From: Methylobacter sp.
GTDB lineage: Bacteria; Pseudomonadota; Gammaproteobacteria; Methylococcales; Methylomonadaceae
Assembly: GCF_030680395.1 (NCBI RefSeq)
Contig: NZ_JAUXVR010000024.1
Location: 1-64,000 of the forward strand
DNA: 64,000 nt
Reading direction: 5' to 3'
The position numbers and the translations under genes were made by a program. Positions 1 through 64,000 of the stretch are shown here, piece after piece. The first letter of the stretch is position 1. The number at the start of each line of letters is the position of its first letter. The notes under the pieces were generated by a model that ran no database searches, had not been told where the DNA came from, and saw nothing but the letters and a program-made list of their open reading frames with translations.

Positions 1-55
1 GCGCCGATGATAGTGTGGCAGTTTGCCATGCGAAAGTAGGGAATTGCCAAGCGCT
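1..55 (+). rRNA. rrf: 5S ribosomal RNA, 3' part only
   Basis: The first 55 bases match the 3' half of gammaproteobacterial 5S rRNA as I know it from E. coli: a GCGCCGATG start, then TAGTGTGG, CCATGCGA, AGTAGGGAA and a closing TGCCA. The gene begins before the window, so this is the end of an rrn operon read on the plus strand. A strong terminator follows within 10 bases. The exact 3' end is uncertain by one or two bases. Confidence 0.93.
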
Positions 56-61
56 TAAATT

Positions 62-95
62 AAAAACCCAAGCCCAAACGCTTGGGTTTTTTTTT
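62..95 (+). terminator. rrn operon terminator
   Basis: A 10-bp perfect stem (AAACCCAAGC / GCTTGGGTTT) with a short CCAAAC loop is followed by a long T run. It lies directly behind the 5S end, so it is read as the intrinsic terminator of the rRNA operon. Confidence 0.92.
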
Positions 96-497
96 GACCG
101 CAATTTGGGGAAAATCACGCGCAGACGCACGGGGCTCATCGTTTTTAGATGTATTAAACAGCATCAAATAATTAAAGAGTGGCTCAATAAGGTGTTTTGT
201 TTTAGCTTTTTCGTTTTATCAGAAAAGACCAGTATTAATAATGCTAAATTTCATTCTGAAGCATGTTGCCGAATATAACATGCTGAGCTATCAAGTTGTT
301 GAGGTGCAAGGTGCGTAAAATCCATGTTATAAATATTCATACCCTTGAAAGTTAAAAAATTGGGCGCATTATTAATTTCTCTAACTATAGAGTCTGAATG
401 TCATGTATTTTTTATGCTTTTGACAAATGTTATTTATTTTTAACCAGTTCGCGTAAAATCAAGTGATAAAAATCCATTAACACTTCCGGGAAACATC
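96..497. other. Intergenic region without a supported gene
   Basis: About 400 AT-rich bases separate the rRNA terminator from the small exported-protein gene. An 87-codon frame starting inside the 5S gene runs through the terminator and is not credible. A TTGACA lies at 420-425, but no -10 box sits at a suitable spacing, so I do not assign a promoter. Confidence 0.6.
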
Positions 498-878
498 ATG
501 AAAAAAATTCTTTTCTTAACTGTTTTATTGTCGGCAGCAACAGCTTTTGCTGATGATGCTAAAAATGAATGGCATAACACTACTCTGTCTGATGCCACAA
601 TTAAGAAAATTCAGGATGCTAAATATCAATATAAAAAGTGTGTTTCGGATGAAATGCAAAAACCCGCTTATCAGGAGCAGGAAAGTCGTCGGGCAACTGA
701 TGCGATTATGAAACAATGTGAATCGGTTTTATCCGAAATGCGCGAAGTTTATCTGGCTGAAAAAGTGCCGGGTACCATTGCTGATCGTCATTTGAAACAA
801 ATGCGCATGCAAACTACCCGTAACGTTCTGCAAGGTATGATGTTTGGTGAAGCGGCCCGCAAATCAGGTCAACAATAA
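498..878 (+). CDS. Small exported protein of unknown function
   Basis: Encodes 126 residues. It starts with a classical signal peptide: Lys-Lys, a hydrophobic stretch and a probable cleavage after Ala-Phe-Ala at residue 18. The mature part is about 108 residues, charged and predicted helical, with two cysteines (C48, C74) that could form a disulfide in the periplasm. I do not recognise a family. The next gene starts 21 bp downstream in the same direction, so it is probably cotranscribed with the DUF2760 and Hsp70 genes. No strong ribosome binding site is visible before the ATG. Confidence 0.75.
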   Translation: MKKILFLTVLLSAATAFADDAKNEWHNTTLSDATIKKIQDAKYQYKKCVSDEMQKPAYQEQESRRATDAIMKQCESVLSEMREVYLAEKVPGTIADRHLKQMRMQTTRNVLQGMMFGEAARKSGQQ

Positions 879-899
879 CAACTAAAAGAGCCTTATGTA

Positions 900-1547
900 A
901 TGAATACTTATGCAATCGATTTATCCTTGAAACCTACTACATTCGATTTATGGCATGTTTATTTGACAGGCACTGTCGCCTTGCTATCGCTGATTTTAAT
1001 CGTATTATTGCTGTCGATGTTGATCAGTCAACTTCGTTGCAAAAAAAGATCGGCTGTTCAGCAAACTGCACCAGCGCCTGAACCGATAGTAAAAATTGTC
1101 GAGAAAATCGTCGAAGTTGAAAAGCTTGTTCATGCACCCGCACCGGAACCTGTTGTATTAAAGGAGGCAACCCCGGATTCTGCTTTGCAATTACTGGGTT
1201 TGCTGCAAGCAGAAGCGCGCTTTATCGATTTTATCAAAGAAGATATTGCAGCTTTCAGCGATGCCGATATTGGTGTTGCTGCCCGCGTCGTCCATGAAGG
1301 ATGTAATAAGGCAATTAATGAGCACTTTACTTTAGCCGTCGTCCGCAACGAGCAGGAAGGCAGTAAAGTCACTCTGCCGGAAGGTTTTGACGCCGCTACT
1401 ATACGCTTAACCGGCAATATCGTTGGTGCTGCTCCTTTTACCGGCACACTGGTTCATAAGGGCTGGCAAGTTACCGGTATCAAGCTGCCTAAATTGACCT
1501 TAGGGCATAACGCCGCTATTGTTGCGCCGGCAGAGGTTGAGCTATGA
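900..1547 (+). CDS. DUF2760 domain-containing membrane protein
   Basis: Encodes 215 residues: one membrane segment near residues 23-47, a Pro/Ala/Val-rich linker to about residue 85, then a soluble domain of about 120 residues that I recognise as DUF2760 (LLGLLQAEARFIDF start, late GWQVTGIKLP). The function is unknown. Its stop overlaps the start of the Hsp70 gene (ATGA), so the two are translationally coupled. In families I know, DUF2760 genes sit beside atypical Hsp70 genes, which suggests a partner or substrate adaptor of that chaperone. The role is inferred, the domain call is fairly firm. Confidence 0.82.
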   Translation: MNTYAIDLSLKPTTFDLWHVYLTGTVALLSLILIVLLLSMLISQLRCKKRSAVQQTAPAPEPIVKIVEKIVEVEKLVHAPAPEPVVLKEATPDSALQLLGLLQAEARFIDFIKEDIAAFSDADIGVAARVVHEGCNKAINEHFTLAVVRNEQEGSKVTLPEGFDAATIRLTGNIVGAAPFTGTLVHKGWQVTGIKLPKLTLGHNAAIVAPAEVEL

Positions 1548-3487
1548 GTGATTTGTCCGATCAGATACAACCGGAAAATGTTGCAGAGGGAACAGCTGTG
1601 ACAGACACAGAAAGCTCCCCGGACCAACTAATGACAGCTGAATATCCGCAAAACGGAATACGGTTTGCTGTCGGTATTGATTTGGGGACGACGCATTGCG
1701 TTTTGTCTTATGCTGATCTTGAGAATATCGATGATGAAGAGTTCTCACCTCAAGTTATGGCTGTACCGCAACTGACATCTCCCGGTTCAGTTGAGGAAAA
1801 GTATCAGTTGCCGTCATTTTTATATTTGGCTCACGAAGCAGAACTTGCAGAAGACTCGATCTCGTTACCTTGGGTTGCAAAACCGGATTATCTGGTCGGC
1901 GAAATCGCCCGTAATCTGGGCAGCAAGACTCCGATACGTTTGGTGTCCAGCGCTAAAAGTTGGTTATGTCATGCAGGGGTGGATTGCAAAGCGCCTATTT
2001 TGCCTGCCGAAGCTCCTGATGAAGTTAAACGCATCTCGCCATTCCAAGCAACTACTGCTTATCTGCAACATCTGCGTGATGCCTGGCAGAGCCTGCATCC
2101 AAATGCGCCGCTGGATCAGCAAGATGTGGTTATTACCGTGCCGGCCTCATTCGATCCTGCTGCACGAGAGTTGACGGTTGAAGCGGCGCGCGCCGTGGGC
2201 CTCGGTCAGGCAATTCTTCTGGAAGAACCGCAAGCCGCGTTATACAGTTGGATAGAGAAAAGCCACGGAGACTGGCGCAAACATGCAGAGGTGGGCGACA
2301 TTATTCTGGTGATAGACATCGGCGGTGGAACCACCGACTTATCATTGATAGCAGTCACTGAACAAAACGGTAATCTGGAACTTACCCGAGTAGCGGTTGG
2401 CGACCATATCCTGCTGGGCGGCGACAATATGGATTTGGCCTTGGCTTATACCGTTAAAGCAAAGCTTGAGAAAGACGGAAAACGCTTGGAGCCTTGGCAG
2501 ATCCAGGCCTTGACTCATAGTTGCCGCGATGCCAAGGAGAAAATCTTCAATAACCTCGAAGTTGACAATGTCCCGCTGGTGGTTGCAAGCCGCGGTTCTT
2601 CTTTAATCGGCGGGACATTACGCACCGAATTAACCCGTGAAGAAGTCAATCGGGTATTGGTCGAAGGCTTCCTGCCTCAAGTGGCAGTCAGTGAAAGACC
2701 GGTAAGTCGTCTCCGTACCGGTTTAAGAACAGCCGGTTTGCCTTATGCCCAGGATGCCGCCATTACTCGTCATCTGGCGGCGTTCCTGGGCAAACAACAA
2801 GGTGCTACGGACGAGCTTAAAGACATCAATCTACCGGAACATGCGAGTTTCTTGCATCCCACTGCTGTGTTGTTTAACGGCGGCGTGTTAAAAGCAGGAG
2901 CCTTGGCTGAGCGTTTAATGGATGTATTAAATTCATGGTTAAGTGCAGAGCAGGCCCCCGAAGCCAGATTATTGGCCGGTGCGGATCTTGACCTGGCGGT
3001 CGCCCGTGGCGCTGCTTACTATGGCTATGTTCGCAAAGGCAAGGGTGTGCGCATTAAAGGCGGCACGGCAGCCTCTTATTATGTCGGCATAGAAAGTGCT
3101 ATGCCCGCAGTACCTGGTATGACGCCGGAAATTCAGGCCTTGTGCATTGCCCCGTTCGGTATGGAAGAAGGTACCCAACAGGAATTGCCGGATGATGAGT
3201 TCGGTTTGGTGATCGGGGAGCCGGTACGGTTTCGCTTTTTCGCCTCCAATACCCGGCGTGAGGATAAAGTCGGAACTCGTCTGGATTATTGGACTAACGA
3301 AGAGCTCGACGAATTGGATGAGATTGAGATTACCTTGTCGGAAGAAGGTCGCAAACCGGGCGAAGTCATACCTGTGCATTTATGCGCGGCCGTAACCGAA
3401 GTAGGCACGCTGGAACTGCAAGCGGTTTCCCAAAAAGATAGTGGTCGATGGAAGATTGAATTTGATGTCAGAGGAAGTGATGAGTAG
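1544..3487 (+). CDS. Hsp70 family (DnaK-like) protein
   Basis: Encodes 647 residues. The Hsp70 ATPase signatures are visible: phosphate-1 loop GIDLGTTHCVLS around residue 44 and phosphate-2 IDIGGGTTDLSLI near residue 257. The N-terminal 40 residues are an acidic extension not found in DnaK. The C-terminal part after the ATPase domain is diverged and lacks the EEVD-like ending of housekeeping DnaK, so this is a paralogue of the HscC/YegD kind rather than the main chaperone. It starts inside the DUF2760 stop codon. A larger third gene often seen in such clusters is absent, since ubiX follows. Confidence 0.85.
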   Translation: MSDLSDQIQPENVAEGTAVTDTESSPDQLMTAEYPQNGIRFAVGIDLGTTHCVLSYADLENIDDEEFSPQVMAVPQLTSPGSVEEKYQLPSFLYLAHEAELAEDSISLPWVAKPDYLVGEIARNLGSKTPIRLVSSAKSWLCHAGVDCKAPILPAEAPDEVKRISPFQATTAYLQHLRDAWQSLHPNAPLDQQDVVITVPASFDPAARELTVEAARAVGLGQAILLEEPQAALYSWIEKSHGDWRKHAEVGDIILVIDIGGGTTDLSLIAVTEQNGNLELTRVAVGDHILLGGDNMDLALAYTVKAKLEKDGKRLEPWQIQALTHSCRDAKEKIFNNLEVDNVPLVVASRGSSLIGGTLRTELTREEVNRVLVEGFLPQVAVSERPVSRLRTGLRTAGLPYAQDAAITRHLAAFLGKQQGATDELKDINLPEHASFLHPTAVLFNGGVLKAGALAERLMDVLNSWLSAEQAPEARLLAGADLDLAVARGAAYYGYVRKGKGVRIKGGTAASYYVGIESAMPAVPGMTPEIQALCIAPFGMEEGTQQELPDDEFGLVIGEPVRFRFFASNTRREDKVGTRLDYWTNEELDELDEIEITLSEEGRKPGEVIPVHLCAAVTEVGTLELQAVSQKDSGRWKIEFDVRGSDE

Positions 3488-3604
3488 AGCTAACGGGTTG
3501 ATCGCTCTTTGAGAGCCAGTCTACTGAACAGTAGTGACCTGCCGATAAGTGGGTAAAGCAACAATGTCCACAAAGGGTGATCCTCTAACTGAGTCATATA
3601 AAAA

Positions 3605-4186
3605 ATGAATCAAAAAAAACGATTAATCATAGCCATGACCGGTGCAACCGGTGCGGTTTATGGAGTAAGGATGCTGCAAATTTTACAGGCGCAGGAACAA
3701 TGGGAAACGCATTTAGTTATTTCTTCGGCCGGTGTGGTGAATTTAAAGCATGAAATGGATATGAAGCGGGGCGAGCTGATCGAGTTGGCCGATGTCACTC
3801 ATGGCATCAATGATATTGCCGCCAGTATTTCCAGTGGTGGGTTTAAAACGGAAGGAATGATTATCGCCCCGTGTTCAATGAAAACTTTGGCGGCGGTTGC
3901 GCATGGTTTTGGCGATAACCTGATTTCACGGTCGGCTGACGTGGTGTTAAAAGAGCGTCGGCGCTTGGTGGTTATGCCCCGCGAAACGCCGTTGAACCTG
4001 GTACATATTCGGAATATGGCGAGCGTGACGGAAATGGGCGGCATTATGTTTCCGCCGATGCCCGCTTTTTACAGCAAGTCGGATTCGCTGGCGGCAATGG
4101 TCGATGAAACCGTTGGCCGGGTTTTGGATATGTTCGGGGTTAATGTCGACGGCTTGTACACGCCTTGGGAAGGGTTAGACGCTTAA
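3605..4186 (+). CDS. ubiX: Flavin prenyltransferase UbiX
   Basis: Encodes 193 residues, the normal length of the family. It makes prenylated FMN, the cofactor of the UbiD decarboxylase in ubiquinone synthesis. Family marks are the N-terminal MTGATGAVYG flavin loop, SSAG near residue 40, the SMKTLAA stretch and the late RETPLNLVHIRNM motif. It is separated from the Hsp70 gene by about 117 bases and ends convergent to pqqE, so it is probably its own unit. No clear Shine-Dalgarno is seen; the upstream bases are A-rich. Confidence 0.93.
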   Translation: MNQKKRLIIAMTGATGAVYGVRMLQILQAQEQWETHLVISSAGVVNLKHEMDMKRGELIELADVTHGINDIAASISSGGFKTEGMIIAPCSMKTLAAVAHGFGDNLISRSADVVLKERRRLVVMPRETPLNLVHIRNMASVTEMGGIMFPPMPAFYSKSDSLAAMVDETVGRVLDMFGVNVDGLYTPWEGLDA

Positions 4187-4202
4187 AAGGATAAATTTTT
4201 CC

Positions 4203-4248
4203 ACCACAAAGACGCGAAGAAAAAACATAAATTTCGTGTCCTCGTGAT
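4203..4248. repeat. Imperfect inverted repeat between ubiX and pqqE
   Basis: Arms of about 16 bases (4203-4218 and 4233-4248) pair with about four mismatches across an A-rich loop. The arm type (ACAAAGACGCGAAG / TTCGTGTCCTCGTG) resembles dispersed palindromes seen in many genomes. It lies between convergent genes and could act as a weak bidirectional terminator. Confidence 0.5.
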
Positions 4249-4292
4249 GAAAATCCGAATATGCAAGATGTTATTTTTTACCGGGCAGCGAC

Positions 4293-5420
4293 TTATGACA
4301 ACAGTCGCGAATTTTTGCTGTTACGGAAAATGAGCGGTTTTTCATTGTCAGCTAGGGCGCTCGCCTTTGCTGAGTCTATCGCTTCCTGAATAACATGATG
4401 ATTAGGTGATTTGCTGCACACCGGGTCGGCAGCATACATGTCGCCGCTTAATAAATAAGCTTGGCAACGGCAGCCGCCGAAATCTTTTTCTTTTTCATCG
4501 CAGCTGCTGCACGGTTCTTTCATCCATTCAAAACCACGGAAAAAATTGAAGGCTTTCGATTCGTTCCAGATTTGTTCGACGCTGTATTCTTTCACATTGG
4601 GGCAATCCAGTCCCGGCAATTCGCGGGCGGAATGGCACGGCAGGGCTACGCCGTCCGGTGCGATGGTCAAGAATGTTGTACCCCAGCCGTTCATGCAGGC
4701 TTTGGGCCGATCTTCATAAAAATCCGGCACCACATAATAGATCTTCATTTTACCGGCGACTTTTTCTTTAAAAGCCTGCGCGATTTGTTCTGCCTGTTCA
4801 AACTGTTCCTTAGTCGGTAGCAATAAATCGCGGTTGGCATGTGCCCAGCCGTAATATTGGGTATTTGCCAGTTCCAGATAATCAGCACCTAGTTCCTCCG
4901 CCATTTCCAGGATTTGCGGCATCTGGTGAATGTTTTCTCGATGTATGACCACGCACAGCACCATCGGGTAGCCGTGTTTTTTGACCAGATGCGCGACTTC
5001 TTTTTTGTGCTGGAATGATGCAGTGCCGGCGATATGGTCGTTCAGTTCCTGACTGCTGGCTTGAATACTGACCTGAATATGATCCAGTCCCGCTTCCTTG
5101 AGTTGAATGATTTTTTCTTCAGTCAGTCCATACCCAGAGGTGATCAGGTTGGAGTAGTAACCTAGATCTCTGGCATGTTTAACCAGTTCAGGCAGATCCT
5201 TGCGGGTTAACGGTTCCCCGCCGGAAAAGCCCAGTTGCACGGCGCCCATTTTGCGGGCTTGGGTGAGTACGCGCTTCCAGTCTTCGGTGTCCAGTTCGGA
5301 TTGATATTTCGCATAATCAATCGGGTTAGAACAATAAGGGCATTGTAACGGGCAGGAATAGGTAAGTTCTGCCAGTAACCAGCGAGGAGGAGTCATATTA
5401 GTTTTGTTGGATCCAGCCAT
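4293..5420 (-). CDS. pqqE: PqqA peptide cyclase PqqE (radical SAM)
   Basis: Encodes 375 residues. It forms the Glu-Tyr carbon-carbon crosslink in PqqA, the first committed step of PQQ synthesis. The radical SAM cluster motif CPLQCPYC is at residues 23-30. The C-terminal SPASM region contains several cysteines (DGVALPCHS, EPCSSCDEKEKDFGGCRCQ, DPVCS) for auxiliary iron-sulfur clusters. Last gene of pqqABCDE. The ATG at 5420 lies inside pqqD and gives a 23-bp overlap; an ATG at 5396, one base after the pqqD stop, gives a protein 8 residues shorter and is equally plausible. Neither start has a strong ribosome binding site. Confidence 0.95.
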   Translation of the reverse strand: MAGSNKTNMTPPRWLLAELTYSCPLQCPYCSNPIDYAKYQSELDTEDWKRVLTQARKMGAVQLGFSGGEPLTRKDLPELVKHARDLGYYSNLITSGYGLTEEKIIQLKEAGLDHIQVSIQASSQELNDHIAGTASFQHKKEVAHLVKKHGYPMVLCVVIHRENIHQMPQILEMAEELGADYLELANTQYYGWAHANRDLLLPTKEQFEQAEQIAQAFKEKVAGKMKIYYVVPDFYEDRPKACMNGWGTTFLTIAPDGVALPCHSARELPGLDCPNVKEYSVEQIWNESKAFNFFRGFEWMKEPCSSCDEKEKDFGGCRCQAYLLSGDMYAADPVCSKSPNHHVIQEAIDSAKASALADNEKPLIFRNSKNSRLLS

Positions 5421-5670
5421 TTTTTAAAGCGACCTCTAAGAAAGCGGTAATGTCATTTGCGAGACCTGTCGTTGCAAATTTTTGTTCCAGGTCAGTGACG
5501 ATTTGGGCAAGGTTGCGCGTGCCGTCACACATCTTCAGAATTTCCGCAGAGCTTTGGTTAAGTTCTACCATGCCTTCAGGATAGAGAATAACATCTTTCT
5601 GTTGTACTTCTTCCCACTGCAAACGGTGCATGGAGGAAAATTTGATGGTTTGCTTTGGATTAATGCTCAT
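5398..5670 (-). CDS. pqqD: PQQ peptide chaperone PqqD
   Basis: Encodes 90 residues, normal for PqqD. It binds the PqqA peptide and presents it to PqqE. Recognisable family features are the QLQWEEVQ-type central strand (here [23 protein letters not shown]) and the winged-helix part around [17 protein letters not shown]. Its start overlaps the pqqC stop by four bases and its end overlaps the longer pqqE start, so pqqC, D and E are translationally coupled. Confidence 0.94.
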
Positions 5671-6395
5671 TTTTTAATATTAAAATAAGGCGGCATTTCG
5701 TGAACATAAGCCATATACATCGCATCCGCCATTGTCCATAACACGTCCAGTTTAAATTGCAGGATTTGAATCATGCGCTCTTGCTGTTCGCGGGTTTTAT
5801 ACCAATCCAGCGTGATCGCCAAGCCGTGCTCGACATCGCGTCGTGCTTCAGTCAGACGTTTCCGGAAATAGATATAACCTTCCTGTTCTACCCAAGGGTA
5901 ATGTTCGGGCCAGTTATCCAGACGTTGCTGATGAATTTTAGGAGCAAACAGTTCGGTTAACGAAGAGCTTGCCGCTTCGTGCCATTCCGCCCGGCGGGCA
6001 AAATTAACATAAGCATCGACAGAAAAACGCACGCCCGGCAGAACATATTTTAACGAGGTAATGTCTTCGCGCGTCAAGCCGACGGCCATGCCTAGCTGTA
6101 TCCATGCCTCAATGCCGCCCGGATCGCCGGGGTGTCCGTCATGATCCATAATACGCTGTATCCATTTTGCGCGGGTTTCGCGATCCGGACAATTGGCCAG
6201 AATATTAGCGTCTTTAATCGGAATGCAGACCTGATAATAAAAACGGTTGGCGACCCAGCCCTGCAATTGCGCTTTGGTGAGTTTACCTTCGTTCATCAGA
6301 GTATGGTAAGGATGATGAATATGGTAATGGCTTTCCATGCCGCGTAGTTCGGCTTCAAATTGTTCTTTGGTCCAGGCTTTATTATCGCTGCTCAT
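5667..6395 (-). CDS. pqqC: Pyrroloquinoline-quinone synthase PqqC
   Basis: Encodes 242 residues from the chosen start. It carries out the last step of PQQ synthesis, the oxygen-dependent ring closure and eight-electron oxidation of AHQQ. Typical family stretches are [10 protein letters not shown] near the start, [11 protein letters not shown], and [15 protein letters not shown]. The open frame extends to 6455, but the ATG at 6395 is preferred because it lies 10 bp after the pqqB stop, follows a GGATG-type ribosome binding site and gives the usual family N-terminus. Confidence 0.94.
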
Positions 6396-6405
6396 GTTGC
6401 ATCCT

Positions 6406-7317
6406 TTATAAGTCGATTTCCAAACCGTCGTAGGAGACTTCAATGCAGGCGGCATTAAGTATTTTACGTTGTTCGGAATCGTCGTCTAAGATCGGGTTGG
6501 TGTTGTTGATGTGGATCAATATTTTGCGGGCTTTTGCAACCCCGTTCAAGACTTCTATCATGCCGCCTTCGCCGGATTGAGGCAAATGGCCTATTTCTCG
6601 GGCTTTTTTATGGCTGATGTTCTGCGTACACATTTCATCATCGGTCCAGAAAGTGCCGTCTACCAATAAGCAGTCAACGGCTTGCATGGCCGCCATGACA
6701 TGCGGTTCTATTTCACCCAGACCGGGGGAATAAAACACCTTTTTGCCGGTAGAAATTTGTTCGATGATGACGCCGATATTGTCGCCGTCATGCGGATCAT
6801 GTCGGTGCGGAGAATAGGGCGGCGCCTTGCTTTTTAAAGCTTGGGTATAAAAGCGCAAGTCATCTATGCCGGGAATGGTAAAACTGCTGCCGTCGAAAGG
6901 AATCGGGTGATGATTAACGGTACAGTAATCTTCCAGCATGTTAAATAAGGGAAAGCCTGTGGTCAGGTCTTGCTTGACCATTTCCGTGCAGTAAACGTCC
7001 AGCGGTTTGCCTTCCCTGAGCATCAGCAGTCCGGTGGTATGGTCAATCTGGCTGTCGATCAGCATGATGGCTTTAATGCCGGTGTCACGAACGCCTTCTT
7101 TAGGTTGGATAGCGGGAAAAGCTTCCAGTTGCGCACGAATGTCAGGAGAGGTATTAAACAGCAGCCAGTTAAGGTTGTCGGTACTTACCGCAATGGATGA
7201 CTGGGTACGGGCTTTGCCGTTCATTTCCTTGTGCCGCAAGCGGTGACAATTATGGCAGTTGCAGTTCCATTGAGGAAAACCGCCGCCTGCACCTGAACCG
7301 AGAACTCTGATCTTCAT
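6406..7317 (-). CDS. pqqB: PQQ biosynthesis protein PqqB
   Basis: Encodes 303 residues, full length. It is a metallo-beta-lactamase-fold enzyme that hydroxylates the tyrosine-derived moiety in the PQQ pathway. The N-terminus [19 protein letters not shown] is diagnostic, followed by CHNCHRLR, a zinc-binding CxCxxC region. The [10 protein letters not shown] stretch replaces the classical HxHxDH motif, as expected for PqqB. It is separated from pqqA by a hairpin that looks like a terminator, so its expression may depend on read-through. Confidence 0.95.
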
Positions 7318-7382
7318 AGTTTGAAAGGTAGCTTAAATAAAGAATGAATATTAAATGATACGGGAATAAAGAATATCAGGCA

Positions 7383-7413
7383 AAAAAAAGGGGCTCATCA
7401 AGAGCCCCTTTTT
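7383..7413 (-). terminator. Hairpin terminator or attenuator between pqqA and pqqB
   Basis: On the minus strand an 8-bp GC-rich stem (GGGGCTCT / GAGCCCC type) with a 4-base loop is followed by a T run, and A residues precede it. It begins 14 bases after the pqqA stop. It would end most transcripts after pqqA and leave a smaller share for pqqBCDE. Confidence 0.85.
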
Positions 7414-7426
7414 GATCCAAATCGAA

Positions 7427-7501
7427 TTAACGATTGTAGATGTACATTGTTACTTCAAAACCGAAACGCAGGTCTGTGTAGCTTGGTGTTTCCCATTTCA
7501 T
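7427..7501 (-). CDS. pqqA: PQQ precursor peptide PqqA
   Basis: A 24-residue peptide that is the substrate of the PQQ pathway. It starts MKWETPSYTDLRFGFEV and ends TMYIYNR. The conserved Glu (E16) and Tyr (Y20), spaced by three residues, are the pair crosslinked by PqqE. A good ribosome binding site (CTGGAGG, 7508-7514 on the minus strand) precedes the ATG. First gene of the operon, and easily missed because of its length. Confidence 0.97.
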   Translation of the reverse strand: MKWETPSYTDLRFGFEVTMYIYNR

Positions 7502-7560
7502 TGTGAACCTCCAGAAGTGTTTAAATTATTATGCTAGCTTGATCAAGTAAGCTGAATTGA

Positions 7561-7589
7561 AGTATACGATGAACTATTTTTTTACGCAA
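7561..7589 (-). promoter_or_regulatory. Sigma70-type promoter of pqqA
   Basis: On the minus strand a TTGCGT -35 box (7584-7589) and a TATACT -10 box (7561-7566) are separated by exactly 17 bases. The -10 lies about 60 bases before the pqqA start. Five of six -10 bases and four of six -35 bases match consensus. Confidence 0.72.
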
Positions 7590-7799
7590 CTTTTGACATT
7601 GCCGAAACCGACAATCTTTGTTTTTTATACGGTTCTTGCGCTGTTTAGCGGCAAGGCTGAAACAGGAAAATCGGTGATAACCGGTTAAATTACAAGATGT
7701 TTAGATAGGTTGTGAAAGATGTTTTTTTGCCAGGAAGAGAGTATTATCTTATTTCACCTTAAAAATAATAATACACATATGAAAATATGAGGAGGGGTC

Positions 7800-8006
7800 A
7801 TGGGTGGAGTTACTGAGTTATTTTTTATTATGATACTTATTGCTGCGTTTGCGTTCGCACCATTAGGATATTTTATTTATAGATTTACGAAAGAAAGTGG
7901 CAAACCTTTCGGTGAAATTGAGCCGCATGGTGATAGTCCGTCTGCGGTGAACGATTTTGCAGAAAAAGCAATTAAATATGTCCAAGGATTGTTTGCCAAA
8001 AAATAA
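7800..8006 (+). CDS. Small single-pass membrane protein, unknown
   Basis: Encodes 68 residues: a hydrophobic segment at about residues 6-27 followed by a charged cytoplasmic or periplasmic tail ending in Lys-Lys. An excellent ribosome binding site (GAGGAGGGG) stands just before the ATG, so translation is likely. It is divergent from pqqA and followed by a terminator shared with moeB. I recognise no family; a link with PQQ or methanol oxidation is only suggested by position. Confidence 0.7.
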   Translation: MGGVTELFFIMILIAAFAFAPLGYFIYRFTKESGKPFGEIEPHGDSPSAVNDFAEKAIKYVQGLFAKK

Positions 8007-8026
8007 TAATATGTTTATTAATGAGC

Positions 8027-8058
8027 TTTCCAGGTGATTTTATTCGCCTGGAAATTTC
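8027..8058. terminator. Bidirectional terminator between the small gene and moeB
   Basis: An 11-bp stem (TTTCCAGGTGA / TCGCCTGGAAA, one G-T pair) around a TTTTAT loop, with T-rich sequence downstream on the plus strand and A/T-rich sequence on the other side. It lies between two convergent genes. Confidence 0.75.
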
Positions 8059-8072
8059 TCATACCAGCAAGT

Positions 8073-8819
8073 CTATAAATTGCCGCAGGTCGGGCAGTTA
8101 AGGTTTTTTCGCAGCTTCATCGTATTCCATTCCATCGTTAAGCCATCCAGCAGCAATAACCGACCGGTTAAAGTTTCTCCGATATTCATTAGTAGTTTCA
8201 TTGCTTCCAGTGCCTGAATACTGCCGACTACGCCGGTAATAGGTGCTATGACCCCGTTTGTAGCGCAATTTTGTAATTCTTCGCCGTCGCTGTTATACAG
8301 GCAGTTGTAGCACGGGCTGTGATTTTTGCCGGGCGTAAAAACGGTCACTTGGCCTTCAAAGCGAATCGCCGCACCGGAAACCAGGGGCGTTTGCTGTTTG
8401 ACGCAGGCCTTATTGATCGCAAAACGCGTTGAGAAATTATCACTACAGTCCAAAACCACGTCCGCTCTTGTCACCTCTAATTCAAGTTGTTCACCCTCCA
8501 GCCGTTGTTTGACAGCCCTGATCTTGACATCGGGATTTAGTTGATTAAGCGTTTGGCGGGTTGAAATTACTTTATCAGTCCCAATATCAGGCGTGTGATG
8601 AGTAATCTGCCTTTGCAAATTGGATAAGTCTACAACGTCATTATCATAAATAACGATATTGCCGACACCAGCCGCCGCAAGATACATAGCAGCGGGGGAA
8701 CCGAGCCCTCCTGCGCCGACAATCAGTACGCTGGCAGCGAGAAGTTTTTGTTGTCCCTCAATATCAATCTGGGGAAGCATGATTTGGCGACTATAGCGTA
8801 ATAGTTGGTTGTCATTCAT
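8073..8819 (-). CDS. moeB: Molybdopterin-synthase adenylyltransferase MoeB
   Basis: Encodes 248 residues of the ThiF/MoeB/HesA E1-like family. It adenylates the C-terminus of MoaD (or ThiS) for sulfur transfer. Visible marks are the GAGGLGSPAAMYLAAAGVG nucleotide loop near residues 35-53, DLSNLQRQ, DCSDNF and two Cys-X-X-Cys zinc pairs (CYNC near residue 171 and CPTC close to the end). No rhodanese domain is present. MoeB and ThiF cannot be separated with certainty by eye; length and zinc pairs favour MoeB. Confidence 0.87.
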   Translation of the reverse strand: MNDNQLLRYSRQIMLPQIDIEGQQKLLAASVLIVGAGGLGSPAAMYLAAAGVGNIVIYDNDVVDLSNLQRQITHHTPDIGTDKVISTRQTLNQLNPDVKIRAVKQRLEGEQLELEVTRADVVLDCSDNFSTRFAINKACVKQQTPLVSGAAIRFEGQVTVFTPGKNHSPCYNCLYNSDGEELQNCATNGVIAPITGVVGSIQALEAMKLLMNIGETLTGRLLLLDGLTMEWNTMKLRKNLNCPTCGNL

Positions 8820-8865
8820 AAGTCATGTTGTTGCTGTATTGTGACGCAAGATAATGCCAAAGAAC

Positions 8866-8893
8866 TTGACACACTGCAAAAGCTCATTATCAT
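8866..8893 (+). promoter_or_regulatory. Sigma70-type promoter of groESL
   Basis: TTGACA (8866-8871) and TATCAT (8888-8893) are separated by 16 bases. The CIRCE operator begins on the last base of the -10 box, the usual arrangement for HrcA repression. Confidence 0.75.
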
Positions 8894-8919
8894 TAGCACT
8901 CATTACTAGCGAGTGCTAA
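8893..8919 (+). promoter_or_regulatory. CIRCE operator (HrcA binding site)
   Basis: TTAGCACTC (8893-8901), nine spacer bases, then GAGTGCTAA (8911-8919): a perfect match to the CIRCE consensus. It predicts that the HrcA repressor controls groESL in this organism, unlike the purely sigma32-controlled E. coli operon. Confidence 0.97.
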
Positions 8920-8960
8920 TAACAAAGTTTACCCTTTAATTTTAATGTTAGGAGATATTG

Positions 8961-9248
8961 ATGAAAATACGTCCGTTACACGACAGAGTGATAGTCAAAC
9001 GTGTGGAAGAAGAAACTACAACTGCCGGCGGTATTTTACTGCCAGGTTCAGCAGCCGAAAAACCAAGCCAAGGCGTGATTTTGGCAGTAGGTACCGGCAA
9101 ACAACTGGACAATGGCACAGTACGCGCTCTGGAAGTTAAAGTCGGCGATAAAGTATTGTTTGGCAAATACTCCGGCAACGAAGTTAAAGTTGACGGCGAC
9201 GACCTCATCGTTATGCGTGAAGAAGACATCATGGGCGTTTTAGGTTAA
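8961..9248 (+). CDS. groES: Co-chaperonin GroES
   Basis: Encodes 95 residues, full length. It caps the GroEL barrel during ATP-driven protein folding. N-terminus [14 protein letters not shown] and C-terminal [11 protein letters not shown] are typical, and the mobile-loop region ([15 protein letters not shown]) is intact. The ATG at 8961 has an AGGAGA ribosome binding site at 8950-8955; a TTG three bases upstream is not needed. It is preceded by a CIRCE operator and followed 47 bases later by groEL. Confidence 0.98.
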
Positions 9249-9283
9249 ACCTGAACACATTAATCATATTCATATCAAAATAG

Positions 9284-10948
<1,665 letters not shown>

Positions 10949-10985
10949 TTTTGCTGTCTTAAAGCCTCGTCGCTTTAAGTGAAAT

Positions 10986-11025
10986 AAAAGCCCCGGTTGT
11001 TTTTGAAACAGCCGGGGCTTTTTTT
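10986..11025 (+). terminator. groESL operon terminator
   Basis: A GC-rich stem (AAAAGCCCCGG / CCGGGGCTTTT) with about 15 unpaired or weakly paired bases between the arms, followed by a T run. Confidence 0.93.
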
Positions 11026-11405
11026 ATTGCAGGATGTGTTAAACGCAGTGAAACGCATCCTTTGCGATTGGGGGGTGCACGTCGCCTAAAGCGCCTACTG
11101 TTGGTGTTTAGCTCACCCTGCGGCACTGGTCTTTCGCGTTCCGATCTGAAAGTTATCGGTATTTATTTTGGGCTGTGCTAAATTTAAACGGCTAATACCG
11201 TAAAGCGAGCGGTAAACTCTGTGCAATGATACCGGATGAATGGTTTTTAGAGTAAACAGGCAATCGCCAAAAGTAGGCGCTTTAGGCGAAGCTTCCGCTC
11301 CTTACCTACATCCGTGTAGGCAATGCGGATATTGCAGCAGTGCCGAGTTGCAGCTCATTAGACGCCGAAAAAATTTATAGCCGACTACAACTGACCAACT
11401 ATCTC
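11026..11405. other. Gap between groEL and mshE, holding an inverted-repeat element
   Basis: About 380 bases without a supported gene. Apart from the inverted repeat listed separately I see no RNA gene or clear promoter. The open frame upstream of mshE can be extended to a GTG at 11340 but has no matching ribosome binding site. Confidence 0.6.
11082..11289. repeat. 208-bp element with perfect 18-bp terminal inverted repeats
   Basis: TCGCCTAAAGCGCCTACT at 11082-11099 is exactly repeated in reverse complement at 11272-11289. The interior has no open frame. The layout fits a small non-autonomous palindromic element (MITE-like). No target-site duplication is obvious at the ends. Confidence 0.7.
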
Positions 11406-13112
11406 ATGGATATTACCAAAAAAATTCGTATCGGCGATCTGCTGGTACAAAACCAGATTATCACCCAGGAACAACTCACATCGGCACTGGCCGAACAAAA
11501 GAAAACCGGGAGACAGCTGGGTCGCACCCTGATCAATTTAAACTTTGTTAATGAAACAGAGCTGCTTAATTTCCTGTCACAGCAATTAAAAATTCCGTTT
11601 TTGGATATTTCCCAATATCCCCGTAAACCTGAAATCATCAAACGATTATCTGAGGCATTAGCGCGACGTTTTCGTGTCTTGCTGCTGGAATATAATGAAT
11701 TTGATGTCCTGTTGGCTATGGCGGACCCTACCGACTTAATGGGGCTGGATGAATTAACGCGTATTCTGAAAAAAACCATTCGCCCTGTGGTTGTCAGAGA
11801 ATCAGATTTGTTGATTGCGATAGACCAGTCCTATCGCCGCACCGATGAAATCGATAATCTGGCCGAGCAATTGCGTAGCGATATGTCGGAAGACGACAAT
11901 ATCGATCTCAATTTGCTGTTGACCTCGGCCGATGCAGCCGATGCGCCCGTTGTAAAACTGCTCAAATCAGTATTCGAAGATGCTGTAAAAGTGCGGGTTT
12001 CCGACATTCATATAGAGCCGCAGGAACATAAACTGTATATCCGGTTTCGCGTTGACGGCGTACTGCATCAGCTAACCGAAGCCGATCTAAAAATTGCCAC
12101 AGCGCTGGTATTGCGGCTTAAACTCATGTCCGGCCTGGATATCTCCGAAAAACGTTTGCCACAGGATGGTCGTTTTCAGATTAAAGTGCAGCAACAGGCG
12201 GTAGATGTGCGTATATCGACCATGCCGACTATTTACGGCGAATCCGTGGTCATGCGTTTACTGATTCAAAATGCCGACGGGTTTTCGCTGGAAAAACTGG
12301 GCATGCCGCCCGAGATGCTGGCGCGTTTTCGCAAGCTGCTGCATCGCCCGGATGGCATGATACTGGTTACCGGGCCAACCGGTAGCGGTAAAACTACCAC
12401 TCTTTATGCAGCCCTCAGCGAACTCAACTCTACCGCTAACAAAATCATCACGGTTGAAGATCCGGTTGAATACCGTTTGCCTGGTATTAACCAGGTGCAG
12501 ATCAACGAAAAGATCGATCTCGATTTTGCAAGAGTATTGCGCTCCGCCCTGCGTCAGGATCCTGATATCATCCTGGTGGGCGAGATGCGTGACCATGAAA
12601 CCGCCCAGATTGGCTTGCGAGCCGCTATGACCGGCCATTTAGTGTTATCAACACTGCATACTAACGACGCTGCCAGTTCCCCAATTCGCCTGATTGATAT
12701 GGGGGTGCCCCGCTTTATGGTCGCCATGTCCTTGCTGGCCGTCATTGCCCAGCGTCTGGTGCGAGTAGTCTGCACGAGCTGTATTCAGTCCGCCATACCG
12801 GAACCTTTCGAACAAACATGGCTCAAACTTGAATTGGGCGATACCTTGGATCAGCATGACTTTGTCCGGGGCAGAGGCTGTACCCAATGTAATGGCACCG
12901 GCTATCAAGGCCGGGTAGGTATTTACGAGTTGCTGGAAATGAACACCAAACTTACCGATGCCGCCAATAGTCATGACACCAATATTTTTATTAAACACGC
13001 ACGCCAGCAGATGGCAGGAAAAACCTTGCGCAGTAGTGCAGTGGCAATGGTTGTTGCCAAACGCACTACAGTTGCAGAAGCCATGCGCATCAGCAATCAG
13101 TTTGAAGAATGA
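11406..13112 (+). CDS. mshE: MSHA pilus assembly ATPase MshE (GspE/PilB family)
   Basis: Encodes 568 residues from the ATG at 11406. It is the hexameric motor that powers pilus extension. The N-terminal MshEN domain begins KKIRIGDLLVQNQIITQEQL. The ATPase domain has Walker A GPTGSGKTTT near residue 325, an Asp box, Walker B (DPDIILVGEMRD) and a His box (LSTLHTND). A CxxC pair of the GspE zinc subdomain follows (CTSC, then CTQC). The longer reading to 11340 is disfavoured since the MshE N-terminus aligns with the internal Met. First gene of the locus; mshI-N are not upstream. Confidence 0.92.
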   Translation: MDITKKIRIGDLLVQNQIITQEQLTSALAEQKKTGRQLGRTLINLNFVNETELLNFLSQQLKIPFLDISQYPRKPEIIKRLSEALARRFRVLLLEYNEFDVLLAMADPTDLMGLDELTRILKKTIRPVVVRESDLLIAIDQSYRRTDEIDNLAEQLRSDMSEDDNIDLNLLLTSADAADAPVVKLLKSVFEDAVKVRVSDIHIEPQEHKLYIRFRVDGVLHQLTEADLKIATALVLRLKLMSGLDISEKRLPQDGRFQIKVQQQAVDVRISTMPTIYGESVVMRLLIQNADGFSLEKLGMPPEMLARFRKLLHRPDGMILVTGPTGSGKTTTLYAALSELNSTANKIITVEDPVEYRLPGINQVQINEKIDLDFARVLRSALRQDPDIILVGEMRDHETAQIGLRAAMTGHLVLSTLHTNDAASSPIRLIDMGVPRFMVAMSLLAVIAQRLVRVVCTSCIQSAIPEPFEQTWLKLELGDTLDQHDFVRGRGCTQCNGTGYQGRVGIYELLEMNTKLTDAANSHDTNIFIKHARQQMAGKTLRSSAVAMVVAKRTTVAEAMRISNQFEE

Positions 13113-13116
13113 TTAA

Positions 13117-13268
13117 AGAAGGCGAAAGACGAAGGGCTAAAGGCGAAAGTTACCTTTGCTTTCCCTGTACTTTTTTCGTGTCTGCCGTGGTTTAATATCT
13201 TAGCCTTTAGCCTTTAGCCTTTAGCCTTTAGCCTTTAGCCTTTAACCTTTAACCTTTAACCTTTAACC
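13117..13268. repeat. Heptad (CCTTTAG) tandem repeat with inverted left arm
   Basis: From 13200 to 13268 a 7-base unit TTAGCCT/TTAACCT repeats about ten times without interruption; the last four units carry AAC in place of AGC. A looser inverted arm (AAAGACGAAGGGCTAAAGGCGAAAG type) lies at 13117-13150, so the RNA could fold. Similar heptad stretches occur at 32577-32646, 33147-33212 and 36348-36370. Confidence 0.85.
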
Positions 13269-13275
13269 TGCTTCC

Positions 13276-14502
13276 ATGCCATTTTTCTCATACAAAGGCC
13301 GTAACAATAAGGGCGAGCTGGTAAAAGGCGTATTGGAGAGCTTTGACCGTAACGCGCTGGCAAAACACCTGCTTAGTATCGATATTACGCCGGTCGAAAT
13401 TTTACCCGGCTCAGCGCCCTCCGCCGAGATCAACCTGTCCATCAATCTGTTTGAAGAGCGTATAGAGCCGATTGATATCATGATGTTCAGTCGGCAGATG
13501 TACACGCTGCTCAAAGCCGGCATTCCTATCATGGGCGCTCTGAGTGGGTTGCTGTCCTCGACCAAAAACAAGGCATTGGTTAAAGTCATCTCCGACATTC
13601 GCTCAAGTCTTGATAGCGGTCGCGAGCTATCCGCCGCGCTCAACCTGCATCCGAAAGTGTTTGACGGTTTTTATGTCAGTATGATCCGCGTCGGCGAAAC
13701 CACCGGTATGCTGGATAAAGTATTTATACGTTTGTTTGAACATCTTGAATTTGAAAAATTCATGCGTGAGCAGATCAAAGCGGCTTTACGCTATCCCACA
13801 TTTGTCATGATTGCAATGACCGTGGCGGTTGTCGTTCTTAACATATTTGTTATTCCGGCATTTGCTAAAGTATTTCAAGGCTTGGGGGCAGAGCTACCCT
13901 TAATGACGCGCATACTATTGAGTTTTTCTAATTTTATGGTGACTTCGTGGCCTTATTTGCTGGCCGGTTTTGCTGGGATCGTATTAATGTTTCGCTCATA
14001 TGTCGTATCGGATAAAGGCAGGTATCAATGGGACAGCTTCAAATTAAAAAGTCCTCTTGCCGGCCCGATTATCCATAAAGCAACGTTGGCGCGCTTTGCC
14101 AGGAGCTTTGCCCTGTCCAGTAAAAGCGGCGTACCGATCATGAGTGCATTAACGCTGGTGGCGCAAACCGTCGATAACGATTTTATTGCGCAAAAAGTGG
14201 AACAAATGCGCACCGGTGTTGAGCGCGGCGAATCTATTCTGCGCACAGCAACCAATACCGGTGTTTTTAACCCTTTGGTACTACAGATGATTGCTGTTGG
14301 CGAAGAATCGGGCGCACTAGATGACTTGATGGAAGAAATTGCCGATATGTATCAGCGCGATGTTGAGTACGAAATCAAAAACTTGGGTGCCAAAATCGAA
14401 CCGATTATGATCGCATTTCTCGGCATACTTGTGCTTGTCCTGGCCTTGGGTATTTTTCTGCCAATTTGGGATCTTGGTAAAGCATCTATGCATAAAAGCT
14501 AA
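13276..14502 (+). CDS. mshG: MSHA pilus inner-membrane platform protein MshG
   Basis: Encodes 408 residues of the GspF/PilC family, full length. It is the polytopic platform that the MshE motor works on. The N-terminus MPFFSYKGRNNKGELVKG is typical of MshG. Two GspF repeats are visible, each with an FxxxLxxLxxAGIPI-like or SGVPIMSAL core (near residues 85 and 290), and three membrane segments around residues 175-195, 222-236 and 376-398. It starts eight bases after the heptad repeat, with no strong Shine-Dalgarno, which makes expression dependent on sequence I cannot judge. Confidence 0.93.
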   Translation: MPFFSYKGRNNKGELVKGVLESFDRNALAKHLLSIDITPVEILPGSAPSAEINLSINLFEERIEPIDIMMFSRQMYTLLKAGIPIMGALSGLLSSTKNKALVKVISDIRSSLDSGRELSAALNLHPKVFDGFYVSMIRVGETTGMLDKVFIRLFEHLEFEKFMREQIKAALRYPTFVMIAMTVAVVVLNIFVIPAFAKVFQGLGAELPLMTRILLSFSNFMVTSWPYLLAGFAGIVLMFRSYVVSDKGRYQWDSFKLKSPLAGPIIHKATLARFARSFALSSKSGVPIMSALTLVAQTVDNDFIAQKVEQMRTGVERGESILRTATNTGVFNPLVLQMIAVGEESGALDDLMEEIADMYQRDVEYEIKNLGAKIEPIMIAFLGILVLVLALGIFLPIWDLGKASMHKS

Positions 14503-14504
14503 TC

Positions 14505-14963
14505 ATGAAGCTGAATATTTTTCATTTTGCAGTCGCAAACCTGTTCAATTTTGCCATCTCCAATGGCATTATCGCCATACTGGTCTTCGTTGTGCTGTCT
14601 AATATTGACCGCGCACAAAGCCAAGTTGAAGCGTCAATGATGGAAACCGACGTGGCTAATATACGTTGGGAGCTGCGCGAGTTGTGGGCTCACCGTAATG
14701 CGACCGGGCAATCGATTGCCGTTAGCGAGCTAGATAACGCCAATCCGTTACGATTGGTGAATGAACAGCCGAAAAATTATAGCGGCGAGTATGCACAAAC
14801 GCCTTCAGAGGCTGAGTCCATCTGGTATTTTGATACTAAAGCCAAGCGCCTGGTTTACGTTTTTAAAGATGGTCACCAAGTACGCTACCGATTAACCGGC
14901 ACTGCCAAACGTAATCGAGCTTCATTGGGAGCGATGGGCGGAATAGACCTGGTGCTTGAGTAG
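14505..14963 (+). CDS. mshF: MshF-like pilus biogenesis protein
   Basis: Encodes 152 residues: a membrane segment at about residues 13-31 and a soluble domain with Trp-rich patches (IRWELRELWAHR, SIWYFDTKAKRLVYVF). The start lies two bases after mshG. The position in the order E-G-F-pilin, known from Vibrio and Aeromonas, is the main ground for the MshF call; sequence similarity alone is not obvious to me. It probably sits in the inner membrane as part of the pilus assembly complex. Confidence 0.65.
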   Translation: MKLNIFHFAVANLFNFAISNGIIAILVFVVLSNIDRAQSQVEASMMETDVANIRWELRELWAHRNATGQSIAVSELDNANPLRLVNEQPKNYSGEYAQTPSEAESIWYFDTKAKRLVYVFKDGHQVRYRLTGTAKRNRASLGAMGGIDLVLE

Positions 14964-15096
14964 GGCTAATATTAGAAATCTTAATATCACCGCTTAGCGG
15001 AAACTCAAACCAGTGATAAAATTGAAACCGTATCACTCGTTCAGTTAAGAGTAGAATTTTTAATAACATCAAACCTTGTGAACGCAACTAAAAAAC

Positions 15097-15639
15097 ATGA
15101 ATAAATCAAAAGGCTTCACCCTGATTGAATTGATCGTCGTCATCGTAATCCTGGCCATTTTGGCGGCAGTAGCATTACCGCGTTTGACCAATTTGCAGCT
15201 TGATGCCCGTATTGCCAAACTTAATGCGGCGCGCGGCAGTGTTGCAGCAAGTTCGGCGATGGTTCATGCCACCTTGTTTGCGCGCAATGGCAGAGCGGAT
15301 ACGGCAGCGTGTCCTGCTGGGGGCGGCACGGGCAATAATAACTCTACGGGTGCCGGCACCCTGTGCAGCGAAGCGGGCATTATTAACCTGGTTAATGGTT
15401 ATCCCGCAGCTACCTCAATCGGCACAACGGGTATACTGACCGCCGCAGGCCTGACCACCGTATTTAATCCAAACCAGACCGAATTGCAGGCAGAGGGTTA
15501 TGATTACACCACGTCAGGATCGGTAGCCACTTTTCAAGTACGCGGCGGAAGTTCTTCCAGCGCTTGCTCATTTACCTATACCGAACCTGTCGCTAATGCC
15601 GCGCCTATTATCAGCATTATTACCACGACCGGGTGTTAG
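15097..15639 (+). CDS. Type IV pilin, MshA/MshB-like
   Basis: Encodes 180 residues. A six-residue leader ends in Gly before Phe (KSKG|FTLIELIVVIVI), the classic prepilin peptidase site, and the +5 Glu needed for assembly is present. The mature protein has a long hydrophobic helix, ALPRLTNLQLDAR, a Gly/Asn/Thr-rich variable centre and a Cys pair near the end that can close the D-region loop. By position it matches mshB or mshA. It is the largest of the short pilins here and so a good candidate for the major pilin. The gap upstream is 133 bases and may hold a promoter. Confidence 0.88.
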   Translation: MNKSKGFTLIELIVVIVILAILAAVALPRLTNLQLDARIAKLNAARGSVAASSAMVHATLFARNGRADTAACPAGGGTGNNNSTGAGTLCSEAGIINLVNGYPAATSIGTTGILTAAGLTTVFNPNQTELQAEGYDYTTSGSVATFQVRGGSSSSACSFTYTEPVANAAPIISIITTTGC

Positions 15640-15731
15640 TTATCAAACCCAGCGTTCGCGATTGATGGGCTGCACGTTGCTAAGCACATCTTAGGTTCTA
15701 AAAACGAATTCCTTCCCAGTCTCTAAGAAAT

Positions 15732-16106
15732 ATGAATATGAAACAACAAGCTGGTTTTACATTGATCGAGTTGGTCATGGTGATTGTTATTCTCGGTATT
15801 TTGTCGGCTACGGCATTACCCAAGTTCATCGACTTTGGCGATGATGCCGCTCAGGCTGCTGTGGATGCGGTGGCGAGCGCAATGTCTTCAGCTTCAGCCA
15901 TCAATTACTCGGATCGCAAGGCAAACGCCAGCAAAGGTCAAGCAGTTGCTAACTGTAGTGATGCGGAAAGCTTGATGCAGGGGGACGAAATGCCGACTGA
16001 TTATACGGTGGCTGCTGCGCCAATTGCTAACGGAGCAACGGGCAATTGCACCATAACCGGCAAGAACAGCAAAACGGCTACAGCAAGGGTCGTTGGCATT
16101 TCCTGA
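15732..16106 (+). CDS. Type IV pilin, MshA-like, short
   Basis: Encodes 124 residues with leader MNMKQQAG before [15 protein letters not shown] and the conserved +5 Glu. ALPKFIDFGDDAAQAAVDAVASAM resembles the MshA N-terminal helix (PKFIDLQ type). Two Cys occur in the C-terminal half (NCSDAE, GNCTI). MshA proteins are usually longer (about 170), so this could be a minor pilin, or the previous gene is the major one. The AAGAAAT before the ATG is only a weak ribosome binding site. Confidence 0.85.
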   Translation: MNMKQQAGFTLIELVMVIVILGILSATALPKFIDFGDDAAQAAVDAVASAMSSASAINYSDRKANASKGQAVANCSDAESLMQGDEMPTDYTVAAAPIANGATGNCTITGKNSKTATARVVGIS

Positions 16107-16141
16107 GCGGGAGGATGCCGGGTTGCGCGAGGCAGACCGTT

Positions 16142-16702
16142 ATGAGCCGCTTTTTTAAAGGACTTTGCGTTTGCCCTGCGCAGGTACCTGTCAGCGGAAA
16201 GCTGCGTGCGGATTGTCCCGGCTTCCGAGACAATGGTTTTACCCTGATCGAGTTGGTGATGGTCATAGTGGTGCTCAGTATTCTGGCGATATTCGTCTCG
16301 CCGAAGATATTTGATTCCCAGGATTACTATGCTCGCGGTTTCCATGACGAAACGCTCGCCCTGTTGCGCTACGGGCAAAAGACCGCCATCGCACAACGCC
16401 GTATAGTTTGCGTGGCATTTGACTCTGACAGCGCGACCCTGACCATCGCCTCCGCTGAACCTCCTTCTTTAGACTGCAACACCGATCTTGTAGGTCACAA
16501 CGGAACGACGCCTTACAAAGTCACAGCCAAACCGGATGTCAATTATGCAGCTGTGCCGACTGACTTCAATTTTAATGCCTTGGGTCAGCCAATTAATGCC
16601 CTGGGGCAACTAATTAATGCTCTGGATCAGCCAAGCGTCGAGGTATATGGACACTCTCAAACCGTTAGCGTTGAGGCGGATACAGGCTATGTACATGAAT
16701 AG
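16142..16702 (+). CDS. mshC: Minor pseudopilin, MshC-like (GspH-type)
   Basis: Encodes 186 residues from the ATG at 16142, which has GAGG nine bases upstream. The prepilin motif [15 protein letters not shown] follows an unusually long leader of about 32 residues containing two Cys. A start nearer the motif is not available. The mature part carries the GspH-like ETLALLRYGQKTAIAQRR stretch. Near the end a 21-base unit is repeated three times. Position between the pilins and mshD supports MshC. The longer frame to 16046 overlaps the previous gene and is not preferred. Confidence 0.8.
   Translation: MSRFFKGLCVCPAQVPVSGKLRADCPGFRDNGFTLIELVMVIVVLSILAIFVSPKIFDSQDYYARGFHDETLALLRYGQKTAIAQRRIVCVAFDSDSATLTIASAEPPSLDCNTDLVGHNGTTPYKVTAKPDVNYAAVPTDFNFNALGQPINALGQLINALDQPSVEVYGHSQTVSVEADTGYVHE
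16570..16632 (+). repeat. Three in-frame copies of a 21-bp unit inside mshC-like gene
   Basis: Units at 16570-16590, 16591-16611 and 16612-16632 (core TTAATGCCCTGGG-CA) encode FNALGQP, INALGQL and INALDQP. The units keep the reading frame, so the number of copies could vary without breaking the protein. Confidence 0.9.
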
Positions 16703-17132
16703 CTCACGGCAACGGGGTTTCACGCTGATCGAGTTACTCATGTTCATCGTGATAATGACCATAGGCATGCTCGGAATTCTTTCGGTAATGGATCTTACTG
16801 TGCAGCATAGCGCCGACCCCATGGTGCGTAAACAGGCGGCTGCGCTGGCGGATTCCGTTATGGAAGAAATTCTGCTGATGGCGTATGCAGATCCTGACGG
16901 CCTGCCGAACGTGGTGGAATCGGGACGGAGCACTTATGACGATGTCGATGACTACAACGGCCTGACCCAAACTGCGTTTGGCCTGCCGACGGAATTGGCC
17001 GGTTACGGGATCCTGATTACGGTGGCTCCTGAGGCGGCGCTGAGCGGCGTCACCATGAAAAAAGTCACCGTCCAGGTGACCAGCGGCGATGAAAGCATCA
17101 GCATGGTCGGCTACCGGGCAGGCTACTTATGA
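16695..17132 (+). CDS. mshD: Minor pilin, MshD-like (PilV/GspI-type)
   Basis: Encodes 145 residues from the ATG at 16695 (an ATG six bases earlier is also possible). The leader NSSRQRG precedes FTLIELLMFIVIMTIGM. The following KQAAALADSVMEEILLMAYADPDG stretch is typical of MshD/PilV minor pilins. The gene overlaps the end of the mshC-like gene by eight bases and the start of mshO by four. The whole mshC-D-O-P block is tightly overlapped and more GC-rich than the pilins upstream. Confidence 0.85.
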   Translation: MNSSRQRGFTLIELLMFIVIMTIGMLGILSVMDLTVQHSADPMVRKQAAALADSVMEEILLMAYADPDGLPNVVESGRSTYDDVDDYNGLTQTAFGLPTELAGYGILITVAPEAALSGVTMKKVTVQVTSGDESISMVGYRAGYL

Positions 17133-17941
17133 TGCGCATTCAGAATCGTATGCAAGGCTTTACCCTGATCGAACTGCTCATGGTGATCGTGATTACCGGC
17201 ATCCTGGCGCCCGTCATCGCGACCTTCATCAAGCAGCCGGTGGATGCCTATTTCAACAGCGTCCGTCGGGCAGCGCTTACCGACGAGGCGGATACCGCCA
17301 TACGCCGCATGGCGAGAGACATTCACAAAGCTTTGCCCAACAGCATTCGTAACCCTGACAATAATTGCATCGAATTCATTCCTACCAAGACCGGCGGACG
17401 GTATCGTGCCTCGGGCAACGGAGATTTTCTGGACTTTACTGCGCTTGATACCAGCTTCGATATGTTCGGCCTGAACATCGCTCTGCCTGCCGACCAGAAA
17501 ATTGCGGCGGGTGATATGATCGCGGTCTATAACCTGGGCATGACCGGTGCGAATGCTTACAACGCAGAGAATACGGCCACAGTGGCCAGTGTGGGGGATG
17601 GCGATCTGCCCGGCGAGGCCAAAATCACCTTTACCGCATCTAAGCAATTCCCGCTTGCCTCCAGCAGCCACCGGTTTCACGTCATTCCGGCTAACGAGAA
17701 AATTGTTTCTTTCGTATGCAGTGGCGGCGAGCTTTATCGCACCAGCAACTACGCCTATACAGATTCTTGTTCTACGATCGGAGGCGCATTGCTGGCGCAA
17801 CATGTAACTAGCTGTACTTTCGCCTATAACAATTTCGACATGCAACGCAACGGATTGGTGCGGATGACGATCACATTGACCGATGACAGCGGTGAGAGCG
17901 TGTCGCTGTATCACGAAGCGCATGTCGACAACTCGCCATGA
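17129..17941 (+). CDS. mshO: MSHA biogenesis minor pilin MshO (GspJ-type)
   Basis: Encodes 270 residues. The prepilin site is QGFTLIELLMVIVITGIL, followed by APVIATFIKQPVDAYF and the EADTAIRRMARDIHKALPNSIR stretch that is characteristic of MshO. It overlaps both neighbours by four bases (ATGA). It probably belongs to the initiating tip complex of the pilus together with MshC, D and P. Confidence 0.9.
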   Translation: MMRIQNRMQGFTLIELLMVIVITGILAPVIATFIKQPVDAYFNSVRRAALTDEADTAIRRMARDIHKALPNSIRNPDNNCIEFIPTKTGGRYRASGNGDFLDFTALDTSFDMFGLNIALPADQKIAAGDMIAVYNLGMTGANAYNAENTATVASVGDGDLPGEAKITFTASKQFPLASSSHRFHVIPANEKIVSFVCSGGELYRTSNYAYTDSCSTIGGALLAQHVTSCTFAYNNFDMQRNGLVRMTITLTDDSGESVSLYHEAHVDNSP

Positions 17942-18333
17942 TGCGCGCGCGACAGCCTCAGCAAGGGTTTGCCCTGATCGCCGCCATTTTCCTGCTGGTG
18001 GTGCTGGCTGCGCTGGGCGCTTTTATGGTGACAGTTTCCAATGGGCAACATCTGACCTCGGCGCAGGATATACAAGGCTCACGCGCTTATTGGGCGGCGC
18101 GTGCGGGGCTGGAGTGGGGGGTGGCCGGCGTTGTCGACTCTGAAGACTGTTCGGCTGGAACCCTAAGCGTTGAGGGGTTTACTGTGAGTGTGACTTGCAC
18201 TCCGTTCTCTTATGACGAAGGTTCGGCGACGAAAAAACTGTTTACGCTGGAATCGGTCGCGAGTCAAAGCGGCGCAGCAGTGGGCAGTATTGGTTTTGTT
18301 GAGCGCAAACTGCGGGTATCGGTGGAGATTTGA
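17938..18333 (+). CDS. mshP: MSHA biogenesis protein MshP (PilX/GspK-like)
   Basis: Encodes 131 residues. The N-terminus QQGFALIAAIFLLVVLAALGAFMV is a prepilin-like signal without the +5 Glu, as is usual for PilX/GspK and MshP proteins. The SRAYWAARAGLEWG stretch is a strong family mark. Two Cys in the C-terminal half (SEDCSAG, VTCTPF). Last gene of the tight mshC-D-O-P block. Confidence 0.9.
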   Translation: MMRARQPQQGFALIAAIFLLVVLAALGAFMVTVSNGQHLTSAQDIQGSRAYWAARAGLEWGVAGVVDSEDCSAGTLSVEGFTVSVTCTPFSYDEGSATKKLFTLESVASQSGAAVGSIGFVERKLRVSVEI

Positions 18334-18426
18334 ATCAGATACTGAGGTATCCCCATAAAATAAGTTTATAAAACAACCGGTTTTTGATATTTTGCGCATT
18401 CAATATATACAACATAGTTGAAAAGT

Positions 18427-18589
18427 CGTCATGCCGGCAGGGATGCCGGACTCCAGTCACAAGGATGTGAAACTTTAAAATACCACTCGCTTTTATTAAG
18501 CGCCTGGAAAGTCACCCAAGTTACCATCCCCTTCGACTACGCTCAGGACAGGCATGGCACTGGATTCCGGCATCCCTGCCGGAACGACG
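18427..18589. repeat. 163-bp palindromic element with 30-bp inverted ends
   Basis: Arm 18427-18456 and the reverse complement of 18560-18589 agree at 27 of 30 positions (core CCGGCAGGGATGCCGGA, itself partly palindromic). The interior holds CCTTCGACTACGCTCAGGAC, a stretch often met in dispersed bacterial repeats. It looks like a non-coding mobile palindrome. Confidence 0.8.
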
Positions 18590-18668
18590 AGCTTGGGAAA
18601 CTCGTGGGGATATCTCAAAATCAGATAGCTTTATGCGGGTTTCCAAGTCTGACTTAACGCGAATCGGA

Positions 18669-18733
18669 GTTTGCCCCGTCCAAACGTTTATACCATGCCG
18701 AGCTAAGCAACTGCATTTAACCGGTGCAAAACG
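18669..18733 (+). repeat. Degenerate direct repeat, copy 1
   Basis: Shares GTTTGCCCC-GT, AACGTTTA-AC-ATGCC-GAGC-AAGC and CTG-ATTT with 19337-19406, in the same orientation. The two copies flank the short pilin gene. Confidence 0.6.
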
Positions 18734-19043
18734 AATCGGACCGAACAGCAACCTAATCCGGCTTAAGTAGCGTGCTCCGGTAGGATGAGCGAGAATCTTA
18801 TAATGGAGCTTTAGCAAGCCAGGAAAAAATGCTAGACTTAATACAATGTAGATTAAGTTTTAGGTTCATTGGATTGATTTTACTAAGAGGCGATCTGGTA
18901 ATCAGGTGCGATATGAGGAGGGTGCGGAGATCCAGACAGCTGCGTTGATTTTTTAGAAGCTTAATATTTAGTCGCTATTTCTTACGAAGTACAATCCCAT
19001 TATTTTTTTGCCGCAAAAACTGCGGCTTTTCCAGGAGTCAATA

Positions 19044-19304
19044 ATGAATAAGCAATTCAACGGCCAACTTAAAGGCCAACAGTCCGGTTTTACCCTAATA
19101 GAATTGGTGATGGTGATCGTAATTCTCGGGATACTGGCCGCCACGGCTTTGCCGAAGTTCATTAATTTGGGTGCCGATGCGACAACCGCCGTGGCTTCTA
19201 TGGATGCTGGCGCAATAAAAACACATAATGCCAACAGATTGGCGTGTTTAGAGCTTCATCCTGGTGATGATACGACATGTGGCGTCATAAGCACCCTCCA
19301 ATAA
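19044..19304 (+). CDS. Stunted type IV pilin-like protein
   Basis: Encodes 86 residues. AGGAG (19033) precedes the ATG at 19044. The leader ends QSG before [31 protein letters not shown], closely like the 15732 pilin, and the +5 Glu is present. After the helix only about 40 residues remain, with two Cys (LACLE, TTCGV), so the globular domain is much shorter than usual. It may be a truncated gene copy or a very small minor pilin. It stands apart from the mshA-P block between two repeat copies. Confidence 0.72.
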
Positions 19305-19336
19305 AATTGCTTACCAGTCGATTGGTGTGGAACGGG

Positions 19337-19406
19337 GTTTGCCCCCGTTCCGAACGTTTACACGATGCCTGAGCCAAGCGGCTGTATTTTTAATCTGCAC
19401 ACAACG
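19337..19406 (+). repeat. Degenerate direct repeat, copy 2
   Basis: Second copy of the sequence at 18669-18733, with small insertions. It lies just behind the stunted pilin gene. Confidence 0.6.
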
Positions 19407-19543
19407 TTTTTCTCGTTCCCGCGCGTCACGTCCATTGTTATACACACGTTGTAGATTCTTGTAGGAACGATTGACCTCAGCTGCTGTACTTTCGCGCCGG
19501 GATTGGCGCTCCCACTCTACAGTTTTCAACCATAAATTTTCTG

Positions 19544-21361
19544 ATGATGTCCTGGCTCAAGTTCTTTGTCTCAATCACCAAGGGGGCGCTTGCGCCCTTT
19601 TTTGTCGTTTGCGCATTAAGCTTTTGTTTGTTGACGCCATCAAGAGGTGGCGATTACGTTTACTGGTGGCAGGGCTTATGTTTGCTGATAGCATTGCTTA
19701 GCTTGCAACAACGGCAGTTTGCGCTGTCCTGGATCAGTCTCGCATTAGCCGGTTTTTGCGGCCTGTTGCTGGTCAATACGCTGTATCTCAACCCGGTTTA
19801 CCATGCCGATGGCATTTATTTTCCTGCAACGCTGTTGCTGGCTTTTCTGGCCGCCTCACGCTATGCCGACTGGTTGGCGCAAACGGGCTTTAAGATATTC
19901 TGTGCGTTTATCGCCCTGATTGCGGTGTGGGCGCTGGTGCAATGGCTGGCCGGCTGGGGTTTTCTTGATGAAAAAAGCGCGCGTTCCGTGGCGCTGTTTG
20001 TAACGCCTAATACTCTGGCGACGGTGCTCAACCTTGGTTTGTTGCCGATCCTGGGCTTTTATCTGCTAGGTTGCGGCGGACGCAGCGTGTATATGCTGGT
20101 GCTGTTGCTTTTTGCGGCACTGCTGGCAACGCAAAGCCGTGGCGGTTATTTAGGTTTGCTGGCAGGCATTTTGTTCTTAGTGAGCTTTGTCGGACAAGCC
20201 TCGGTCATCGCCCAGTTGCAACGCTACCGTAAAATAGCGGTGGGGTTTATCGCCGTTTTTGGTTTCTTCAAATTTTACGCTTGGCTGGGGCTGGCCGATT
20301 GGAGTCTGGATAATGTTGCTGCTACGCTCAGCCACGGCGATTCCTCATTCCGCTGGGAAATATACCAGGCCGCTTGGGCCGGATTGGCTGAGCATCCGTG
20401 GTTGGGGATCGGTTACCATAACTTTCGCTATTATTTCGAGGCTCATAAAGTGTCTCCATTTCTCGATAGCACCCTGCTCTTTGTTCATAACGACTACCTG
20501 CAATTCGCGCTTGAGACCGGTTTGCCGGGCTTGGGTCTGTTTTTGTTGCTGATTGCCGTCGTGTATGGGCAGTTGATTAAATTGCGGCGGCAGGCCATGG
20601 TCGAGCAGCGTTTGCCGCTGATCCTGTCTGCGGCCGCCATCACCTCCATGCTGGTCCACGCGCTGGTGGATTTTCCTTTCTATATCACGGTTCTTCAGGC
20701 TGTTTTTGGCGCCTATTTGGGCGTTATCAATCGGTGTATTATCAACATGGGCGCAAGGCAGTGGTTGCTGCCAAAAATGCCGGAACAGGGTTTTTTAGGT
20801 CTGAGCCCCGGTTTTATCAACAATATGCCGGCGGTTGGCCTGATGGTATGGCTGGGCTTGCCGGCTTTTGCTGACGTTTCCGCCGGCTATGGTTTAGCTC
20901 GATTGCAACACGATGACGCGCAACATGGCTTATATGGGTATGCCGTTGCGCGGACTTTGCAACCGCGCAACGCCGATTACTACAGGCAAGAGGGGCTGAT
21001 CTGGAAGGAACAGGGCGTTGCCCTGGCGAAGCTCGAGTGGCTGGAAAAAAGTGTTGCCGCTTTTGATCGAGGGATTGAAGTGAACCCGTATGGGACCAGA
21101 AATTTGCTAACTAAAATCGCCCTGTACCGCGAACATGGAACCCTGTTTAAACAACCGGCCTCACATCAGGACATCATGACCTGGATCAATCAAGCCAAAA
21201 GCCTGCGACCGCATTCATATGACGTTCAAATGGAATATGTGCATTGCCTGGACTTTGTCGGCGAATATGCCCAATCCATCGAACAAGCCAAAATACTGCT
21301 GCGCATGCGACCGCAATCCAAAGCAGCGCAAAAATTATTGGAATCAGTGTCGCGTAATTAA
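19544..21361 (+). CDS. O-antigen ligase / PglL-type oligosaccharyltransferase family protein
   Basis: Encodes 605 residues. About ten or more membrane segments fill residues 1-420, with the Wzy/WaaL-type periplasmic loop recognisable at GIGYHNFRYYFEAH and FVHNDYLQFALETGLPG. The last 170 residues are soluble and repeat-like (RNADYYRQEGLIWKEQG, EYAQSIEQAKILLRMRP), similar to the C-terminal Wzy_C_2/TPR part of PglL and TfpO enzymes. Enzymes of this type move a glycan from undecaprenyl diphosphate to pilin. The place inside a pilin cluster favours pilin glycosylation over LPS assembly, but substrate cannot be read from sequence. Confidence 0.83.
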   Translation: MMSWLKFFVSITKGALAPFFVVCALSFCLLTPSRGGDYVYWWQGLCLLIALLSLQQRQFALSWISLALAGFCGLLLVNTLYLNPVYHADGIYFPATLLLAFLAASRYADWLAQTGFKIFCAFIALIAVWALVQWLAGWGFLDEKSARSVALFVTPNTLATVLNLGLLPILGFYLLGCGGRSVYMLVLLLFAALLATQSRGGYLGLLAGILFLVSFVGQASVIAQLQRYRKIAVGFIAVFGFFKFYAWLGLADWSLDNVAATLSHGDSSFRWEIYQAAWAGLAEHPWLGIGYHNFRYYFEAHKVSPFLDSTLLFVHNDYLQFALETGLPGLGLFLLLIAVVYGQLIKLRRQAMVEQRLPLILSAAAITSMLVHALVDFPFYITVLQAVFGAYLGVINRCIINMGARQWLLPKMPEQGFLGLSPGFINNMPAVGLMVWLGLPAFADVSAGYGLARLQHDDAQHGLYGYAVARTLQPRNADYYRQEGLIWKEQGVALAKLEWLEKSVAAFDRGIEVNPYGTRNLLTKIALYREHGTLFKQPASHQDIMTWINQAKSLRPHSYDVQMEYVHCLDFVGEYAQSIEQAKILLRMRPQSKAAQKLLESVSRN

Positions 21362-21818
21362 ACGGAGCAAGGGCTTTACGGTGTCGAACTGGTCGTGATT
21401 ATGGTTATACCATGGCATCCTGTTGACCTATACAGCCTCATGCCCATCACTATGGCTCTTCAATATTGAGCGTCACATGTCGCATCAAGTCATTTTAATC
21501 AACCGTATAGCCGGGTAGGGCGCGGGTTTGGATAAATTAGAAAAATAACCGATGATGAATTAAAATCGTCTTGCAGCCTCAAGGCGATATGTTTACGCAT
21601 AATAACAATCCATGAGAATTGCACCTCTGACGCACTCGTCATCAAAGAAACCGCAAACGCAGTATTTGGCGAGCGAGCCGCCATATGGCTGTTCGGGTCA
21701 TGCACGGATGGCACGTTAAAGAGTAGGGGCATTGATCTGTGTGTCGCCGATCAAAAAATAGACATCATCAATAAAACAGGTGCGCTCCGAAAAGACAGAA
21801 CAACCAAGAGAATAAAAA
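21362..21818. other. Gap with a pilin relic at its start
   Basis: 457 bases between the ligase and the MshQ-like gene. Apart from the pilin relic at 21369-21412 I see no recognisable gene. A 77-codon minus-strand frame (21499-21732) lacks family character and a ribosome binding site. Confidence 0.5.
21369..21412 (+). pseudogene. Relic of a type IV pilin N-terminus, frameshifted
   Basis: Reading 21369-21383 gives KGFTV; after one missing base the bases 21384-21412 give (I)ELVVIMVIP. Joined, this is the prepilin signature GFTxIELVVIMVI. No start codon or continuing pilin frame remains. Best read as a decayed fragment of a pilin copy; the short length leaves room for chance. Confidence 0.55.
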
Positions 21819-24800
21819 ATGCATGGCATGATGGTTTGGAAAAATAGAGTCTGTTTTAGTTTGTTTTGTTTGCTGCAAAGATGGGTAGGTTGGATTACGG
21901 CTTTTTGTAAGCCAATTTATTGCGGTCAAAAATATTGGACTAAGAAAAGCGACAACCCAGCCTACGGTGTTCGAGCCTTATCGCCGTTAGCTGAAAATAA
22001 ACTTTTGGCCATTCTTTTTATAGCGGCAATTTTTTTATGCTCTCAACATGTAGCAAACGCAGCGGTTGCCTATGGTTCTAGTGGCAGCGCGGCTACAGGA
22101 ACGACATCACTTTCAGTTCCGTATCCAGCCAGTATTGCCGCAGGTAATTTGCTTGTAATGATTGTTGGCAACAAGTATCCCACCAATGGTCCGGCAACAC
22201 CGTCCGGCTGGACATTGGTTGCCAATGGGCAAGGGTCTGGCGGACTTGGCTCGGCCGGCGGCGACAGCGGACAGGTCTACAGCACCATTTTTGTCAAAGA
22301 AGCTCTCGGTACCGAATCTGGCAATCTCGCGGTAACGGTTACCTCAGCCAATACTTCCATGGCACGGATGTTTCGTTATACAAAAACTGCTGGCACGACT
22401 TGGAATTATGCTGCCACAAACGGGAGTGATAATTCTGCTGGAACCACGTGGTCTGTGACCGGTGCAGCCAATCCGGGGATTACTTTCGGTGACGTGCTGA
22501 TTGTAGGTACCTCGTTGAATGGAAATAGAGTCACAAATTGGACTGAATCTGTTTCCGCCACGGGCGCTACTTTCGGAACCACTGCCGAGAGAAACGATTC
22601 AAACAGTAATACCGGGGATGATATGGCGCTCATCGTCTCGGAACATTCTGTAACCGCCGGGACTGCCTCGGCTGCCCCCGTCTTTACTATGACTGGGTCC
22701 AGTGGATCTGCGAATACTAATAGTCCCACAGGCGCATCGGTGATTTTGCGGGTCAGGGAGGTTCCTGTAAATTGTACCAGTCAAGCTACCGGCAACTGGA
22801 ATGCGTCATCAACCTGGACGCAATGCCGAAACGGTATTCCACTGGCCAGCGACACTGTCACCATCGCCAGTACTCATAACGTAACGCTGAATGTCAACAC
22901 GCCTACGCTGACTACGCTGACCATCAATTCTGGCGGCACCTTGACCAATACCGGCAGCAATACCATTACCCTTAGCGGCGCGATGAGCAATGCCGGTACC
23001 TATTTCGGCGGCAGCGGCGCTGTTACTTTCGGAAGCAGCTTTACCAATACCGGCAGCTATTCCGCGGGCAGCGCCACGACTACGCTGACGGGCAATTTCA
23101 GTAACAGCGGCACGTTTACCGCCAGTACCGGTACTTGGGTGTTTTCGGGTAGCTCGGCGCAGTCGCTGACCGGCGCTACCAGCTTCAACAACCTGACGTT
23201 AAACAATGCCGCAGGTCTCACGCTGAATAATGGCGTTACTGTCTCTAATACGCTAACACTAAGCAGCGGAACATTGGCTGTCGGGGCAAATACGCTAACG
23301 CTCAATGGCCCGGCGATTGCGGGTACTGCGAACAGTCTGGCGACGACAACGTCTTCGAATCTCATCTTTGGAGGCAGTTCTACGGGGGTAACGGTGCCTG
23401 GCAGTGTTACGACTCTCAATAATCTGACGATTAATAACAGCAACGGCATCAGCCTCGGCGGCAGTTCGGTGACCACTACGCTGAGTGGCATATTGGCGCT
23501 TGATACAAACAAGCTAACCACAGGCACGAATACGTTAACTTTGGCAGGAAACTGCACAGCGAGCAGTGGAAGCGGCAGTCTCACACGTACCAGTGGTTAC
23601 GTGATTGGTAACCTGAAGCTGACGTTTCCGGCGGGAAACAGTACCTGCATTTATCATGTCGGCGACAGCATTGGTTACTCTCCGGTTACTATGGCTATAG
23701 CAGTCACTGGTGCCGGAACGCTTTCCGGGCGCGTTGATGCATCCGATCATCCCGATACAACGGCAGCCGCTTCCGGCCTCGACGCTACAAAAAGCGCAAA
23801 CCACTACTGGACGCTGACGGCGGGGACACTAACCCATACCAGTTATTCGGCAACCTTCCAGTTTTGCGCCAATTCCGGTTCATGCACGGCTACCGAAGTG
23901 GATTCGGGAGCCGACACCAGCAGTTTTATCGTTGTTTTGAAGACCTCAGGTACTTGGTCGACAAAGACGGTCGGCACCAAGGACGCCTACTCCACTCAGG
24001 CTACCGGTATTACCGGTTTTGGTGAATTTGCCGTAGGCGAACTTTCCACCAATAACTGTTATAGCGACGAGTTTACCGGTGCCGATAGTTCTTCCGCTGG
24101 AACTAATTGGTCAGTAGGATACAAAACAGGGACTTTCGGTAATCCGGTTATTTACGGCAACAGGCTGCGGCTTACCAATGCATCAAGCAGCGCGGCCACT
24201 TGGGCAACGTTGCAAAGGCTATTCCCGGCATCGGGTAACAAGGTTACTGTAGAGTTTAATCTCTTCTCTTATGGGGGTACCGGTGGCGATGGTATTGCTG
24301 TGGTTCTCTCTGATGCCTCCGTGGCGCCCCAGGCTGGCGCCTTCGGGGGATCTCTCGGCTATGCTCAAAAAAGCAATCCCGGATCCGATTGCACGACGAC
24401 AGGCGGTTGTCCTGGATTCAGTGGTGGCTGGCTCGGGATTGCGTTTGATGAATACGGCAACTTTTCGACCAATATCGAAGGTCGCTTTGGCGGTTATGCG
24501 GCAGCAATACCGCAATCAGTAGCCGTGCGTGGTTCCGGTTCAGGCATGTCCGGTTATCGTTTCCTGCAGGGAACAGGTACGCTGAGTCCGGTACTTGACG
24601 GCAACAATACGGCTAATCCTCCCCACCGTTACCGCATCATTGTCGATCATACAGACGGTGTTCACGCTTGGGCGTCAGTGGAGCGCGATACTTCCGGTGG
24701 AGGCACGGCCTATACGACGCTGATAGGCTGTTCTCCGGGGGTAACAAGCGGTTGTACGGCTTTTGATGTCAAAGATCCAGGATATAGCCAGAATGCGGTG

Positions 24801-26969
24801 CCCTCTTATTGGAATCTGTCTTTTACCGGTTCTACGGGAGGTTCAACCAACATACACGAAATTGATGCATTGAAAGTTTGTACTGTTCAAGGACTAGCCA
24901 GCCCAGTTCTTCACCATATTAAAATCGAGCATGGAGGAACGGCCTGTACCTCCAATGCTGCGACGGTAACAGTTAAAGCTTGTGCTGATGCGGACTGTAA
25001 TGCACTTTATATGAGCAGTGTGACGGCCACCCTGAGCACCACGGGTGGCTCTTGGACACCTGCATCGCCGATTACCTTCAGCGGCGGTCAAACTACCGTG
25101 ACACTCACCGATAATACCTCTCGCTCGGATACTTTGGGTGCGACTGCAACTTCGCCAACGGCAAATGATGTGACTGAGTGTTATAACGGCACGACACAGA
25201 CGTGCATTTTGACCTTCGCTGCTTGCACATTTGATGTGATTGAGGTGGGGGCTGCCGTGAATACACCGATTTACACCAAACTGGCGAACACGGCTTTCAG
25301 CCTGGATGTGTTATCCAGGAGTGGTGCTAGTCAGACATTGACGGCTATAGAACTGGTGGATATGAGCAGCGGCACATGCACTAGCCCGGCCGGCGTGCTA
25401 TCGCCAGTAACTTTAAGTCCCGCATTGACTGGCGGCGTTCCTAACTTTAGTGGAAATCAGCGCAAGACATTTAGCTTTACCCACAACAATGCCGCTCCTA
25501 ATGTTCGGGTACGCGTCACTACTGCCGGTCCCTTTTATTCATGCTCGTCGGATAATTTTGCGATCCGCCCTCAGACTTTTACCGTAACAAGTAACAACGC
25601 TACGCAGACCGGTAGCAGCGGAGATCCCGTTTTTCGAGCAGGAGCAGACCCTTTTACGCTGTCCGCGACAGCTCTATACAGTTCAATCATTACCACCAAT
25701 TACACAGGCACACCCAAGCTGAACCTTGATTCGGGAATGGTCACGACAACGCTGGCTCATGTAGGGAGTCTTGGCTCCACCACATTTTCATCGGCTACTA
25801 GCGGTGTTGCCACGGCAAGCGGTCTAACCTATTCGGAGGTGGGAAATTTCAGCCTTGCCCAGTATGCAGTTTATGACGATACCTTTGCCCAGGTGGACTC
25901 AGTCAAAGGAGAATGTACTTCGGCTTTTAGTAATACGTTGTCTAATAGCAGGTATTCATGCCAGTTCGGATCATCTGCTGCAGGAGCATTCGGTCGTTTC
26001 GTACCCGATCATTTTACGGTGTCTGCAACTGTAGCCAATGTCTGTACGGCAGGTACCTTTACCTATATGGGACAGACTTTCTCGCTGTCTACTGCCAATG
26101 TGGTTGAAGCCGAAAATGCGGCTAATGGCGTGACACAGAATTACGCTGGAGCTTATGCACATGGCACTATCAGTTTCGGTGCCGAGAATGACGATAATGG
26201 GACGGATCTATCTTCACGCCTTACTTTTTCCAATAATGGCAGCTGGGCTTCCGGTATCTACACTCTGACGAGTGCAATCGGTACGTTTGCCCGCCCCACG
26301 GCTGCGACAGCCGATGCTACATGGGGCTCTTACGAATCCCTCGATATTGGTCTCACGGTGAATGATAGCGATGTAACGACATCGCCCAAGGTCAAAGATG
26401 CCAACATGACCCCCGGTACTGTTGGCGGCAGTAGCTTTACGTACAAGAAACTTTCCGCAAGCGCGTTACATATGCGTTTCGGGCGTATCGGTCTGCAAAA
26501 TGCCTATGGTTCTGAGTTAGTAGATTTGGCTATGCCGTTAACGGCTGAATATTGGAATGGCGATAGCTGGGTAAAGAACACTGATGACCAATGCACAACC
26601 GGCATTACTCTACTTTTACTGCCCGATCCCATTGCAGCTGATGGGCTAGTACCGGCAGAATTATGTGTTTGGGATACTGGGTCTGCTGGCAGTAGTGGTT
26701 TGGGCTGTGCAGTGGCTGGTACGATTGCCAATAGATTCACTCAGCCACCGTTAGCCGGGGATTTTAATTTAAATTTTAGAGCTCCCGGCATTGGTAATAC
26801 CGGCGCACTGGATATTACGGCGACGGTACCTGTCTGGATGCGGTTCAACTGGGATGGTGTGGATCAGGGCAGTGATGGCAATTTGTTCGATGACAACCCC
26901 ACCGCTCGCGTTACCTTTGGTATCTACAAGGGTAATAGTAGGTTTATTTATATTCGTGAGCTTTATTAA
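21819..26969 (+). CDS. mshQ: Very large MshQ-like surface protein (DUF6701)
   Basis: Encodes 1,716 residues. A signal-peptide-like helix (LLAILFIAAIFLCSQHVANA) lies at about residues 67-86, oddly far from the first ATG; a later start such as a TTG within LLAIL is possible. Regions in order: a beta-sandwich-like domain (90-315), Asn/Thr/Gly/Ser-rich beta-helix-type repeats (325-590), a lectin/LamG-like domain with DEFTGADSSSAGTNWS and GGDGIAVVLSD (about 748-1025), then the DUF6701 part to the end (HHIKIEHGGTACT, GRFVPDHFTV). MshQ proteins end MSHA loci with this domain. Likely a secreted adhesin or tip protein. It is larger than the MshQ proteins I recall. Confidence 0.83.
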   Translation: MHGMMVWKNRVCFSLFCLLQRWVGWITAFCKPIYCGQKYWTKKSDNPAYGVRALSPLAENKLLAILFIAAIFLCSQHVANAAVAYGSSGSAATGTTSLSVPYPASIAAGNLLVMIVGNKYPTNGPATPSGWTLVANGQGSGGLGSAGGDSGQVYSTIFVKEALGTESGNLAVTVTSANTSMARMFRYTKTAGTTWNYAATNGSDNSAGTTWSVTGAANPGITFGDVLIVGTSLNGNRVTNWTESVSATGATFGTTAERNDSNSNTGDDMALIVSEHSVTAGTASAAPVFTMTGSSGSANTNSPTGASVILRVREVPVNCTSQATGNWNASSTWTQCRNGIPLASDTVTIASTHNVTLNVNTPTLTTLTINSGGTLTNTGSNTITLSGAMSNAGTYFGGSGAVTFGSSFTNTGSYSAGSATTTLTGNFSNSGTFTASTGTWVFSGSSAQSLTGATSFNNLTLNNAAGLTLNNGVTVSNTLTLSSGTLAVGANTLTLNGPAIAGTANSLATTTSSNLIFGGSSTGVTVPGSVTTLNNLTINNSNGISLGGSSVTTTLSGILALDTNKLTTGTNTLTLAGNCTASSGSGSLTRTSGYVIGNLKLTFPAGNSTCIYHVGDSIGYSPVTMAIAVTGAGTLSGRVDASDHPDTTAAASGLDATKSANHYWTLTAGTLTHTSYSATFQFCANSGSCTATEVDSGADTSSFIVVLKTSGTWSTKTVGTKDAYSTQATGITGFGEFAVGELSTNNCYSDEFTGADSSSAGTNWSVGYKTGTFGNPVIYGNRLRLTNASSSAATWATLQRLFPASGNKVTVEFNLFSYGGTGGDGIAVVLSDASVAPQAGAFGGSLGYAQKSNPGSDCTTTGGCPGFSGGWLGIAFDEYGNFSTNIEGRFGGYAAAIPQSVAVRGSGSGMSGYRFLQGTGTLSPVLDGNNTANPPHRYRIIVDHTDGVHAWASVERDTSGGGTAYTTLIGCSPGVTSGCTAFDVKDPGYSQNAVPSYWNLSFTGSTGGSTNIHEIDALKVCTVQGLASPVLHHIKIEHGGTACTSNAATVTVKACADADCNALYMSSVTATLSTTGGSWTPASPITFSGGQTTVTLTDNTSRSDTLGATATSPTANDVTECYNGTTQTCILTFAACTFDVIEVGAAVNTPIYTKLANTAFSLDVLSRSGASQTLTAIELVDMSSGTCTSPAGVLSPVTLSPALTGGVPNFSGNQRKTFSFTHNNAAPNVRVRVTTAGPFYSCSSDNFAIRPQTFTVTSNNATQTGSSGDPVFRAGADPFTLSATALYSSIITTNYTGTPKLNLDSGMVTTTLAHVGSLGSTTFSSATSGVATASGLTYSEVGNFSLAQYAVYDDTFAQVDSVKGECTSAFSNTLSNSRYSCQFGSSAAGAFGRFVPDHFTVSATVANVCTAGTFTYMGQTFSLSTANVVEAENAANGVTQNYAGAYAHGTISFGAENDDNGTDLSSRLTFSNNGSWASGIYTLTSAIGTFARPTAATADATWGSYESLDIGLTVNDSDVTTSPKVKDANMTPGTVGGSSFTYKKLSASALHMRFGRIGLQNAYGSELVDLAMPLTAEYWNGDSWVKNTDDQCTTGITLLLLPDPIAADGLVPAELCVWDTGSAGSSGLGCAVAGTIANRFTQPPLAGDFNLNFRAPGIGNTGALDITATVPVWMRFNWDGVDQGSDGNLFDDNPTARVTFGIYKGNSRFIYIRELY

Positions 26970-27374
26970 AGCGAGGTGTGGGCTTTAAATCGCCATGTTT
27001 TGTTTTTTGTCCTTAGGGCTAATGGAACAGTCTTACCTTTAATGAGTGCCTGACTTAAAGCAGTGTATCGATATTGCTCAATAGCTGCTGTAACTTCTCT
27101 GCGAGGACTTAAGTTATTACACCCTGTAAGAAAGAAGAGGCTGGCTGAGTATGCATCAACCAATGAATATTCATATTTGCTGTTAAATAAAAGCTAAATT
27201 ACACTAGCCGTAACGGAGAATAATAATTAACCAAAAGGCGTGGGCCGGTAATTCCGGCGTAAAGAACACGCGACTTTTTCTGGATTTTATATCTCAATCC
27301 AGTGAACCGGGTTCGCGTATGTGACATTTTTCATAAGGTGTGCTTTCAAAGCATTATCCATAAGGAGAATAACC
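26970..27374. other. Gap after the mshQ-like gene
   Basis: About 400 bases. A 65-codon minus-strand frame (26966-27163) has a vague lipobox (LTGC) but no ribosome binding site. A short palindrome (CTGGATTTT...CAATCCAG) lies near 27280-27302. Nothing else is supported. Confidence 0.5.
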
Positions 27375-27908
27375 ATGGCACAAAAAAAAGATTATTTAAA
27401 AGGCCAGCTTGGCAACGCTGTTTCCGCCATTATCAAGGGTATCGATCGTGATGTGGAACGTGGAGAAGATGCCCTGATGTTGGGGCTTTGCATTGTTATG
27501 TTGTCTTCCACTTTTGCACCTGTAGCGCCACCGAACATTCTACTGCCTCTGGTGGCGCTTACTTTTGCCACTTCGTCGGGCTTTGCACGGATGAATTACC
27601 GCAACATGGAACGAAAACTCCTGGAATCGATGGCTCAGCTTGAGGGGAATGACAAAATCATCCTGCATCCGATTGCCGCTGTTTTTGCCGAGTATCCGAT
27701 GCATTCTTTGGCGGAGTCGTTTAATCCTTTAAAAAACCTGAAGAGAACGTGGAAAAGTGCGCTGGGTGGAATCCTGATTAATCCGCTATGGATGCCCATT
27801 TTCTATGTGATGGGTATGCAAATCATCGAAGAAAAAAATCTGGGTATTTTGAATCGGGCTATTATCGGTGTCGAGCAAAAAATATCGTCCTTGTCTTCTG
27901 TAGTTTAG
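27375..27908 (+). CDS. Membrane protein of unknown function
   Basis: Encodes 177 residues from the ATG at 27375, which has TAAGGAG ten bases upstream; the open frame to 27321 lacks such a site. Hydrophobic segments occur at about residues 37-70 (two segments across a Pro-rich turn, APVAPPNILLPL) and at 130-146. The rest is amphipathic with many charged residues. I recognise no family. It is isolated between the mshQ-like gene and carA. Confidence 0.75.
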   Translation: MAQKKDYLKGQLGNAVSAIIKGIDRDVERGEDALMLGLCIVMLSSTFAPVAPPNILLPLVALTFATSSGFARMNYRNMERKLLESMAQLEGNDKIILHPIAAVFAEYPMHSLAESFNPLKNLKRTWKSALGGILINPLWMPIFYVMGMQIIEEKNLGILNRAIIGVEQKISSLSSVV

Positions 27909-28057
27909 TTGTAGTTGGGTTGGCAGCGTCAATCTAATCTATCTTACTTCATGTGCAAAATAGACTTTATAATGGACAAGATGTCCTTGAGTTTAAAAAA
28001 TTGTTAATGACCCAAACCGCATAATCTCGTAAAATTACCCCAGTTTTGTTTTTTTAC

Positions 28058-28091
28058 AACGGGATGAGTCCGTAAGGGTTCATCCCGTTTT
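28058..28091 (+). terminator. Hairpin with T tail ahead of carA
   Basis: AACGGGATGA (28058-28067) pairs perfectly with TCATCCCGTT (28080-28089), loop of 12 bases, followed by TTT. It ends about 20 bases before the carA start, so it may be a leader attenuator of carAB rather than the terminator of the gene upstream. Both are possible. Confidence 0.6.
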
Positions 28092-28111
28092 GCACATTTG
28101 AGGTGACGTGT

Positions 28112-29239
28112 TTGACTAGGTCTGCTTTATTGGTTTTGGAAGATGGAACGGTTTTTAACGGTGTAGCCATAGGTGCAGATGGGTGTTCCGTGGGTGAGGT
28201 TGTTTTTAATACGGCTATGACCGGGTATCAGGAAATTCTCAGCGATCCTTCTTATGCCCGACAAATTGTGACTTTAACCTATCCTCACATTGGTAATGTC
28301 GGAACGACTGACGAAGATGACGAGTCTGCTGATGTTTTTGCCAGCGGACTGGTGATCCGGGATTTGCCGTTGTTGGCCAGCAACTGGCGCAGCAAAAAAA
28401 CCTTGCAGCAATATTTGCTTGATAATAACGTCGTCGCTATTGCCGATATTGATACCAGGCAATTAACCCGGATTTTGCGTGACAAAGGCGCGCAACGCGG
28501 TTGTATTATGGCGGGTGAATCGGTTGATGTGGATGTTGCAAAAAAAGCGATTGAAGGCTTTCCAGGGTTAAAAGGGATGGATCTGGCTAAGGAAGTCACT
28601 GTTGATCGGCCTTATGAATGGACTGAAAATATCTGGCATTTGCAGCATGGACATACGCAAGCCGAAAATCTGACCAAGCACGTTGTGGCTTATGATTTTG
28701 GCGTTAAACGCAACATTCTCAGGTTACTGGCTAATCGCGGTTGCCGCGTCACCGTTGTTCCTGCAACGACACCGGCTGAAACGGTGTTGGCGATGAATCC
28801 TGACGGCGTTTTCCTGTCCAATGGCCCCGGCGATCCTGAGCCGTGTACTTATGCCATTGAGGCCATCAAAACCATTCTGGAAAAGAAAATCCCGGTATTC
28901 GGTATTTGCTTGGGACATCAGTTATTGGCTTTAGCCAGCGGCGCGACAACCGAAAAAATGAAATTCGGCCATCATGGCGCCAATCATCCGGTTCAGGAAA
29001 TAGCCACGGGCCGGGTTATGATCAGCAGTCAGAATCACGGGTTTGCGGCCAATGAAGCCAGTCTGCCTGACAATGTCGTAGCGACTTATCGTTCATTATT
29101 CGACGGCAGCTTGCAGGGCATCAAGCGGACGGATTGTCCTGCAATGAGTTTTCAGGGCCACCCTGAAGCAAGTCCCGGTCCTCATGATGTGGAGGCTTTA
29201 TTCGATGATTTCATCGAGATGATGGAACAAGCATTGTAG
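28112..29239 (+). CDS. carA: Carbamoyl-phosphate synthase small subunit
   Basis: Encodes 375 residues. This glutaminase subunit feeds ammonia to CarB for arginine and pyrimidine synthesis. I choose the TTG at 28112: GAGGTG lies six bases upstream and the protein then begins [13 protein letters not shown], matching E. coli CarA, which also uses TTG. The catalytic triad is visible: Cys in FGICLGHQ and His/Glu in [10 protein letters not shown]. The GTG at 28103 would add three residues. A hairpin precedes it. Confidence 0.96.
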
Positions 29240-29309
29240 GGCGAATTCATTCGCCCTACATGGATGCAAGAGCAGCGTAGCGTAACCCGCAACAACCTTG
29301 GGTTACGCT
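29237..29309. repeat. Two palindromes between carA and carB
   Basis: TAGGGCGAAT-TC-ATTCGCCCTA (29237-29258) is a perfect palindrome whose first three bases are the carA stop codon. AGCGTAACCC and GGGTTACGCT (29279-29309) form a second stem. Both look like REP-type sequences; they could dampen read-through into carB or stabilise the carA message. Confidence 0.75.
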
Positions 29310-29357
29310 ATCCAGCCTACATAACTAACAGCAATATATAATGGTAACGCATACAAC

Positions 29358-32300
29358 ATGCCAAAAAGAACCGACATAAAATCGATTTTATTACTGGGGG
29401 CGGGTCCCATTGTTATTGGTCAAGCCTGCGAGTTTGATTATTCCGGAACTCAAGCCTGTAAAGCGCTTCGGGAAGAGGGTTATCGCGTTATCCTGGTAAA
29501 TTCCAATCCGGCAACGATTATGACCGACCCGGATATGGCGGATGCGACCTATATCGAGCCTATCGACTGGCAAACCGTAGAAAAAATCATCGCTAAAGAG
29601 CGCCCCGATGCCATATTGCCGACCATGGGCGGACAAACTGCGTTGAATTGCGCGCTGGATCTTGATGCGCATGGTGTTTTGGAAAAATACGGCGTCGAGA
29701 TGATCGGGGCTACCAAAGAAGCGATTAACAAAGCCGAAGACCGTGAGCTGTTCAACCAGGCAATGCGAAAAATCGGTTATGAAGTAGCCAAATCAAAAAC
29801 TGCGCATTCTATGGAAGAGGCGCTGGCGGCGCAGCAGGAAGTGGGTTATCCGACCGTTATCCGTCCTTCATTTACGATGGGCGGCAGCGGTGGCGGTATC
29901 GCTTACAACAAGGAAGAGTTTGTTGAAATCTGCGAGCGCGGCCTGTATTTATCGCCAACCAATGAGTTATTGATTGAAGAATCGGTGCTGGGTTGGAAAG
30001 AATACGAAATGGAAGTGGTGCGAGATTCAAAAGATAATTGCATCATTGTCTGTTCTATTGAAAACTTCGACCCGATGGGCGTGCATACCGGCGATTCAAT
30101 CACCGTAGCCCCCGCGCAAACGTTGACCGACAAGGAGTATCAGATCCTGCGTAACGTCTCTCTGGCGGTATTGCGCGAGATTGGCGTCGATACCGGCGGT
30201 TCCAACGTACAGGTTGCAATTAATCCGAAAGACGGCCGGATGATCGTTATCGAGATGAATCCGCGCGTATCGCGTTCGTCTGCATTGGCGTCCAAGGCAA
30301 CCGGTTTTCCGATTGCTAAAGTGGCGGCAAAACTGGCGGTAGGCTATACGCTGGATGAATTGAAAAACGAGATTACCGGCGGCGCAACACCGGCATCGTT
30401 TGAGCCGACGATTGATTATGTCGTCACCAAGATTCCGCGGTTTACCTTTGAAAAATTCCCGCAAGCGGATGACCGTTTGACCACACAGATGAAGTCTGTC
30501 GGTGAAGTGATGGCTATCGGCCGGACTTTTCAGGAATCACTGCAAAAAGCGTTGCGCGGATTGGAAATCGGCATCAGCGGTCTTGATGAGATTATCGATT
30601 TGAATCGGGAAGATGCTCGCGAAAAGATGCAGCGCGAAATGCGCCATCCGGGGCCGGACCGTTTACTTTATGTTGCCGATGCGTTCCGTAGCGGCATGAG
30701 TCTGGACGATGTGCATGAGGCCAGTAAAATCGATCCGTGGTTTTTGGCGCAGGTTGAGGATTTAGTCATTACTGAAAAATCATTGTCGACTAAAACCTTA
30801 TCGACCTTGAAAGAAGGCGAGCTGTATAAATTAAAACGCAAGGGCTTTTCCGATATACGTCTGGCCAAATTGCTGGATACGTCCGAGTCTGAAGTGCGCA
30901 ATGTGCGGCACAAGCAGAATATTCGCCCGGTTTATAAACGCATAGATTCCTGTGCCGCCGAGTTTTCGTCCGACACGGCTTATTTGTATTCGACTTACGA
31001 ACAGGAATGCGAAGCGCGGGTTTCCGACAGGGAGAAAATCATTATTCTCGGCGGCGGACCTAACCGTATCGGACAAGGTATCGAGTTCGATTATTGCTGT
31101 GTTCATGCGGCCTTGGCATTGCGCGAAGACGGCTATGAAACCATCATGATCAATTGCAATCCTGAAACGGTTTCTACCGATTTCGATACTTCGGACCGGT
31201 TGTATTTTGAGTCGTTAACGCTGGAAGATGTGCTGGAAATTGTCCATATTGAACAACCTAAAGGCGTGATTGTGCAATATGGCGGCCAAACGCCGTTGAA
31301 ACTGGCGCGTGCATTGGAAGCGGCGGGCGTACCCATTATCGGTACATCGCCGGACTCGATCGATTTAGCTGAAGACCGTGAGCGTTTCCAGAAGCTGCTG
31401 GAAAGACTGAATTTAAAGCAGCCGCCCAATGCGACAGCCCGTTCTGTCGAACAGGCGATTAATGCGGCAAAAGAATTGGGTTATCCTTTAGTGGTTCGGC
31501 CTTCTTATGTTTTAGGCGGTCGGGCTATGGAAATCGTCTTCAATGAAGAGGGTTTGCAGCGTTATATGAAAGAAGCAGTCAGTGTTTCTAATGATTCGCC
31601 GGTATTGCTGGATCGTTTTCTTGACGATGCCGTCGAAATGGATGTTGATGCCATTTATGACGGGGAGCAAGTGTTGATTGGTGGTTTAATGGAGCATATC
31701 GAACAGGCGGGTGTGCATTCGGGAGACTCGGCGTGTTCGCTGCCCCCGTATGAATTAGCGCCGGAGCTTCAGGATAAATTGCGTGAGCAAGTGACCAAAA
31801 TGGCCGAAGCGTTGGGCGTTGTGGGTTTGATGAATACCCAGTTTGCTATTCAGGGCGAGGATATTTACGTGCTTGAAGTTAATCCACGGGCTTCGCGTAC
31901 TGCACCTTTTGTATCCAAGGCGACCGGTTATGCGCTGGCTAAAATTGCGGCGCGTTGCATGGTCGGGCAAACTTTGGCGCAACAAGGCATTACCAAAGAG
32001 CGCATTCCTGATTATTATTCGGTTAAGGAAGCGGTGTTTCCGTTTGTTAAGTTTCCAGGCGTTGATCCTTTATTGGGGCCTGAAATGAAATCAACCGGTG
32101 AAGTGATGGGGGTGGGCAAAACCTTCGGTGAAGCTTTTGCTAAATCTCAGCGTGCTGCCGGTGTCAACTTGAATCACAGCGGCAAAGTGCTGATCAGTAT
32201 TCGCGATGCGGATAAAGCAAAAGCGCCTGATGTTGCCAGAATGCTGGTCGATAAGAAATATGAAATTGTTGCTACCGGTGGCACGGCAAAGTTTCTTAAA

Positions 32301-32576
32301 GACGCCGGCATTCCTTGTGAAGTGGTTTATAAGGTTAACGAAGGTCGCCCGAACACGGTTGATATGATTAAAAACGATCAGATTCAGCTGATTATTAATA
32401 CGACGGAAGGCAAAAAAGCAATTTCGGATTCATTTACCATGCGCAGAGAAGCCCTGCAGCACCGCGTAACTTATTACACGACAATGGCCGGAGCAAGAGC
32501 GGCCTGTTACGCGCTGGGTGAATTGGATGCAGGCGATGTGAATTGCTTACAGGATCTGCATAAGAGTCTGGTTTGA
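29358..32576 (+). CDS. carB: Carbamoyl-phosphate synthase large subunit
   Basis: Encodes 1,072 residues, full length. It makes carbamoyl phosphate from bicarbonate, ammonia and two ATP. The two homologous ATP-grasp halves are visible: the first opens [28 protein letters not shown], the second [22 protein letters not shown] near residue 560. The C-terminal MGS-like regulatory domain ([16 protein letters not shown]) is present. Cotranscription with carA is likely across a 118-bp gap with palindromes. Confidence 0.98.
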
Positions 32577-32646
32577 GGCGAAAGGCAAAAGACTAAAGGC
32601 TAAAAGAGCGGCGACTTTCGCTGTTTGCCCTTAGCCTTTAGCCTAA
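32577..32646. repeat. Heptad-type inverted repeat between carB and greA
   Basis: Left arm GGCAAAAGACTAAAGGCTAAAAG and right arm CCCTTAGCCTTTAGCC are built from the same 7-base unit as at 13200-13268 and can pair imperfectly. The right arm ends about 25 bases before greA. Confidence 0.75.
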
Positions 32647-32669
32647 AAAATAATTATTGGAGTTTTAAA

Positions 32670-33146
32670 ATGAATAAAGTACCTCTCACCGTCAAAGGTG
32701 CGGAAAAATTACGTGCCGAACTGGAAGAATTAAAGTCGGTTGTGCGTCCGCGTATCGTTGCATCGATTGCTACGGCTAGAGCGCATGGTGATTTGAAAGA
32801 AAACGCCGAATATCATGCTGCGAAAGAGCAACAAAGCTTTGCCGAAGGACGTATTTCTGAAATTGAAGGTAAACTTTCTAATGCGCAAATTATTGACATT
32901 ACCAAGGTGGATGCCAATGGGAAGGTGGTGTTTGGCGCGACAGTGGAAATAGAAGATATTGAATCCGAGAGAAAGGTGACGTATCAGATTGTTGGCGAAG
33001 ATGAGGCCAATATCAAGGAAGGTCGTATTTCAATCGGCTCGCCGATTGCCAGGGCTTTGATCGGCAAAGAAGTTGAAGATGTTGTTACGGTTAAAGCACC
33101 GGGCGGCAATGTCGATTATGAAATTATTTCGATTGAATATATTTAA
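32670..33146 (+). CDS. greA: Transcription elongation factor GreA
   Basis: Encodes 158 residues. It rescues backtracked RNA polymerase by stimulating transcript cleavage through the secondary channel. The coiled-coil N-domain ([20 protein letters not shown], then [20 protein letters not shown]) carries the acidic tip residues D and E. The C-terminal FKBP-like domain ends [18 protein letters not shown]. The ATG at 32670 has TTGGAG upstream; the longer frame runs into the repeat. Confidence 0.97.
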
Positions 33147-33212
33147 GTTAAAGGCTAAAGGCTAAAGGAGGCGTGTTATTCCCTTTTGCCTTTCGCCTTG
33201 TATCTTTGGCCT
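33147..33212. repeat. Heptad-type hairpin between greA and yhbY
   Basis: AAAGGCTAAAGGCTAAAGG and CCTTTTGCCTTTCGCCTT form an imperfect stem. It lies between convergent genes and could serve as a bidirectional terminator. Same unit family as at 13200. Confidence 0.75.
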
Positions 33213-33215
33213 TGT

Positions 33216-33482
33216 TTATTTGTCAGGGTTTAATCTGTAAATAACTGCAATTTGCCCAATACTCTGAATGAGCTCTGCTCCGGTATCAGCGCAGATTTTC
33301 TCGCTGATCAGCTTACGATCGTCCCTTTCAGCGCGTATTCGCACTTTAATCAGTTCGTGGCTGTTAAGTGCCAATTCAATCTCTGCCAGCACGGCGGCTG
33401 TAAGTCCTGATTGGCCAATCATAATGACAGGCTTTAAGCTGTGCGCTTGAGCCCGGAGTTTTTTCTTGTCTGCAGAGTTCAC
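33216..33482 (-). CDS. yhbY: Ribosome assembly RNA-binding protein YhbY
   Basis: Encodes 88 residues, one CRM domain. It binds pre-50S ribosomal particles. Family marks are LKPVIMIGQSGLTAAVLAEIELAL and the HELIKVRI strand, followed by IGQIAVIYR. It is divergent from rlmE, as in many gammaproteobacteria. Confidence 0.96.
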   Translation of the reverse strand: MNSADKKKLRAQAHSLKPVIMIGQSGLTAAVLAEIELALNSHELIKVRIRAERDDRKLISEKICADTGAELIQSIGQIAVIYRLNPDK

Positions 33483-33530
33483 TCTTTAATTCCTAAATCA
33501 AAATCCTAAATTTTACACTAAAATACAGTT

Positions 33531-34148
33531 ATGGGACGAAGTAAAAGCAGTAGTCGTTGGATGCAGGAACATTTTGAGGACGAATACGTCAAAATGGCGC
33601 AAGCTCAGGGTTATCGTTCGCGTGCGGTTTTTAAATTGAAAGAAATTCAGGATAAAGATCAGCTTATTAAGCCGGGGATGAATATTATTGATTTGGGCGC
33701 GGCTCCCGGGGGATGGTCTCAGTTTGCACGGCAGATTGTCGGGAAAAAAGACAAGATTATTGCTTTGGATATTTTAGCGATGGATCCACTGGAGGGTGTC
33801 GATTTTATTCAGGGCGATTTTCGTGAACAAGCCGTTCTGGATCAATTGTATGCTGTTCTTGACGGGGCTCCGATCAATCTGGTGATGTCGGATATGGCGC
33901 CTAATATGAGCGGCAATAAGGGTGTAGACCAGCCTCGATCAATTTATTTGGGAGAGTTGGCATTGGAGACGGCCAAGACTGTGTTGGCAAAAGACGGGGT
34001 TTTTCTGGTTAAACTATTTCACGGGGCGGGTTTTGAGGATTTTCATAAGGAAGTTCAGAAATCTTTTGCAAAAGTGGTTATCAGAAAGCCAAAAGCGTCA
34101 AGACCGCGAAGTAATGAGGTTTATATTTTAGCTAAAGGCTTTAAATAA
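33531..34148 (+). CDS. rlmE: 23S rRNA 2'-O-methyltransferase RlmE (FtsJ)
   Basis: Encodes 205 residues, full length. It methylates U2552 of 23S rRNA using SAM. The SAM motif [11 protein letters not shown] is clear and is followed by ALDIL and [11 protein letters not shown] (catalytic D) and FLVKLFHG (catalytic K). The FtsH gene follows, the arrangement found in E. coli. Confidence 0.97.
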
Positions 34149-34312
34149 TCTTATGTGACCCTAATATTAGGAGAACGAGGTGTGCCGCGTATGATGAAAT
34201 CGTATTTTTATATACGGGTGATCCAGATAAATAACGACAGTCAGGAAAGTTAACTCCTGATATAATTAATCAGTTTTTAAATCGAGAGCCGTTCAGGCCC
34301 AGGGTGTGTAAA

Positions 34313-36250
34313 TTGAATGATATGATGAAAAATATAATCCTATGGGTCGTCATTGCAGTGGTATTGATGTCCGTCTTTAATAATTTTGGTCCGCAAAATG
34401 ATAGGGCTGATTCGTCGATGTCTTATTCGCAATTTATCGAGTCGGTAAAAGCGGGTCAGGTTCAGCAAGTGATGATTGAAGATAATATCATCAAAGGCAA
34501 AATGCAAGGTGGTCAGATATTTAAAACCTACGCCCCCTCAGATCCCCATTTAGTCGATGATTTGCTGGCAAATGGCGTTGAAATCAAGGCCGTTCCACCC
34601 GAGCAGCCTTCTATGTTAATGCAGTTGCTGGTTTCTTTTGGGCCGATGTTATTGCTTATTGCAGTGTGGGTCTTCTTTATGCGGCAAATGCAGGGCGGTG
34701 CCGGTGGCGGTCGCGGTGCAATGAATTTTGGTAAAAGCAAAGCCCGTATGCTTGAAGAAGACCAGATTAAAGTGACTTTCGCTGACGTGGCTGGCTGTGA
34801 TGAAGCTAAAGAAGAAGTTGTCGAAATGGTCGATTTTCTTAAAGATCCGGCAAAGTATCAGAAATTAGGCGGTAAAATTCCTCGCGGCGCGTTGATGATT
34901 GGTCCTCCGGGAACAGGAAAAACCTTGTTGGCCAGGGCTATTGCCGGTGAGGCCAAAGTGCCGTTCTTCACTATTTCCGGTTCGGATTTTGTTGAAATGT
35001 TTGTCGGTGTAGGCGCATCCCGTGTCCGTGACATGTTTGAACAAGCTAAAAAACACGCGCCTTGCATTATTTTTATCGATGAAATTGATGCAGTGGGTCG
35101 TCAACGTGGCGCCGGTTTGGGCGGCGGTAATGATGAGCGTGAGCAGACATTAAATCAGTTACTGGTTGAAATGGATGGCTTTGAGGGTAACGAAGGTATT
35201 ATCGTTATCGCTGCAACAAACCGCCCCGATGTATTGGATAAGGCTTTATTGCGTCCAGGTCGGTTTGATCGTCAGGTAACGGTAGGTCTGCCGGATGTCA
35301 GGGGGCGTGAGCAGATTCTTGCTGTGCATATTAAAAAAGTGCCGATTGCCGATGATGTTGAGGTTAAGTATATAGCGCAAGGTACACCGGGTTTTTCCGG
35401 AGCCGATTTGGCTAATTTGATTAATGAAGCCGCTTTATTCGCCGCAAGAATGAATAAGCGCGTGGTTAATATGTCGGATCTTGAAAAAGCCAAGGATAAA
35501 TTGATCATGGGCGTTGAAAGAACCTCTATGGTCATGAATGAGAAAGAAAAGAAAATGACTGCTTATCATGAAGCAGGGCATGCAATTGTCGGTAAGCTGG
35601 TCCCTGAACATGATCCTGTCTACAAAGTTAGTATTATGCCTAGAGGTCGTGCGCTGGGTATTACCATGTTTTTGCCTGAGCGAGATCAATACAGCGCCAG
35701 CAAACAAAAACTGGACAGTATGATTTCCAGTTTGTACGGCGGACGTATTGCCGAGGAAGTGGTTTTTGGTCGGGAACAAGTGAGTACCGGCGCATCCAAT
35801 GATATTGAGCGTGCTACTGAGTTGGCCAGAAATATGGTGACTAAATGGGGTTTTTCTCAACGTCTTGGGCCATTATCATACAGTGAAGAAGAAGGCGAGG
35901 TCTTTCTGGGGCGTTCAGTGACTCAGCATAAAACAGTTGCTGAAGAGACTTCTCATACCATTGATGAAGAGATTCGCTCTTTTATTGATCGGAATTATGA
36001 GCGTGCCGAAACAATTTTGAAAGAGAACATAGATATCCTTCATGCTATGGCGGAAGCGTTGATGAAGTATGAGACTATCGATAAATATCAGATTGAGGAT
36101 TTGATGGCTCGCAAACCGGTAAGAACCCCTCAAGGATGGGATGATAAGCCTCCTTCTTCTCATGGTGATGTCATAACTGATGATGTTAAGAGCAAGGACG
36201 ATATAAAGAATGAGAAATCAATTGGCGGGACTGCTGCAGAGCAAAACTGA
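34313..36250 (+). CDS. ftsH: ATP-dependent zinc metalloprotease FtsH
   Basis: Encodes 645 residues from a TTG start. It is the membrane-anchored AAA+ protease that degrades membrane and regulatory proteins. Two membrane segments lie at about residues 6-24 and 105-125. Walker A GPPGTGKT, Walker B IIFIDEID, the arginine-finger stretch LRPGRFD, and the HEAGH zinc site are all intact. The TTG at 34313 has AGGG eight bases upstream; ATGs at 34322 and 34325 fit the E. coli N-terminus equally well. The C-terminus is charged and variable. Confidence 0.97.
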
Positions 36251-36270
36251 GGATTCCCTGAATTAACACT

Positions 36271-36303
36271 AAAGGAGAGGCATAATATGTCTCTCCTTTT
36301 TTG
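36271..36303 (+). terminator. ftsH terminator
   Basis: AAAGGAGAG (36271-36279) pairs with CTCTCCTTT (36291-36299), extended by partial pairing, and is followed by a T run. Confidence 0.9.
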
Positions 36304-36380
36304 TATGTAATTTATAAAGGTCTGGTGGAAACAGTAAGCTGTTATCTTTAGCCTTTTACCTACTTTTAGGTTTTAGAACT

Positions 36381-37721
36381 ATGACAAAAAAATATTTTGG
36401 AACTGATGGCATTAGGGGAAAGGTCGGTGAGCATCCAATAACGGCAGATTTTTTCTTGAAGCTGGGTTGGGCTGCCGGGCGAGTGTTTGCGAATGAGGGG
36501 CATGGTTTTGTCTTGGTCGGTAAAGACACACGCATTTCGGGCTATATGTTTGAGTCTGCATTGGAGGCCGGGTTGACTGCTGCAGGTGTCGGTACTCGCT
36601 TGTTAGGGCCTATGCCAACGCCGGGTATAGCCTATTTAACCCGTACCTTAAGGGCGCAGGCAGGTATTGTCATTAGCGCCTCTCATAATCCGTATTATGA
36701 TAATGGCGTTAAGTTTTTCTCGGTACAGGGGACGAAGTTACCGGATGAAATAGAACAAAAAATAGAAGAGTATATTGACTCGCCGATGACAACGGTAGAG
36801 TCGTCAAAATTGGGTAAGGCGAAAAGGTTGGTTGATGCTCCCGGTCGCTATATTGAATTTTGCAAGGCCAGCGTGCCGACTCGACTTGATTTTAGCGGCA
36901 TGAGGATCATAATCGATTGTGCTCATGGCGCGACCTACCATATCGCGCCGCATGTATTTAGCGAGGTAGGTGCTGAAGTAGTTACGATTGGAGCGGAGCC
37001 GGACGGCCTTAATATTAATGATGAATGTGGTGCAACCAAGCCGGAAAAATTAGCTGCAACGGTTTTATCTTATCGTGCTGATTTAGGTATTGCTTTGGAC
37101 GGCGATGGCGACCGATTGGTAATGGTCGATCATAAAGGTGAAATCGTTGATGGCGACGAGCTTATTTATATTATTGCCAAAGCAAGATTAGCTGCAGGGT
37201 TGATGTCCGGCCCAGTCGTAGGTACTTTAATGACAAATCTGGGTATGGAGCATGGCTTGAAGAAGTTGGGGCTCAAGCTGCTTAGGGCTAATGTGGGTGA
37301 CCGATATGTTATGGAAATGCTGACAGAGCACAAAGGGATTTTAGGCGGCGAAAATTCCGGGCATATTATTTGTCTGGATAGGACAACAACCGGTGATGGT
37401 ATTATTGCCGCTTTGCAGATCATGGCGGAAATGCAAGATAGCGGTAAAAATTTACATGAATTGAAATCCGGGATGCAAAAATATCCGCAAGTTCTGGTAA
37501 ACGTCAAAGTTGATAAGAAAATAGATCCCGATGAGGATGAGGCTATACAAAAAACGGTGAAAGCTATCGAGAAAAAGTTGGGTGATAATGGTCGGGTATT
37601 GCTTAGAGCTTCGGGAACAGAGCCATTAATTCGTGTAATGGTAGAGGGTCAACAGGAAGATTTGGTTAAAAATTACGCTCATCAAATAGCTGATGATGTT
37701 AAGAAAGTAATGGGGGCTTGA
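36381..37721 (+). CDS. glmM: Phosphoglucosamine mutase GlmM
   Basis: Encodes 446 residues, full length. It converts glucosamine-6-phosphate to glucosamine-1-phosphate for peptidoglycan and LPS. The start [15 protein letters not shown], the phosphoserine loop ISASHNP near residue 100, the metal loop DGDGDR near 240 and the sugar loop GGENSGH near 325 are all present. The usual E. coli neighbour folP is absent between ftsH and glmM. Confidence 0.97.
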
Positions 37722-37776
37722 ATTAGGCGCTATTAATATATATTATAGATGGTTTGATTCTATGTGAGGAGTAGTG

Positions 37777-38523
37777 ATGCGTCGGTCTCTAGTTGTAGGA
37801 AATTGGAAGATGAATGGAACTCTCGCCAGTGCCGAGTTGCTTGTAAAGGGCATCATTGCAGGGTTAGGGGAAAACATTGCGGATATCGTGGTATGTGTAC
37901 CTTATTTGTATTTACCTAAAGTAAGCGAATTAGTTAAGGATACCGCATTGGCATTAGGCGCGCAAAACGTTGCAGATAAGTCTTCAGGCGCTTATACCGG
38001 AGAGATTTCGGCAGCGATGCTAAGCGAATTCAATTGTGAGTATGCTCTTGTCGGGCATTCTGAAAGACGCAGTTATTACGGCGATACTGATGAATCGGTT
38101 GCCGCGCGTTTTTGTCAGGCGCAGGAACAAAATATTATTCCTATTCTGTGTGTAGGTGAAACGCTGGAGCAACGCGAACAAGACCAGACCTTTGTGGTGA
38201 TCAATGCACAGCTTGATGCCGTAATTAATTTGGCGGGCATAGCAGCTTTTGGTGCAGCTGTGATTGCCTATGAGCCGGTTTGGGCTATAGGGACAGGAAA
38301 AACAGCGACTGATGAGCAGGCTCAGGAAGTTCACCGGTACATAAGGCAGTACATTGCTGCTAAAGATCAGGCTATTGCTGATAAAATACAAATTTTATAC
38401 GGCGGTAGTGCCAAGCCGGATAATGCAAAAGGCTTGTTTGCCATGCCGGATATTGACGGCGGTTTAATTGGTGGGGCTTCGTTGGATGCGGAATCCTTTT
38501 TAAAGATTTATCATTCAATTTAG
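37777..38523 (+). CDS. tpiA: Triose-phosphate isomerase
   Basis: Encodes 248 residues from the ATG at 37777 (GAGGAG upstream; a GTG just before is unneeded). Catalytic residues are visible: Asn/Lys in GNWKMNG, His in VGHSERR and Glu in AYEPVWAIGTGK. Phosphate loop YGGS and GGASL are intact. It serves glycolysis and, in a RuMP methylotroph, triose cleavage. Followed 18 bp later by secG. Confidence 0.98.
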   Translation: MRRSLVVGNWKMNGTLASAELLVKGIIAGLGENIADIVVCVPYLYLPKVSELVKDTALALGAQNVADKSSGAYTGEISAAMLSEFNCEYALVGHSERRSYYGDTDESVAARFCQAQEQNIIPILCVGETLEQREQDQTFVVINAQLDAVINLAGIAAFGAAVIAYEPVWAIGTGKTATDEQAQEVHRYIRQYIAAKDQAIADKIQILYGGSAKPDNAKGLFAMPDIDGGLIGGASLDAESFLKIYHSI

Positions 38524-38541
38524 AGTAATTTAAACTTTATT

Positions 38542-38952
38542 ATGTATCAGGTAATTATTGTTGTTCATGTGCTGTTGGGTTTAGGGGTTGTTGGATTGGT
38601 ATTAATGCAACAAGGCAAAGGGGCTGATGCTGGTGCTGCTTTTGGCACAGGATCTTCAGGGTCTGTTTTTGGAGCTCAAGGTGCGGCATCTTTCTTGTCT
38701 CGAGCCACAGCAATTCTGGCAACTTTGTTTTTTATGACCAGCTTGGGGCTTGCAGTGTTAAATGGTAAGCAGGGTGCAGCTTACGACTTAATGAACACCC
38801 CCAAGGTTGAACAGGATACGCTTGGTATCCCTGATGTGGGCGGTGCAAAAGGAGCGGGTAGCGCTTCTTCAGTGACTGATCCGAAATCTGAAGAAGTGCC
38901 TGTTGCTGCTCCGGCGGTTTCCGGAACTGAACAGGCAGTTGAAAAAAAGTAA
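38542..38952 (+). CDS. secG: Preprotein translocase subunit SecG
   Basis: Encodes 136 residues. It is the small accessory subunit of the SecYEG channel. Two membrane segments at about residues 3-22 and 53-72 enclose the typical [24 protein letters not shown] turn. The C-terminal tail of about 60 residues is Ala/Gly/Pro-rich and variable. The tpiA-secG-tRNA-Leu order is common in gammaproteobacteria. Confidence 0.96.
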
Positions 38953-39042
38953 TACGTATTGTTTATGACACAAGTAAATGCACTTTATAAAAAAATAATT
39001 AAAATAGTGTGTATTAAATAGTATCTTTGCAATCATGTTTTA

Positions 39043-39127
39043 GCCGATGTGGTGAAATTGGTAGACACGCCATCTTGAGGGGGTGGTGACGAAAGTTGTG
39101 CCGGTTCAAATCCGGCCATCGGCACCA
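39043..39127 (+). tRNA. leuU: tRNA-Leu (anticodon GAG)
   Basis: Acceptor arms GCCGATG and CATCGGC pair fully and CCA is encoded. D-loop TGAAATTGGTAGACACG, anticodon loop TTGAGGG with anticodon GAG, a long variable arm of class II type, and T-arm CCGGTTCAAATCCGG are visible. 85 bases. Confidence 0.97.
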
Positions 39128-39132
39128 AATAT

Positions 39133-39169
39133 ACCCTGCTAGGGGTTTTCTCTAGTGGGGTGTTTTTTT
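39133..39169 (+). terminator. tRNA-Leu terminator
   Basis: ACCCTGCTAG pairs with CTAGTGGGGT (two wobble pairs), followed by a run of seven T. It begins six bases after the CCA end. Confidence 0.85.
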
Positions 39170-39318
39170 GTTTGCTACAATGAAAATGAAGAAATAGGTT
39201 TCTAGATTAGAAGTGCGATACAGAAAAATAATTAGGCTATACTTAGTCAGTTAAATGTAGGACGCTGTATGTTCGTACGGAGTTTTGCTTTGAAAATTAG
39301 AGATTAATGGAGAAAACA

Positions 39319-39681
39319 ATGGCAAGTATTCTTGCAGTTGACGATTCAGCTTCAATGAGAAAAATGGTTTCATTTACTTTAAGAGCTGCTGGATACGATG
39401 TCGAAGAAGCAGTGGATGGAGTTGATGCTTTAGAAAAAGCGCAAGCTAGGAAGTTCGATTGCGTAGTAACTGATGTCAACATGCCAAATAAAGATGGAAT
39501 CACTTTAATTAGAGATTTGCGAGCGCTTCCAGATTATAAATTTATTCCCATGCTGATGCTGACGACAGAGTCAGGAATCGAAAAAAAGCAAGAAGGTAAA
39601 GCTGCTGGCGCAACAGGGTGGATGGTTAAACCTTTCAATCCTGATCAATTATTAAAAACATTACTAAAAGTTTTGGGCTAG
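39319..39681 (+). CDS. cheY: Chemotaxis response regulator CheY-like
   Basis: Encodes 120 residues, a lone receiver domain. The acidic pair D8/D9, phospho-acceptor D52 (VVTDVNMPNKDG), T82-region LTTES and K104 (MVKPF) are present. GGAGAA lies just before the ATG at 39319; the frame's first ATG (39307) would include this site in the gene. First gene of the chemosensory cluster and the likely output for CheA. It may drive flagellar switching or another output; no motor genes are in the window. Confidence 0.92.
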   Translation: MASILAVDDSASMRKMVSFTLRAAGYDVEEAVDGVDALEKAQARKFDCVVTDVNMPNKDGITLIRDLRALPDYKFIPMLMLTTESGIEKKQEGKAAGATGWMVKPFNPDQLLKTLLKVLG

Positions 39682-39872
39682 TTAATGCTATCGTGCCTAA
39701 GTATGTTAATTGCGCGTAGCGAAGTCTATGCCTGTTGATATATTTCAGTCCCACGCAGCTTTATTCTGAAGGTTTAGATGAATGGTTTAGGTGTTTATCC
39801 AAACAAGGATCAATAAAGAAAGTTTTCGGGTTAATCTTGTTTAAATGAATTTAGGCGCACACAGGTAAGTCT

Positions 39873-41981
39873 ATGTCTATTGATATGTCACAATTCCATC
39901 AAGTCTTTTTTGAAGAATGTTTCGAAGGACTGGAAGCAATGGAGTCAGGATTGTTAACGCTCGATATGGGGGATATTGATTCAGAAATAATCAATACCAT
40001 TTTCAGGGGAGCCCATTCGATAAAAGGCGGCAGTGGAACTTTTGGTTTTACCGTTGTTGCTGAATACACCCATATTATGGAAACCCTGCTTGATGAAATG
40101 CGAGATGGGCGTAGAAAGGTAACTCAGCCTGCAGTAGACGTTTTGCTTGGATCTGTTGATTGTCTCAGAGAGATGTTGACTGCGATACAGAATGAACAAG
40201 ACATTAATAATGCCAGTGTAGGAAAGCATAAAGCAGCTTTGGAAGTTGTGCTTAATGGTGGTTCGATGCCAGAAGAGTCAGTATTTCCAGTTGAGCAGGA
40301 ACTGGTGGATGAAGAGGTTTCTGTTAATGATGCTTCTGATATTGATGAAGAAGAGTCCGTTGGATTAGCAGAGCAGGGCTGGAAAATAGCTTTTTGCCCC
40401 TATTTGGATTTGCTTAAAACCGGCAACGATCCGGTAAGATTATTTCGAGAATTAAATGAGCTAGGTGAATTAACAACTACTGTTAATATTCAGGACGTTC
40501 CTGGCTTTTATGAGTTAGATCCAGAGGAATGCAATATTTCTTGGGATTTAAAAGTTGTCGGGGATATTTCCGGCGATGAAATCAGGGAAATATTTAATTG
40601 GGTTGAAGGCGACTGTGAAATGGAAATTCAGCCTCTTGCTAAAGCCGTAAAATCCCCCCCCGTTGTAAGAAAAATCGATCCTGAACCCGCCGCAGTAATC
40701 ATACCTGATAATCACGCTCCAAAATCCGCTGAGATCAAACCTAAGCCGGTTACGGAAATTAAAAAATCCGATTCTCAAGATTCTGACAATGAAGTAGCAA
40801 AAACTACGGCAAAGGCCAGTTCAATTAGGGTAGATACTGACAAAATTGATACTCTAATCAATATGGTTGGCGAAGTTGTGATCACACAATCTATGTTGGG
40901 TTTAGTTGGTGAGAACTTTAGCATGGATAAAGTTGGTCAACTTAAAAGAGGACTTGCTCAGCTAGAACGGCATACTCGAGACTTACAACAAAGCGTCATG
41001 AATATCCGGATGCTTCCTATTAGCTTCGTTTTTAGCCGATTTCCACGCTTAGTACATGATATTAGCAGTAAATTAGATAAAAAAATTGTTCTGAAACTGG
41101 TCGGAGAAAATACCGAAGTTGATAAAGCCGTCGTTGAGTTGATCAATGATCCATTGGTTCATTTAATTAGGAATAGTCTGGATCATGGTATAGAAATGCC
41201 CGCGGACAGAGTCGCAGCAGGCAAGCCGGAAACAGGAACCATCGAATTAAAAGCATATCACCGTGGCGGCCACATTGTCATAGAAATTATTGACGATGGG
41301 CGTGGATTAGATAAAGATAAATTACTATCAAAAGCCATAGAAAAAGGATTGGTTGAAGAAAATAACCTTCTTACTGAAAAACAGATATTTGAACTCATCT
41401 TTATGCCTGGTTTTTCTACGGCTGAACAACTCACTGATATTTCCGGTCGCGGTGTAGGTATGGATGTTGTGAGAAGGAATATTCTGTCGTTAGGCGGCAA
41501 TATAGAAATTATTTCGGAACTGGGTAAAGGAACGACCATAGCAATCCATTTGCCGTTAACGTTGGCAATTCTTGATGGTCAGTCTGTTGCCGTGGGTGAT
41601 GAGACCTACATTGTGCCGCTAGTTTCTATTATTGAATCAATTAATATTACAGAAAGAATGCTAAACAAGGTTGCAGGTAAAGGGGAGACTTTCCGCCTAC
41701 GCAATGAATATTTACCTGTAATTAGAATGCGCGGAATTTTCAATGTTCATTCGGGCAATCCGACCAAGTCGAAAGAGGGTGTTCTTGTGGTCGTTGAGGG
41801 ACAGGGTGAGTTGTGTTGTTTACTCGTAGATGAGTTATTGGGCCAACAACAGGTTGTTATTAAATCATTGGAAGCAAATTACCGACGGGTGGAAGGCGTT
41901 TCAGGTGCAACTATTTTGGGTGATGGCTCTGTTGCGCTGATTCTAGATGTTCCGGGTTTGGTGCGATTTTCAATCCGCTAA
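39873..41981 (+). CDS. cheA: Chemotaxis histidine kinase CheA
   Basis: Encodes 702 residues. P1 (HPt) domain at 1-105 with phosphorylated H48 (GAHSIKGG). A middle region near 165-250 (WKIAFCPYLD, WDLKVVGD) and an acidic, Pro/Lys linker follow. P3 dimerisation helices begin about 315 (DKIDTLINMVGEVVITQ). The P4 kinase domain has N box (HLIRNSLDHGIE, about 426), G1 (DDGRGLD, about 473) and G2 (GRGVGMDV, about 525). P5, the CheW-binding part, is 560-702. The gap after cheY is 191 bp. Confidence 0.96.
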   Translation: MSIDMSQFHQVFFEECFEGLEAMESGLLTLDMGDIDSEIINTIFRGAHSIKGGSGTFGFTVVAEYTHIMETLLDEMRDGRRKVTQPAVDVLLGSVDCLREMLTAIQNEQDINNASVGKHKAALEVVLNGGSMPEESVFPVEQELVDEEVSVNDASDIDEEESVGLAEQGWKIAFCPYLDLLKTGNDPVRLFRELNELGELTTTVNIQDVPGFYELDPEECNISWDLKVVGDISGDEIREIFNWVEGDCEMEIQPLAKAVKSPPVVRKIDPEPAAVIIPDNHAPKSAEIKPKPVTEIKKSDSQDSDNEVAKTTAKASSIRVDTDKIDTLINMVGEVVITQSMLGLVGENFSMDKVGQLKRGLAQLERHTRDLQQSVMNIRMLPISFVFSRFPRLVHDISSKLDKKIVLKLVGENTEVDKAVVELINDPLVHLIRNSLDHGIEMPADRVAAGKPETGTIELKAYHRGGHIVIEIIDDGRGLDKDKLLSKAIEKGLVEENNLLTEKQIFELIFMPGFSTAEQLTDISGRGVGMDVVRRNILSLGGNIEIISELGKGTTIAIHLPLTLAILDGQSVAVGDETYIVPLVSIIESINITERMLNKVAGKGETFRLRNEYLPVIRMRGIFNVHSGNPTKSKEGVLVVVEGQGELCCLLVDELLGQQQVVIKSLEANYRRVEGVSGATILGDGSVALILDVPGLVRFSIR

Positions 41982-42015
41982 TACATAGATAAAAGCACAC
42001 TACATAAAAGCAGAT

Positions 42016-42531
42016 ATGGCACAAGAAGCTGAAAATAAAGATATCGATCAATATCACTATAGTAGAAACTTGGATAACGCTGTGCAATATCTGAGTTTTG
42101 CCTTAGGTAAAGAAGAATATGGTGTTGACATTCTTCGAGTACAGGAAATACGGAGTTGGGAGCCTGTTTCCAGAATACCTAATGTTCCTTGCTATGAGAA
42201 AGGTGTTGTCAATTTGCGCGGCTCTATTGTGCCGATCCTCGATTTGAGAGAAAGGTTCAATTTGAGTAAAGCCGAATATACGCCGTTAACAGTAGTTGTC
42301 GTGTTGCAAACCGGAGATAGCAACAAGACACGCATAATGGGTGTTGTTGTTGACTCGGTCTCCGATGTAATTAGTGTAGATAAGACTGAAATTCAAAGTG
42401 CTCCGGATTTTGGAACTAAAGTAAGTAACGAATTTATTAATGGACTGGTATCGGTTAATGAACGCATGGTAATGCTGCTTGATGTGGACAAATTACTGAA
42501 ACTGGAAGAGCTTGATCAGGATGAAAGTTAA
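42016..42531 (+). CDS. cheW: Chemotaxis coupling protein CheW (first copy)
   Basis: Encodes 171 residues. It links receptors to CheA. After about 27 extra N-terminal residues the CheW fold begins (YLSFALGKEEYGVDILRVQEIR), then RIPNVPCYEKGVVNLRGSIVPILDLRERF and a typical GVVVDSVSDVI. It differs in sequence from the second copy at 44972, so the two may pair with different receptors or form the array ring together. Confidence 0.95.
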   Translation: MAQEAENKDIDQYHYSRNLDNAVQYLSFALGKEEYGVDILRVQEIRSWEPVSRIPNVPCYEKGVVNLRGSIVPILDLRERFNLSKAEYTPLTVVVVLQTGDSNKTRIMGVVVDSVSDVISVDKTEIQSAPDFGTKVSNEFINGLVSVNERMVMLLDVDKLLKLEELDQDES

Positions 42532-42591
42532 TGATTTTCAAGTGCCCCATGTGGGTAAATGTATTTTGCATGGTTTGAGAGGTAAGGTAGC

Positions 42592-44925
42592 GTGAAGATT
42601 AATATGCCGGTAACTAATAATGAAGTTATTCTTAAAAAGGGTACCATTTTAGTTTCAAGAACCGACTTGATGGGACGTATTACCTACGTCAATGATGCAT
42701 TTGTTGAAACAAGTGGGTTTACCCGTGATGAGTTGATGGGACAGGAACATAATATCGTCCGTCATCCAGACATGCCAGCGGAGGCTTATGAGGACTTATG
42801 GATAACCTTAAAACAACTTAGACCCTGGCAGGGACTGGTGAAGAATAGGTGTAAAAACGGCGATCATTACTGGGTCGAGGCAAATGCCATGCCGTTGTTT
42901 AAAAACGGAAAAGTCTATGAATACCTTTCCGTTCGACATCCTCCAAAGCGCGATGCAATTCCGGCAGCGGAACAGTTGTACAAGAAAATTAGCGCTGGTG
43001 AAGTAAAGTTAAAGTCAACCGGTTTAGGGACGATATCTAAATCAATTAGCGAAATTGCAATAGCGAAAAAGAATGCTTTTGTGGTGATCGCTTTCTTGAC
43101 CCCTATCTTTTTTCTGATGTATCGATTGTTCTTGACGCAAGAGTATGTTTTGTTAGCGGGTGTTGCCTTGTTAGCCATAACGGCATCGGCCCTCAGTATC
43201 AATATGACCAAGGTAATAACCGACACGCTGGAAACTGCCATTACTATTTGCTACCGGCTTAGCAGTGGTAGTTTCGGAAATAAGGTGAACCTGAAACGAG
43301 AAGATCAGCTGGGTGATTTCCTGCGTGGTTTGTATTGTATGGAAGTGAAGCTGGGTGTGGACTTGGCTGATTTCAAGCAAGGTCTAGCAGAATCGAAACG
43401 GATTACTCAGGCTCTGGACAACGTTCAATCTCCTGTCATGGTAGCGAATAAGAACTTTGAAATTATTTACATGAACGATAGCGTTCAGAAGATGTTCAAG
43501 ACCGCAGAAAGCGATATTCGTAAACAATTACCTGGTTTTTCCTCCGATAAATTGATGGGTTCCAATGTTGAGTTATATCACGCTACTATTAAAAGTGGGA
43601 TATTGGAGAAATCACAAGAATCACTTAGATCGCAACTGGTCATTGGCGGTCGGCATCTGAGTATTATCGTTAGCCCTGTTAGTAGCGAGGGCGAACGTAT
43701 TGGTTATGTTGCTGAATGGCAGGATAGAACCCATGAAGTTTTAATTGAGCAAGAAATCGATCAATTGGTGCAGGGCGTTAAAGCCGGTGACTTGAGTGCG
43801 CGTATAAAATTAACTGACCAACAGGGATTCACTAAAGCGCTATCTGCCGGTATCAATGAATTAACGGATGTAATTGAAAGCGTATTTGGCGATGTTAACA
43901 GGGTCATGGAGAACATGGCTGAAGGCGATTTAACTACCGCTATTACCAATGAATACCAAGGTGTTTACGCTGAATGTAAGAATAATATTAACACTACCTT
44001 AGCAAAACTCAGCGAATTTATTATTCAAATCAGGGATGCCGCTGATTTTATAGATAGTTCATCACAAGAGATGGCCAGTGGTAATAACAACCTTTCACAT
44101 CGAGCCGAGCAACAAGCGGCCAGCCTGGAAGAAACGGCCGCCAGTATGGAGGAGTTAGCCAGTACCGTAAAAAATAATGCGCAGAATACAGTTCAAGCGA
44201 CTGAAGTTGTTAATTCGGCAAGTCAATTAGCTCAAAAAGGCGGCGGTGTAGTTAAGTCTGCTATTCTTGCAATGCAGGAAATTAATGAAAGCAGTAATAA
44301 AATCGCTGAAATTATTGGCGTAATTGATGAAATTGCCTTTCAAACTAATCTATTGGCATTAAACGCATCTGTAGAGGCTGCGAGAGCAGGAGAGCAGGGG
44401 CGTGGGTTCTCAGTTGTTGCAACAGAGGTTCGTAATTTAGCTCAACGAAGTGCAACTGCCGCACAGCAAAGTAATGAACTAATCCAAAACAGTGTGCAAA
44501 AAGTTCGTGCCGGAACGGCATTCGTTAATGAAACAGGCGCAGCATTAACTGAAATTGTCGATAGTGTTGCAAAAGTTGGCGACATCGTTGCGCATATTGC
44601 CAGTGCCAGTTCGGAGCAATCGGCGGGTATCGAGCAAGTCAATCAAGCGGTTTCTCAAATGGACGATATTACTCAGCAAAATGCGGCTTTGGCAGAACAG
44701 GCCGCTGCCGGTAGCATTGCCATGAGTGAGCAGTCTACCAACATGACCCAGTTGCTTAGTTTCTTTAGAGTCAATTCAAAGAATACTTCGGCAACGACTA
44801 GATCAGTTGCTCATAGTAAGGCGCCTGTAGCGCCAATAAGAGTAACAGCAAAAAAACCTGTAGTTTCTGTTTTATCTCCAAGTAAGCCTAAAATCGATAG
44901 TAGCGACGAATGGGAAGAGTTTTAA
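42592..44925 (+). CDS. Aer-like chemoreceptor with two PAS domains
   Basis: Encodes 777 residues from a GTG start with AGGTAAGG upstream. Residues 20-120 form a PAS domain with the Aer marks ([51 protein letters not shown]), the FAD-binding aerotaxis type. Two membrane segments at about 161-204, a HAMP-like part, a second PAS at about 271-380, then a second linker ([16 protein letters not shown]) and the signalling helices with hairpin tip [21 protein letters not shown]. The last residues EWEEF resemble the CheR/CheB-tethering pentapeptide xWxxF. Likely senses redox or oxygen. Confidence 0.93.
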
Positions 44926-44971
44926 TGATGCTTAAAGCTGCAAACTATATAACCGACAGGAAACTATAACA

Positions 44972-45463
44972 ATGACAACAGATGTGCAGTCAAATAATAG
45001 TCGGGTAGAGCAATTTCTCACCTTTCAACTTGCAGGCGAAGCGTATGGCGTTGAAATTTTGAAAGTACAAGAGATTCGTGGTTGGGAAGCTGTTCGCGTG
45101 ATACCGAATACACCTGCTTTTGTTAAAGGCGTGTTGAATTTACGCGGATCTGTCGTGCCCATCATAGATTTACGGGAACGATTTTCTCTAGAGCATTTCG
45201 ATTATTCTCCAAAAACGGTTGTTATTGTGCTCTGTGTTGAACATGGTGCAAACCAATTTGTAATGGGCATAGTGGCTGATGCAGTTTCTGATGTGCTGGA
45301 TATTAATTTGGAAGACATCAAAAAAGCCCCAAACTTCGGTTCAAAAATTGATACGCGCTACATGCGAGGTATGCATGTGTATAAGAAAAAAATGATTATG
45401 CTGCTGGACGTTGATAAATTGCTCAATCCCGATGAGGTTGAGGGTATTGAAAGTTTGGTGTGA
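44972..45463 (+). CDS. cheW: Chemotaxis coupling protein CheW (second copy)
   Basis: Encodes 163 residues with the CheW pattern FLTFQLAGEAYGVEILKVQEIRGWEAVRVIPNTPAFVKGVLNLRGSVVPIIDLRERF shortened here to its key parts: YGVEILKVQEIRGW, then KGVLNLRGSVVPIIDLR. The C-terminal helix ends IMLLDVDKLL. AGGAAA lies before the ATG. It sits between the receptor and the ParA-like gene, four bases from the latter. Confidence 0.94.
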   Translation: MTTDVQSNNSRVEQFLTFQLAGEAYGVEILKVQEIRGWEAVRVIPNTPAFVKGVLNLRGSVVPIIDLRERFSLEHFDYSPKTVVIVLCVEHGANQFVMGIVADAVSDVLDINLEDIKKAPNFGSKIDTRYMRGMHVYKKKMIMLLDVDKLLNPDEVEGIESLV

Positions 45464-45466
45464 CAG

Positions 45467-46234
45467 GTGAGAATTGTTGCAATAATTAATCAGAAAGGCG
45501 GTGTTGGCAAGACGACTACTACTGCGAATTTATGCCATGCGATTGCAGAATTGGGCTCAAAAGTTACCGCTATCGATCTTGATCCACAAGGCCATTTAGC
45601 CGTTTCTTTAGGTATTACAGCGCAGGATATTGGCGGTATTGATGAAGCTATGCTGAAAAAGAAAGAAGTTCATCAGCAGCTTATTTCCGTCAGGGATAAT
45701 CTGCAATTAATTACATCAGGATCAAAACTTAAGGATATTGAGCAGTTAACCGGCAATAATTCACCTCGCGGTGTTTTATTAAAAAATGCCTTGCATGGAA
45801 ATCTTACAGATCAGGACTTTATTTTTATTGATTGTCCACCTTCTTCCGGATTACTGGTTGCGAACGCATTAATTGCAGCTGACGAAATTTTAATTCCTAT
45901 GGCCAGTGATTTTCTTGCCTTGCAAGGATTATCTCATCTAATGGGTACTATTAAGAGGTTTGAGAAAGCTTTGCAGCGTAAATATAAAACATTATTGGTG
46001 ATGTCGCGATATTCACCCAATAGAAGAATATCGAGCCAGGTATTAAATGTTCTACTTACGCATTTTCCTGAGCAAATATTAGCAACAGTCGTTAGAGAAA
46101 CAGCATTGCTTGCAGAATGCCCCAGCTTTGGTAAAACAATTTTAGAATATAGTCCGAAAAGTCGTTCGGCAAGGGATTTTCGTAGCCTTGCTCATGATTT
46201 TCTTGAAAGCAAGGTGATGTATGGCAACAAGTGA
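45467..46234 (+). CDS. ParA-family ATPase of the chemotaxis cluster
   Basis: Encodes 255 residues from a GTG start four bases after cheW. The deviant Walker A NQKGGVGKTTT (K10, K15) and LDPQGHLAVSLG (Walker A') are intact, and DFIFIDCPPSSG is Walker B. No parB or replication gene is nearby, so a chromosome-partition role is unlikely. ParA-like proteins in che loci (ParC in Vibrio, PpfA in Rhodobacter) place chemosensory arrays at the pole or midcell, and this is the best reading here. It overlaps the STAS gene by 14 bases. Confidence 0.88.
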   Translation: MRIVAIINQKGGVGKTTTTANLCHAIAELGSKVTAIDLDPQGHLAVSLGITAQDIGGIDEAMLKKKEVHQQLISVRDNLQLITSGSKLKDIEQLTGNNSPRGVLLKNALHGNLTDQDFIFIDCPPSSGLLVANALIAADEILIPMASDFLALQGLSHLMGTIKRFEKALQRKYKTLLVMSRYSPNRRISSQVLNVLLTHFPEQILATVVRETALLAECPSFGKTILEYSPKSRSARDFRSLAHDFLESKVMYGNK

Positions 46235-46784
46235 AGAAAATAATTTAATCGGATACGATCCTCTAGCATGGATGGAGGTCGATACCGATAAAAATGAAGA
46301 TCATTTGGTTACGGATGATTTGATAGGGAATACTGATGAAAATGCGATTTTAAATATAACTAAAGAGGATGAATTAGTAATAGATAAAGTCGATGATGAA
46401 AACGTTAGTGCTTTCATAGAAGAAATGGCTGATGACTACTCCATGGATGCAAACGGCATAGTACCGCAGGAAGCAGATGCCGATGATTCGGTACCAGAGG
46501 AAGTGGAAGATTCATTAATTGATTTAGACGCTACGTTGACTATTCAGAATGTCGTCAAGTTACACGAAAGGCTGAAGAATTTATTGGCCATGCATGATGA
46601 AATCGAAATAAATGCATCTGATGTATCATCAATAGATACAGCCACTTTACAACTACTTGTTTCGTTGAAAAAAGATGCAGTTAAGCTGCAAAAGAAAGTA
46701 ACCATTATTTATCCATCCCCACGATTTGTTGAGTCTGCCCAACTGCTGGGTTTATTGGACGTACTCGACGTTCATGACGCGTAA
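46221..46784 (+). CDS. STAS-domain protein with acidic N-terminal region
   Basis: Encodes 187 residues. Residues 1-98 are strongly acidic and probably disordered (repeated Asp/Glu, few hydrophobics). Residues 99-187 form a STAS domain: DATLTIQNVVKLHERL, EIEINASDVSSIDTATLQLLVSLKKDA, with Ser/Thr at the site phosphorylated in anti-sigma antagonists (VSSIDTAT). STAS proteins occur in several chemosensory operons, where their role is not settled. The 14-base overlap with the ParA-like gene suggests the two work together, perhaps in placing or tuning arrays. Confidence 0.85.
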   Translation: MATSEENNLIGYDPLAWMEVDTDKNEDHLVTDDLIGNTDENAILNITKEDELVIDKVDDENVSAFIEEMADDYSMDANGIVPQEADADDSVPEEVEDSLIDLDATLTIQNVVKLHERLKNLLAMHDEIEINASDVSSIDTATLQLLVSLKKDAVKLQKKVTIIYPSPRFVESAQLLGLLDVLDVHDA

Positions 46785-46805
46785 CTGACGGGAAGCAGTT
46801 TAAAA

Positions 46806-47645
46806 ATGGCCATTGTTGAGAAGGTTCGCGAATTTAAATTCACTGCGGATGACTTTAACTTTTTAAGAAAACTGTCCAATGAACATTCAGGTATTCAGGT
46901 TCCTGATGAAAGATTTGATATGTTTTATTCCAGACTGTCCAAGCGGGTGAGGAAACTTGGATTAACGGATTTTAAGGCGTATTGCCAGTACCTTAAGGAT
47001 TATCCGGATCACGAATTTACTGAATTTATTAATGCTATAACAACTAATTTAACGGCCTTTTTTAGAGAAATGCATCATTTTGATTATGTCCGTGATGTTG
47101 TTATTCCAGAAGTTTTGATGCGGAATAAAACCTCCCGGCAAGTTAGAGTGTGGTCCGCTGGTTGCTCTACTGGTGAAGAGCCTTACTCTCTAGCGATTAC
47201 CTTGTTGGAAAATGTACCTGTTGATTGGGATATCAAAATATTAGCAACTGATTTGGATACTAATGTTTTGAAAACAGCATCGGATGGTATTTACACGGAA
47301 GATCGTGTCAGTGACTTATCAGAAGATATGCTGAAGCGGTGGTTTATGCGAGGTAAATCATCGCAATCCGGTCAAGTAAAAGTAAGACCTCAGTTACAAC
47401 AAATTATTCAGTTTAAAAAGTTAAATTTGATGCAAGACTGGCCGATGAAATGCCATTTTGACTTTATTTTCTGTCGTAATGTTCTTATTTATTTTGATCG
47501 TGAAACGAAGACATTGCTTGCTCAAAGATATGCTCAAATGCTGTCCAGCAAGTCATGGTTATTTATAGGACATTCAGAATCATTAAACCAGCTTTCAAAT
47601 GAATTTGAGTTGGTTGCGTGTACCAGTTACAGGAAAAATTCATAA
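46806..47645 (+). CDS. cheR: Chemoreceptor methyltransferase CheR
   Basis: Encodes 279 residues, full length. It methylates receptor glutamates using SAM. The N-terminal helical domain (DFNFLRKLSNEHSGIQVPDER) is followed by NLTAFFRE, the SAM motif VWSAGCSTGEEPYSLA, LATDLDTNVL and FIFCRNVLIYFD. All are typical and intact. Confidence 0.96.
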   Translation: MAIVEKVREFKFTADDFNFLRKLSNEHSGIQVPDERFDMFYSRLSKRVRKLGLTDFKAYCQYLKDYPDHEFTEFINAITTNLTAFFREMHHFDYVRDVVIPEVLMRNKTSRQVRVWSAGCSTGEEPYSLAITLLENVPVDWDIKILATDLDTNVLKTASDGIYTEDRVSDLSEDMLKRWFMRGKSSQSGQVKVRPQLQQIIQFKKLNLMQDWPMKCHFDFIFCRNVLIYFDRETKTLLAQRYAQMLSSKSWLFIGHSESLNQLSNEFELVACTSYRKNS

Positions 47646-47651
47646 ATACTA

Positions 47652-48290
47652 ATGAGTACTAGCAATGATATTGGTCTACCCTCCATCGACGGTTTTGATC
47701 ACATTAACAGGTATATCGATAAAGAGCGTGGTGTAATTGCCGCAAAGATTTTGCCGGGTGAATACTATGTAACTCAAGATGATGAATTGATTACAACCGT
47801 ATTAGGGTCTTGTATATCGGCATGTATTAGGGACAAGGTGTCAGGCTTAGGTGGAATGAATCATTTTATGTTGCCGGAAACCACAGCCGACAAGCTGAGG
47901 CAAGGTAATGAAGCGGTTGTCGGCAATGCAACCCGATACGGAAATTATGCCATGGAACATTTAATTAATACTATTTTGATAAATGGCGGCAAAAGGAAAA
48001 ATCTGGAAGTTAAAGTATTTGGCGGCGGTAAAATCATTCCAACCTTGACTGATGTTGGCCTTAAAAATATTGACTTTATCCTGGAATATATTGATACAGA
48101 AGGATTGTCCTTATTATCTCAGGATTTAGGCGATATTTATCCCAGAAAAATAATTTATTTTCCTAAGACTGGGAAAGTCGGAATGAAAAAAATCGAGCAT
48201 TTGCATAATGATACAATTGTAAGAAGAGAGCGACAGTACTTTAACAATATTAAAAATGCACCTGTTGAAGGTGATGTTGAGCTTTTTTAA
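47652..48290 (+). CDS. cheD: Chemoreceptor glutamine deamidase CheD
   Basis: Encodes 212 residues, a little longer than average. The catalytic Cys C54 (TVLGSCISACI) and His H71 (GGMNHFMLP) are present, with Thr in NATRYGNYAMEHLI. The protein has 45 extra C-terminal residues after the usual end, and the DNA for the last dozen is repeated 0.6 kb downstream. Six bases after cheR. Confidence 0.95.
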   Translation: MSTSNDIGLPSIDGFDHINRYIDKERGVIAAKILPGEYYVTQDDELITTVLGSCISACIRDKVSGLGGMNHFMLPETTADKLRQGNEAVVGNATRYGNYAMEHLINTILINGGKRKNLEVKVFGGGKIIPTLTDVGLKNIDFILEYIDTEGLSLLSQDLGDIYPRKIIYFPKTGKVGMKKIEHLHNDTIVRRERQYFNNIKNAPVEGDVELF

Positions 48291-48299
48291 GAAGATACA

Positions 48300-48722
48300 A
48301 TGAACAACAAAATACGCGTATTGATTATTGATGATTCATTGTTAATCCGAAAGGTACTAACTGAAATTTTAAATTCCTCTTCAGATATCGAGGTAGTTGG
48401 CACTGCAGAAGACCCTCTTATTGCCAGAGAGATGATCAAAGAATTAAATCCCGATGTATTGACGCTGGACATTGAAATGCCGCGTATGGATGGAATAACT
48501 TTTTTACGCAATTTGATGCGATTGAGACCAATGCCTGTTGTGATGATTTCAGCACTCACAGAAAGTAACGCTGAAGTTACCTTAACTGCTCTGGAGTTGG
48601 GAGCGGTAGACTTTATAGCTAAGCCGACAATGGATGTAGAAAATACACTGAATGACTATGCCGAAGACATAATTGCCAAGGTAAAAGTAGCGTCACAGGC
48701 TAATATTAGAAGGCTTGAATGA
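48300..48722 (+). CDS. CheB receiver-domain-only partial duplicate
   Basis: Encodes 140 residues that match the first 135 or so residues of the full CheB encoded 0.6 kb downstream. The receiver is complete: D11/D12 region (IIDDSLL), phospho-acceptor D57 ([12 protein letters not shown]), ISAL and K107 (IAKP). It ends soon after the receiver with a stop, and the methylesterase domain is missing. The reading frame is intact and its phosphorylation residues are kept, so it could act as a phosphate sink or as a CheY-like output. It may also be a recent remnant. Confidence 0.85.
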
Positions 48723-48903
48723 TGAGTTTAAAATCGGAAGATTTGGAGTAGTACTGGATATTACATGAAAAAATGTGTGATTATCAGAATGAAAAACTTC
48801 ATAAATTTCAGTAATGATGTCATCGCTTAAATTAAAGTGGTAACAATCAATATTAAAAATACACCTATTGACGGTGACGATGGGCTTCTTTTAGAGTGAA
48901 TTT
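48723..48903. repeat. Duplicated cheD tail ahead of full cheB
   Basis: 48842-48898 repeats the last codons of cheD (48244-48290) in degenerate form: AATATTAAAAATACACCTATTGACGG compares with AATATTAAAAATGCACCTGTTGAAGG, cut to 20 bases each in the main stretch. This shows that the duplicated unit began inside cheD and runs into cheB. No gene is supported in the rest of this gap. Confidence 0.82.
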
Positions 48904-50022
48904 ATGGGTAAGATACGCGTATTGGTTATTGACGATTCAGCATTAATCAGAAAAATACTGACTGAAGTTTTAAGTTCGTCACCTGACATTGAGGTAGTCG
49001 GTACCGCAGCAGATCCTCTTATTGCTAGGGAAATGATTAAACAATTAAATCCGGATGTATTAACGCTGGATATTGAAATGCCGCACATGGACGGGATAAC
49101 TTTCTTAAGCAACTTGATGCGCTTAAGGCCAACTCCGGTTGTGATGATTTCCACGCTTACTGAACATGGTGCAGAGGCTACTTTAAATGCTCTGGCACTA
49201 GGTGCTGTAGATTTTATTGCTAAACCCAAAGTCGATGTTGTTAATACTCTGAATGAGTATGCCGAGGAAATTATTTCCAAGGTCATCGTTGCGGCGCAAG
49301 CAAAAGTAGGAAATGATTACAGTAGAGTGGTCAAACCCAAACACTCTGTAACAACTGTTCCCGAGATTTCAGAAAAACATTCAGTCGATGTGATTCTGAA
49401 AGCGGCACCTATAAAAACACATATTAACTCCACCAATAAAATAATTGCTTTGGGTGCCTCAACAGGTGGAACAGAAGCGATTAAAGCTGTGGTTAAAGGA
49501 TTTCCAGCAGATACCCCGCCTATTTTAATAACGCAACATTTACCCGCTGCATTTAGTGAATCATTTGTTCGGCATATCGGGCTTGCAACGGAAATGTCAG
49601 CTTGTATTCCCAAACATGGCCAAATCGTTGAACCGGGTAATATTTATCTTTCACCTGGAGACAGGCACATGCTGGTGATTAGAGAAGGGAATAAATATAT
49701 TATTCATTTGAGCGATGGATTGCCTGTCAATCGTCATAAACCGGCAGTTGATGTACTGTTTCGTTCAGTCGCCCAATGTGCAGGTGCTAATGCCATTGGT
49801 ATACTATTAACAGGCATGGGTGCTGACGGAGCAATGGGCATGAAAGAAATGCATGATGCGGGTGCTAAAACAGTTATTCAGGATGAGCAATCCAGTGTGG
49901 TCTGGGGTATGCCGGGCGCTGCATTCAAGTTGGGGTGTACTGACTATGTGGTATCGTTAGAAGAAGTTTCGCATAAAGTGTTAAGCTTGGTTAAAGCTGG
50001 CAGTAGTGGTAAGGCTCTCTAA
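48904..50022 (+). CDS. cheB: Protein-glutamate methylesterase CheB
   Basis: Encodes 372 residues. The N-terminal receiver has phospho-acceptor D56 ([12 protein letters not shown]). The C-terminal methylesterase shows the catalytic triad: S186 in GASTGGTEA, H212 in TQHLP and D308 in GMGADGAMG. A low-complexity linker of about 50 residues joins them. It removes methyl groups from receptors and, with CheD, deamidates glutamines. No strong ribosome binding site; GAGTGAATTT precedes the ATG. Confidence 0.96.
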   Translation: MGKIRVLVIDDSALIRKILTEVLSSSPDIEVVGTAADPLIAREMIKQLNPDVLTLDIEMPHMDGITFLSNLMRLRPTPVVMISTLTEHGAEATLNALALGAVDFIAKPKVDVVNTLNEYAEEIISKVIVAAQAKVGNDYSRVVKPKHSVTTVPEISEKHSVDVILKAAPIKTHINSTNKIIALGASTGGTEAIKAVVKGFPADTPPILITQHLPAAFSESFVRHIGLATEMSACIPKHGQIVEPGNIYLSPGDRHMLVIREGNKYIIHLSDGLPVNRHKPAVDVLFRSVAQCAGANAIGILLTGMGADGAMGMKEMHDAGAKTVIQDEQSSVVWGMPGAAFKLGCTDYVVSLEEVSHKVLSLVKAGSSGKAL

Positions 50023-50167
50023 TAACTTATCAGCCTTTTTCGGATGTAGTTGGCAGCGCTATCTTATATGAATTTATTTCATAAGAACTTACCATTGCAG
50101 GATAGGTAATGTATTGTGCCAGATGCAGAATTTTAAAAATATTACTTTTCATGTTGTGTAATTAAAT

Positions 50168-50776
50168 ATGACTAATCAGACTAAATCACAATTTATTGCA
50201 GTCGCTTCAATTACCTCGGAGTTAAGTGCAGTTATGGTGGTAGCTAAGGAAATATCATTAGCGGCGGCCAATGCCAAGGCTATTGCATTTAGGGCTGGAG
50301 ATAAAGCAAAAGGATTTCAGCCGATTACTGACTTTATTAATGAATTGGCTAAAGAAACAATTGAACTGGTTACTAATATCAATATATATGCGTTGGTGTT
50401 ATATCGATTGACTGTCGATGAATTCCAAAAAACGGCTGCTTATAATAAATTCGAGTTGGCAGCAAAAATGGCTGAAGGGGCCGTTTATGCCAAATCTATG
50501 CAGGAGCCGGTAGATCATGCAAGGCTTTCCATGCAAGATTGCCAGAGACAGTTTAAACGGGATGTGTCGCAACTGCTAGGTCAACTTGAGGCCGTGATGC
50601 ATCATGCGCGTGCCGCGCGGGTTATTGCCGCAAACTCAAGAATTGAAGCATCACAGGCGGGTGAATATTTACAGAGCCTGCAAGCAGTTGCTGAAAGTGT
50701 AGATAAAGCTGCACATACCATTCATGATAATGTGCAGCGGTGCAGAATCGCATTATCCATTTATCGCAATAGCTGA
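50168..50776 (+). CDS. Soluble protein with chemoreceptor-like hairpin segments
   Basis: Encodes 202 residues, predicted nearly all helical, without membrane segments or a ligand domain. Two stretches resemble the hairpin tip of methyl-accepting proteins: EISLAAANAKAIAFRAGDKAKGFQPITDF near residues 28-56 and AARVIAANSRIEASQAGEYL near 149-168 (compare [19 protein letters not shown] in the nearby receptor). I do not know a named family. It stands between cheB and the ODP gene, 30 bp from the latter. It may be a receptor-like adaptor that carries the ODP signal to CheA. Function is inferred only. Confidence 0.72.
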   Translation: MTNQTKSQFIAVASITSELSAVMVVAKEISLAAANAKAIAFRAGDKAKGFQPITDFINELAKETIELVTNINIYALVLYRLTVDEFQKTAAYNKFELAAKMAEGAVYAKSMQEPVDHARLSMQDCQRQFKRDVSQLLGQLEAVMHHARAARVIAANSRIEASQAGEYLQSLQAVAESVDKAAHTIHDNVQRCRIALSIYRNS

Positions 50777-50806
50777 ATAGCTGCTAACACAGAAGGCTTG
50801 TTTTTT

Positions 50807-51535
50807 ATGAAAATGACCAAGATATATGAAGGATCGCACCAATGGATTATGTTTGGAAGGGATGAAGGCAAGCCCGGTAATATAGTCGATACCAACCAAT
50901 ATGTAGTACGCACGGCAAACCGCTGTCTGCTTTTGGATCCAGGCGGTGCCGAGTTGTTTGCCCCGATGATGGCGGCTGTGTTGCATCATGCTCCTGTGGA
51001 TCAAATAACGGATCTGTTCGCTTCGCATCAAGATCCTGACGTGATCTCATCATTGGGCTTATGGGATCAGGCCTTAACAAATGCCAAGCTCCATGCTCCG
51101 GCTATTTGGGAAGGTTTCTTACGGCATTACAGCTGTGAATCAATAGAATATGTTCCTATTCCAGATAATGGCGGAACAATTAAATTAGAGTCTGTGGAAT
51201 TGCAGATTATTCCAGCCCATTATTTGCATTCATCCGGCAATTTTCATGTCTATGATCCGCAAGCCAAGATTTTGATGTCAGGTGATGTTGGGGCTGCTAT
51301 CGAAGGGCCTGATTCTCCTGTGTTTGTCGATAATTTCGCTGCGCATGTTGAAAAAATGCGTTATTGGCATCAACGATGGATGCCGTCAAATCAGGCAAAA
51401 AGAGTATGGATTGAGCGGGTAAGAAATCTTGATATTGATATTTTGGCTCCACAGCATGGGCGGATGTTTAAGGGTGATGATGTCAAACGGTTTTTAGACT
51501 GGTTTGATGCTTTACAGGTAGGTATTGCTGTTTAA
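50807..51535 (+). CDS. ODP-type metallo-beta-lactamase-fold diiron protein
   Basis: Encodes 242 residues from the ATG at 50807 (AGAAGG upstream; a TTG at 50798 is less likely). Metal ligands of the flavodiiron kind are visible: H74, D76, D78 (SHQDPD), H138 (PAHYLHS), D160 (LMSGDVG) and H217 (APQHG). The flavodoxin domain of flavodiiron proteins is missing, so it is not a complete oxygen or NO reductase. Short proteins of this type (ODP, oxygen-binding diiron protein) are known as oxygen sensors in chemotaxis of Treponema denticola. The place at the end of a che cluster supports the same role. Confidence 0.87.
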   Translation: MKMTKIYEGSHQWIMFGRDEGKPGNIVDTNQYVVRTANRCLLLDPGGAELFAPMMAAVLHHAPVDQITDLFASHQDPDVISSLGLWDQALTNAKLHAPAIWEGFLRHYSCESIEYVPIPDNGGTIKLESVELQIIPAHYLHSSGNFHVYDPQAKILMSGDVGAAIEGPDSPVFVDNFAAHVEKMRYWHQRWMPSNQAKRVWIERVRNLDIDILAPQHGRMFKGDDVKRFLDWFDALQVGIAV

Positions 51536-51621
51536 TCAATTTTAAAACGTGACCAGTTCATTTGAAAAGGAAGCGATATTTTATGAAGCCTGTGGTTTTT
51601 CATTGATGTTTCTAATTTTGA

Positions 51622-51704
51622 GGGCTGGTTACGGTATAAATTGGATTTGTCATTAATTCAATGTTGTCGGATTTTTAAGGGTAATTTTTGTAACCAGCCA
51701 GCCC
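51622..51704. repeat. Inverted repeat downstream of the ODP gene
   Basis: GGGCTGGTTAC (51622-51632) and GTAACCAGCC-AGCCC (51690-51704) can pair across about 57 bases. It lies between the convergent ODP and AI-2E transporter genes and may serve in transcription end, though there is no T run. Confidence 0.5.
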
Positions 51705-51727
51705 TTTCAAATGATTAAAACTTTATT

Positions 51728-52870
51728 CTATCGCTTTGGTTCAACATGACTGACTACTAGCACTTCTTTGATATTTTCTTCTTCACTTTTACGATATACC
51801 CAAGCCATAAACAATTGGTATCCCAAAGCCAACATCACCGAACCCAGAAACAAACCGATAATCCCACCGGTAGCCATGCCGCCTAACGCGCCCAGAAGAA
51901 TCACCGGCATTGGTGCATCCACGCCTCGGCCTAACACCAAGGGTTTGAGGATATTGTCCGCCATCCCGGCAACCAGGGTATAAACAGCAAACATCACCGC
52001 TACCGTAGTGGAATCGTTAGTGTAAAACACATAAATGATGGTCGGCAGTGCAATAAAGATGGCAGGGATTTGAACGATGCCCAACAACAATACCAACAAG
52101 GCCCAAATACCGGCGGCGGGAATGCCCGCCAAGATAAACCCAGCCCCCAGTAAAAGGGCTTGAACGCAGGCAATGCCGATGACGCCCTGCGCCACGGCAC
52201 GGATAGTCGCGGTCGCAAGCGCGACCAATACTTCCCCTTCCTCGGGTCCGGCCATCCGTTTGGCAATGGCCTTTGCCGCCGCATAGCCAGATGAGCCATA
52301 GGCCATCCATACCCCGGAAAGCACTAAGGCCGCCAAAAACATCAAAATGGCCTTGCCGGCGCTGGCGGCATAGCCCAGAATTTGTTTGGTGACTACGCTG
52401 ATTTTGGGTTCGTATTTCGCTACTACGCCGCCAAGATCGGTATGCGCAGCCGACCATAACGCATATACTTTTTTCCCCACCACCGGCCATCCGGCGACAG
52501 ATTCACTGGGCGCAGGCACTTGCAATGTCCCGCTTTGGACTTGTTTCACCAAGTCCGTGGATGAGTCCGCGAAGGAAAATGCCAATAAGGTAGTGGGGAT
52601 GAATACGCTCAACACTATCACCAGCACCAAGGCCGTTGCGGCATAACCATCCCTGCCACCCATCTTGCGGACGATCAAGGTATGCAGGGGATACAAGGCC
52701 ACAGCCAATATCAGCGACCATAACATCAAGCCGATAAAAGGCTTGAATATTTGATAGCAATAAACTACCAAAAAAACGAGCAATCCGAGGCGGATGAATA
52801 AGTCGAGCAATTTGCGCGAGATAAGCTTTTCCAAGGTCTTATCGGGTAACGGATTCTTTTCATTGTTCAT
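51728..52870 (-). CDS. AI-2E family transporter (PerM/TqsA family)
   Basis: Encodes 380 residues with about eight membrane segments, two near residues 25-70, one at 75-100, and the rest after 170. The family pattern is visible in KPFIGLMLWSLILAVALYPL, and near the C-terminus GMADNILKPLVLGRG and GLFLGSVMLALGYQL. Substrates vary in the family (AI-2, Na+/H+ exchange, unknown), so the name should not be taken as function. Single gene. Confidence 0.87.
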   Translation of the reverse strand: MNNEKNPLPDKTLEKLISRKLLDLFIRLGLLVFLVVYCYQIFKPFIGLMLWSLILAVALYPLHTLIVRKMGGRDGYAATALVLVIVLSVFIPTTLLAFSFADSSTDLVKQVQSGTLQVPAPSESVAGWPVVGKKVYALWSAAHTDLGGVVAKYEPKISVVTKQILGYAASAGKAILMFLAALVLSGVWMAYGSSGYAAAKAIAKRMAGPEEGEVLVALATATIRAVAQGVIGIACVQALLLGAGFILAGIPAAGIWALLVLLLGIVQIPAIFIALPTIIYVFYTNDSTTVAVMFAVYTLVAGMADNILKPLVLGRGVDAPMPVILLGALGGMATGGIIGLFLGSVMLALGYQLFMAWVYRKSEEENIKEVLVVSHVEPKR

Positions 52871-53168
52871 AAGTGAAACTCAAATAATCCAGTATTAAGC
52901 AAGAAAGCCCCCTCAAGGGGGAGTTAGAGACAAACGGGGCAGTGCCCGATACAACGGCAGTCGCGTTAAATTCATGTCGTTTGTTTTGAGCATCCTTGCC
53001 CAAAACAAGCTATCGTAAAGCGAATTCCCGATTCAAACATAACGTCTTACTATTACCTATTAGTTCCTTGTGAGGATTACTTCCCTAGGGTTTGATAAAA
53101 ATTATCTATCCAATAGATAACTCTCACACATTTCTGGATCAGTACAGATAAAGTCAGAGTGATTACAC
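52871..53168. other. Gap between transporter and lipoprotein genes
   Basis: 298 bases without a supported gene. A small palindrome TATCTATccaATAGATA lies near 53103-53119. No promoter is assigned with confidence. Confidence 0.5.
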
Positions 53169-53699
53169 TTATTGATTCTTTCTCAGCAGCGGTAAATCGG
53201 ATGCAATTTCGAGATCAAGTAAAAGGCCGATCTCGTATTCTACTTGCAAAAATTTTGTAGCAATTATTGGCGAAGTGGCTTTTTTTATTTTACCGTAATA
53301 ATCTTCGAGCAATTCCAGCTTCTTTTTACGTATTGCAAAAGCACGTTTAGCAAGACTGTTTGCGGTATCGTCAGTCATCGTGTTCAAGTTGAACTGGTAA
53401 TCGCGAATTAACGCCAGCCTTTCGTTATTAAGCTTTTTCAATTCCGACTCATACGGGTAATATTCGTGCCAGAAAGCATTATAATTCGGATCGTTCTGAT
53501 CCAATTCCATAACCTGATTGATTAAGACCACCTTATCCTGTCTCATTTCTGCTCTGACATAGTCTACATACGCAACGGTCTTATCACTCATAGGTGGAGC
53601 TTTTGGTGTTTCTGTTGCACAACCGGTCAGCAGCGCTCCCATTACGGCAATCACCGATAAGCAGTATGCCTTTTTGTTCTCAACTGAGATGTTTATCAT
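53169..53699 (-). CDS. Small lipoprotein of unknown function
   Basis: Encodes 176 residues from the ATG at 53699. A signal peptide with a lipobox LLTGC (C27) is followed by a helical, highly charged body with conserved-looking blocks VAYVDYVRAEMRQDK and FAIRKKKLELLEDYYGKIKKA. GAGAAAATAAG precedes the ATG on the minus strand. The frame extends 28 codons upstream without a signal. No known family is recognised; long helices suggest a coiled coil in the periplasm. Confidence 0.78.
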   Translation of the reverse strand: MINISVENKKAYCLSVIAVMGALLTGCATETPKAPPMSDKTVAYVDYVRAEMRQDKVVLINQVMELDQNDPNYNAFWHEYYPYESELKKLNNERLALIRDYQFNLNTMTDDTANSLAKRAFAIRKKKLELLEDYYGKIKKATSPIIATKFLQVEYEIGLLLDLEIASDLPLLRKNQ

Positions 53700-53804
53700 C
53701 TTATTTTCTCCATACAAACGAAATAAACGAAGAACACAAAAAACCTCTTCGTGTTGGGTTAAATGATCATTTGTTAAATACACTTCATTATTAGGAAATT
53801 TTCA

Positions 53805-54383
53805 TCAACAACTGAATAGTTCAAAAGGTAACACTTTTAGTCTTTCGGCTTCTCTGAGGCCGGAAGTCCTGAACATGTAAAAATCATTACAAGGACTTCT
53901 CCAAGCGGGCAATAAACCGCTTAGGGCTTGCTTTCGACATATGAAGCGCTTGAAACTCCGCGCTACGGCTACGGTATGTTCCATTGCACTGCAGGCATGG
54001 CTGGTAAAATCGATCATCACTTCGCTAGAGTTGGCTGGAAATTCCGGTTTTCCAATGCCCAACAGCGTGAAATGTCTTCTCATGCGGTCGAGCATATGAT
54101 CCAAATCCGATAGCAGACTGAGGATATCGGCCGAGGTGTCGGGCAACAACATCTCAGTGTACAGCGTTAAGCCGATATTTGAGCGCAGGCTGTCGCCAGT
54201 GGATTCGAAAGCAGCGAGCTGTTGCTGTTTGTCTTCGGTCGTCACAGCCCAGCCTTCTTTAAGATAGGCAATCATCCCTTCCTGATAAGCTAAAATCGCC
54301 ATCGACACGGCATCCAACAGTTCCTGGATCAGCGACTGCACAATACGAGTCGTGCGAAAAGGGGAGAGTTTGAATTCCACCAT
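53805..54383 (-). CDS. PhoU-like (DUF47) protein with a diverged C-terminus
   Basis: Encodes 192 residues. Residues 1-130 are helical and resemble the N-terminal half of the DUF47/PhoU-like family (ESTGDSLRSNIGLTLYTEMLLPDTSADILSLLSDLDHMLD). The last 50 residues (from about SFKRFICRKQ on) do not look like the family. In another frame the bases near 53960-53887 read EFQALHMSKASPKRFIARLEKSL then stop, which looks more protein-like. A frameshift near 53960 is therefore likely, real or from assembly. The start lies six bases after ppk2, so the two are cotranscribed. Confidence 0.6.
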   Translation of the reverse strand: MVEFKLSPFRTTRIVQSLIQELLDAVSMAILAYQEGMIAYLKEGWAVTTEDKQQQLAAFESTGDSLRSNIGLTLYTEMLLPDTSADILSLLSDLDHMLDRMRRHFTLLGIGKPEFPANSSEVMIDFTSHACSAMEHTVAVARSFKRFICRKQALSGLLPAWRSPCNDFYMFRTSGLREAERLKVLPFELFSC

Positions 54384-54388
54384 GGTAA

Positions 54389-55288
54389 TTATTCCTCTTC
54401 TAAGGTTTTTCGGGCTTGTTCCAACAACACGCGTTGCTCATCATCCATCTCGGGAAACTCAAGGTCGAGATCGCGCAATGTCGTGGTGACAATGTCGGCG
54501 ACCACGGCTCGAGTCGCCCATTTGTCGTCGGCCGGCACAATATACCAGGGCGCCCATTTGGTGCTGGTTGCGCTGATGGCTTTTTCGTAGGCGTCGACAT
54601 AATCGTCCCAGTAGCCGCGCTCGTTAAGATCGGCAAGTGAAAATTTCCAGTTTTTTTCGGCTCGTTCCAGCCTGTCCATGAATCGCTGTTTCTGTTCTTC
54701 CTTGGAGACGTGCAGAAAAAACTTCAACACGACCGTGCCGTTGCGCACCAGATGACGCTCGAAGGCGTTGATGTCGTCATAGCGATCCTGCCAAAACGCC
54801 TTGCCGTGCTTGCCGTCCGGAAGTTTTTGTTGTTCCAGCATGTCTTTGTGGACTTTGACCACCAGCACGTCTTCGTAGTAGGAACGGTTGAAAATGCCGA
54901 TGCGGCCGCGCTCGGGCAGGGATTTCATATAACGCCAGAGGAAGTTATGGTCCAGTTCTTCGGCCGACGGCTTTTTGAAGCTGAAAACCTGGCAGCCCTG
55001 AGGATTGACGCCCGACATGACGTGCCTGATGGTGCCGTCCTTTCCCGCCGCATCCATGGCCTGCAACACGATCAACAAGGCGTAGCGGTCATCGGCGTAA
55101 AGCAATTGCTGGCATTCGGACAGCTCTTCAATGCTGGTTTGCAAAACCTCGTTTGCTCTTTCCTTAACGAACTTCTTACCTGCGGATTTGAATTCATCGG
55201 TTTGCTCCCAGCCGGTATGGTAATCCTTGAGCCGGATTTTTGTATCCGGCTTAACCTTGAACAAATCAATAACGTCTTTTCTAATCAT
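54389..55288 (-). CDS. PPK2 family polyphosphate kinase
   Basis: Encodes 299 residues. It transfers phosphate between polyphosphate and nucleotides. Walker A-like QAMDAAGKDGTIRHV near residue 80, the lid and substrate loops KPSAEELDHNFLWRY and GIFNRSYYEDVLVVKVH, and a typical NERGYWDDYVDAYEKAI stretch are visible. The shape fits the short single-domain PPK2 forms (polyphosphate:nucleotide phosphotransferase). AAGGAG stands before the ATG. It follows subunit A of the V-type ATPase by 32 bases in the same direction. Confidence 0.92.
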   Translation of the reverse strand: MIRKDVIDLFKVKPDTKIRLKDYHTGWEQTDEFKSAGKKFVKERANEVLQTSIEELSECQQLLYADDRYALLIVLQAMDAAGKDGTIRHVMSGVNPQGCQVFSFKKPSAEELDHNFLWRYMKSLPERGRIGIFNRSYYEDVLVVKVHKDMLEQQKLPDGKHGKAFWQDRYDDINAFERHLVRNGTVVLKFFLHVSKEEQKQRFMDRLERAEKNWKFSLADLNERGYWDDYVDAYEKAISATSTKWAPWYIVPADDKWATRAVVADIVTTTLRDLDLEFPEMDDEQRVLLEQARKTLEEE

Positions 55289-55320
55289 GGCAATGCTCCT
55301 TGCAGCAGCTTTGGGGTCTA

Positions 55321-57129
55321 TTAGGCGTTATGGCCCGGTAAATATTGATCGGCAAGTTGTTCGATGTCTTTGCCGTAGCGTTCGTAATCCGGCGAATCGG
55401 GACGGCTGTAATTCCAGTTTTTATAGAGGCCGGTCAGCTTGGTAAAAAAATCCCGGGCTTCGTTTTTGTCTTGAAACTTGAATTCCGCCACAACCAGCTT
55501 TTTTAACACCTTGAAACTGGCCAGCTGGCGCTCGCGGGGCATGCAGGCATCGACTTCGTCAAAAGCATCCTGCTGCAAATAAACCATGTCCAGCAGCATC
55601 GATTTTTGCCATTCGATGAAATCTTCCAGGGTAATGCCTTCTTCGCCGGTGACCTGCATGATTTGATAAATGCCGTCGCCGCGCTCCAGCAGGGTCATCA
55701 TGTTTTTAACATCATTAACCCACTGTGCATTGAGTTCTTTGGTAAACCAGGGCGCCAATTGATCCAGGTAGCGGGACCACGACAGCAGCGGATCGATGGC
55801 CGGATAAAAGCGTTTGTAGGCGCGATCGGCGGACAAGCCGAGGAAGGTCTTGACGGTGCCGAGCGTGGACTGGGTGACCGGTTCCTCGAAATTGCCTCCC
55901 GCCGGAGACACCGTGCCAATCAAGGTCAGCGTGCCGGTGGAGCCGTCGGCGCAACGGATTACGCCGGCGCGCTCGTAAAGATTCTTGATCGCGGAATCGA
56001 GATAGGCCGGGAATGCTTCTTCGCCGGGGATTTCCTCCATCCTGCCCGACGTTTCGCGCATCGCCTGCGCCCAGCGCGACGTCGAGTCGGCAATCAGCAA
56101 CACGTCGTAGCCCATTTGGCGGAAATATTCCCCCAGCGTGATACCGGTGTAGATTGATGCTTCGCGGGCCGCGACCGGCATTGAGGAGGTGTTGCAGATA
56201 ATGATGGTGCGATCCATTAACGTGCCGCCGGTGCGGGGATCGGCCGTTTCCGGGTATTCGTGGATGGTTTCGACGACTTCCCCGGCGCGTTCGCCGCAAG
56301 CGACAATGATCACGATGTCGACGCTGGAGTAGCGCGCGATCAGGCTCTGCAAAACCGTCTTGCCGGCGCCGAACGGCCCTGGGATGCAGCCCGTGCCGCC
56401 TTGGGCAATCGGGAAAAAAGTGTCGATGATGCGGGTGGCGGTGGTCAGCGGTTTCGATGGGAACTGCCGCTCAATAAAACGCCTGCGCAGCAGGTTCTCT
56501 GGAATCGGACGCCGGATCGGCCAGCGGCACGCCATGGTCAATTCCTTTTCTTCACCGTTCGACGTCTTGTAGCGCGCCACAACCTCGTTAATGGAAAAAC
56601 TGCCGCCTCGAATCCAGGTCAACTGGACAGGTTCCGCTTCATTGAAAGGAACCATGATCTTGTGTTTGAACGGGCCTTCGGGCACCGATCCTAGCACGCC
56701 GCCGGGAGGCAAGGAATCGCCTATCTCCGCATCCGGCGTAAACTGCCATTTTTTATCGGGATCAAGCGGCGGCATTATGATGCCGCGCGGCAGAAAAAAA
56801 CCGTATTTTTGCGCCAGGCCGTGCAAAGGGTTAAGCAAGCCGTCGAAAACCTGGCCCAGCAGCCCGGGGCCCAAGGTTGCTGAAAGCATTTCACCGGACA
56901 GCTCCACCCGGTCGCCAACCCGCACGCCGCGGGTATCCTCGAACACCTGCATGTCTGCGGTGCGTCCCCGCACCCGAAGGATTTCGGCCTTCAGCCGTTC
57001 TTCGCCGACGCAGACGTAGCCGACTTCGTTTTTCATCACTTCGGAGGCTTCGTCAAACTCGATCAGGACCAGACTTTCCTTGACGCCTACCACGGTCGCA
57101 TAGACGGCGCCGGTATTTTCATTGGACAT
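55321..57129 (-). CDS. atpA: V/A-type ATP synthase/ATPase catalytic subunit A
   Basis: Encodes 602 residues. It is the nucleotide-hydrolysing subunit of the V/A-type rotary ATPase. Walker A is GPFGAGKTVLQS near residue 247, preceded by the non-homologous insertion typical of A subunits (PPGGVLGSVPEGPFKHKI). GERAGEVVE and LLIADSTSRWAQAMRE are intact. Last ATPase gene in this operon, starting 11 bases inside the DUF2764 gene's end. Confidence 0.96.
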   Translation of the reverse strand: MSNENTGAVYATVVGVKESLVLIEFDEASEVMKNEVGYVCVGEERLKAEILRVRGRTADMQVFEDTRGVRVGDRVELSGEMLSATLGPGLLGQVFDGLLNPLHGLAQKYGFFLPRGIIMPPLDPDKKWQFTPDAEIGDSLPPGGVLGSVPEGPFKHKIMVPFNEAEPVQLTWIRGGSFSINEVVARYKTSNGEEKELTMACRWPIRRPIPENLLRRRFIERQFPSKPLTTATRIIDTFFPIAQGGTGCIPGPFGAGKTVLQSLIARYSSVDIVIIVACGERAGEVVETIHEYPETADPRTGGTLMDRTIIICNTSSMPVAAREASIYTGITLGEYFRQMGYDVLLIADSTSRWAQAMRETSGRMEEIPGEEAFPAYLDSAIKNLYERAGVIRCADGSTGTLTLIGTVSPAGGNFEEPVTQSTLGTVKTFLGLSADRAYKRFYPAIDPLLSWSRYLDQLAPWFTKELNAQWVNDVKNMMTLLERGDGIYQIMQVTGEEGITLEDFIEWQKSMLLDMVYLQQDAFDEVDACMPRERQLASFKVLKKLVVAEFKFQDKNEARDFFTKLTGLYKNWNYSRPDSPDYERYGKDIEQLADQYLPGHNA

Positions 57130-57778
57130 GTTTTATCTCCTCGATCAATACTTGGAAGCGTTGTTTCGCGGCGCTTGCATCGCGTTGTAGCCAAGCCTGC
57201 AAAATATCCCATTTGAATACAAAGGCGGTGATCGCTTCGAAACCGAAAGGACGCATATCACCCAAACGGGACAGCTTCCGCCATACGGTATCCATCAGCA
57301 GGCGGTCCAACGCCATCGCATCGGCAGCCGCCAGATAGCTGTCGGCTTCGTTCACCCAGGGATAAACCGTGCCCAGGCGAAAATCGGCTGCATCCCAATG
57401 CGCTTCGATATGCTTGACCCAATGGCCGACGCCCCAGCCTCCAGTGTATTGCTCCGGATCACGTCCGGCTTGCCTGATGCGCAGTGCGGCAACAACGGTT
57501 TGTATATCCAGTCGGTATTCCACGAACTCCCGTAACACCGGTTCGCTTATGCGTTGCAGCCCAGTCTTATATTGTGCGGCGATATTGCCGCCGCACAATT
57601 TGCCGGCAGACAGCCGCCAACCGGCCAGAAATTCAGCCTGGAAGATTTGCCGGCTTTGATCCGTCTCCAGCATGCGCAAACGCTGTTCCAGGCGCAAACG
57701 GCTTAGGGGAAGCCGCTCGGCATCCGCGAAATAGGGCAGGTGCGGAAAACTGGCTACGACCGTATAGTAATTCGTCAT
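57119..57778 (-). CDS. DUF2764 protein of V-type ATPase operons
   Basis: Encodes 219 residues from the ATG at 57778 (four residues longer from 57790). It begins NYYTVVASFPHLPYF and carries FVEYRLDIQTVVAALRIRQAGRDP and VFKWDILQAWL. It is recognised as the DUF2764 family found between the E and A genes of bacterial V-type ATPases. It probably fills the place of subunit C, linking the rotor and membrane parts. Overlaps subunit A by 11 bases. Confidence 0.87.
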   Translation of the reverse strand: MTNYYTVVASFPHLPYFADAERLPLSRLRLEQRLRMLETDQSRQIFQAEFLAGWRLSAGKLCGGNIAAQYKTGLQRISEPVLREFVEYRLDIQTVVAALRIRQAGRDPEQYTGGWGVGHWVKHIEAHWDAADFRLGTVYPWVNEADSYLAAADAMALDRLLMDTVWRKLSRLGDMRPFGFEAITAFVFKWDILQAWLQRDASAAKQRFQVLIEEIKHVQ

Positions 57779-57793
57779 GGCTGGGGACATCCT

Positions 57794-58453
57794 TTATTCC
57801 GCACCCGTCAAAATGGCCTGGAAACGTGGCAGTAAGTGTGCGGCAAGCATTTTGGATATCGCCTTGTCGGACAAATCGATTTCCAGTTGCTCGCCGACCA
57901 AGCGCACCTTCGCGCCGCCTTCGGTGACGCTGGATGGGATCAATTCAACACCCTCGCGCAACATATCGCTGGAAAGGCTCAAGATGGTCTGTTTACCCAG
58001 ATCGCGCAGCTTTGGATCGGGCTTTCCGGTCAATAGGGCTTCGGACAGCAGAATTTGAATTTGTTTGTCTTTGATAAATTCTTCCGCGCTGTGTCCGGCC
58101 AATACTAACACCAGGTTTTTCATCAACTCCCGATCCTGCGTCGCCGTGGTGACCAAACGGCGGACAAAGGTCTCGAATGCGGCAGAGACGCCGTTCTTCA
58201 ACCGCAATACGGTGTCGCGGGCAGAAATCTTTAAGGCTTCCTGTGCTGCGGCCTGCTCGGCTTTGATATCCGCCGTGGCTTTAGCGCGCAATTGCTCGAC
58301 CTGTTTTTGCGCGTCGGCCACTAATTGCGAGGCTTTCGCTTCCGCTTCCGCAAGAATGCGCGCGGCTTCCAGATTGGCGCTTTGCACGCCCTGGTCGCGG
58401 ATTCTGTCGATCAGCGCTTGTACGCTGGACTCAGTGTTAATTAGCTCGGTCAT
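57794..58453 (-). CDS. atpE: V/A-type ATPase subunit E (peripheral stalk)
   Basis: Encodes 219 residues. Residues 20-110 form the long Ala/Glu/Lys-rich helix of the stalk (LEAARILAEAEAKASQLVADAQKQVEQLRAKA), followed by a globular end that binds the A/B head (AFETFVRRLVTTATQDRELMKNLVLVL). The length and pattern fit subunit E of bacterial V-type ATPases. Its partner G/H subunit is not found in this operon. Confidence 0.88.
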   Translation of the reverse strand: MTELINTESSVQALIDRIRDQGVQSANLEAARILAEAEAKASQLVADAQKQVEQLRAKATADIKAEQAAAQEALKISARDTVLRLKNGVSAAFETFVRRLVTTATQDRELMKNLVLVLAGHSAEEFIKDKQIQILLSEALLTGKPDPKLRDLGKQTILSLSSDMLREGVELIPSSVTEGGAKVRLVGEQLEIDLSDKAISKMLAAHLLPRFQAILTGAE

Positions 58454-58470
58454 GATTCGGCTCCGTCAGC

Positions 58471-58917
58471 TTATTTGGGAATGCCGGCGGAAAGCACCAG
58501 CGCAAATACGAATGAGAACACCGCAAAACCTTCGACCAACGCCGCCGGTGCCAGGGAAATACCGAAAATTTCCAGTTTGCTTTTCGAAGCATTGATCGCC
58601 GAAGCGCAGGCATCGCCCTGGGAGAAGGCGCTAAGCATCAACGCCAGTCCGGTCAGAATGCCCAAGCCGAAAATGCCCGGTGAGTTTTCGATCGTTATCT
58701 CTCGGCGTAGCGCCATGGTGACAACGATGCCGTAGATGGTTTGTGAAGAAGGCATCGCGGCAACGCCGATGTAACGGCCGTATCCGCTTTCGACATCCAG
58801 CAGAGCGCCGCAAGCCGCCATACCGGCGCGAGCGCAGCCGACCATACTGCCGACAGCTCCCAAAGCCAACGGCGCGAACATCCCCAACCAACCAAGCGAC
58901 ACGATAAAAGCATCCAT
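58471..58917 (-). CDS. atpK: V/A-type ATPase proteolipid subunit K (c ring)
   Basis: Encodes 148 residues with four membrane segments, a fused double hairpin. The ion-carrying Glu is E129 (APAALVEGFAVF). Q59 in MPSSQTIYG and Q100 in AFSQGDA stand where the Na+ ligands Q65 and Q110 lie in the sodium-type K subunit of Enterococcus hirae (whose Glu is E139). This suggests Na+ rather than H+ transport. Residue matches are by eye. Confidence 0.92.
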   Translation of the reverse strand: MDAFIVSLGWLGMFAPLALGAVGSMVGCARAGMAACGALLDVESGYGRYIGVAAMPSSQTIYGIVVTMALRREITIENSPGIFGLGILTGLALMLSAFSQGDACASAINASKSKLEIFGISLAPAALVEGFAVFSFVFALVLSAGIPK

Positions 58918-59033
58918 AGTAAACCTCCAGGCGTTATTAAAGTTTTTGTAATATTCTGTTGCGGGGCATGCATGCCGCTACGCAGGTACCGTTAAGTTAA
59001 GGCGGATGGCGATCTCTCCTAATCGCAATGACG

Positions 59034-59119
59034 CTGTAGGAACGGGCCGCGTCCGCGATATTTGTTCAGCGAATGCAGAGTTTCAGCCTCTTCATCGCGG
59101 GCATGGCCCGCTCCTACAG
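59034..59119. repeat. REP-type inverted repeat overlapping the end of subunit I
   Basis: CTGTAGGAACGGGCCGCGTCCGCGAT (59034-59059, cut here to show its type) is mirrored by ATCGCGGGCATGGCCCGCTCCTACAG (59094-59119) with three mismatches. It is the GGAGCGGGC-type palindrome widespread in gammaproteobacteria. The stop codon of subunit I (59114-59116) lies inside the right arm. It interrupts the operon between I and K. Confidence 0.85.
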
Positions 59120-60883
59120 CCCTCTGCGACGGAAGGGCTTGAACAACGATCCTTCTTCCTTCAATCCCCAATTAAAAAATTCGATCACGTTAAGGCGTAA
59201 GCCGTGAATGAGCGCACTCGCCAAGCCCAACAGGAGATTGACCGCATGCCCCAATAACAGCACCAGAAAGGCGAAGAAAATGCCAACCCCCGGCATCGCG
59301 TCATGGATTCCCATAGCCATATTATTAAATTCAGCAGCCAATGAGCCGCTGGCTAGCCCCAGCGCAAACAGACGAAGATAGCTGAGCACGTCGCCGAAAG
59401 CCCCGGACAGCTTGGTCAAGCCGAGCAGGCCCTTCAACATGCGGGACAACGGTTTTTCGAAAGGCGCCGCGAACAACAACACCAGCAGGACGCCGACGCC
59501 GGCAAGAACCACCGACAGCGGCTTTAACACGCTTGGCGCGAAGGCCGTTGACAGCAAAAACGCCAGTCCGCCAGCGACAATGCTGGCCCAGCCGACCGAC
59601 TCCAAGCCTTCGACGCGGTTCTTATGCCTGGCCGCATCCAGCGCCGCTCCCAAAATGACGTGGATGCAGCCGATGAACACCGAAATCGCCATCATCAGAT
59701 TGGTGTCGCTCATGTCCAATAAATGCAATGAAGCCAGCAGCGAGCCCTCGGGGGGAGTCACTCCGAAATAGCTGCCGATCAGCATGCCGTAAAGCAGGGA
59801 AAAAACAACGATCGCCAGGCACAAGGGCCGGAATCGCCTTCCGCCCGGCGATGCGCCCATTTTGCGCCAAAAGGACAACAACACAGCTCCCAGCAACAAC
59901 GCATAACCGGCATCGGCCAGGATCATTGCGAAAAACAGCGCAAAGGAGATAAAAACGATCTGCGAGGGATCCCAGGTCCGATAACCCGGCGTCATGTAGA
60001 AATTGACCAGGTCTTCACCGGCAGCAAGCCAGGGCGGGTTGTCCAAAAAGGTTGGCGGGTTGTCGTCAGGCTGCACATCCCGGGCATCGATATGCACCCC
60101 ATGCTGGCGCGTATAGCTTTCAAGTTCCGCAAGCCGTGTGTGCGGAACCCAGCCGCGCAGCGCGAACATGCCAGTTCGGGTGTAACTCTGGTTTTGCGCG
60201 GCGTCCAATGCAGCCTTATCTTCCAAGGTGGCGACATTGTCGCGCAGCAGGCTGTACCAGCGGGTCAAATAGGCGCGTTCCGCTTGCAGATCTTCGATAG
60301 CCAACTCCACTTCTTCAAGATGCGCCTCCAATTGATGACGCGGCTGGCTACCGATATGGGTGCGGTTGACCGGCATGCTTTCCGGCTCGTTTTCGGAAAT
60401 AACCACCACGTAGTAATAGCGGCTGTCTTTCTTGACGATCTCATGGGACAGCGGCAAATCCCTGATTAAAACCCTATCGCGGTGCGGTATGGCATAGAAC
60501 CATAGGCGTAGGCCGCCCATTTCGGACAAGGGCGAAAATTCAAAATCGCCCCATGGCCGCATGTCCTGAATGCGCTTGATCAGAAAATCGCGCTCGTCGG
60601 ACAGCGCTTGCAAGTGCTGCCGCACATCGAGCACCTGCCGTTCGACGGCTAACGCATCGAAACGCTTGGTGTCCCTGCTTTGCCGCCTCCGCTGCGGATA
60701 GTCGCGCAAGAATTGCAGCGCTTCCCGCGCACCTGCGCCGGGTCCTGCGGCATTCTGGTTTTCGCTCTCCGCCGCGAACGGTTCGATATGCAGGCAGCCT
60801 GATTCCTGCAAGTCCTGCAACAAGCGTTCCCGGTCCTCAGTCATGCCTACAAAAGTGACCTTATCTAATTGGACGATGCTCAT
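59114..60883 (-). CDS. atpI: V/A-type ATPase subunit I (membrane stator)
   Basis: Encodes 589 residues from the ATG at 60883, which overlaps the subunit D stop (ATGA). It begins SIVQLDKVTFVGMTEDRERLLQDLQESG, as I subunits do. Residues 1-340 are cytoplasmic with coiled-coil stretches; the rest has about seven membrane segments, including GVTPPEGS and the pore helix with LRLFALGLASGSLAAEFNNMA. The frame stays open for 105 further codons upstream, but that part lies over subunit D in another frame. The gene ends inside a REP element. Confidence 0.94.
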   Translation of the reverse strand: MSIVQLDKVTFVGMTEDRERLLQDLQESGCLHIEPFAAESENQNAAGPGAGAREALQFLRDYPQRRRQSRDTKRFDALAVERQVLDVRQHLQALSDERDFLIKRIQDMRPWGDFEFSPLSEMGGLRLWFYAIPHRDRVLIRDLPLSHEIVKKDSRYYYVVVISENEPESMPVNRTHIGSQPRHQLEAHLEEVELAIEDLQAERAYLTRWYSLLRDNVATLEDKAALDAAQNQSYTRTGMFALRGWVPHTRLAELESYTRQHGVHIDARDVQPDDNPPTFLDNPPWLAAGEDLVNFYMTPGYRTWDPSQIVFISFALFFAMILADAGYALLLGAVLLSFWRKMGASPGGRRFRPLCLAIVVFSLLYGMLIGSYFGVTPPEGSLLASLHLLDMSDTNLMMAISVFIGCIHVILGAALDAARHKNRVEGLESVGWASIVAGGLAFLLSTAFAPSVLKPLSVVLAGVGVLLVLLFAAPFEKPLSRMLKGLLGLTKLSGAFGDVLSYLRLFALGLASGSLAAEFNNMAMGIHDAMPGVGIFFAFLVLLLGHAVNLLLGLASALIHGLRLNVIEFFNWGLKEEGSLFKPFRRRGL

Positions 60884-61503
60884 TCCGAAGCCTCCGCGAG
60901 CGCGTTCCGCTGTTGCAATTGTTTCGATTTGGCGAGTTTTGACGTCACCACCGCGGCGCGTTCGGTTTCGCCGAGATAAATACGGATGCGCTGGATGTTG
61001 CGGTGCGCGGTCGGAATCAGGACTTTGTCGAACAAATTGACCCGTTGCGTCACCCGCCGTAATTGCAGGCGCAAAATATCCAGGCGCTGGGCGGCAATCT
61101 CGGCGCGCAGCCGGCAGGTTTTGGCGTCTTTCAAACGCTGCACCAGCATGTCGAGCCAGGCAGGCGTCGCCAACGGTGAATAGTCGGCGACTTGGCAATC
61201 AAGCGATTCCAGTACCGGCAGCCTGACGCCGACGATATTCTGTTCACCCAGCTTATAGCCTTTGACGACCACCAAATCGCGCAAATGCAGACCTTCATCG
61301 GCGAGCATCGGCAATTCCTCGCCGATGCGTGTTTCCAAAGCGTCGATCTGCGCCACGGCGACCGCGTGTTCTTCCTGCGCCTTCTGCGCTTCCATCGTCA
61401 ATTGCCGGCGTTTCAGGTCGAGCGACGGCAACAGACGCTTATAGAGCTTCAACTGTTCCTGTTGGTGATGCAGCGATTGCTTGCTGAGTTTCAGCTTGGC
61501 CAT
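60880..61503 (-). CDS. atpD: V/A-type ATPase subunit D (central shaft)
   Basis: Encodes 207 residues. It forms the long antiparallel coiled coil that turns inside the A/B head. Typical parts are KLSKQSLHHQQEQLKLYKRLLPSLDLKRRQL at the start and RRVTQRVNLFDKVLIPTAHRNIQRIRIYLGETERAA near the end. It is separated from subunit B by six bases and overlaps subunit I by four. Confidence 0.95.
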   Translation of the reverse strand: MAKLKLSKQSLHHQQEQLKLYKRLLPSLDLKRRQLTMEAQKAQEEHAVAVAQIDALETRIGEELPMLADEGLHLRDLVVVKGYKLGEQNIVGVRLPVLESLDCQVADYSPLATPAWLDMLVQRLKDAKTCRLRAEIAAQRLDILRLQLRRVTQRVNLFDKVLIPTAHRNIQRIRIYLGETERAAVVTSKLAKSKQLQQRNALAEASE

Positions 61504-61509
61504 GGCGTG

Positions 61510-62853
61510 TTACCCCTGCGCTGCTTGGTTAGATTGTTGCGGAAAATATTTGTCGACCAGATTTTTTTTCATCAGCAACTCGTCTTTACTGAAACACTCC
61601 GCCAAGGTCTGCCAGCATAAATCCAGCGCTTCGATGACCGGGATGGAAACCTTGATATCCATGAATCGCCCCTTGAACAACTTACCGAACTTCAACAGCT
61701 TGTGGTCGAAAGGCGACAATTCGAAAGCCATCTCCTGCTTCTTTTGCGCTTCGACCGAGCCGGAATAAAAGCGGATCATCGTGTTCATGATCTGGCTGTG
61801 ATCCTCGCGCGTGGCCTTGCCGATGACGTGCTGCTTCAGACGCGACAAGGAACCGAACGGGTCGATAAAGCCGTCGTGCAGATAAAACTGTCCTTCGGTG
61901 ATATAGCCGGTATTGTCGGGAACCGGATGGGTGACATCATCCCCCGGCATGGTGGTCGCGGTCAGAATAGTGACAGAACCTGCGCCCTTGAAGCCGCAGG
62001 CTTTTTCATAGCGTTGCGCGAACTGTGTGTACAAATCGCCCATATAGCCACGCACGGCTGGAATCCGTTCCTGAGCGACACCGAGCTCTTTCATCGCATC
62101 GGCGTAAGCGGTCATGTCGGTCAACAACACCAGCACCCGCTTGTTTTCCTCGACCGCCATTTTTTCGGCCACAGCCAAAGCCATATCCGGTATTATCAAG
62201 CGCTCGACCAACGGGTCCGAAGCTTGATTGACATACATCACCGTCCGGTGAAACACGCCATGGGCTTCGAACGAGGTGCGGAAGAAGTGGTAATCGTCGA
62301 AAATCAAACCCATGCCGCCAAACACCAACACATCGGCATTGGCCTGAAAGCCGATGCGGGCGAGCAATTCGTTATACGGCTCGCCCGCAACCGAGAAAAT
62401 CGGTATTTTTTGGCTTTCGACCAGACAATTGAACAGATCGATCATCGGAACCTTGGTTTCGATCATGTGCGTCGGCATCACACGCATCACCGGATTAACG
62501 GTCGGCCCCCCCACCGGAATGCGAGGATCGACAGCGAGTTCCGGCCCGCCATCAATCGGATCGCCGGAGCCACGGAATATCCTGCCCAGAATGTTGGGTG
62601 AATAAACGACGTCCAGACTGCGTCCGAGAAAATTCACCGTAGCGCCGGTGGACAGGCCCTTGCCGCCGGAAAATACCTGAAGACTGACAATATCGCGGTC
62701 CAGATCGACAACTTTCGCCAGGGAACTCTCGCCATCGGTGTTTTCAACAACGGCCATTTCGCCGAAAGCCCGGCCTTTGGCGCGAACCCGAATGGTGTCG
62801 CCGACAATTTCGAGAAGACGGGTGTGGCGGGCGAGATTATTAATTTGATTCAT
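61510..62853 (-). CDS. atpB: V/A-type ATPase regulatory subunit B
   Basis: Encodes 447 residues. It alternates with subunit A in the head and binds but does not efficiently hydrolyse nucleotide, as the Walker A lysine motif is missing (SVAGEPYNELLARIG replaces it). Other marks are GGMGLIFDDYHFF, LLTDMTAYADAMKELG, RGYMGDLYTQFAQRYEKACG and TMPGDDVTHPVPDNTGYITEGQ. It is the first gene of the operon here and has AGGGAGC before the ATG on the minus strand. Confidence 0.96.
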   Translation of the reverse strand: MNQINNLARHTRLLEIVGDTIRVRAKGRAFGEMAVVENTDGESSLAKVVDLDRDIVSLQVFSGGKGLSTGATVNFLGRSLDVVYSPNILGRIFRGSGDPIDGGPELAVDPRIPVGGPTVNPVMRVMPTHMIETKVPMIDLFNCLVESQKIPIFSVAGEPYNELLARIGFQANADVLVFGGMGLIFDDYHFFRTSFEAHGVFHRTVMYVNQASDPLVERLIIPDMALAVAEKMAVEENKRVLVLLTDMTAYADAMKELGVAQERIPAVRGYMGDLYTQFAQRYEKACGFKGAGSVTILTATTMPGDDVTHPVPDNTGYITEGQFYLHDGFIDPFGSLSRLKQHVIGKATREDHSQIMNTMIRFYSGSVEAQKKQEMAFELSPFDHKLLKFGKLFKGRFMDIKVSIPVIEALDLCWQTLAECFSKDELLMKKNLVDKYFPQQSNQAAQG

Positions 62854-63543
62854 TACGAAAGCTCCCTATGATCAACACCCAAAAAGCAAAGAGTTAATAT
62901 CGCTGTTTGCCGGAATGGCGCATTAGCTGGAGAACATACTATTCCTGCGTAAGCAGGTCGCGCTATTGGACCTTAGTCCAAGGCTCATGTTGGAGTCTCA
63001 TCTTGTACCAGGACGCTTACTTGTTAAGGGGCGCAATGAAGTCTAAGCACATAGTCGATTGCCTATCAGCGAGGCAATCCAAACTCGACGAGAGAAATTT
63101 CCGAGTGAGGGGTGTCGCAATTGGAGAGAAGTTTAACGTTGCTCAGTAAACTGTTTTTAATTCTAGTGGCTTACGGAATCCGTGTCTTTGTCATGCATAA
63201 TGAAACATATCGGGGTTTGGGATGCTGATAGTGAAAAATTATGATAACTACGAATAGCTGCTATCGACCCCTTGCGGCCATTCGCCCCTCTGTACTCCGT
63301 GCGTCTGTTTTCTGTCCCTTTGCCAACGTTCATTTCAGGCTACTTTTGAAGTAGCTCATTAAAGCAGGCTGGCCTGGGCGACGACGTATGTGACCTTATA
63401 CAAGGTCTTGGGCGGGGGATGGTAATCGTCCCGATACATCGCATTGGAAGTTGATGTACGATAAGTAGAGGTTGATCTTAACTTAGGCAATAACACTAAA
63501 TCGCATGCTGCGTAACCACTACATCTTTTAGGAGAAGGTATCG
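62854..63543. other. Intergenic region between the ATPase operon and a sensor gene
   Basis: About 690 bases between divergent genes. It must hold the promoter of the ATPase operon and of the sensor gene, but I cannot assign boxes with confidence. Frames of 60-80 codons here have no family character. Confidence 0.5.
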
Positions 63544-64000
63544 ATGCAAGCACGAATTCGTTCCTTACGGAAGATATTGATAGTCCGGTTGATAGCCTTG
63601 TCGGCTGTGGTGTCTATTCTGGCAGGCGCCGGCACATTCTTTTTGGAGCGCAATAAGTTTGAGACAGTCATCGCTGAGCGCACCAATCTCTCCGTCGAGT
63701 TATTGAGACTACGGATACTAGATATCGCGGCAATCAGTCATCGCCCTTGGGAAACCCTGGTGCAGCAAGCGGTAGACGATTTGGAGAAAGTGTCTTCGGA
63801 TAGTGCATTTGGGCATTTTGTTTGGTTATCGATTCGCCATGCCGAAGGCTTGGAAATCGGGCGTATGGCCGATTTGGACTATCCCGAGCTTCAAACTTTG
63901 ATTCAGGAGCATGACCGGAAAGCGGCCGCTACCGGAAACAAGGTTGCCTTGACGCTATTGGTGGGGCCTGACGGCAACCCTGTGTATGCGATTGGCTTGA
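63544..64000 (+). CDS. Membrane-anchored sensor protein, N-terminal part
   Basis: The frame opens at the ATG at 63544, with AGGAGAAGG eight bases before, and runs past the end of the window (152 full codons seen). It starts with positive residues and a membrane segment at about residues 10-31, then a periplasmic-looking region (LRILDIAAISHRPWETLVQQAVDDLEKV, FGHFVWLSIRHAEG). This layout is that of a histidine kinase, diguanylate cyclase or similar signalling protein, but the output domain lies outside the window. Confidence 0.72.
   Translation, partial: MQARIRSLRKILIVRLIALSAVVSILAGAGTFFLERNKFETVIAERTNLSVELLRLRILDIAAISHRPWETLVQQAVDDLEKVSSDSAFGHFVWLSIRHAEGLEIGRMADLDYPELQTLIQEHDRKAAATGNKVALTLLVGPDGNPVYAIGL

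Follow-up and report, generated by a model that had tools for sequence, protein, structure and literature searches.

How a soluble diiron protein could pass a signal to a chemotaxis array is the question raised by two neighbouring genes of Methylobacter sp. (contig NZ_JAUXVR010000024.1; the whole stretch of 64,000 nt that was analysed is called the window). The first gene encodes a short receptor-like protein (RL) and the second one a protein of the ODP family. Reading of the open reading frames placed both where the initial annotation had put them:

50168..50776 (stop codon included), forward strand: RL gene, 202 aa, receptor-like protein, soluble, with two segments resembling the MCP tip (open reading frame, homologues)
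50807..51535, forward strand: ODP-family diiron protein, 242 aa from the ATG (PF19583, 1.7e-71; PDB 6qrq, 6.6e-62)

With a probability of roughly 70%, the two genes encode a cytoplasmic module that feeds oxygen (or iron/redox state) into CheA/CheW arrays; RL would act in this module as a single-chain mimic of the receptor tip.

RL and ODP close a chemotaxis gene cluster

The RL stop codon and the ATG of the ODP gene are separated by 30 nt. An alternative start, TTG at 50798, would give an ODP of 245 aa; the residue numbers used earlier for the ODP agree with the ATG start. PF19583 (ODP family beta lactamase) is covered in full by the window ODP (1-194 of 194, 240.6 bits), which in its family membership shows no difference to other ODPs, and the protein also matches the solved ODP chain 6qrq. 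No flavodoxin domain was found by Pfam, where at E-values up to 1 only the ODP and Lactamase_B families were listed, in agreement with the previous description of an ODP without flavodoxin domain.

For RL, the match to MCPsignal (PF00015) covers residues 12-72 and with 23 bits lies below the Pfam cut-off of 34.6, while in the deep RL alignment 23 of the 27 members gave MCPsignal at E-values up to 0.01 (best 1.5e-10). Neither a sensing domain nor a HAMP domain was detected by Pfam in the window RL, and no clear transmembrane segment is present. The highest hydropathy over 19 residues is 1.65, starting from residue 8, which is borderline; a membrane anchor was rejected, since this stretch contains polar and charged residues both here and in relatives. 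RL is thus soluble and free of a sensing domain, as had been proposed. Of the properties of an MCP it has the tip homology, with MCPsignal below the cut-off and no sensing, transmembrane or HAMP part. The gene is under purifying selection, with dN/dS values of 0 to 0.07 in five of seven pairwise comparisons (the other two gave no value), and the RL protein of Methylobacter tundripaludum SV96 is 100% identical to that of the window.

The pair closes a chemotaxis cluster that begins at a CheY-like gene at 39307 and then holds genes for CheA, two CheW-like proteins, a PAS receptor, a ParA-like ATPase, a STAS protein, CheR, CheD, a lone receiver and CheB. The CheY-like and CheW-like names come from reading the sequence. 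The main components are:

39873..41981, forward strand: CheA (Hpt, H-kinase_dim, HATPase_c and CheW domains)
42016..42531, forward strand: CheW-like protein (read from the sequence)
42592..44925, forward strand: conventional chemoreceptor with PAS domains and HAMP (PF00015, PAS families, HAMP_2)
44972..45463, forward strand: second CheW-like protein (read from the sequence)
46806-47645, forward strand: CheR (PF01739/PF03705)
47652-48290, forward strand: CheD (PF03975)
48904..50022, forward strand: CheB, 145 nt upstream of RL (PF00072, PF01339)

The PAS domains of the receptor encoded at 42592-44925 presumably resemble those of aerotaxis receptors (Aer-like), so that the cluster may combine two inputs for oxygen or redox state, the PAS receptor and RL/ODP. 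The lone receiver protein (48300-48722) is similar to the receiver part of CheB, whose gene comes next. Such a gene directly before CheB was also seen in 28 of the 80 loci from named records, i.e., the best 80 of 160 relatives (Methylococcales or records titled 'proteobacterium', 'Gammaproteobacteria' or 'bacterium'; at least 67% identity). Further downstream in the window lie genes that we take to encode V-type ATPase subunits (55321-58453, reverse strand) and, beside them, presumably a polyphosphate kinase 2 (54389-55288).

All 71 RL-carrying genomes examined encode a CheA dimerisation domain, compared with 205 of 315 genomes of the class in which this domain exceeded the cut-off; because the RL genomes are related to each other, this counts as supporting evidence only. 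In 18 of the same best 80 of 160 relatives no che-like gene was found on the same strand, some of these stretches being short.

RL contains two receptor tip segments

The deep RL alignment (27 members) was split into residues 1-100 and 103-202, and both halves were compared with a profile of the MCP tip using hhalign. The N-terminal half matched with a score of 72.7 (E 3.7e-13) and the C-terminal half with 43.1 (E 1.2e-7), far above the maxima of 50 column shuffles each (19.0 and 15.9, respectively) and above the reversed profiles (12.2 and 15.2). The claim of two segments that resemble the receptor hairpin tip is therefore confirmed. When compared directly, the two halves scored 23.1, above the shuffles (13.1) and not far above the reversed control (18.4), so that their homology to each other rests mainly on the common match to the MCP tip.

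The first MCP set consisted of 27 windows selected with a motif in which N381, A382, E385, A386, R388, A389, G390, E391, G393, G395 and F396 are prescribed, and its values of 100% at these positions are given by construction. As a fair control, 15 non-redundant MCP domains, the receptor of the window among them, were used; E385 is present in 15/15 and R388 in 13/15 of these. With MCPs not chosen by motif the N half scored 68.6 and the C half 34.7. A second tip that is merely a coiled-coil artefact was rejected by column shuffles, reversed profiles and the non-motif MCP set. The conservation along RL shows two peaks, which are the two tips:

50243..50347, forward strand: tip 1, residues 26-60, equivalents of Tsr N381, A382, R388, G390, G395 and F396 kept, E385 replaced by Ile (hhalign, residue tables)
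50588..50722, forward strand: tip 2, residues 141-185, equivalents of Tsr E385 and A386 kept, R388 replaced by Gln and F396 by Leu (hhalign, residue tables)

The residues were placed by alignment to the conserved tip, with numbers that we take to be those of Tsr.

The two tips lost complementary trimer-lock residues

Among the 27 members, tip 1 retains N381 in all, G395 and F396 in 26 each and R388 in 20, but E385 in none. Tip 2 has E385 in 25 members and R388 in only five, carries Leu in place of F396 in 26 and mostly lacks the equivalents of G393, G395 and R388; both E385 and R388 are found together in tip 2 of five members. In the window RL neither half has both residues of the trimer lock.

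In a related receptor, ionic locks of the E385-R388' type and stacking of F396 were described between neighbouring dimers of the trimer in the available text of PMC8144572. One possible, tentative reading is that RL is an asymmetric one-chain dimer, the halves of which became fixed for two places in the trimer of dimers prior to the spread of the family, and that it acts as a sensor plug-in. If this is true, copies of most RLs could not lock with each other, since a lock takes its E385 from one dimer and its R388 from the adjacent one, and RL would join only mixed trimers with ordinary receptors and put the oxygen state of the ODP on them.

The lost residues would also suit a decoy or cap, the tip of which holds CheW or CheA-P5 off the array, with the state of the ODP setting the free amount and RL never entering trimers. 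Each half of the window RL lacks the full lock pair, with E385 missing from tip 1 in 27/27 and R388 from tip 2 in 22/27 members. No sensing domain was seen by Pfam, and the arms of 36-53 residues seem too short to contain the usual methylation region; both are in line with such a role. However, in 5/27 members E and R occur together in tip 2, and according to the part of PMC7666581 that is available, T. denticola probably incorporates its sensorless receptor into membrane arrays. A decoy is unlikely in our view.

Metal ligands of the ODP

The following positions were assigned by sequence and alignment (ATG numbering):

51026..51040, forward strand: HQDPD metal-binding motif with H74, D76 and D78 (sequence, alignment)
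51227..51229, forward strand: His of the LHS motif, H141, equivalent to the flavodiiron LHW His (alignment)

Aligned to the solved ODP chain as well as to two flavodiiron-like proteins, the window ODP shows the complete ODP ligand set of HxDxD, LHS His, GD Asp and QHG His. The ligands had been given before as H74, D76, D78, H138, D160 and H217. This list stands with the exception of H138: the His of the LHS motif is kept in 8/8 aligned ODP and flavodiiron-like sequences, whereas at the position of H138 (the PAH His) one flavodiiron-like sequence of the same alignment has Pro and the other one Lys, and the ligand is H141. The statement that all flavodiiron iron ligands are kept was too strong, as the flavodiiron-like protein L003 has the motif HLEPDH, where the window ODP and 6qrq have HQDPDV, with Asp for Glu and without the final His.

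The ODP is related to flavodiiron NO/O2 reductases, as is seen from its match to the flavorubredoxin model (2.9e-05). The pair could accordingly sense something besides O2, i.e., nitric oxide, iron or the redox state, and signal by the same route from ODP via RL to CheA. Besides this relationship, the title of a published ODP study, cited in PMC7319448 as far as this paper is available, calls the protein a sensor of Fe(II) and oxygen, which would agree with such an input. We judge a signal other than O2 to be improbable. Methane oxidisers often live at oxygen gradients and the cluster contains a PAS receptor; both speak for oxygen, but neither is decisive.

Predicted fold of RL

AlphaFold with an alignment of 61 sequences predicted four helices for RL (3-47, 50-101, 109-161 and 165-200; pLDDT 88.8, pTM 0.79). 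With the RL sequence alone the helices were 3-102, 106-155 and 161-201 (pLDDT 68.9) and the first turn was lost, so that the prediction depends on an alignment of rather little diversity (67-98% identity). The receptor-like hairpin that was expected earlier is thus present as turns at both tips when the alignment is supplied, and its first turn disappears without it. The tips are at about residues 43-50 and 162-166 and the bundle arms comprise 36-53 residues. If the helices form an up-down-up-down bundle, the turns near 48 and 163 have to lie at the same end, and both tips would then be at one end of a single bundle.

In a Foldseek search the six best matches were designed single-chain helical proteins, which superpose only loosely (TM about 0.45, rmsd about 8.7, one match reaching E 0.001), and the maquette designs among these are presumably four-helix proteins. 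No receptor tip was found near the top, with PilJ, McpS and YfmS from rank 16 on at E 0.09 or worse; since receptor dimers consist of two chains, this comparison with receptors is weak either way.

Among solved structures, the sequence nearest to the RL profile is that of the soluble receptor 3g6b (2.4e-15). This protein (3g6b/3g67), which we take to be Tm14 of Thermotoga maritima and which is presumably a dimer of two chains, has a similar length of 213 aa. RL had been described as far shorter than a receptor, which needs adjusting, as receptors of this length exist. In 3g6b/3g67 there is a single tip mid-chain with long arms (RL 12-77 aligns to 76-141), whereas RL has tips at both positions given above.

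From this similarity it could be argued that RL is an ordinary homodimeric short receptor like 3g6b and that the second tip is a decayed turn without array contact. Tip 2 is indeed less MCP-like (43.1 or 34.7 versus 72.7 or 68.6), most members lack its G393, G395 and R388 equivalents, and only tip 1 of the window protein is detected by Pfam. However, a decayed turn is at odds with E385 in 25/27 and Leu for F396 in 26/27 members and with the second conservation peak, which is tip 2 itself. In addition, tip 1 at residues 43-50 is not placed mid-chain as in the 213-aa chain. We consider this homodimer very unlikely. RL is most likely a single-chain, asymmetric pseudo-dimer of the receptor tip that carries the oxygen/iron state of the ODP to CheA/CheW.

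RL and ODP genes are found side by side in other genomes

RL matches at E 0.001 or better were obtained in 49 of 101 genomes (that of the window and 100 relatives), some of which are ordinary receptors. The relatives contain 54 RL-type loci, of which 50 were read, and the ODP gene lies directly downstream in 49 of these 50 (window included); the exception, L047, is a contig end. These loci include RL paralogues in other che clusters, which share just 17-19% identity with the RL of the window. Multiple RL-ODP pairs, two or three per genome and in different che clusters, occur in eight genomes that belong to the window's genus (L038-L046, L051, L052).

In a sample of 370 Gammaproteobacteria, short RLs could be set apart from receptors in at least 24 genomes, and in 24/24 loci the ODP gene follows downstream, leaving out two second copies (G007, G300). 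The separation was based on E-values of 3.9e-18 or better and frames of 196-321 aa for RL, versus values from 1.9e-15 and mostly long frames for receptors; a 213-aa frame adjoining a known RL (6.7e-18 over positions 5-91) was not counted. As the best 8 candidates per genome were scored in this sample and the best 7 in the phylum sample, both with strict E-values, divergent RLs were missed, and eight further genomes with such RLs were found via the ODP search (L182-L185, L188, L190-L192). In L188, L190 and L192 RL and ODP are located between the CheA gene and a receptor-like gene, an order unlike that of the window.

The phylum sample showed an ODP gene beside 5/5 further short RLs; these were listed only in the window's class, but the class make-up of the sample is not shown and absence elsewhere is thus not established. 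Among the best 80 of 160 relatives, the ODP gene is found within 200 nt in 77 loci and at 380 nt in L141 (78/80 together), the remaining two being contig ends. The methane oxidisers Methylotuvimicrobium buryatense 5G (L136) and Methylomonas sp. LW13 (L152) are among the carriers of the pair. The pair had been seen in the setting of a methane oxidiser, to which it is not special: Pseudoalteromonas xiamenensis and Shewanella aestuarii carry RL and ODP on plasmid records. There RL is annotated as 'chemotaxis protein' or 'hypothetical protein' and the ODP as 'MBL fold metallo-hydrolase'.

A search started from the ODP gave matches at 1e-30 in 65 of 342 genomes, which overlap with the 370-genome class sample. 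All 28 fetched ODP loci with at least 237 bits (at least 45% identity; 29 matches) have RL just upstream, the weakest RL (L185) with 33 bits. No RL was found beside three ODPs below 237 bits (L193, L194 and L001 of the own genome; 3 of 60 such matches). A general partnership of ODPs with RL was rejected on account of these three. The RL-linked ODPs represent the more similar part of the match list within PF19583, apart from the RL-less ODPs examined. The second ODP of the own genome (L001, C18:251529-255110) is 39% identical to the window ODP and is encoded directly before a GGDEF protein, which suggests an ODP input to c-di-GMP signalling.

The side-by-side occurrence elsewhere, which had been proposed as a check, is strongly confirmed by the samples. 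The distance matrices of RL and ODP correlate with r 0.91 (63 pairs); L065 and L077, in which the ODP frame read from stop to stop overlaps the RL frame and the pair is present, and L047 without ODP were left out. Within eight multi-copy genomes the true partners (19 pairs) gave r 0.956, compared to a mean of 0.045 for within-genome swaps, of which 1 in 5000 was as high. This shows that RL and ODP have long been inherited jointly; it is no proof of contact, as correlated distances are also expected for two genes inherited as one unit. That a stray MCP-like fragment and a metallo-hydrolase are neighbours by chance, for which only RL's score below the Pfam cut-off could be cited, is rejected as practically negligible in view of all adjacency counts and the dN/dS of 0 to 0.07.

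Proposed mechanism and comparison with known systems

In the proposed module RL would form a four-helix up-down-up-down bundle, a soluble mimic of a chemoreceptor dimer at its membrane-distal tip. Its two turns, both at one end, would meet CheW and CheA-P5. The opposite end, made up of loop 102-108 and the two termini, would be free, and on this free end the ODP would most likely dock. By analogy with published ODP work, above all on T. denticola, O2 would bind at the diiron site, and the ligation state of the ODP may alter the packing of the RL bundle and hence CheA activity in a mixed array. The tips are specialised, as would be expected if one half constantly points to the trimer axis and the second half to the CheA/CheW side. 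The earlier suggestion of a minimal adaptor that brings a diiron oxygen signal into the CheA/CheW array is supported in part.

The closest known case is T. denticola, where, in the accessible text of PMC7666581, the ODP TDE2498 is genetically coupled to the sensorless MCP homologue TDE2496, which is able to modulate CheA; no obvious density was seen for the ODP in the array, and a peripheral role was suggested. Both systems combine an ODP with a genetically linked receptor that lacks sensing and transmembrane parts. RL has 202 aa and two tips in one chain, whereas TDE2496, which was compared by its description, may have one tip or two. Operons that join ODP and MCP genes, with two different gene orders, are described in the available part of PMC7319448. 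The adjacency counts fit this arrangement of a sensorless receptor gene adjoining an ODP gene.

Two receptor subunits in one chain are likewise known, from the natural single-chain soluble MCP signalling domains of Rhodospirillum centenum and the engineered ones of Tar/Tsr (PMC4692393, in the text available). The engineered proteins repeat the same subunit, whereas RL is minimal, asymmetric and paired with an ODP; it fits a single-chain receptor protein with two specialised halves. DosM of Vibrio cholerae also has two signalling domains but, as far as described in the available part of PMC7534058, it is an extended rod with one at each end that spans two baseplates, while the RL tips are predicted at one end. 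Other unusual array parts, CheWS of T. denticola (PMC10653840) and CheO of Campylobacter (PMC9665402), are not taken as the same thing as RL on the basis of their descriptions in the accessible texts.

Known already are thus the ODP with a sensorless cytoplasmic receptor and single-chain MCP-like proteins, which are mentioned in print. No description of a two-tip ODP-linked protein was found in the literature searched, mostly papers outside subscription. Sensorless cytoplasmic receptors of eight phyla were reportedly coupled to ODP in the 2019 ODP paper, the counts of which may include RL genes. What looks new is the near-obligatory, minimal, two-tip and ODP-linked form with complementary loss of the Tsr E385 and R388 equivalents.

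If the plug-in reading is true, RL and ODP would be a sensor that can be added to existing arrays. As the halves of RL look consistently diverged, comparing or mutating them could test which contacts each position needs, and some of the Gammaproteobacteria that carry the pair can be handled genetically. For the methane oxidisers and other Gammaproteobacteria, the findings suggest a compact route by which the sensing of oxygen (or iron) may enter chemotaxis.
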